A program made the translations under genes and the position numbers. DNA of 24,409 bases from a virus. Positions within the stretch are counted from its first letter, which is position 1. Every line of letters starts with the position of its first letter. Positions 1 through 24,409 of this stretch are shown in pieces. Location of the stretch: positions 1 to 24,409 of the IMG/VR virus record IMGVR_UViG_3300048589_000284; one strand, written 5' to 3'. The notes under the pieces are model-generated. The model saw nothing but the letters and a program-made list of their open reading frames with translations. It had not been told where the DNA came from and made no database searches.

Positions 1-3000
1 TCCTTCTTGGACTGCTCGATCAGGTACTGCTTGTAGCCCGGGTCGTTGGCCTTCCACTCGGCAAAGCGCAGCTTCTCCTTGTAGGCCGCCACTTCCACCT
101 TGACCGTCCGGGCGTCAAATTCACCGTAGCGCCGCCGCGCCTCTTCCACTGCGAACTTCCAGTAGATGCGGTTGCGCTCCTTGGCATCTCCCTCTTCGAC
201 CGACGTAGGCCTGTCACCGGTCAAGCTGGTCTGCCAGTACTCGGCCTTCTTTTTGGCCTTCTCTGCCTCGGGCGAGAGGCTCTCGTTCTGTTCCTCGCCC
301 TTGTCGATGTAGGTCTGGTAGAGGCTTGAGTAGAGCGCCTTGGCCCGGGCCTGACCTCGCGGGAGACCAAGCTGGTTACCGCTCACGACGGCGTAGACGA
401 CATGGCCCAGCGGCCCGAACAGGTCTCTGGACAACTGACGCATCTGGTCCGGGTCGTCGCCCACCCGGCCCGGGCCCGAGTACTTCTTGGCGAGCCGGTA
501 CGGGGCGGCAAGGGAGGCCATCGAGTCGCCGAACGCTCCGATGCCCTTGGCCCAGTTCCAGTCCTTGATCGGGTTGCCATAGTTGTCGAGCTTGGCCAGC
601 CCCTGAACGCCTGCGGCGATGACCGGCTGGAACGGCTTGAGGAAGTCCATCGGTTCTTCGAGGTCGCCGAACGCTTCGAGTACCGCGTTGCTCGAACCCA
701 TGAGGTTGCTTACCCCCCAGAGGGATGCGATCTTCCCGTCCTTGTCGTAGATGGGAACGTGCGCCCAGTCCGACAGGAAGTTGGGGCTATCGCCCAGTAT
801 TTCCTCGATCATTTCCCCGTTGAAGGCACCCAACGAGGACAGGACTGCGAAGCGAGCCGGGTGATCAGCCGGGTAATTCTTGAAGGTCCACTGAAGGGAG
901 AAGCGGGTGAAGGGGTAGAAGAAGAAAACGGATGCCACACTCTCTTCGATGCCCGGCGCGACGGCGGTCCAGTTACCGACGTTCCGGTCCTGCTGCCTGA
1001 GCAACTGGTCACCGGCCTCGAGCCCGGCGCGGATATGGTCGGTAATGACGCGGGAGTCACGGATGCCCTGCTCGCCCCAGATGTAGCGCAGACGCTCGGG
1101 GTAGGTCAGGGTCGACATATGGTCTGCGACCTTCTCGACCGCGTCCATCTGCCCCCACGCGGCTTTCGCCATACGCGGCAGGCGCTTCAAGTTGTGCTCG
1201 ATTTCCATGATCATCCCGAGCTCACGGATGAAGGCACCCTTGGCCCGGTCAATCTCGCCCGGCGCGTCGAGCTTCGCAACCGACCGAAGTATCTGGCCTG
1301 ACGGCGACCACTTGGCCTGCTGTATCTGCCGCCCTACTGCGTCGTAGTTCTCGAACTTGGCGGTCGTGGCGACGTTGGTGCCGAGCACGGTGCCTGCCCC
1401 GTACTGAAGCAGGCTGGCTTCCTCGGGGTGCTCCTGAAAGAGCTTGCGCCGAATCCTGTAGGCCTTGACCCAAGACGCGGGGTTCGGGTGCGACAGGGCC
1501 AGTGTCAGGGCTTCCGCCAGTGGCTGCGTCACGAGCCACGCGGCGTTGGTGGCCAGCGTTGCCTTTGCGCTGAAGCGTCCGAACTTCTCGAGGGCCTCCA
1601 TGAACTTGCCGGACGTGGCTTCCTGCGCGGCCACGCGATCGGCCACACCCTTCTTGACGAATCCGAACCGCTCTCCTGATGCTGGGGGCAGACCTTCGCC
1701 GACGTTCCGCAGCGTCTGGGAGTAGACGGTGTCTATGACCTGCCCGGACTCCGGGTCGTAAATCTTCTTGTCGGGGTCCTTGAAGAACTCTTCGCCCATT
1801 CGGCGGTACTCCCTGTTCAACATGCGCCGGACGCTGTTGGGGAGTGCGTGGAACTCTTCGGGCGTGAAGAACAGCTGCTGCTCGCCGGTGTCGTCGTTGA
1901 TCCGCGAGTACATATGGTTGCGCTCTATGTCCGCGGCCACGCGCCGGTTCTTCTCGGCCTCCGTCCTGTCGTAGACGGCCTGAACTATTGACTCCCAGCG
2001 GCGGTCCACCTTGCCCTCGTCGGCCAGCTTGGTATCCAGACGCGCCCGGGTGCCCTTGATCGGCCTCTGGCTCTTGCCTTCCAGCCCCACTTCCGCAGGC
2101 ATACCCCCGGGCTTCTCGCGCCACGGCATGTAGGTAGCCAGCGTGTAGCCCAGCTTCATCTGCGCCTCGACCAATTCATTCAGCTGGTCACGGGCGGCCT
2201 GAATGTAGATGTCCTGAATGGCCTCCTGCTTTTTCTTGGTCAGGTTGCCGAGGCGCTGCTTGTAGAGATCCTGCGCCACGTCCTTCTCAAGCTCGTACCG
2301 CAGGCTCTTGGCCCGGCCGCTGAGAGCACGGCTCTCGGCTTCGAGCGCCTCTATCTCCCGCGCGATCATCTTCAGCTTCTGGCGGTTATTGCCGGTCGGC
2401 CTGCGGCGCAGTCTCTCCCTCTGCGCGATTAGCTCCGACAACCGCGCCTGAAGGGCGAGGTCGTCTTCCATGATCTGGCCGCGTTCCTCGCGGATTTTCT
2501 CCTTGCGCTCATCCGTGATGGGGTTCGACTCATCGGCCACACGGCGGCGGCGGCGCTTGCCAATCTCCCGAGCTATGTCGATCATCCGGCCTTGCGTCAG
2601 GTGCTCGGGGTTCACGCCCATCTCACGGGCCGCCCGGTTGAACTCGTCCGGCGTGATTTCCTCGGTGTCCTTCTTGGCCAGATGCTCCTTGACGATCTTG
2701 TAGCCCGAGTGAGCGTCCTCGCGCGCAAGGTCAATATCAATCAGGTGGTGACCGATGGCCCGGGCAAGGGTCTCCACGTCGTCAGACGAGTTGTCGAGGT
2801 CCAGCGAGCGAGCCACTTCCTTGTAGGTGGCCAGCTTGTTCGCCTCGCCACCGCCCCGGGCCCGCTCTACGCGGCTCTCGACGTAATCGTGGCCGCGCCG
2901 CGCCACTACCACCGGGCTCATGTCTGGCAGCGGCTCGTCCTCAATCTCCGTTCGGACCTTCGGTGCGTCAACGTCCTTGACGATGGGATCGCCTTCGGCC

Positions 3001-6000
3001 ACCCGCTGGTCGATCAGGGCGGCTAGGTCCTCCCGGCGCTTCACCGCCATCAGGTGCTCGGGGGAGCCCGGGTCCTGCTGGGCTGCCTCCAATACATCCC
3101 GGTCCAGCCGGGCCAAGCCCTCTTCCGGGTTGTTCACGATGGCAAGGTCATCTACCACCGATCGGGCTACGTCCGCCATCTCTTCTGCGGTCGGCTTGCC
3201 CCACGCCTCGTGGTACGCGGCCTTGGCCTGCGCCAACTCAGCGCCGTAGACCCGCTCGGCTTCGTCGTAGCTAGAAGCCTTGTCCTTGGCCTTGTCGATC
3301 ATGGCCTGCCTGCGCCTGTCGCTCATCTTCTGCCAGTCGGCGTAGCGCCGCTTGGCATCTCGGTGAGCCTCGCGCAGACGGTTGAGTGTGGCGAAGTCCG
3401 TCTTGGTCTTGTTGGGCTTGCGTCGCAGGTCAGCGATCTGCTTGCTTGTGGACGACATGACCTCGGCGGCCTTCTCGTAGGATTCCACGGTGCGCTGGCC
3501 CGGGAACATGCCGTCGTCAAACGCCCGGAGGTTGCGACGCGACTCTTCCTTGACCCGCTGAAGCTCCTTCGCGCCCTTTTCGCGCGGCAGTTCGGGAACC
3601 TCGATTACCTCGTCCTCGGGGATTTCGCCCCGGTTGTAGCGGCCGCGACTCTCTCTCGCTACCGTGGCCATCGTTTCGGCCTTCAGGGCGTCGAGGTCCG
3701 GGCCCATCAGGTCCTTCGTGAGCGCAGTATCGACGTCTGCCATGTACGCCGTCTGAAGCCGCTCGACCACCTGCCCGATCTTGGTCCGTGGGTCGTAGAA
3801 ACCCTTGGGCGCATGACGCGCCGCTTCCAGCAGGGATCGTTCGCCGGGGGCTTCGGCGGGGTTGGCTGCGATCAGATTGTCTATGTCTCGGCGATCGAGC
3901 TTGCGGCCCTTGCCCAAGAAGATCGGCAGGAGCGCCAGCGTCGTGCGCGACACGACATCAGCGTCAGCGTCGTAGTTCGGGTCTTTCTCTCGGGCCGCGA
4001 CGTAGTCGTCGAAGTCCTTCCACAAGCCCTTGAACTTCTTTGCGTTGAGCTTGCGTTCTTCCTTGCTGACGCGCTTGAAGATGCGAGCCCGTGCGGAGTC
4101 GCGCATATGCGACTCTCGGCTCTGTACCACCGTGGCGGCCACCTTCTCGTTCCACGTCCGCACACGGTCGTTGACCGTGCTCCAATGCTCCTTGCCGTGC
4201 CACGGGTCCGTGGGAATCTTGCCGACAGTCTTGCTGAACATGGGCAGTCCCGCACCCTTGAATCCGGCCGCTGTCAGGACCGTCGCGTTTATCGGCCCCA
4301 TGTAGCCGTACTCGTTCGCGGTCATGTCCGCGATTTCCTCGGCGCTGCCGTTCCAGTAGGTGTCGTACATGTTGATGGCTTCCTTGCCATACGCTTTGGT
4401 GAGCTCGACGGTGGGGGCGATGGCCTCGCCGGGCTTCGTCGGGTCTTCCAGCAGGTCGCGGGTTCCCGCTGCGAGGCTCGCGCCGTAGGCCAGAGGCGCG
4501 ATGAACATGCCCATCAGGCTTCGTGCGGTGGCCAGCGAGGCGTCCTTCACGTTGGCCTGAAGGGTGCCCTCGACCATGTTGTCCAGCGAGCCATCGACCG
4601 CGGCCGCCACCGGAAGGGCGACCCCCGACCCGTACCTTGCCCCCTTGAACGCCTGCCTGCGAGTGATCTTCCCGCCCGGGCGTAGCGGAGCGTCCATGGC
4701 CTTGCGCCACTTGGCGACGGTCTTCGAGGCATCCTTGGCTCCCTTGTAGCCCAGCCTTGCGGCATCCCACGCATCGTCGCCGTGGGTGGCTGCCTTTCCG
4801 GCCGCCGTAGCTACAGCCTTCCCGCCCTTCGTAATCTTCCCGACCGTTCCCGCTACGGGGATCATGCTCAGGGCTACGATCCGTTCTTCGGGCGTCATGT
4901 CGGCAGAGCTCTTGACCAGCTGAAGGGCCGCTTCGTTCACTCCCCCCTCAAGGAAGGCCTCGCCCACTTCCTTCGCGTTCTTCGTGCCGCCTTCCCAGAG
5001 CGTTGTTAGCCCGAACACCGAGTCGGCCAGACCCGCGGTGACCTTGACGGGGTTCATGGCATCCTTCTCTGCCTGAACCTGAGCGTCGGTCACGGGGGTG
5101 GCGGCGTCCTCCTTGACCAGCCCACGGATCGTCCTGCGGCGGACGCGACGGTTTTCTGTGGCGGCCCCCTTCCAAGGGGTGTCATCTTCGAGCCCCCGCT
5201 TCACCGCCTCTTCGTGGTCGCCCTGCGAATAGTCGGCCGCGGCGAGGTCTCGCTGGGCCTGCTTCTTGGGGTCGTTGCGAATCTTCAGGAGCTTGCGCCG
5301 CTCGTTCTCCCAGTTCTTCAGCCGGGCGGTGCGGTCCTTGAACCGCTGCCTCTCGTTCCACGTCTTCCGGTCGTCGGCGTTGAGACCGATTTCGTCCAGC
5401 TGCCCCTTGAAGTAGTCGATGCGCTCGTCTACCTCTTCGATCCGTGCGTCGATCGCGGGGCGCGCAATCTCGTTGACTTCCTTGGTCGTCTTCTGGCGCT
5501 CCATCTTGGCCACGCCCTGCGGGACTGACTCCCCTGACCTGACGATGCCCTTGGCCAGATTGCCTGCCTGTTTGCCAAAGTCGTAGCCGAGTGCCTTGTT
5601 CAGCGTCTTCTTGGCCTTCGGGTCCATGGGCGGCTTTGGCTCGCGGACCTTCTTGGGCTCCTTGACGGGGCCCGTCTTGGCGATGCCCCGCTTCAGGCGC
5701 TTGGTCTGGCCGCCGAAGTTGTAGCGGACGGTCTCCTTCTGGGCCTTCACAACTGACTTGGCAAGGACGTTCATCGCGTCCTTCGTCTGTTTCTTGGCGT
5801 CCTTCTCGTCCTTCGCGGCCTCGATGGCCTCGCTTGAAGCCTCCTGCCGTGCTGCGTCCCGGGCGGCCCGGTAAAGCTTCAGCGCCTGTACGGACGATGG
5901 CTCCGAAGGCTGCGGTGCCGACGTCGCCGGGTCGTAGTACTCGGGGTTGTAGGTGATGTCCGTAGGTGCCGTACCTGCCGCGTCGGCGATGTCCTGCGGG

Positions 6001-6146
6001 GTAATCGGTACATGCGGATTTACCCGCTTGGGCTTTTTCTTGGGCAGCGAGTCGAAGTCGGGAAAGCCCCAACTAAAGTTATGGACACGCTCCCCGAAGA
6101 GTTCCGGTTCAGCGTGGTGCCAGTGTGCCGACCCGCGCTCGATCAC
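1..6146 (-). CDS. Giant virion protein, probable ejection/polyvalent protein (partial, C-terminus beyond window)
   Basis: A single open frame begins at GTG 6146 and has no stop to the left edge: 2,048 codons are visible and the C-terminus is missing. The N-terminal 350 residues are Lys/Glu-rich. Residues 426-453 form a Gly/Ala/Lys segment starting LSMIPVAG. A second hydrophobic stretch lies near 517-565. A long charged coiled coil covers about 1226-1340. A more globular C-terminal part includes AAWLVTQPLAEALTLAL (about 1534) and SVFFFYPFTRFSLQW (about 1735-1750). The last gene of the tail module and a size above 2,000 residues fit the giant internal or polyvalent virion proteins of podovirus-like phages, which enter the host with the DNA. 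I saw no lysozyme or transglycosylase motif. The start lies one codon after the TAG of the upstream gene, in the same frame, with a poor ribosome site. Openness is seen directly; the role is inferred. Confidence 0.85.
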   Translation of the reverse strand, partial: MIERGSAHWHHAEPELFGERVHNFSWGFPDFDSLPKKKPKRVNPHVPITPQDIADAAGTAPTDITYNPEYYDPATSAPQPSEPSSVQALKLYRAARDAARQEASSEAIEAAKDEKDAKKQTKDAMNVLAKSVVKAQKETVRYNFGGQTKRLKRGIAKTGPVKEPKKVREPKPPMDPKAKKTLNKALGYDFGKQAGNLAKGIVRSGESVPQGVAKMERQKTTKEVNEIARPAIDARIEEVDERIDYFKGQLDEIGLNADDRKTWNERQRFKDRTARLKNWENERRKLLKIRNDPKKQAQRDLAAADYSQGDHEEAVKRGLEDDTPWKGAATENRRVRRRTIRGLVKEDAATPVTDAQVQAEKDAMNPVKVTAGLADSVFGLTTLWEGGTKNAKEVGEAFLEGGVNEAALQLVKSSADMTPEERIVALSMIPVAGTVGKITKGGKAVATAAGKAATHGDDAWDAARLGYKGAKDASKTVAKWRKAMDAPLRPGGKITRRQAFKGARYGSGVALPVAAAVDGSLDNMVEGTLQANVKDASLATARSLMGMFIAPLAYGASLAAGTRDLLEDPTKPGEAIAPTVELTKAYGKEAINMYDTYWNGSAEEIADMTANEYGYMGPINATVLTAAGFKGAGLPMFSKTVGKIPTDPWHGKEHWSTVNDRVRTWNEKVAATVVQSRESHMRDSARARIFKRVSKEERKLNAKKFKGLWKDFDDYVAAREKDPNYDADADVVSRTTLALLPIFLGKGRKLDRRDIDNLIAANPAEAPGERSLLEAARHAPKGFYDPRTKIGQVVERLQTAYMADVDTALTKDLMGPDLDALKAETMATVARESRGRYNRGEIPEDEVIEVPELPREKGAKELQRVKEESRRNLRAFDDGMFPGQRTVESYEKAAEVMSSTSKQIADLRRKPNKTKTDFATLNRLREAHRDAKRRYADWQKMSDRRRQAMIDKAKDKASSYDEAERVYGAELAQAKAAYHEAWGKPTAEEMADVARSVVDDLAIVNNPEEGLARLDRDVLEAAQQDPGSPEHLMAVKRREDLAALIDQRVAEGDPIVKDVDAPKVRTEIEDEPLPDMSPVVVARRGHDYVESRVERARGGGEANKLATYKEVARSLDLDNSSDDVETLARAIGHHLIDIDLAREDAHSGYKIVKEHLAKKDTEEITPDEFNRAAREMGVNPEHLTQGRMIDIAREIGKRRRRRVADESNPITDERKEKIREERGQIMEDDLALQARLSELIAQRERLRRRPTGNNRQKLKMIAREIEALEAESRALSGRAKSLRYELEKDVAQDLYKQRLGNLTKKKQEAIQDIYIQAARDQLNELVEAQMKLGYTLATYMPWREKPGGMPAEVGLEGKSQRPIKGTRARLDTKLADEGKVDRRWESIVQAVYDRTEAEKNRRVAADIERNHMYSRINDDTGEQQLFFTPEEFHALPNSVRRMLNREYRRMGEEFFKDPDKKIYDPESGQVIDTVYSQTLRNVGEGLPPASGERFGFVKKGVADRVAAQEATSGKFMEALEKFGRFSAKATLATNAAWLVTQPLAEALTLALSHPNPASWVKAYRIRRKLFQEHPEEASLLQYGAGTVLGTNVATTAKFENYDAVGRQIQQAKWSPSGQILRSVAKLDAPGEIDRAKGAFIRELGMIMEIEHNLKRLPRMAKAAWGQMDAVEKVADHMSTLTYPERLRYIWGEQGIRDSRVITDHIRAGLEAGDQLLRQQDRNVGNWTAVAPGIEESVASVFFFYPFTRFSLQWTFKNYPADHPARFAVLSSLGAFNGEMIEEILGDSPNFLSDWAHVPIYDKDGKIASLWGVSNLMGSSNAVLEAFGDLEEPMDFLKPFQPVIAAGVQGLAKLDNYGNPIKDWNWAKGIGAFGDSMASLAAPYRLAKKYSGPGRVGDDPDQMRQLSRDLFGPLGHVVYAVVSGNQLGLPRGQARAKALYSSLYQTYIDKGEEQNESLSPEAEKAKKKAEYWQTSLTGDRPTSVEEGDAKERNRIYWKFAVEEARRRYGEFDARTVKVEVAAYKEKLRFAEWKANDPGYKQYLIEQSKK
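4788..4871 (-). other. Segment encoding the LSMIPVAG Gly/Ala/Lys helix in the giant protein
   Basis: Residues 426-453 of the giant protein read LSMIPVAGTVGKITKGGK and continue as an Ala/Gly/Lys helix. They resemble the segment at 20518-20628 in the 468-residue protein. It is the clearest hydrophobic turn in the N-terminal quarter of a protein that is otherwise charged. Confidence 0.5.
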
Positions 6147-6149
6147 GGG

Positions 6150-7229
6150 CTAGTCCAATACGTTGTTCTGGTACCACTTGATGTACCGCTTGAGGAACTT
6201 GGCGCGCTGAGTCGGCGACCAACCGAAGTCCTTCTTGTCCTCCACCTTGTCCAAGAACTGCTGCCAGCGTCCCGGGCCGATACGACCATCTGCGCCACGG
6301 ACCTGATTGGCACCCCTCAGCCAGTCTTCCCAGAACGGGCCAAGACGCTTCGGTGCGTCTTCTGGCTCGAGCGGGTCGTCGCCGTTACCGCCACTGCCAC
6401 CGCTGCCGCCGTCAGGGTTCTTGGCCTCGTACCAACCGAGCGCGTTCTTCTGCGCGGCGGTCCTTGCGTCGAGCATGAGCGCCGCCTTCTCGTTGGCGAA
6501 GGTGCGCTCGCTGTCGCGGAGGCGCATGATGTTGTTGAGGACTTCAGCACCGCGGAGTGACCGGGCGTTCTGAAGGCTTGCCCGGACTTCAGCTTCAGCG
6601 TCGCGGTACGCGCCCCGGGAGTCCATCCGGCGGGAGGCCGTTGCGGAGCGCACAGCGTTCTTGGCTTCAACGCCGCCTGCTCGCTCTGCCCTGCGGAGGT
6701 TCCGGGCCGTGTCGGTCATGCCTGCCGCTGAGAACTGGGCGAGCCCGGCCAGCGCCTCGGACTGGCTGCTCTGCCTGCCCTGAGCCTGCGCGACGGCTGC
6801 GGCTAGCGCGGCCTGCGCTTCAGAACCGCCAGCCTCCATGTTGATGCCCTGAAGGGAAGCCAGCTGGTCGCCCATGAGCCCGGACTGAAGACCACTGGCA
6901 GCAGCCGTGGACTCGCGGTTCATGCGATTGACGTCGCTGACAAGCTCGCCACCGGCGGCCCGGGCGGTGCTCACGCCCTGTTTCATGACACGGTCGAGGG
7001 CCGCGTGGTCCTGACTGATGCCCCGCACCGTTGTCCGGCCAAGCTTGGCGAGACCACGATCGTCGCGCTTGCGACCTCGAGCGATCTGGGCCAGCGACGC
7101 CTTGTGGGCGCTGATGGTCGGGTTGTAGGCGACGCGGGCTGCGGCGACGGCTGCCCGACGCAGGTCCGGCCCGGTCAGCAGAGTGCCCGGGTCGTAGAGC
7201 GGGTTGTCTCTGCGCCTTCTGTTAGCCAT
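6150..7229 (-). CDS. Putative internal virion protein, 359 aa, alpha-helical
   Basis: This ATG-started gene overlaps the end of its upstream neighbour by 8 bases (ATGGCTAA) and has a GAGGG ribosome site. The N-terminus is very basic (MANRRRRDN). Residues 20-260 are Ala/Arg/Gln-rich and read as continuous helix. A Gly/Ser linker (GGSGGSGGNGDDP) near residue 276 leads to a C-terminal domain with PFWEDWLRGANQ and a Trp/Tyr-rich end (RYIKWYQNNVLD). Nothing identifies a known enzyme. Basic, helical, low-complexity proteins between the fibre genes and a giant protein are typical podovirus ejection proteins (the position of T7 gp14-gp16 or P22 gp7/16/20). That role is inferred from context. The TAG stop is followed after one codon by the giant gene in the same frame. 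Confidence 0.8.
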   Translation of the reverse strand: MANRRRRDNPLYDPGTLLTGPDLRRAAVAAARVAYNPTISAHKASLAQIARGRKRDDRGLAKLGRTTVRGISQDHAALDRVMKQGVSTARAAGGELVSDVNRMNRESTAAASGLQSGLMGDQLASLQGINMEAGGSEAQAALAAAVAQAQGRQSSQSEALAGLAQFSAAGMTDTARNLRRAERAGGVEAKNAVRSATASRRMDSRGAYRDAEAEVRASLQNARSLRGAEVLNNIMRLRDSERTFANEKAALMLDARTAAQKNALGWYEAKNPDGGSGGSGGNGDDPLEPEDAPKRLGPFWEDWLRGANQVRGADGRIGPGRWQQFLDKVEDKKDFGWSPTQRAKFLKRYIKWYQNNVLD

Positions 7230-8139
7230 TCTGTTTCACCCTCTTGTTGTGCTTCCTGATGGCAGCATCGCGCCGCCGTCGGATGTTGTGAATACGTTTG
7301 CGAATCTTCTTCTTGCGCTCAGGATCGTCGACCTTCTCGTACTTGGCGCGCAGTTGCCTGATGCGCTTGTTCTCGCCCTTGACGCGCTGCTTGATGTTGA
7401 TGCTGTAGTCCGGCGCGCCGCTCTCGGCCTGCTCGGCACGACGGGCATCGGCACGAGCGGTCGCTGCTGCCGCTGCTGCCGTCCACTCCGTACCCGAGTT
7501 CGGCGTCAGGCGCAGGCGTATGTCAGCGCGCTCGGCAGCCCGGGCCGAGTCGGCCGACAGCTTGTCGGACCTCATGCGGTCAGCGTTGTAGACGAGGTCG
7601 ATGTCGCCTTCAATCTGGTCGCGGCGATGCATACCCGAGTACACCGACGAGCCTCGTCCAAGGAGAGACTCTGCGAGGTTGCGCCGGGAGCGGTCCCGAT
7701 CGGTCAGCAGCCGGTTGGTCTCGCGCTCGTAGTCGTTGTCGGCGTTCGTCTGCTCTGCGATCGTCCGGGCGCTCTCAGTCATGAACTGCGAGTTGAGCGC
7801 GGCGATGTTGGCCCAGTACTCCTTGTCGGTCGGCACGACGGGTGCCGGGGCCTTGCGCTTGGAGGTCAGAATCTTTGGGGGCCCCTGATACTCCTTGGGC
7901 TTGGTATCCCATCCGGCGCTGACGTCCTTCGGGTTCTTCGGCTTGTCCTGCGCGGAGGCCGGGTTCTTGTCGTTCGGCGTGATCTGCGACGGAGGCGGCG
8001 TGGCACCACCCGTCGCGTAGTTACTGGAAGCACCCGCCATGGACCCGGCGACGTTGCGAACTTGTGGTGCCGCCGGGGCTGACGGGGCGCGGGTAGCAGC
8101 GATCTTGTTGACCAGTTTCTTTTGCCCCTGAAGAATCAA
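7222..8139 (-). CDS. Putative internal virion protein, 305 aa, basic
   Basis: The start is TTG at 8139, five bases after a GAGGG ribosome site; no in-frame ATG lies near. The first 100 residues are Pro/Ala/Lys-rich and probably disordered. Residues about 105-235 are helical and Arg/Ala/Glu-rich, with an Ala run (TAAAAAATARADARRA). The last 60 residues are extremely basic (ERKKKIRKRIHNIRRRR), suggesting nucleic-acid or membrane contact. It lies between the fibre genes and the 359-residue protein, which it overlaps by 8 bases, so co-expression is likely. Composition and position suggest an internal or ejected virion protein. No family was recognised. Confidence 0.78.
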   Translation of the reverse strand: MILQGQKKLVNKIAATRAPSAPAAPQVRNVAGSMAGASSNYATGGATPPPSQITPNDKNPASAQDKPKNPKDVSAGWDTKPKEYQGPPKILTSKRKAPAPVVPTDKEYWANIAALNSQFMTESARTIAEQTNADNDYERETNRLLTDRDRSRRNLAESLLGRGSSVYSGMHRRDQIEGDIDLVYNADRMRSDKLSADSARAAERADIRLRLTPNSGTEWTAAAAAATARADARRAEQAESGAPDYSINIKQRVKGENKRIRQLRAKYEKVDDPERKKKIRKRIHNIRRRRDAAIRKHNKRVKQNG

Positions 8140-8157
8140 GATACCCTCATTCTACCT

Positions 8158-8751
8158 TCACCCGATCCGTGCGGAGCGGATTGTTACCTCGTTCACGATG
8201 GCGGTCCCGCTGCCGCTGCCACGGTTCCCTTGCGGGACGATCGTGCTGTTGACCTGACCGACGTAGACGAAGTTGATCTGCTCTCGGAAGATCGTGGTGG
8301 GTGACTGGGCATAGGCGTTGTCCTTGTTGTTCAGGTCGATCAGCAGCCGGAACGAGAACAGGTCGTTGGCGACTGTGCCCAGACTTGCTACGTCAATGGA
8401 AACTGCCACGACGTATATCCCCGCCGTGGAGACAATCTGCGATGGCAGGCTGACGAACGTGGTGCTATTGAGGACGGTCGCCGGGAACGAGACAACGTCG
8501 GCGGGTTGCGTGACGTTCACCTGCGCCGGGCTGATGGAGTCATTGGCGAAGCTGCCCGGCATGGCAGCGATGGCCGCCGCGTTGGTGGCGATGTTGGCTT
8601 CCGCCGTGTTGATGTCAGCTTCGGCCGCGGTGAGCCGGGCGTTGAGGTCATCGACGTTGATGTCGCCTGCCCACGCCCGGAGCCGCTCGTTGTTCAGCGT
8701 CTGCTTGGGATCATCGACTATGCGATGCGGTATTTCCAGCAGGCCCGGCAT
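8158..8751 (-). CDS. Fibre-like virion protein 3, coiled coil plus beta-sandwich, 197 aa
   Basis: The short N-terminus (MPGLLEIPHRIVDDPKQ) leads into a heptad coiled coil near residues 32-62 (LNARLTAAEADINTAEANI). A Ser/Thr/Val-rich beta region follows to the end. A thin coiled-coil stalk with a beta head is the usual layout of trimeric phage fibre or collar proteins. Its ATG overlaps the stop of the upstream fibre gene as TGATG, so translation is probably coupled. It is the third of three consecutive proteins of about 200 residues and the most diverged at its N-terminus. Host-surface binding or tail decoration is inferred. Confidence 0.75.
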   Translation of the reverse strand: MPGLLEIPHRIVDDPKQTLNNERLRAWAGDINVDDLNARLTAAEADINTAEANIATNAAAIAAMPGSFANDSISPAQVNVTQPADVVSFPATVLNSTTFVSLPSQIVSTAGIYVVAVSIDVASLGTVANDLFSFRLLIDLNNKDNAYAQSPTTIFREQINFVYVGQVNSTIVPQGNRGSGSGTAIVNEVTIRSARIG

Positions 8752-9377
8752 CAGGCGGGGCCGCCACCTATGACCCAGAGCTTGCGGCTTGCGTAGGTCA
8801 CTGAGCCAGACCCGCCAAACCGGGCGTACTTCAGCGTGTAGGTGCGCTTGCCAGCAGTCGCCGGGATCACCACAAAGCCGCCAACTGCCACGGACTTCTG
8901 TACGCCCTGACCGCCGGGCTCGGTCACGAGCGTCGCTACCCCTGCGTTGGCGGCACGGGTCAGGAGGGTGATGGGGGTCGCAAAGTCAGTCGCCTCGTAC
9001 AAGCCGATCAGGGCCGCCCCGGTTGCGGTCGGAGTCATGCTCGCCTCGATGTAGGCCAGCACGAAGCCATTGGACGGCACGTCGATGGAAACGGTCGGCC
9101 CTACGGTGGCGAGGTCGCCATACGACGTTGAGCCGTAGGTCTGCGACGTTGCGACCTCCGCAAAGCCGCGACCATCAACGACGCCGTTGTCTACGCCCAG
9201 CACCTTCGCCAGCGCGTCAGAGAGCTTGGACGCGATCACCGCCCCGGCCTCGACGTTGGCGGCGTCGAGGTTGCCGTTGATTTCATTGCGAATGGCAATC
9301 AGGGCATTACGGGTCTTCGGGTCTTCGGTTGCGTGGTCCTGCCCGACCACGGGCATTGTCGGGTTTATCAGGCCCAT
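8751..9377 (-). CDS. Fibre-like/minor tail protein 2, 208 aa
   Basis: The N-terminal 45 residues (MGLINPTMPVVGQ to NGNLDAANVEAG) resemble those of the preceding protein, suggesting a shared virion-anchoring segment. Residues about 78-208 form a beta-rich domain beginning YGDLATVGPTVSIDV and ending with TYTLKYARFGG and a SRKLWVIGG strand. I recall this pattern as the C-terminal beta-sandwich of many actinophage minor tail proteins; that is family memory, not a search result. The start overlaps the upstream stop as TGATG. A trimeric fibre or knob at the tail is the likely role. Confidence 0.78.
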   Translation of the reverse strand: MGLINPTMPVVGQDHATEDPKTRNALIAIRNEINGNLDAANVEAGAVIASKLSDALAKVLGVDNGVVDGRGFAEVATSQTYGSTSYGDLATVGPTVSIDVPSNGFVLAYIEASMTPTATGAALIGLYEATDFATPITLLTRAANAGVATLVTEPGGQGVQKSVAVGGFVVIPATAGKRTYTLKYARFGGSGSVTYASRKLWVIGGGPA

Positions 9378-10021
9378 CAGAACTCCCAGTCTCGGTAGCG
9401 GATTATCAGTTCATGAACGGTGAAGTGTGTGCCGGTAAAGGGCCCGGTGGCGACCGCCTGAAAGATGCCTCCGACATCGGGCATCACCATCTGCTGCCCG
9501 GCGTCATACGTTCCCATGTTGACCGGGTAGCCCTCGAAATCCGCGGGGGTAACAGGCACAAGCCCAGCCATGCGCTCCGTCCGCACTCCATCAGAGCCGG
9601 GGATCGAGGCACCGAAGACGAATTCTTCGTCGCTCTTGAAGCCAAGGATGGCCAGCCCGTTCTCGGTTGCGTTGCCACCGGCGAACTTCTCGGACTTCGT
9701 GTAGGTGACTGTTATGCCAACTTCGCGCAGCACGTTACTCGCCGCGCTCGGGACTGACGCTGTACCGATCTGCTGGGGGCCAAAGACGTACTCAGGAGGG
9801 AAACCGGCCGTATAGGGCCCGGCCATGATCTTCGCGGAGCTCTTTACCTTGATTTCATTCCACTGCTCAACGGGGAGCTCGCTCAGGCCGTAGTCCTTGA
9901 GGTTGGCATCGTCGATGCCGCCGTTGAGGACGGCGATGATCGTGTTCAGGCTTGAGACAAGGTCTGTCGCTGGCTGTGGGCCAGTTCCGGCCTTGGGTAT
10001 GGAGGGAACGATTATCCCCAT
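9377..10021 (-). CDS. Fibre-like/minor tail protein 1, 214 aa
   Basis: This ATG-started gene overlaps the stop of the tail-hub gene as TGATG. Its N-terminus (MGIIVPSIPKAGTG, then LNTIIAVLNGGIDDANLKD) closely matches fibre-like protein 2, including the N-G-x-hydrophobic-D-x-A-N core. The remainder is beta-rich with aromatic strands, ending in VHELIIRYRDWEF, and differs from its neighbour. The pattern is a common base-binding segment with different distal domains. Its place directly after the tail-hub gene suggests that it attaches there. The function is inferred from architecture and position. Confidence 0.75.
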   Translation of the reverse strand: MGIIVPSIPKAGTGPQPATDLVSSLNTIIAVLNGGIDDANLKDYGLSELPVEQWNEIKVKSSAKIMAGPYTAGFPPEYVFGPQQIGTASVPSAASNVLREVGITVTYTKSEKFAGGNATENGLAILGFKSDEEFVFGASIPGSDGVRTERMAGLVPVTPADFEGYPVNMGTYDAGQQMVMPDVGGIFQAVATGPFTGTHFTVHELIIRYRDWEF

Positions 10022-11565
10022 CAGTCTCTCCTTGGAAGTACGAAGGCTGCGATCGAGAAAAGCTGCATCGGGTTAGTGTCGTCGGCCCGGACAATCAGGG
10101 ACCACGCCCGGCCCCAGCCCTGCGAGGGCGTCGGGTAGCGGCGCTGGGTGATGCCGCCGCTGGGCATGAACTCGTCGCTCGCGCCGCCGAACGTGCCGGT
10201 CCCACCAAAGACGAATGTATCTGGGCCCTCTTCCCAGACCTCCATGTCCAGCAGGGTCTCGTCGTCGTCGAAGGTCTCCTGCGAGTACAAGTCCCATTGG
10301 CCCTGTCCGTCCGCCCGGAACTGGCGGATGCGCTTGTTGACATGGGGGTTGCCCCATACGAGAAACGGTGACTTCCAGTAGGCCTCGTAGCTTTGCCCGT
10401 AGTCGCTGTAGACGCCCTCGACGAAGGCCTTGTCCACTTGCTTGAGCGTCGGGTTGGCGCTGTAGAGAATCGGTGAGCCGGTCGGATCGACAAGGGCGAA
10501 CTGATTGGAGGCGCAGGTGTGAATCCACCATGACCTTGTGTCCAGCTGATACTCGAGCGTCAAGTCGTTGTTGGCGGCCGTGGCCGGGATCGACAGGAAG
10601 TAGCTGCCCCGGTGATAGGTAGCGCAGGCATCGTCAAAGAGCAGGGCGTTGGCATCTGCGGCCTCGCGGAGAAGGGGGAGGATCGGGTCACTGATCGGCG
10701 TGACCTCCTGCCCGTCAGTAACGCAGACGCCGAGGTCTTCCGAGAGGAACATTGTCCCGGCGCTCGTTTCGGCGATCGACCGATGGGCGACGCAACCGAT
10801 GCCGGATGAAATCTTGCGGTAGTTCCGGGCCTGAAAGTCGGCCAGCGCGTACAGCTGGCGCGCCTTGAATACGAGCAGGTACGGGCCGTAGGTGCCGAGC
10901 GCGGTGATTGGCTCGCCGTCGTTCGGCTCCACCTGATCGGCGTAGTCAGTGCTCCAATTTCGCGGGTCAGGCACGGGAGTCCCGCCAGCCGTAAGACCGC
11001 ACGAGGCGACCTTGGCAGGTGCGTCGACGAATCCTGCTGCCCAGATGACGTCCATCTGGTAGGCGAGGAAACGGGCCGTCGTAGGCGGCGACCCCGATGA
11101 CCCGCCCGGCGTCGTCCAGTTGCCCATCGCTCCGGAGCCGGTCCACTGCTTCGGGGGGTCCACTCCGTTCACTCCCCAAATCGGTCCCTCCCCGCCCGAG
11201 GTTGGCCCCTGTACGAATGACCACCGGCGGCCCTGAGTGAGCGTTGATGCGAGGGTGGCGGGAACCCCTGTCGGGTCGACACTGATGATGCGATCGTTCG
11301 CTGCGCCAGCCTGCTTGGCTACGGCGATCAGGAACTTGGTCGGCGACAGGTTGGCGGCGAAGAGTGAGTGGGGAGCACCGTCGATCGAGGCGAAGGCGTC
11401 CGTGCCGAGCTTCTCAAAGCCCGGGCGTTTCTTGATGGAGCCAACGACCGTGCCGTGGACGTTCCGTGCGTCACGGGCCTCCGAGCTTTCCAGCAGGTAC
11501 GGGCCGGTCTGAAGGTTGACCCCCCGGCGAAAGTCGTTGAGTACGGTGGGATCACCGGACGCCAC
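10021..11565 (-). CDS. Tail hub/nozzle or stabilisation protein, P22 gp10-like, 514 aa
   Basis: The start is GTG at 11565, directly after the TAA of the adaptor gene and preceded by GGAGG. Residues 8-50 (LNDFRRGVNL, then SSEARDARNVHG and KKRPGFEKLG) are the typical opening of podovirus tail-tube or stopper proteins that form a beta-propeller ring below the adaptor. Later repeats of aromatic, Gly and Asp-rich strands (SWWIHTC near 351, QGQWDLYSQETFDD near 430) agree with propeller blades. At 514 residues it is close to the P22 gp10 class. Gene order adaptor, hub, fibres matches short-tailed phages. In the virion it should prolong the DNA channel and carry fibres or spikes. Confidence 0.82.
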   Translation of the reverse strand: MASGDPTVLNDFRRGVNLQTGPYLLESSEARDARNVHGTVVGSIKKRPGFEKLGTDAFASIDGAPHSLFAANLSPTKFLIAVAKQAGAANDRIISVDPTGVPATLASTLTQGRRWSFVQGPTSGGEGPIWGVNGVDPPKQWTGSGAMGNWTTPGGSSGSPPTTARFLAYQMDVIWAAGFVDAPAKVASCGLTAGGTPVPDPRNWSTDYADQVEPNDGEPITALGTYGPYLLVFKARQLYALADFQARNYRKISSGIGCVAHRSIAETSAGTMFLSEDLGVCVTDGQEVTPISDPILPLLREAADANALLFDDACATYHRGSYFLSIPATAANNDLTLEYQLDTRSWWIHTCASNQFALVDPTGSPILYSANPTLKQVDKAFVEGVYSDYGQSYEAYWKSPFLVWGNPHVNKRIRQFRADGQGQWDLYSQETFDDDETLLDMEVWEEGPDTFVFGGTGTFGGASDEFMPSGGITQRRYPTPSQGWGRAWSLIVRADDTNPMQLFSIAAFVLPRRD

Positions 11566-12207
11566 TTACGGCCTCCGGAACTCGATGAAATCCGGCAGGG
11601 TGTCCGTGTCGCCTATAAGACGGGGCTGCCCGGCGTCGTTGGTGTCGTGCTGAACCTCGCCCCGCATCTTCATCACCGCCTGCTGGAAGACGCCCTCGTG
11701 GTACTGGGCGGCGGTGTAGTCGTTCTCCCGCGCATAGCAGCGAATGAGGGCCCAGTCCACAAGGATGTGCCTGTACTGCTCGGGGATGGACGGGCTGGTC
11801 GCCGTTTCCGAAGGCTTCGCGTAGTAGTCCAGCGAGAGGTTGTAGACGCCGTCCGGCGTGGGCCACACCCTGATCGTGTTACTGAAAATTAGGTAGTGAG
11901 TCGGCTGCCCGGCCTCGACGGGGAGCTCGTCGAACTGCGTCTGCTCCAAGCGAACGAGAGGCGTTTCGCTGTAATCGGATGCCACGCGACTCGCGCTGTA
12001 GCTCCGCTGGTAGTCAGAGGGCAGTATGTATGCCGGGTAGCCGCTTGTGGTCGCAATCGAGAAGACGCGCTGTAGCTCGCGGAAGTCCGTCTGGGCGCAG
12101 ACGAGCGCCTCGGCCCGGCGCAGCTGGCGCATGGCGAAGTCGCTGTACTTGGACTCGGAGAACTGATGCTCGAGAACCTCGTCGCGGAGTTCCTCGAAGG
12201 TAGTCAC
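11566..12207 (-). CDS. Head-tail adaptor protein (gp4/tail tubular A-like), 213 aa
   Basis: The GTG start overlaps the upstream TGA as GTGA and has a GGGAGA ribosome site. The N-terminal half is helical with an ARE-like arrangement (MRQLRRAEALVCAQTDF, residues 27-43). The middle carries YPAYILPSDYQRSYS, and residues 107-135 carry FSNTIRVWPTPDGVYNLSLDYY. The latter is the usual core of podovirus head-completion proteins that dock twelve-fold under the portal. The helical C-terminus contains ALIRCYARENDYTAAQYHEGVF. Position after the capsid gene and before the hub protein supports the call. Family membership is judged by eye. Confidence 0.8.
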   Translation of the reverse strand: MTTFEELRDEVLEHQFSESKYSDFAMRQLRRAEALVCAQTDFRELQRVFSIATTSGYPAYILPSDYQRSYSASRVASDYSETPLVRLEQTQFDELPVEAGQPTHYLIFSNTIRVWPTPDGVYNLSLDYYAKPSETATSPSIPEQYRHILVDWALIRCYARENDYTAAQYHEGVFQQAVMKMRGEVQHDTNDAGQPRLIGDTDTLPDFIEFRRP

Positions 12208-12659
12208 TTGTCTCCCTCAACGCCGCGAGAGATGAAGGCCCGGTGATCGGTCATGTTCAAGTCCTTCCGCATCGCATGGGCGAGGCGCTCGGCGCTCTCC
12301 CCGATTGCTTCTCGCTGGCGGTGATTGAAAGCTTTTTCGGCCTCTTTGTCGAGGCGGTCAAGTTCATCGGCGAAGGAATAGCCGGGGCGCAGGTTCTCCC
12401 AGTTGATGCGCTCCACGTCCTTGACGATCCGTGAATCGAGATGCTGGTAGGTGCCCACGAGCTCTTTCTGCCCGGGCTCCTTTTCGTAGTAGACGACGTA
12501 GTAGTTGCCTGCGTCCGAGTAGCGGAGGTTGAGGTTCTCGTCGATCCTCTTGAGTCCGGCGACCACGCCCCCGGCGTCGGCGTCGATCAGGTGAAGGGTG
12601 CCATCGCTGCCCTGTCGTACCTGCTCGACGGTTGCTGCTTCTATTTCGCCATCCCACAT
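12204..12659 (-). CDS. Hypothetical protein between capsid and adaptor, 151 aa
   Basis: The likely start is ATG 12659 (MWDGEIEAATV) with a GGGGGT stretch 11 bases upstream. A TTG at 12695 would add 12 residues but lies inside the hairpin, so I prefer the ATG. The first 80 residues look beta-rich (GTLHLIDADAGGVVAGLKRID, then NYYVVYYEKEPGQ). The last 70 are helical and charged (DELDRLDKEAEKAFNHRQRE). The final TGA overlaps the GTG of the adaptor gene. I do not recognise it. Its place suggests a minor head, decoration or neck-assembly factor made in step with the adaptor. Confidence 0.75.
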   Translation of the reverse strand: MWDGEIEAATVEQVRQGSDGTLHLIDADAGGVVAGLKRIDENLNLRYSDAGNYYVVYYEKEPGQKELVGTYQHLDSRIVKDVERINWENLRPGYSFADELDRLDKEAEKAFNHRQREAIGESAERLAHAMRKDLNMTDHRAFISRGVEGDK

Positions 12660-12681
12660 GAGTACAGGATACCCCCGTCCA

Positions 12682-12716
12682 GCCGACGCCCCCAACCCCA
12701 GTGTGAGGACGTCGGC
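12682..12716 (-). terminator. Hairpin after the major capsid gene (attenuator or RNA-stability element)
   Basis: The 73-base gap after the capsid stop holds a 12-base-pair stem with an 11-base loop. In minus-strand RNA the arms are GCCGACGUCCUC and GGGGGCGUCGGC, with two G-U pairs. In plus-strand RNA those two positions become C-A mismatches, which points to a structure working in the late transcript. No U-run follows, so it is not a classical rho-independent terminator. It may cause partial termination, or protect the 3' end of capsid mRNA and so raise capsid output over the tail genes. Confidence 0.6.
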
Positions 12717-12732
12717 GTGAACGAGAGAGTAG

Positions 12733-14007
12733 CTACGGGGTGATACCCGCTACTTCGTCAGTGCAGAAGCGGAGCCTGCCCAGACGGTTTGGTGCCACGG
12801 TAGCCAGCGAGGCGTACCACCGGAGCCAACCCTGCCACGTCGCAACCCGCTGGCCGCTTGAGCCAGAGGTCTTGAGGTGCATGATCTGGCCCGACTTCGG
12901 GTCCGCGAGGAACCCGGGGGTCGTCTGCTGGTACCAGCGGAGGGCTTCCTTGTCGATGGCGAAGACGTTCTGCTTGGGGCAGTCGTCGTCGATGATGACG
13001 GGAACCTCTCCCGCACCGGCCGAGACCATGATGGCCGAGAAGCCACCGTGAATCTGAACGGCCTCGCGGTTGGTGAACCGCTTGGTCGACTGGAAGGAGT
13101 CCGCCAGATTGCGGCGGATTCCGCGAGTGGTCACGAAGGACTGGGTCTCGCCCTGTCCTGTCGCGCCGACCTTGTCGGAGATACGCTCGAAAGCGTTCTC
13201 ACCGGCAAGGGCGGTGGCGCTGGCGCTCGATCCCACGTCGATCACCTGCGAGTTCCACCACTCCATGCCTGCGGTCGCGGAGTTGATGCCGAACAGGGTG
13301 CGGCCGGTGGCCACGATTTCCTGAAGCGACTTCATCTCCTTGCCGTAGGAACCGGAGAGGTAGACACCGTGGGTGCCCGTGGTGATGGTGCCTGTGGGGC
13401 CCGAGTCGAGGGTCAGGGTCGGGCCGGTCTCGTTGAGAGCGGTCACGGTCCTTGCCTCGCCCGTGGCATGGATCAGGGCTCCGGTCGACTTCACGAGGAT
13501 GTCGACGGGGTCTCCGATCTTGACGTACTGAAGGGTGTCGATGGCGACAGTGGCCGAGTTGGCCGAGCCGGTTGCCCGGACATCTGCGAGCATCCCGTTA
13601 CCGGGGCCCCAAATCTGCCGGTTGACATCCTTCTTCATGTCCTGCGTCGCACCCGTGACTTCCGAGTGGAGCAGGTCAACGAAGGCTCCGTCGTCCTTCT
13701 TGGACGCTTCCACCGCGGCATCGGTGATTTCGATGCCCTGATAGAAGTAGTTGATCGGAACCTGTACGTCTTCGTACTTCTGCTCGCCAGCGTTCGGCAG
13801 GGTTCCCCCGTCGCCTCGCGCTCCACGTCCGCGGTTGCGGCCGTAGTGAGCGGCGAGGATCGCCCGTCGCCCACGAGCAGTGATCTGGAACTTCTCTTCA
13901 CGCTCGATCTGGTCGAGCATGTACATCTTGTAGTTCAGCTGTTCGACGACCGGACCCTCGTAAACGTCCTTCAGGACCGCGTCGGCAGCTGCCAGTGTCT
14001 GAGTCAT
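12733..14007 (-). CDS. Major capsid protein, 424 aa
   Basis: This ATG-started gene begins 15 bases after the scaffold stop. Its length and its place after portal and scaffold fit a major capsid protein. The N-terminal arm (residues 1-45) is followed by basic ITARGRRAILAAHYGRNRGRGARG and then GGTLPNAGEQKYEDVQVPINYFYQGIEITD, consistent with an HK97-fold arm leading into the E-loop or P-domain. The middle (residues 140-235) is Gly/Thr/Val-rich beta, like an inserted or surface domain. The C-terminal third (TTRGIRRNLADSF, FAIDKEALRWYQQ, GWLRWYASLATVAPN) resembles the A-domain end of capsids of this size. The fold is inferred. It should be the most abundant product of the operon. Confidence 0.88.
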   Translation of the reverse strand: MTQTLAAADAVLKDVYEGPVVEQLNYKMYMLDQIEREEKFQITARGRRAILAAHYGRNRGRGARGDGGTLPNAGEQKYEDVQVPINYFYQGIEITDAAVEASKKDDGAFVDLLHSEVTGATQDMKKDVNRQIWGPGNGMLADVRATGSANSATVAIDTLQYVKIGDPVDILVKSTGALIHATGEARTVTALNETGPTLTLDSGPTGTITTGTHGVYLSGSYGKEMKSLQEIVATGRTLFGINSATAGMEWWNSQVIDVGSSASATALAGENAFERISDKVGATGQGETQSFVTTRGIRRNLADSFQSTKRFTNREAVQIHGGFSAIMVSAGAGEVPVIIDDDCPKQNVFAIDKEALRWYQQTTPGFLADPKSGQIMHLKTSGSSGQRVATWQGWLRWYASLATVAPNRLGRLRFCTDEVAGITP

Positions 14008-14022
14008 TTGAGCTCAATACCC

Positions 14023-14889
14023 CTATGTCATTTGCTTGCCATTGTTGAGGTACTCAAGAGCAGCTTCCTTGGCATCCTTCATGGTGCGAATCTGCGGGGG
14101 GGTAGTGTCGGCTCTGCCACCCGGCTCGGGTACGTTGGGCTGTTCCAGCTTGCGCTCGAACAATCCCGCCTCACCTTTGCTGACGAGTGACTGGTACTTC
14201 TCGAGCCCGGCCATGATCGGGTTTTCAGCGTCGGTAAACATCGTCGCCAACCCCATGACCTCGTCCATTACCGCCTCGCCGTCCTCACCCTTGAAGACGT
14301 CAGGGAACTTCTCTTGGACTTCCGACTTCCACTGCTCGACGACTTGGTTGGCCTCTTCCATTTCGGCAGCTTCCTGTTCCCGCTGCTGCTGGGTCATCAC
14401 TGTCTCTTGGAGAGGACCAACGATTTCTTCCACCTTGGCCTGAACTGCCTTGTCAAAGGCATCCTTGTCCATGTCGAGGGGGTCGAACTCGTCGCTACCA
14501 CCAGCCTCGCCTTCGTCGCCGTCGCCCTGTTCGTAGAACTGAAGGACATCGCCCACCTGATCCCACCACTGGTAGACGGCTTCGATGGCCTGCTCGTCGC
14601 CCTGCTGGGCGGCTTGCATAGCCTGATCGAGTTGGAGGTACTGCCCGAGAGCCTCGGGGCTCTGTTCAAGGATTCCCATTTCCTCGAAGGGCTTCAGCTG
14701 CTCTGCTCGAGACTGAAACTTCTTCGTGAAATCGGCGTCCTTGGCCTTGAGTCGCTCGGTCAGCGTTTCATGGAGGTCTTCCGGTACCCCATCGAGGAAC
14801 TCAGCGTAAAGCTCGTTCCCCTGTTCTGACTCAGCGCCTTGGCCTTCTGCCGCGGGTGCGGCTTCCGGCTGTGCTGCCGTGTCGCTCAT
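14023..14889 (-). CDS. Capsid scaffolding protein, 288 aa
   Basis: This is a very acidic, Gln/Glu/Ala-rich helical protein placed directly before the capsid gene. The first 30 residues are low-complexity. A helical region covers 38-120. An acidic break (GDGDEGEAGGSDEFDPLD) lies near 122-139. A long coiled coil follows at about 142-196 (TQQQREQEAAEMEEANQVVE). The C-terminus is a short helix with basic residues (MKDAKEAALEYLNNGKQ), as in scaffolds that dock on the inner capsid with a C-terminal helix. A GAAAGG ribosome site precedes the ATG, which overlaps the stop of the upstream microprotein as ATGA. It should shape the procapsid and then leave. Confidence 0.88.
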   Translation of the reverse strand: MSDTAAQPEAAPAAEGQGAESEQGNELYAEFLDGVPEDLHETLTERLKAKDADFTKKFQSRAEQLKPFEEMGILEQSPEALGQYLQLDQAMQAAQQGDEQAIEAVYQWWDQVGDVLQFYEQGDGDEGEAGGSDEFDPLDMDKDAFDKAVQAKVEEIVGPLQETVMTQQQREQEAAEMEEANQVVEQWKSEVQEKFPDVFKGEDGEAVMDEVMGLATMFTDAENPIMAGLEKYQSLVSKGEAGLFERKLEQPNVPEPGGRADTTPPQIRTMKDAKEAALEYLNNGKQMT

Positions 14890-14984
14890 TTATTGCCTTT
14901 CAGACTGTGGCGCGTCAACGGTCGGCTGTACCGGGTGCCCCCAGCCTTGGCCCCCCAAAATGACTTGCCCTTGGTCACGGTCAT
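14886..14984 (-). CDS. Basic 32-residue microprotein before scaffold
   Basis: The 91 bases between the upstream gene and the scaffold are not empty. An ATG at 14984 overlaps the upstream TGA as ATGA, and the frame ends with a TGA that overlaps the scaffold ATG, again as ATGA. The product begins MTVTKGKSFWGAKAGG and ends TRHSLKGNK. It has five Lys, three Arg and no acidic residue. It has no ribosome site of its own, so it would be made by re-initiation. It could be a nucleic-acid- or scaffold-binding head factor, or merely a coupling peptide. Existence is supported by geometry alone; function is unknown. Confidence 0.55.
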   Translation of the reverse strand: MTVTKGKSFWGAKAGGTRYSRPLTRHSLKGNK

Positions 14985-15208
14985 ACATCAGAGGATACTT
15001 CGTTCTGCGACGGAACGTCAGAACTTTCTTCCTCGGAGTTACGTTCTGTCGGCTCGTAGGTCACCTTGGCGGCTTCCCACTTGCCCGGTGAAGCAAGGCC
15101 CATCTGGGCCATTTCCACGTCTTTAGCGAGGTCGTGGCCCGGATTTTTCTCGAGCCAGAGAGCGATTTCGCGCTCAAGCTCCTGTTGGGTTATCCGGGCT
15201 CTGGCCAA
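14981..15208 (-). CDS. Hypothetical small acidic protein between portal and scaffold, 75 aa
   Basis: I prefer the TTG at 15208, six bases after a strong AAGGAAG ribosome site, which overlaps the upstream gene by 35 bases. An ATG at 15262 with GAGGG upstream would add 18 basic residues (PAIASSTRRWKQRRKHF) but overlap by 89 bases. The common part starts ITQQELEREIALWLEKNPGHDLAKDVEMAQ, an amphipathic helix, and ends in an acidic Ser/Glu tail (NSEEESSDVPSQNEVSSDV). The stop overlaps the microprotein start. No family was recognised; an assembly factor for portal or scaffold is possible. Confidence 0.65.
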   Translation of the reverse strand: MARARITQQELEREIALWLEKNPGHDLAKDVEMAQMGLASPGKWEAAKVTYEPTERNSEEESSDVPSQNEVSSDV

Positions 15209-15482
15209 GAAATGCTTCCTTCGCTGCTTCCATCGCCTTGTCGAACTGGCTATGGCTGGCACCCTCGTTGGTGGCGACCTTGTTGTAGGGCTCGCCCGTC
15301 TTCCGGGCCGCCTCGCGCTGGCCCGGGCTCATCTCGGCCTCCGGGCTGTAGCCGCGCAGTGACTGGCCAAGGCCGGTCAGCTGGTCGCTCAGTTCCTCGG
15401 GCATGTCCCGGGGAGGGTTTTCCATGAACTCTTCGATCGCCTGCGCGAGCTTGGCGGTCCTATGATCCAGAAGGTTTGGCAC
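15174..15482 (-). CDS. Hypothetical helical protein downstream of portal, 102 aa
   Basis: The GTG start at 15482 lies inside the last codons of the portal gene (23-base overlap) and has a GAGGAA ribosome site. The product is mostly helical and mildly acidic: LLDHRTAKLAQAIEEFMEN, then MPEELSDQLTGLGQSL, and a second helix near SQFDKAMEAAKEAFLG. The middle (YSPEAEMSPGQREAARKTGEPYN) looks like a turn-rich linker. I do not recognise it. Small helical proteins between portal and scaffold often assist portal or head assembly; that is inference from position. Confidence 0.75.
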   Translation of the reverse strand: MPNLLDHRTAKLAQAIEEFMENPPRDMPEELSDQLTGLGQSLRGYSPEAEMSPGQREAARKTGEPYNKVATNEGASHSQFDKAMEAAKEAFLGQSPDNPTGA

Positions 15483-17508
15483 TTTCGTTTCCTCTCGTCG
15501 GTGCGGTTTCGTTCTTGACTATCTCTGTCTCCTGTTGGAGAGTAGCTTCCTGCTCCTGCTGTACGGCCTGAGCCTGCGCTTCCGCCGCTGCTGCGGCCTC
15601 GGCGATCTGGGCCAGACGCTCCCGATGCTGGCCGACGTGAGCCTCGAAGTTGGCCTGTATCTGCGGCGGCAGGGCCGCGTACTGGTCCGTCTTCATGAAC
15701 TCGGTCGTGTCGGCGATATGGAACTCGTCGTTGTCGAAGCTGTTGATCGGCACCTGCTCGCCGTTGATCAGCTGACGTATCTCGCGGTTGACCTGCTTCG
15801 CGTCTTCGGTCATGCCCTCGAACAGACGGTCGAGGCCGCCAATCTCGTAGTCCTTGAGGAACCGGCGCAGGTTGCGCTCGTCGATCGGGTACTGGTACTG
15901 GAAGATCAGGCTGAGAATCTCGGTCATGGCTGCCTGCTTGGCGGCCTTGCCCCGGGGCATCTGCGACCCGGCCTGAACCTCAACGTGGGGGTCTTCACCG
16001 AGCATCTCGCCCTTGAAGGCGAAGACATCCCAGCGACCGTCCTTACCGGCGATCTTGACGAGGCGCTCGTCGGTGTTGTACCGGGCGCGGAGCTTGAGAA
16101 TCTTCGTTCCCCACTCGCCCAGAGCGAACTCCATCTGCTGAATCTCGGGGCCCAAGCGGGTCTCGTCGGACTCTTGGAGCAGGTTGATTGCGGAGGCCGC
16201 GGTGACTCCGTTGGGAACCTGAGCCCGGGAGACCTCGTGGAGCCCGGCTATCTCTTCCATGGAGCGGACGATGCGCTCAAGCTCGTTCTCGATGTAGACC
16301 GGGATGTTGGGCGGCAGGAGGTATTCCGGCTTCGCGTCGATGACGGTCGAGTCGTACTGAATCTTTTCCCCGACGCGGCCGTGGTACTCGACAGCGGCCT
16401 GCCGTGATTCGAGCAGCGCGGGGTTGCCCAGCCTCCGGGCGTTCTCCTTGACCTGCGTCCGCATGACGTTGAAGTCCACCTGCGGGTGACGGAGGTCCGT
16501 CGCTACGGGGGCCGACCAGAACCGGCCCGGAACCTCGATCGAGGCGAACTTGACGTAGGGCATCGGGTCGTCGGGGGCGTCGTCCATGGCGACAATCGTC
16601 TGATTGATCCACGTCGACCGGCATCCCTTTGGGTAGCGGTGGTTCGGGCGGCAGTAGTACTCCCTGACCTTCACGCCTCCGGTGCTCGCGCCGTTGGAGT
16701 GGAACAGATTGCTTCCGTTGGGGAAGAACCCCTCGGTGATGGCTCCTGCCACGTCGGCGTCGGCGACGGGATTGAAGTCCTTGCCGTTGATGTCCTGCTG
16801 GTAACGCTCCCTGACGTAATCGAGGGACCGGACGGTCTCGTCGAAGAGGTACTCGCAGTCCTCCATACAGGTAGCGAGGGGTGACGGGTAAATCTCGAAG
16901 GGCGACTTGACCTCGTTGCGGACGTCGCCTTGGGCTACTTCTGACACGGTGACGTGCTCGAGGATGCCCGGGTTCATCTGCGCGAGAGCCTCGGTGTCCT
17001 CGGGTCGGGCGAGACCTCCGTGGGGGCCGATGAGCGGCTCGCCGCCGGGGCCCATGAGCACCTGCGCCTTCTGGCCTGCGAAGGAATCCCAGTAGACCTT
17101 GATGAAGCCATCGGCGCAGAGGTCGGCCCACATCAGGGCGGTGTGGAGCTTCGGATGGAGGGCGAGGCCCTCCCAGTCGTTTTCGAGGATGCGTTCCCCG
17201 AGCCGTGCCGAGTTGATTGCGTCGTCGTCGCCGCCCTGCGGGGTCGCGGAGAACATGGGCCGGTTGCGGGACTTCCGGGCGACTCGGGCCATGATGATGC
17301 CCTTCATCCGGTTATCCGTGACGTACTGGCGATGGGGGTCGAGCCCGGCCGGACGGCCTATGCGACCAGCCTGATACGAGACCCACTGGTAGCCAGCGAA
17401 AAAGGCGCGGTTGAGCATCCAGTCAGGCTCGAACTGACGCCGGGCGCTCTTGGCTTCCTGAAAAAGACTGTTGAGCCCCTCCGGGCTCTCGATGTTGTAA
17501 TCGCTCAC
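15460..17508 (-). CDS. Portal protein, 682 aa
   Basis: The GTG start overlaps the TGA of the membrane-protein gene as GTGA and has a GGAG ribosome site. The N-terminus (FQEAKSARRQFEPDWMLNRAFFAGYQW, residues 12-38) and the NRMKGIIMARVARKSRNRPMF segment near 85 are characteristic of portals of podovirus-like phages. The middle has mixed beta and helix with VNGV-type loop and AINLLQESDETRLGPEIQQMEFALGEW near 455-480, consistent with the channel helices and crown approach. The last 70 residues are Ala/Gln/Glu coiled coil (AEAAAAAEAQAQAVQQEQEA), like the barrel helix of P22-type portals. It should form the twelve-fold DNA gate that binds the terminase and the adaptor. Confidence 0.9.
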   Translation of the reverse strand: MSDYNIESPEGLNSLFQEAKSARRQFEPDWMLNRAFFAGYQWVSYQAGRIGRPAGLDPHRQYVTDNRMKGIIMARVARKSRNRPMFSATPQGGDDDAINSARLGERILENDWEGLALHPKLHTALMWADLCADGFIKVYWDSFAGQKAQVLMGPGGEPLIGPHGGLARPEDTEALAQMNPGILEHVTVSEVAQGDVRNEVKSPFEIYPSPLATCMEDCEYLFDETVRSLDYVRERYQQDINGKDFNPVADADVAGAITEGFFPNGSNLFHSNGASTGGVKVREYYCRPNHRYPKGCRSTWINQTIVAMDDAPDDPMPYVKFASIEVPGRFWSAPVATDLRHPQVDFNVMRTQVKENARRLGNPALLESRQAAVEYHGRVGEKIQYDSTVIDAKPEYLLPPNIPVYIENELERIVRSMEEIAGLHEVSRAQVPNGVTAASAINLLQESDETRLGPEIQQMEFALGEWGTKILKLRARYNTDERLVKIAGKDGRWDVFAFKGEMLGEDPHVEVQAGSQMPRGKAAKQAAMTEILSLIFQYQYPIDERNLRRFLKDYEIGGLDRLFEGMTEDAKQVNREIRQLINGEQVPINSFDNDEFHIADTTEFMKTDQYAALPPQIQANFEAHVGQHRERLAQIAEAAAAAEAQAQAVQQEQEATLQQETEIVKNETAPTRGNESAKPSGS

Positions 17509-17822
17509 TGGCTATCTCCGGGCTCGGGCGGGTGATCAGGTACGACGGTGCCTACCAGCGCAAGGTCGGGCTCGGGTGGCTCCGGGGCAGGCTCTGGGTT
17601 CGGGTCGATCGCGGGGCGGGGGAGAACCTCTGGCTGCTGGATTCGATCGGCCAGTTGACGGCGCTCGTCCTGCGCCCGGTCACTCTGGGCCTCCAAAGCC
17701 CGAACGAGAAGGGCCACGTCGCGGCTGTGTTCGTCGCCCATGCGGCACATGATGTAGAGCAGTCCGATCACGGTCAGAAGGTAGACCGCACCAATCCCTG
17801 CGAGCGCAAATTCGATACTCAC
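17505..17822 (-). CDS. Single-span membrane protein upstream of portal, 105 aa
   Basis: The start is GTG 17822, behind a perfect GGAGG, overlapping the upstream TGA as GTGA. Residues 5-27 form one hydrophobic span (FALAGIGAVYLLTVIGLLYIM). A charged helical stretch follows at 29-65 (DVALLVRALEAQSDRAQDERRQLADR), then a Pro/Glu/Asp-rich C-terminus (PNPEPAPEPPEPD). This resembles small membrane-anchored coiled-coil proteins, which in phages include spanin-like and unknown products. It has one span only, and no lysis enzyme lies nearby, so I do not call it a holin. Its stop overlaps the portal start, so the two are probably made together. Confidence 0.75.
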   Translation of the reverse strand: MSIEFALAGIGAVYLLTVIGLLYIMCRMGDEHSRDVALLVRALEAQSDRAQDERRQLADRIQQPEVLPRPAIDPNPEPAPEPPEPDLALVGTVVPDHPPEPGDSQ

Positions 17823-18637
17823 GGTGATCCCTCCACAAGAACGTCGTCAATGGTCACGAAGTTGGCCCCCCACACCTGAAGGTTGCTGACGAAGAACAGT
17901 CTGCCTTTCACGCCGGTCGTCCAGTCGCCCAGCGGGTAGGTGTATTCCGTCCACGACGTAGAGATGCTGGTGGTCAGAGTCCCGAGCGGGTGCGATGCGA
18001 TTTCGCTCTCGCCAACGTCGAGCTCCGACAGGACCACGTACACGCTGTCGGGCAGGGTGCCAACGCGCTTGGCCCAGAACGCAACCTGCGATACGTCTGA
18101 TGCGTCGAAGATCGGGGAAAAGCAAACCGGGGTAGGTGTGGAGTCAACAAACTTGACCTCCAACGCGCCGGGGGCGGTGTGAGGACCAGTGGTCGTGCGG
18201 GTGACTATTCCGTCCACCTGATCCCATCCGGCTACGCCTGCCGCATCCCATGATTCCGCGTACACAGTCGTAATCAGCCCGGTCACGCAGAGCTTGCCGC
18301 TGTCGAACTTGAAGCCCGGGTAGCGGCCGTTGGCGGCGAGGCCATCGTTCACCACGCAGACGCGGCCTTCGTCATCGGTCGGAAGGCCCGGGATCACCGT
18401 GCCCTCTTGCGTGACGGAGCCGGTCGTGACGCAGAGTGCGCCACCAGCGGTACGCAGAAGGCCATCCTGCATAATGCCGCCAGCCTCCGCTACGACCAGT
18501 CGGCCATCAAGGTCTCGCAGGAATCCCTCGCGCCATTGGACACTCCCCGTGTCCGTGGTGACCGAGAGATTTCCGTCTGCGTCCGTGACGAACCCGGGAA
18601 TTACCGTCCCGTAGGTTTCATCGCCCGTGAGGGCCAT
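17819..18637 (-). CDS. Repeat-containing virion protein with beta-sandwich C-terminus, 272 aa
   Basis: Residues 9-120 hold about five degenerate repeats of 20-28 residues built on an aromatic/Gly strand, then D-x-D/E/G-G-x-L/V-x-V. Examples are VIPGFVTDADGNLSVTT, FLRDLDGRLVVAEAG, LLRTAGGALCVTTG, IPGLPTDDEGRVCVVN and YPGFKFDSGKLCVTG. Residues 125-272 look like a jelly-roll or carbohydrate-binding-module-like domain (AESWDAAGVAGWDQVDG, then VSQVAFWAKRVG, SWTEYTYPLGDW, VTIDDVLVEG). The start overlaps the upstream stop as TGATG. It is probably a surface-exposed virion protein such as a head fibre or decoration. Its place before the portal, far from the tail fibres, favours the head. The fold is judged by eye. 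Confidence 0.7.
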   Translation of the reverse strand: MALTGDETYGTVIPGFVTDADGNLSVTTDTGSVQWREGFLRDLDGRLVVAEAGGIMQDGLLRTAGGALCVTTGSVTQEGTVIPGLPTDDEGRVCVVNDGLAANGRYPGFKFDSGKLCVTGLITTVYAESWDAAGVAGWDQVDGIVTRTTTGPHTAPGALEVKFVDSTPTPVCFSPIFDASDVSQVAFWAKRVGTLPDSVYVVLSELDVGESEIASHPLGTLTTSISTSWTEYTYPLGDWTTGVKGRLFFVSNLQVWGANFVTIDDVLVEGSP

Positions 18638-19134
18638 CAGTCACTCGCAGCCGCCGGAACCTCGGTCGCAAGCTTGACACGGCCCTTCTTGGTCTTGCGC
18701 TTGCGGAGACCGGAGATGATTTCCTCATGCGAATCCGGGCCTCGCAGCTGCGGACGACCAGCCGGGCGCTTGACGGGTGAGTCGATCAGGGTGCCAACGG
18801 TGTGGGAGAGGTCGCTGATTGCGCGATCCTTCTCCTGAACCTCGGCGTCCTTCTGGTCGCAGTGAGCCTCGAGAGCCGCAACGTGCTCCTTGAGGTTCTC
18901 CACGTCCTGAAGGCCAAGGTGATTGGCGGCTTCGCGGACGCAGAGCTCGCAAATCACGATCTTCTCGATGTAGACGCCCGTTTCGGACTCGGGACGGTCA
19001 GGGTCTTTTACAACGGGCCCGTCGTAGGCCGCGTTGAAGTTGATGTACTTCAGCTTCGGGGTGTACGCCGCTGGCGACTGAAGGCAGACGGAGCAGCAGA
19101 CCGGCAGGTCGTTTTCATGCGCGATGGAAGACAT
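18637..19134 (-). CDS. Four-cysteine (zinc-ribbon-like) coiled-coil protein, 165 aa
   Basis: Two CxxC pairs stand at Cys14/Cys17 (CCSVC) and Cys62/Cys65 (ICELC), a spacing consistent with a zinc-binding domain. Residues about 75-115 form a coiled coil (NLKEHVAALEAHCDQKDAEV). The C-terminus is basic with an RPAGRP motif near 122, an AT-hook-like or other minor-groove-contact motif, and KRKTKKGRVK. Its ATG and stop overlap both neighbours as TGATG. A DNA- or RNA-binding regulator or packaging accessory is possible. The zinc site is a prediction from cysteine spacing. Confidence 0.72.
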   Translation of the reverse strand: MSSIAHENDLPVCCSVCLQSPAAYTPKLKYINFNAAYDGPVVKDPDRPESETGVYIEKIVICELCVREAANHLGLQDVENLKEHVAALEAHCDQKDAEVQEKDRAISDLSHTVGTLIDSPVKRPAGRPQLRGPDSHEEIISGLRKRKTKKGRVKLATEVPAAASD

Positions 19135-19451
19135 CAGCGAAGGCTTGCCCTTCTCGGAAACTTCTTGGCTGGGCTCTTGAGCTTCTTTGCCGACATGCTC
19201 TGCTTGGGCTGGAACGAGCCCCAGTAGTTGCTCGCCTGACCCTTGTTGGCGACCTGCTGGCGAGCGAGCGCCTTGATGCGCTCGGAGCGGAGGGCCGGGG
19301 TGCTCTGGATCGTCTGAAGGGGGCCGGTAGCCCGGCCTGACGACATCCCCTTGGCCTTGATGCGCTTGCCCGACAGGGACCTGCGGACACGGCCCGGGCC
19401 TCGCGGCATCGGGGCGGACGGAGGGCGGTTAGGTCGGAAGGTCCCGGGCAT
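19134..19451 (-). CDS. Small very basic protein, 105 aa
   Basis: The product is rich in Arg, Lys, Pro, Ser and Gly (MPGTFRPNRPPSAPMPRGPG, RVRRSLSGKRIKAKG) and ends LKSPAKKFPRRASLR. It has no hydrophobic core and almost no acidic residues, so it is probably disordered and binds nucleic acid or an acidic partner. It is linked by TGATG overlaps to the genes on both sides. Coding status rests on the tight packing with both neighbours and on its clean composition. No family was recognised. Confidence 0.65.
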   Translation of the reverse strand: MPGTFRPNRPPSAPMPRGPGRVRRSLSGKRIKAKGMSSGRATGPLQTIQSTPALRSERIKALARQQVANKGQASNYWGSFQPKQSMSAKKLKSPAKKFPRRASLR

Positions 19452-19681
19452 CAGGTGATGATGAACTCGTAGCGTCCACCAGCAGGGACCTTGTCGGCCT
19501 GAACGGTGCCGAGGGTCTGGATTGCGTCGAAGATGAGGGCCGGGTTGATGTCTACGCCGTCAAAGACGAGCGAGATATGGACCTCTCCGCGCTTCTCGTT
19601 GCGGACTGGATTCTGGTTGGTGTCGTCCATCATGGTCTGACACTGGGCCTGCGTGTAGACGGCTTGCGTGGTAGCTGGCAT
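19451..19681 (-). CDS. Hypothetical small protein, 76 aa
   Basis: This ATG-started gene begins 17 bases after the stop of the 468-residue gene. It begins MPATTQAVYTQAQCQTMMDD, probably one helix, and continues with strands EVHISLVFDGVDINPALIFDAIQ and GGRYEFIIT, giving a compact mixed fold. The stop overlaps the next start as TGATG. I do not recognise it. It could be a small head or packaging accessory, judging only by its place between terminase and portal. Confidence 0.7.
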   Translation of the reverse strand: MPATTQAVYTQAQCQTMMDDTNQNPVRNEKRGEVHISLVFDGVDINPALIFDAIQTLGTVQADKVPAGGRYEFIIT

Positions 19682-19698
19682 GACTGAATAATACTCGC

Positions 19699-21105
19699 TC
19701 AGAACGATGCCGCGAGCATTTTCTTCGCCCGGGCCATTTCAAGTAGCTTCTCTTCCACGCTCTGCGGGGATGCATCGGCGTAGTCACCCGCAAACTGCTC
19801 CCAGATGCCCGAGGCCCCGGCTGACACCGCACCGGCTTCGAGGCGCTGGCGCTGAACCTTGGGCATTGCCCCGCCTTTTGTGTGCCCGGGGTATCCCAAC
19901 GGACCCTGCACCTTGGTCAGTATGTCGAGCCCCTTGTCAACCCGCTTGTTCTTCTTGACAAGCTTCTGAATGTCTTCCTCCGCGCCGCGCAGGAGATTGT
20001 CGTACGACTCCCAGAGAATCTCACTCTCGTTGGAGTCCAGCCACTCGCGGGTATCGTCCGACACGTCGTCGCCGTAGGCCCACTGGTCGTGCTCGGTTGA
20101 ACCGACCTCTTCCCTGAAGTTCCGGAGCTTCGTGCGCGTTCTCTTGATCGCGTCTTCGTACTTCTTCTCCACTTTTTCGTAGCCGTATGGTTTCCACGTT
20201 GTCTGCCAGTCCGTGGCCGGGCCGTGTCCCGTGGGATCGGGCTGGTGCTTGAACTGAGGCAGATATAGCTCCCTCACGCGCTCCTTGACCGCGTAATCCT
20301 CCAAGTGCCCACCGTACATGCGCCATGGGTCGGGGAGGTCGGCAATGGTGTGACGATCGTCGCCGACGCGGCGGTAAGGGCGCTCCATGCGCTTACGTTC
20401 GATCCAACGGTTGGTCGCTGGACCGAGGCGCGTGGCCTTTCCGCGTTTCTTTGGCCCTTCGTTGATCGCCTTGGCGACTATCTTGGCCAGTTTCTCTTGC
20501 TCGGTAGCTTCGGTGAGGCCTACCTTGGCGGCGACCCTAGCCCCGGCCTTGGCGATCGCTGGCCCGATGGCCGAACCAGCCCGGGCCGCCTTGATGGGCG
20601 CACCAGCGACAGGAATGAACATCGAGAGGCCCTCGGCGAAGTTGACCAGCCGGTCGCCGGTCCCTTGGTCCAGTAGCCCCCCCGATGTCCGGCCTGCTTT
20701 GCGGAAGGCGGCCTCTCGGCGGTTCTTCTTGCCGATCGACTTGAACTCCTGCCGCTGGGTCTTCTTGGCGCTCGGCGTAACGCGGTTTCTGAGCAGGGGG
20801 TCCGGCTTGGAGGCCTTGGCGATCGACTCGGCGAGGCTGACCGTCTTAGGCTTGGCCTCTTTCTTGGTTTTGGGTTCTTCCGCCTTGCGCTGCTTTTTCA
20901 GCTTGCTCGTGGCGGTCTGGGTCGGGGCCTTCGAGGTCGACGTGGAGCCGGACGACCCGGCGTAGCCGGATTCGACGACGGACGTGGACGGCTGCGCGGT
21001 AGGAGTGACCGTATAGTCGCCGCCAGCCGACGTCCCTTGAAGCGATTCCCATTCCTTGCGGCGCGGATCATCCTTGCCAATGTATCCGTGCGCTGGTCCG
21101 GGCAT
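19699..21105 (-). CDS. Large helical protein with membrane-active-looking segment, 468 aa
   Basis: This follows the terminase gene by 9 bases, with a weak ribosome site. Residues 24-68 are Ser/Thr/Gly/Ala-rich; 69-90 are Lys/Glu-rich. Residues 159-196 form a Gly/Ala/Lys hydrophobic helix that begins LSMFIPVAG, nearly the same as LSMIPVAG in the giant protein. The rest is helical and charged, with a tryptophan/tyrosine-rich part (DWQTTWKPYGYEKVEKKYED near 306) and a coiled coil near 380-400. No enzyme motif was seen. The shared segment suggests a second virion protein that meets the host membrane, or a pilot or head-internal protein. That is inference. Confidence 0.75.
   Translation of the reverse strand: MPGPAHGYIGKDDPRRKEWESLQGTSAGGDYTVTPTAQPSTSVVESGYAGSSGSTSTSKAPTQTATSKLKKQRKAEEPKTKKEAKPKTVSLAESIAKASKPDPLLRNRVTPSAKKTQRQEFKSIGKKNRREAAFRKAGRTSGGLLDQGTGDRLVNFAEGLSMFIPVAGAPIKAARAGSAIGPAIAKAGARVAAKVGLTEATEQEKLAKIVAKAINEGPKKRGKATRLGPATNRWIERKRMERPYRRVGDDRHTIADLPDPWRMYGGHLEDYAVKERVRELYLPQFKHQPDPTGHGPATDWQTTWKPYGYEKVEKKYEDAIKRTRTKLRNFREEVGSTEHDQWAYGDDVSDDTREWLDSNESEILWESYDNLLRGAEEDIQKLVKKNKRVDKGLDILTKVQGPLGYPGHTKGGAMPKVQRQRLEAGAVSAGASGIWEQFAGDYADASPQSVEEKLLEMARAKKMLAASF
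20518..20628 (-). other. Segment encoding the LSM(F)IPVAG Gly/Ala/Lys helix in the 468-aa protein
   Basis: Residues 160-196 read LSMFIPVAG, then an Ala/Gly/Lys/Arg-rich amphipathic stretch (IKAARAGSAIGPAIAKAG). It is close in sequence and layout to residues 426-453 of the giant protein at 4788-4871. Hydrophobic P-V-A-G turns followed by Lys-spaced Ala/Gly helices are known from membrane-interacting segments of secreted toxins and ejection proteins; that comparison is from general knowledge. Confidence 0.5.
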
Positions 21106-21114
21106 GGGTACATT

Positions 21115-22671
21115 CTACGCGAGCAGCGGGGGCCCGGCGGTCATTTCCTCGAGTTCCTCGCGGACGATTCGCTCTAGGTGGGTTTCGTTGTCGGGGATGT
21201 CTTCGTGGGGCAGGTACGGGCGGCTCATCACGGCGTAGCGCCACTGGTCCATCTGGTGGTCGTTGGCCTTGACGGGTTCTTCCTTGCCCTCTGACTCTGT
21301 CTTCGGCGGTTTCTTCCAGCGGTACTGGCGAATCTCTTTCAGGAAGTTCACGCAGTTGGACGTGACGTGGAAGCGCCCGGAGTCGAGGCGCTCGCGGCAG
21401 CGGTTGATGCCAGCGGTGACTTTCTTCTGGGCGGGGATGGTGACGATGCCGTGGTCGGCGTACTCCATCTGGTCGGAGCGGCCGGTCTGGTTGTTCCGGT
21501 TGGCAGCCGCGGAGTCGATGACGTAGTAGATCGGCTTGAAGCCGTAGGCGGCCTCGACCAGCTGGATTTCGTGGCAAACCTCGCTGATCTTGTGCTCCTT
21601 GAGATGGAGTTCCTCGAACATGACCATGTTGTCGGCCGCGTCGATGTAGTGGAAGCCAACGGCGGTGGCGAAGCGGAAGCCCGGGTCGATCGAGACCACG
21701 ACGTTGACATTGGTGGGCAGGGAGTCGATCGGGTCGATGACGTGGCGCTCGGGATCGAACCGCTTGTAGATCAGGCCGCTCATGGCGACGAACTTGCCCT
21801 TTTTCCGGGCTTCGCGTTCCTCTTCCGAGAGGCCCTCAAGCGCGATTGCCTTCGCGGTCGGGGTCAGCCACGGATTGTCGTCCATGTCGGAGTAGACCAG
21901 CCCCTTCTTGATCAGGACGCCTCCCTCGCCGGGCGACTCCACGATCGAGTAGCCGATGTCGTCTATCTCGGCTTCGACGATGTTGTTCTCGAAGTTGTCG
22001 TAGGTATGGCTGAGTCCCTCGACCGGCGTCATGGAGAAAAGCACCTGCCCTTCCCGCCGCATGACACGGATGCGCGATTCCCGCAGGTGAACGGGTGCGG
22101 GTTCCTCGTCCAAGTGGACCCGGTCGAGCGTAGAGCCGCCCCACTGCTTGCCGTCCTGCTGGTAGGTCTTGAACTGGATGTAGCTCTTGTTCTTGAAGTG
22201 GAGGACGTGGTGCTGGGAGTCGTAGGCGGTCTTCCAAGAGCCCCCGACCAGCTGGTCCATCGGGCACCACTCCTTGAGCTTCTCGAAGACGAAGTCTTCC
22301 AACTCTTCACGGCCCTGACCGCCTATCCGGCAGCGGAACGGAGGCGTGTGCGTCTTGAACCTCTTCAAGTGCTCAGGAACGACATCCCAGTCCACACACT
22401 GAATGATGTCGTCGACCGTACCCGAGGTCGTCTTTCCTGACTGGTTACCGCCCATGTAGGCCACTTCCGGCAGACCCATGGCGACCATCTCGTGGAACTT
22501 GATCTGCTTCTTATGTACGGGACCGAGCCGCGGGTTGTTGTATCTGATCAGCGGGTTCTGTTCGATCGCCGCTTCAAGATTCTTGAGTTCCTCTTCCGCC
22601 TCTTCTCTCAGGTGCGGAGGCAGCCGCTCAAGGCGTCTGCGGTCAATCTTCAGTTTCTTGGGCACGGACAA
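21115..22671 (-). CDS. terL: Terminase large subunit
   Basis: This is the DNA-packaging ATPase and nuclease. Walker A is GGNQSGKT at 22429-22452, and Walker B is LDRVHLDEEP about 110 residues later. The RNase-H-like nuclease carries VVSIDPGFRFATAVGF, then YYVIDSAAANR, then NDHQMDQWRYAV, supplying the acidic metal ligands. The C-terminus is acidic and helical. The start is unclear: no in-frame ATG occurs before Walker A. TTG 22671 and GTG 22665 sit just before a typical N-terminus (PKKLKIDRRRLERLPPHL). A TTG at 22797 would add 42 atypical, Pro/Ser/Arg-rich residues. None has a good ribosome site. It acts at the portal to cut and translocate DNA. No small-subunit gene was recognised beside it. 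Confidence 0.92.
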   Translation of the reverse strand: MSVPKKLKIDRRRLERLPPHLREEAEEELKNLEAAIEQNPLIRYNNPRLGPVHKKQIKFHEMVAMGLPEVAYMGGNQSGKTTSGTVDDIIQCVDWDVVPEHLKRFKTHTPPFRCRIGGQGREELEDFVFEKLKEWCPMDQLVGGSWKTAYDSQHHVLHFKNKSYIQFKTYQQDGKQWGGSTLDRVHLDEEPAPVHLRESRIRVMRREGQVLFSMTPVEGLSHTYDNFENNIVEAEIDDIGYSIVESPGEGGVLIKKGLVYSDMDDNPWLTPTAKAIALEGLSEEEREARKKGKFVAMSGLIYKRFDPERHVIDPIDSLPTNVNVVVSIDPGFRFATAVGFHYIDAADNMVMFEELHLKEHKISEVCHEIQLVEAAYGFKPIYYVIDSAAANRNNQTGRSDQMEYADHGIVTIPAQKKVTAGINRCRERLDSGRFHVTSNCVNFLKEIRQYRWKKPPKTESEGKEEPVKANDHQMDQWRYAVMSRPYLPHEDIPDNETHLERIVREELEEMTAGPPLLA

Positions 22672-23015
22672 ATGGTAACCGGGAAGACGGGCCCTACTGC
22701 GGGAGGCGCATGGAGGGAGCGGAGGCAGACTGCCCCCTGACAGGGGAACAGTTCTGCGGTCGGCGATGTCAGTCGCGTCAGCAATACGAGAGTTCAAGCG
22801 TGTCCGGGCCCAGCGTTACCACTCACTCTCGCCTGCCAGCCAAAGGCTCTGGGGCGGGTCAAAATCCGGAATGGGAAGTAAGGCCCCTCTGACGGGCGAT
22901 AAAGGTCGTGAGCGGCGCCGTATGGACTGCGTTTCGGCTATGCTTCGTACCAGTACGGATTGGCGTCCGCTAGAGCGTAGCAGAGGCACCCGCCACGTTC
23001 TTCTTACGCAGCAGG
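22672..23015 (-). promoter_or_regulatory. Untranslated region upstream of terminase; probable late-promoter region
   Basis: About 340 bases without a convincing gene on either strand. They lie between the terminators and the first gene of the structural operon, so the late promoter or a long leader should be here. I could not find a convincing -35/-10 pair; a host sigma-70 type promoter is not obvious and a phage-specific one is possible. Small inverted repeats occur, for example CGTACCAGTACG near 22947-22958. The open frames crossing this region have unlikely composition and run through the terminator. Confidence 0.4.
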
Positions 23016-23042
23016 GCCCCCGCAAGGGGGCTTTGTTGTTTC
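23016..23042 (+). terminator. Rho-independent terminator, plus strand
   Basis: The stem GCCCCC / GGGGGC closes on a GCAA tetraloop and is followed by TTTGTTGTTT. On the plus strand this is a textbook intrinsic terminator; on the minus strand no U-run follows. It would stop rightward transcripts, yet no rightward gene is visible upstream. Confidence 0.75.
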
Positions 23043-23046
23043 TCAG

Positions 23047-23077
23047 AACGACAAAGGGCCCCGAAGGGCCCCCTGTC
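23047..23077 (-). terminator. Rho-independent terminator, minus strand
   Basis: In minus-strand RNA a GGGCCC-UUCG-GGGCCC hairpin is followed by UUUGUCGUU. The stem can be lengthened by two G-U pairs and GACA/UGUC. It sits 30 bases after the stop of the 100-residue gene and should end the early operon, separating it from the terminase operon. Confidence 0.78.
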
Positions 23078-23106
23078 AGCGTGACTCGTCCGTCCGAGAT
23101 TCTAGC

Positions 23107-23409
23107 TCACTGGAACTTGGCTTCGGTGAACTTCTCGACCGGCTTGTGCTGCACAACTCGGCTGGTGGGGATGAAGGACCGGGCAGGAACGGCGATGAAG
23201 GTGCCGGACTCGTCGGTCGCTTCCTTGATGGCCTGATGCCGGGTGAAGCCGCTGAACGTGGCAGGCTTCCCGTCCTTGATCCCGCCGACGACGTTGAAGA
23301 CGGGGCCGGGGAACTCTGCCGAGAGCCCCTGCTTGTTCATCTCAAGCACGACGTACTCGGTCGGCTTCTGTTTGGGCTGGCCGTTGATCGGCGCGTCTTC
23401 TGGGTCCAT
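23107..23409 (-). CDS. Hypothetical protein, last gene of the regulatory operon, 100 aa
   Basis: I place the start at ATG 23409 (MDPEDAPINGQPKQ) because an AAAGGA ribosome site lies 8 bases upstream. The frame is open further upstream, but that part overlaps the four-cysteine gene in another frame. The product is a small mixed alpha/beta protein: TEYVVLEMNKQG, then GPVFNVVGGIKDGKP, HQAIKEATDESGTFIAVPARSF and a basic end. I do not recognise it. A terminator follows directly, so it closes the operon. An AT-rich block just upstream may hold its own promoter. Confidence 0.75.
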   Translation of the reverse strand: MDPEDAPINGQPKQKPTEYVVLEMNKQGLSAEFPGPVFNVVGGIKDGKPATFSGFTRHQAIKEATDESGTFIAVPARSFIPTSRVVQHKPVEKFTEAKFQ

Positions 23410-23436
23410 CTGGGGTGTCCTTTCTCTTGGGTTCAC

Positions 23437-23452
23437 TATGTAAAAAATTTTG
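23437..23452 (-). promoter_or_regulatory. AT-rich block upstream of the 100-aa gene, possible promoter
   Basis: An A/T-only tract of 11 bases (TAAAAAATTTT on the plus strand, 23441-23451), next to TACATAGT in minus reading, stands out in GC-rich DNA. It lies about 30-45 bases before the 100-residue gene. It could be a -10 region or an UP-like element. No clear -35 box was found. Confidence 0.25.
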
Positions 23453-23470
23453 AGAGGGGGTGCTGTTTCC

Positions 23471-23620
23471 TCAGGCTCGCATTTCCCGGTCCCTGCGGTC
23501 TTCTCGCAGGCAGTCACGGCACAGATGCTCAGTCCGCGGGGTTCCGGCCGGATTCAGCCCATGAGGCCTCCTGACGACGCTGAGGGACGTCACTTCCCGT
23601 TTACAGCGATCGCAGGTCAC
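23471..23620 (-). CDS. Four-cysteine zinc-finger-like protein, 49 aa
   Basis: The GTG at 23620 overlaps the stop of the upstream gene as GTGA. The product begins MTCDRCKREVTSL and ends near HLCRDCLREDRRDREMRA. Cys3/Cys6 and Cys34/Cys37 form two CxxC knuckles about 27 residues apart, the spacing of small zinc-ribbon or zinc-finger phage proteins. The end is strongly charged. Its position after a ribbon-helix-helix gene suggests a regulatory or nucleic-acid-binding role. The zinc site is inferred from the cysteines, but the cysteine pattern and the stop-start overlap make a chance frame unlikely. Confidence 0.7.
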   Translation of the reverse strand: MTCDRCKREVTSLSVVRRPHGLNPAGTPRTEHLCRDCLREDRRDREMRA

Positions 23621-23793
23621 GACCGGGTGGGGGTGAAGGCACCGGGATCAGGCAGGGAGATGGCCGGGTGGGCCTCGAGCCCAGCAGCAATACGCCGCTG
23701 CCACTCAGCAGCGAAGGCGTTGACCGCATCCTCGTAGGCGCGGGGCTCGTCTTCCTTGATCCTCTGGTCATCTATTTCGACGGTGATCCTCAT
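23617..23793 (-). CDS. Hypothetical small protein, 58 aa
   Basis: I choose ATG 23793 (MRITVEIDDQRI) since AAAGGGG lies 5-8 bases upstream. A longer frame to 23841 would lie wholly inside the ribbon-helix-helix gene. The product starts with a beta strand, then a helix (YEDAVNAFAAEWQRRIAAGLEA) and a Pro-rich tail. It overlaps the end of the ribbon-helix-helix gene by 26 bases and its stop overlaps the next start. A partner of the ribbon-helix-helix protein is possible, as in toxin-antitoxin or repressor pairs, but no toxin signature was seen. Confidence 0.65.
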   Translation of the reverse strand: MRITVEIDDQRIKEDEPRAYEDAVNAFAAEWQRRIAAGLEAHPAISLPDPGAFTPTRS

Positions 23794-23947
23794 GGCTGCC
23801 CCTTTCGGGATTGATTGCCGGTAACGGCTCCGAGGCCTCATTCAGCCTCTCCCGAATCCAGCTGGCCAGCGGTTGCGGTCCTGCGACTTCTTTCCACCTA
23901 GCCATCTCTGCCCGGGAGACCCTGATGTTCAGCTGCTTCTCAAGCAC
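23768..23947 (-). CDS. Ribbon-helix-helix (Arc/MetJ-like) DNA-binding protein, 59 aa
   Basis: The frame opens at GTG 23947, directly beside the 18-base palindrome. The first 12 residues, MLEKQLNIRVSR, give the DNA-reading beta strand. RAEMARWKEVAG forms helix A and PLASWIRERLNEAS helix B, the classic ribbon-helix-helix order. The last 20 residues are a charged tail that overlaps the next gene. There is no ribosome site before the GTG, and the TATACT in the palindrome would place the transcript start only a few bases upstream, so the mRNA may be nearly leaderless. It probably represses its own operon through the palindrome, as such dimers usually do; that is inference. Confidence 0.72.
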   Translation of the reverse strand: MLEKQLNIRVSRAEMARWKEVAGPQPLASWIRERLNEASEPLPAINPERGSHEDHRRNR

Positions 23948-23965
23948 GTCTATACAAGTATAGAC
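23948..23965 (-). promoter_or_regulatory. Perfect 18-base inverted repeat, operator overlapping a -10 element
   Basis: GTCTATAC-AA-GTATAGAC is a perfect 8+2+8 inverted repeat, AT-rich in GC-rich surroundings, ending exactly at the GTG of the ribbon-helix-helix gene. In minus reading it contains TATACT, a good -10 hexamer, while no good -35 box lies 16-18 bases upstream. A repressor bound here would block the promoter. Because the repeat is symmetric, a rightward -10 is also possible. Confidence 0.7.
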
Positions 23966-24010
23966 TACACGGCTCCGTGAGGAAGGTGGGGGGTACTGGT
24001 GACACCCATA

Positions 24011-24017
24011 TCTATAC
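24011..24017 (+). promoter_or_regulatory. Possible second operator half-site
   Basis: TCTATAC repeats seven of the eight bases of one arm of the 18-base palindrome, 62 bases away (about six helical turns). It lies in the upstream flank of the same promoter. It may be a weak extra repressor site, or chance. Confidence 0.3.
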
Positions 24018-24071
24018 CTCGAAGCAGCCCGTGTGATTTCCGCGGTCCCTCCCCCCCGGGTGTGTGTCCCT

Positions 24072-24083
24072 GTAGAGCTCTAC
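24072..24083. repeat. 12-base perfect palindrome
   Basis: GTAGAGCTCTAC is its own reverse complement. It lies in the non-coding region about 110 bases upstream of the operator. It may be a protein-binding site; no function is known. Confidence 0.4.
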
Positions 24084-24149
24084 TCATCACGGCGAGACTG
24101 GACTAATCCCTAGCCCCCATGAGAAGAGATAAGCAAGCGGATACCAGCT

Positions 24150-24210
24150 ACCCAGCCAGCTAGCCTCCAAAGCCTAGCCAGACTGACCAACCCAGCCAGT
24201 CACCCAGCCA
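24150..24210. repeat. Short direct repeats, ACCCAGCCA type
   Basis: ACCCAGCCA occurs at 24150-24158, 24190-24198 and 24202-24210, and a related AGCCTAGCCAG at 24171-24181. GACTG and CAGTC flank the middle copy as an inverted pair. Spacing is irregular. The cluster could be an iteron-like binding array, but the repeats are short. Confidence 0.4.
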
Positions 24211-24355
24211 TTCGTGTCTTCTCTACATACGGACTACGGTAGCCCGGGCCAAGGCCCAGCCTTCGCTCGCTGCTGGCTATCCCTGCTCTAGCGCGGCATA
24301 GCGCAGCTTCGCTACCCGTACTGTCCTTCGTGTACTTCAACGGCTAGGCGTACAC

Positions 24356-24409
24356 CTACAACCCCTCGTGCTTCGGGGTTTCCTGTGTAAGCCAGGCCTC
24401 GCGCATCAG
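24356..24409 (-). CDS. Possible C-terminal end of a gene entering from the right
   Basis: A minus-strand frame is open from the right edge to a TAG at 24356 and would encode a 17-residue end, LMREAWLTQETPKHEGL. The composition is protein-like, but a stretch this short can arise by chance. It also overlaps the weak hairpin. Confidence 0.2.
   Translation of the reverse strand: MMREAWLTQETPKHEGL
24360..24380 (+). terminator. Weak hairpin, possible terminator
   Basis: AACCCC and GGGGTT pair around a 9-base loop, followed on the plus strand by TTTCC. The minus strand lacks any U-run. The stem is only six pairs and the T-tract is poor, so this is tentative. Confidence 0.35.

Follow-up and report, generated by a model that had tools for sequence, protein, structure and literature searches.

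The locus near the right end of this phage DNA raises the question of whether a very small gene carries its promoter, its operator and its start codon in one short stretch, and whether its own product is the protein that acts there. The window, that is, the whole virus record of 24,409 bases, is read as a fragment of a tailed phage. On its minus strand, a GTG at 23945-23947 opens a 59-codon ORF (23768-23947), assigned as a probable ribbon-helix-helix (RHH) DNA-binding protein from the ORF call, the predicted fold and alignment of a strand motif. The GTG directly adjoins a perfect 8+2+8 palindrome at 23948-23965 (no strand assigned), whose sequence GTCTATACAAGTATAGAC divides into GTCTATAC-AA-GTATAGAC; the coding strand across the site reads GTCTATACTTGTATAGAC-GTG. 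The preliminary description had placed a palindrome with TATACT against the GTG of a 59-residue gene, and these coordinates bear it out. We propose that this site is an operator which also holds the -10 element, and that the near-leaderless RHH gene represses itself through it. We put the probability of this reading at roughly 60%.

First, such a palindrome may arise by chance. In shuffled sequences, palindromes with perfect arms of at least 8 bases and a gap of at most 4 were counted, and those with at least 66% AT were taken as the AT-rich class. The whole contig holds one such palindrome, against a mean of 2.57 per shuffled contig, and by number alone this is ordinary, not rare. The mean for the AT-rich class is only 0.01 per shuffled contig. 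When the 60 nt upstream of the GTG were shuffled, any such palindrome appeared in 0.7% of cases, and for the 462-nt right end in 3.75%. An AT-rich palindrome touching a start codon in DNA of 62% GC is unlikely to have a chance origin; it is notable because of its place and composition, and not because of symmetry alone. It may be argued that an AT-rich promoter core happens to be palindromic before an ORF that is perhaps untranslated, and the weak coding statistic of the ORF and the chance of about 4% in the right-hand region are in line with this. Such a coincidence is nevertheless quite unlikely, since perfect symmetry, AT-richness, contact with the start codon, a missing Shine-Dalgarno sequence and an RHH-like product occur here jointly.

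Second, the site seems to overlap the promoter of the gene itself. The proposed -10 hexamer, TATACT (23957-23962, minus strand), lies inside the palindrome and occupies -15 to -10, counted from the G of the GTG, with 9 nt between hexamer and codon. Only one further TANNNT hexamer occurs in the 100 nt upstream of the GTG, and the palindrome holds the only good -10 candidate as well as touching the GTG, so that promoter core, operator-like site and start codon would be packed in 21 bp. No -35 match was found for the gene (2/6 at best). Promoters lacking a -35 are usual in mycobacteria: in M. tuberculosis, the centre of TANNNT falls 7-12 bp upstream of the start site, there is no conserved -35, and toxin-antitoxin pairs mostly have leaderless mRNAs (32/37; PMC3898074). 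A leaderless mRNA would be expected to have the hexamer centred 7-12 bp before its first codon. Here the centre lies 12.5 bp before the G of the GTG, and the spacing fits best with a transcript start 2-3 nt before the GTG. At the usual -10 distance, transcription would begin about 3 nt upstream of the GTG, so that the gene can fairly be called "near-leaderless". As in leaderless genes, no Shine-Dalgarno sequence precedes the start codon: anti-Shine-Dalgarno pairing at this GTG is the weakest among 23 starts tested in the contig (+0.5 kcal/mol), whereas most others lie at -4 to -10 kcal/mol. No in-frame ATG, GTG or TTG occurs between the GTG and the nearest upstream stop. With fair confidence, we infer a leader of 0-3 nt, with the start site deduced from the position of the hexamer.

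Is the ORF product a protein that could read such a site? Members of the RHH superfamily (MetJ/Arc) have a beta-strand, a helix and a second helix within about 45 residues, with alternating polar DNA-contact residues on the strand. The sequence KQLNIRV-SRAEMARWKEVAG-PQPLASWIRERLNEA of the product reads like the strand-helix-helix pattern and shows the alternating polar residues. A single-sequence AlphaFold model has an extended N-terminus and helices at 12-22 and 27-38, at low confidence (pLDDT 70). When the model was compared with the whole PDB by Foldseek, the first match was the Arc repressor (probability 0.60, with a weak E of 2.0), and the RHH antitoxin VapB12 was also listed, likewise weakly (E 6.5; Z about 3 for both). 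These two, both RHH proteins, are the only sensible fold matches. In an alignment, Q5-L-N7-I-R9 stands opposite Q-F-N-L-R of Arc and H-F-N-F-R of Mnt; the positions of Q5, N7 and R9 are presumably those of the DNA-contact residues in Arc. No sequence relatives were found in phages, plasmids, viral contigs or the PDB, and Pfam, PHROGs, NCBIfam and PADLOC profiles gave no match. Short divergent RHH proteins are often missed by curated profiles, and a profile match is usual in the family, not strictly defining. The codon statistics are near background (mean log-odds -0.01, or 0.12 outside the overlap with the next ORF). With neither a sequence relative nor a codon signal above background, translation of the ORF is not proven, and the lack of relatives also means that conservation of the protein or the site cannot be shown. 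The RHH gene named in the preliminary description is consistent with the sequence and the fold comparison, and is weakened by the codon statistics and the missing relatives. On the model and the alignment, the ORF probably encodes an RHH protein, a fold assignment in which confidence is good.

From these elements, a simple circuit can be drawn for this tailed phage, which probably infects actinobacteria. A short operon, read leftward, would begin with the gene for a small RHH repressor. RNA polymerase would take TATACT in the palindrome as the -10 and start transcription 0-3 nt before the GTG, giving a leaderless or near-leaderless mRNA. The inverted GTATAGAC half-sites have a centre-to-centre distance of 10 bp; dimers of the product would insert the beta-ribbon of their N-termini, with Gln5, Asn7 and Arg9, at these half-sites and block the -10. 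Such negative autoregulation would cover the RHH gene and the three small genes that are presumably transcribed with it. With fair confidence, the protein is proposed to bind the palindrome. The preliminary description had suggested both the -10 with a nearly leaderless start and the autoregulation, and both agree with the sequence, with the comparison of folds and with published precedent. In the search for further copies of the site that it had proposed, the contig showed no second copy at up to 3 mismatches, and only a possible isolated half-site, ATCTATAC, was found at 24010-24017 (no strand assigned). This 7/8 match is the sole one in the contig (p about 0.05) and lies 62 bp, or about six helical turns, from the palindrome arm of like orientation.

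The same 18-mer was also sought elsewhere. A scan of 84,980 species, each represented by one genome, gave 20 stretches with the palindrome, most of them inside long ORFs, and viral collections gave 4 matches, one of which lies inside a 1677-codon ORF. These numbers are no more than chance would give. A widespread phage operator was considered and rejected, as none of the 4 viral matches stands at an RHH gene. Some of the matches nevertheless have promoter-like settings. In a gammaproteobacterial metagenome-assembled genome (L109), the identical 18-mer reads as the -10 region of mazEF (TTGACA, 16 bp, TATACT), the operon proteins matching MazE (8.6e-10) and PemK (4.2e-21); this mazEF promoter (2120-2205) has two further GTATAGAC half-sites. 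Before a Treponema gene, the identical 18-mer likewise reads as a -10 region (TTGACA, 17 bp, TATACT). Two other stretches, L105 and L100, carry it at 7482-7499 and within 1461-1486, respectively. A search of the literature for the half-site sequence gave nothing relevant among the titles listed. Judging from these promoters, the 18-mer can act as promoter core, and plausibly as operator, in contexts that are not related; this favours function, but the cognate protein is not nameable from the site.

This last point bears on who binds the palindrome in the phage. It may be the operator of another protein, such as a host GntR/HutC-type, a MazE-type or a phage repressor, while the RHH protein acts elsewhere. 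In L105, the identical 18-mer stands upstream of an apparent GntR-type regulator gene, judged from its sequence; in L100, it is part of a larger palindrome, ACTTGTCTATACTTGTATAGACAAGT; and in L109, it precedes the mazE gene, whose product belongs to Pfam MazE_antitoxin and not to RHH, so that several families may use such sites. However, the window lacks the outer AAGT/ACTT flanks that the site has in L100, and the regulator-like ORF directly adjoining the palindrome is the RHH gene itself. Binding by another protein is regarded as unlikely, and autoregulation by the RHH protein is retained as the preferred reading.

The genes around the site show what this autoregulation would control. The RHH ORF is the first of four small leftward ORFs. 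The second, a helical 58-codon ORF (23617-23793, minus strand), has a good Shine-Dalgarno sequence and a good coding statistic and overlaps the RHH ORF by 26 nt. It is followed by a 49-codon ORF of zinc-ribbon-like CxxC...CxxC sequence (23471-23620, minus) and by an ORF of up to 136 codons (23107-23517, minus), which also contains, at about 23409, an ATG preceded by a Shine-Dalgarno sequence. The RHH protein may be the antitoxin of a phage-borne toxin-antitoxin pair with the overlapping second ORF as its toxin, as this overlap, the Shine-Dalgarno sequence of that ORF and a layout resembling leaderless mycobacterial toxin-antitoxin promoters would allow. Against this, the second protein, of 58 amino acids, is predicted to consist mostly of a single long helix. 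Neither it nor the other two ORFs downstream of the RHH gene matches a toxin family in Pfam, NCBIfam or PADLOC, whereas a type II system should have a recognisable toxin gene next to the antitoxin gene. An antitoxin role is highly improbable, and a self-repressing gene without a recognisable toxin partner is preferred.

Beyond the small ORFs, strong GC-rich hairpins (22990-23106, minus; fold z = -3.7) resemble a terminator and separate this operon from the terminase large subunit gene (21115-22797, minus), identified by protein family match as the first of the virion genes. The main genes then run leftward through a P22/SU10-type portal and the major capsid protein, and the last ORF runs off the contig at its left end. 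The named phages with the nearest capsid proteins (about 30% identity) have Arthrobacter, Microbacterium and Cellulosimicrobium as hosts, suggesting that an actinobacterial host is likely. At 22786-22875 on the minus strand, in the leader or the 5'-terminal part of the terminase ORF, there is a full-length match to Rfam EGFOA (RF02955), which scores 33.5 bits where the gathering score is 37.7 (E 0.0002-0.0007); five terminase relatives had none at E up to 0.5. No tRNA was found in the window, and the contig has no terminal repeats of 12 bases or more. To the right of the palindrome, 444 bp of apparently non-coding DNA reach the contig end. Within it, 24100-24260 is rich in CCAGC/CTAGCC repeats, for example CCAGCTACCCAGCCA and a near copy, in a style like the intergenic region between oppositely directed ORFs in the closest terminase relative, L010.

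The preliminary description had supposed that the RHH gene sets a switch between an early operon on the left and what lies to its right. That the operon on the left is early is not supported: the left side is made up of three small ORFs, the terminator-like hairpin, terminase, portal, capsid and other virion genes. The switch is less well supported than the autoregulation, given these terminase and virion genes and a contig end 444 bp away on the right. Through the terminase, 80 loci of phage relatives were collected, the best being L010 at 58% identity; none of the 80 has this RHH protein or the palindrome. Another of them, L012, has an RHH-like ORF, but it is a different one and has no palindrome. 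Upstream of its terminase, L010 has a tRNA-Gln (TTG anticodon, 3643-3713) and small ORFs, and past an intergenic stretch it has oppositely directed ORFs, one of them sliding-clamp-like by eye. By analogy, the right end of the window may be a divergent region. Early genes on the right are suggested by analogy with L010 only, and L010 itself is without the RHH gene and the palindrome. It is very doubtful that a toxin-less phage RHH repressor, with an antitoxin-style operator embedding the -10 at a near-leaderless start, acts as a compact point of control, with the virion operon on one side and unseen early genes on the right.

Several known systems resemble parts of this arrangement. The RHH antitoxin MazE6 of M. 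tuberculosis binds an 18-bp operator, CCGGTTATACTATCTGTA, which holds the -10 TATACT (PMC9477884). As proposed for the window, an RHH protein is combined with an 18-bp site over this hexamer in an actinobacterial promoter dominated by its -10 (PMC9477884, PMC3898074), whereas MazE6 is paired with a toxin and its operator lacks perfect palindromic symmetry. A likeness between the two sites beyond TATACT was looked for and was not above that of shuffles. The phage P22 proteins Arc and Mnt are likewise small RHH proteins with the strand motif [QH]-x-N-x-R and operators overlapping promoters, to which the product in the window shows about 26% and 15% identity, respectively. The annotated Arc operator is TAGA-N5-TCTA and the palindrome here is TCTA-N8-TAGA; unlike the RHH gene in the window, P22 arc has ant downstream of it, and the arc mRNA carries a leader. 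On plasmid RA3, the RHH protein MobC represses its own operon through a palindrome with two 8-base arms in its own promoter (PMC4175270), but that site lies between -35 and -10, is GC-rich and imperfect, and goes with a ribosome binding site and a function in conjugation. The L109 mazEF promoter shares with the window the identical 18-mer, the use of TATACT as -10 and the place before a regulator gene, and differs in its MazE antitoxin/PemK toxin pair, perfect TTGACA -35, leader with Shine-Dalgarno sequence and extra half-sites. If autoregulation by the RHH protein is right, the locus would be a minimal self-repressing phage gene without a recognisable toxin-antitoxin pair, and a small case, easy to test, of the use that phages of actinobacteria may make of leaderless translation. 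Such a layout opens no new class of regulation and is already known for bacterial antitoxin genes.
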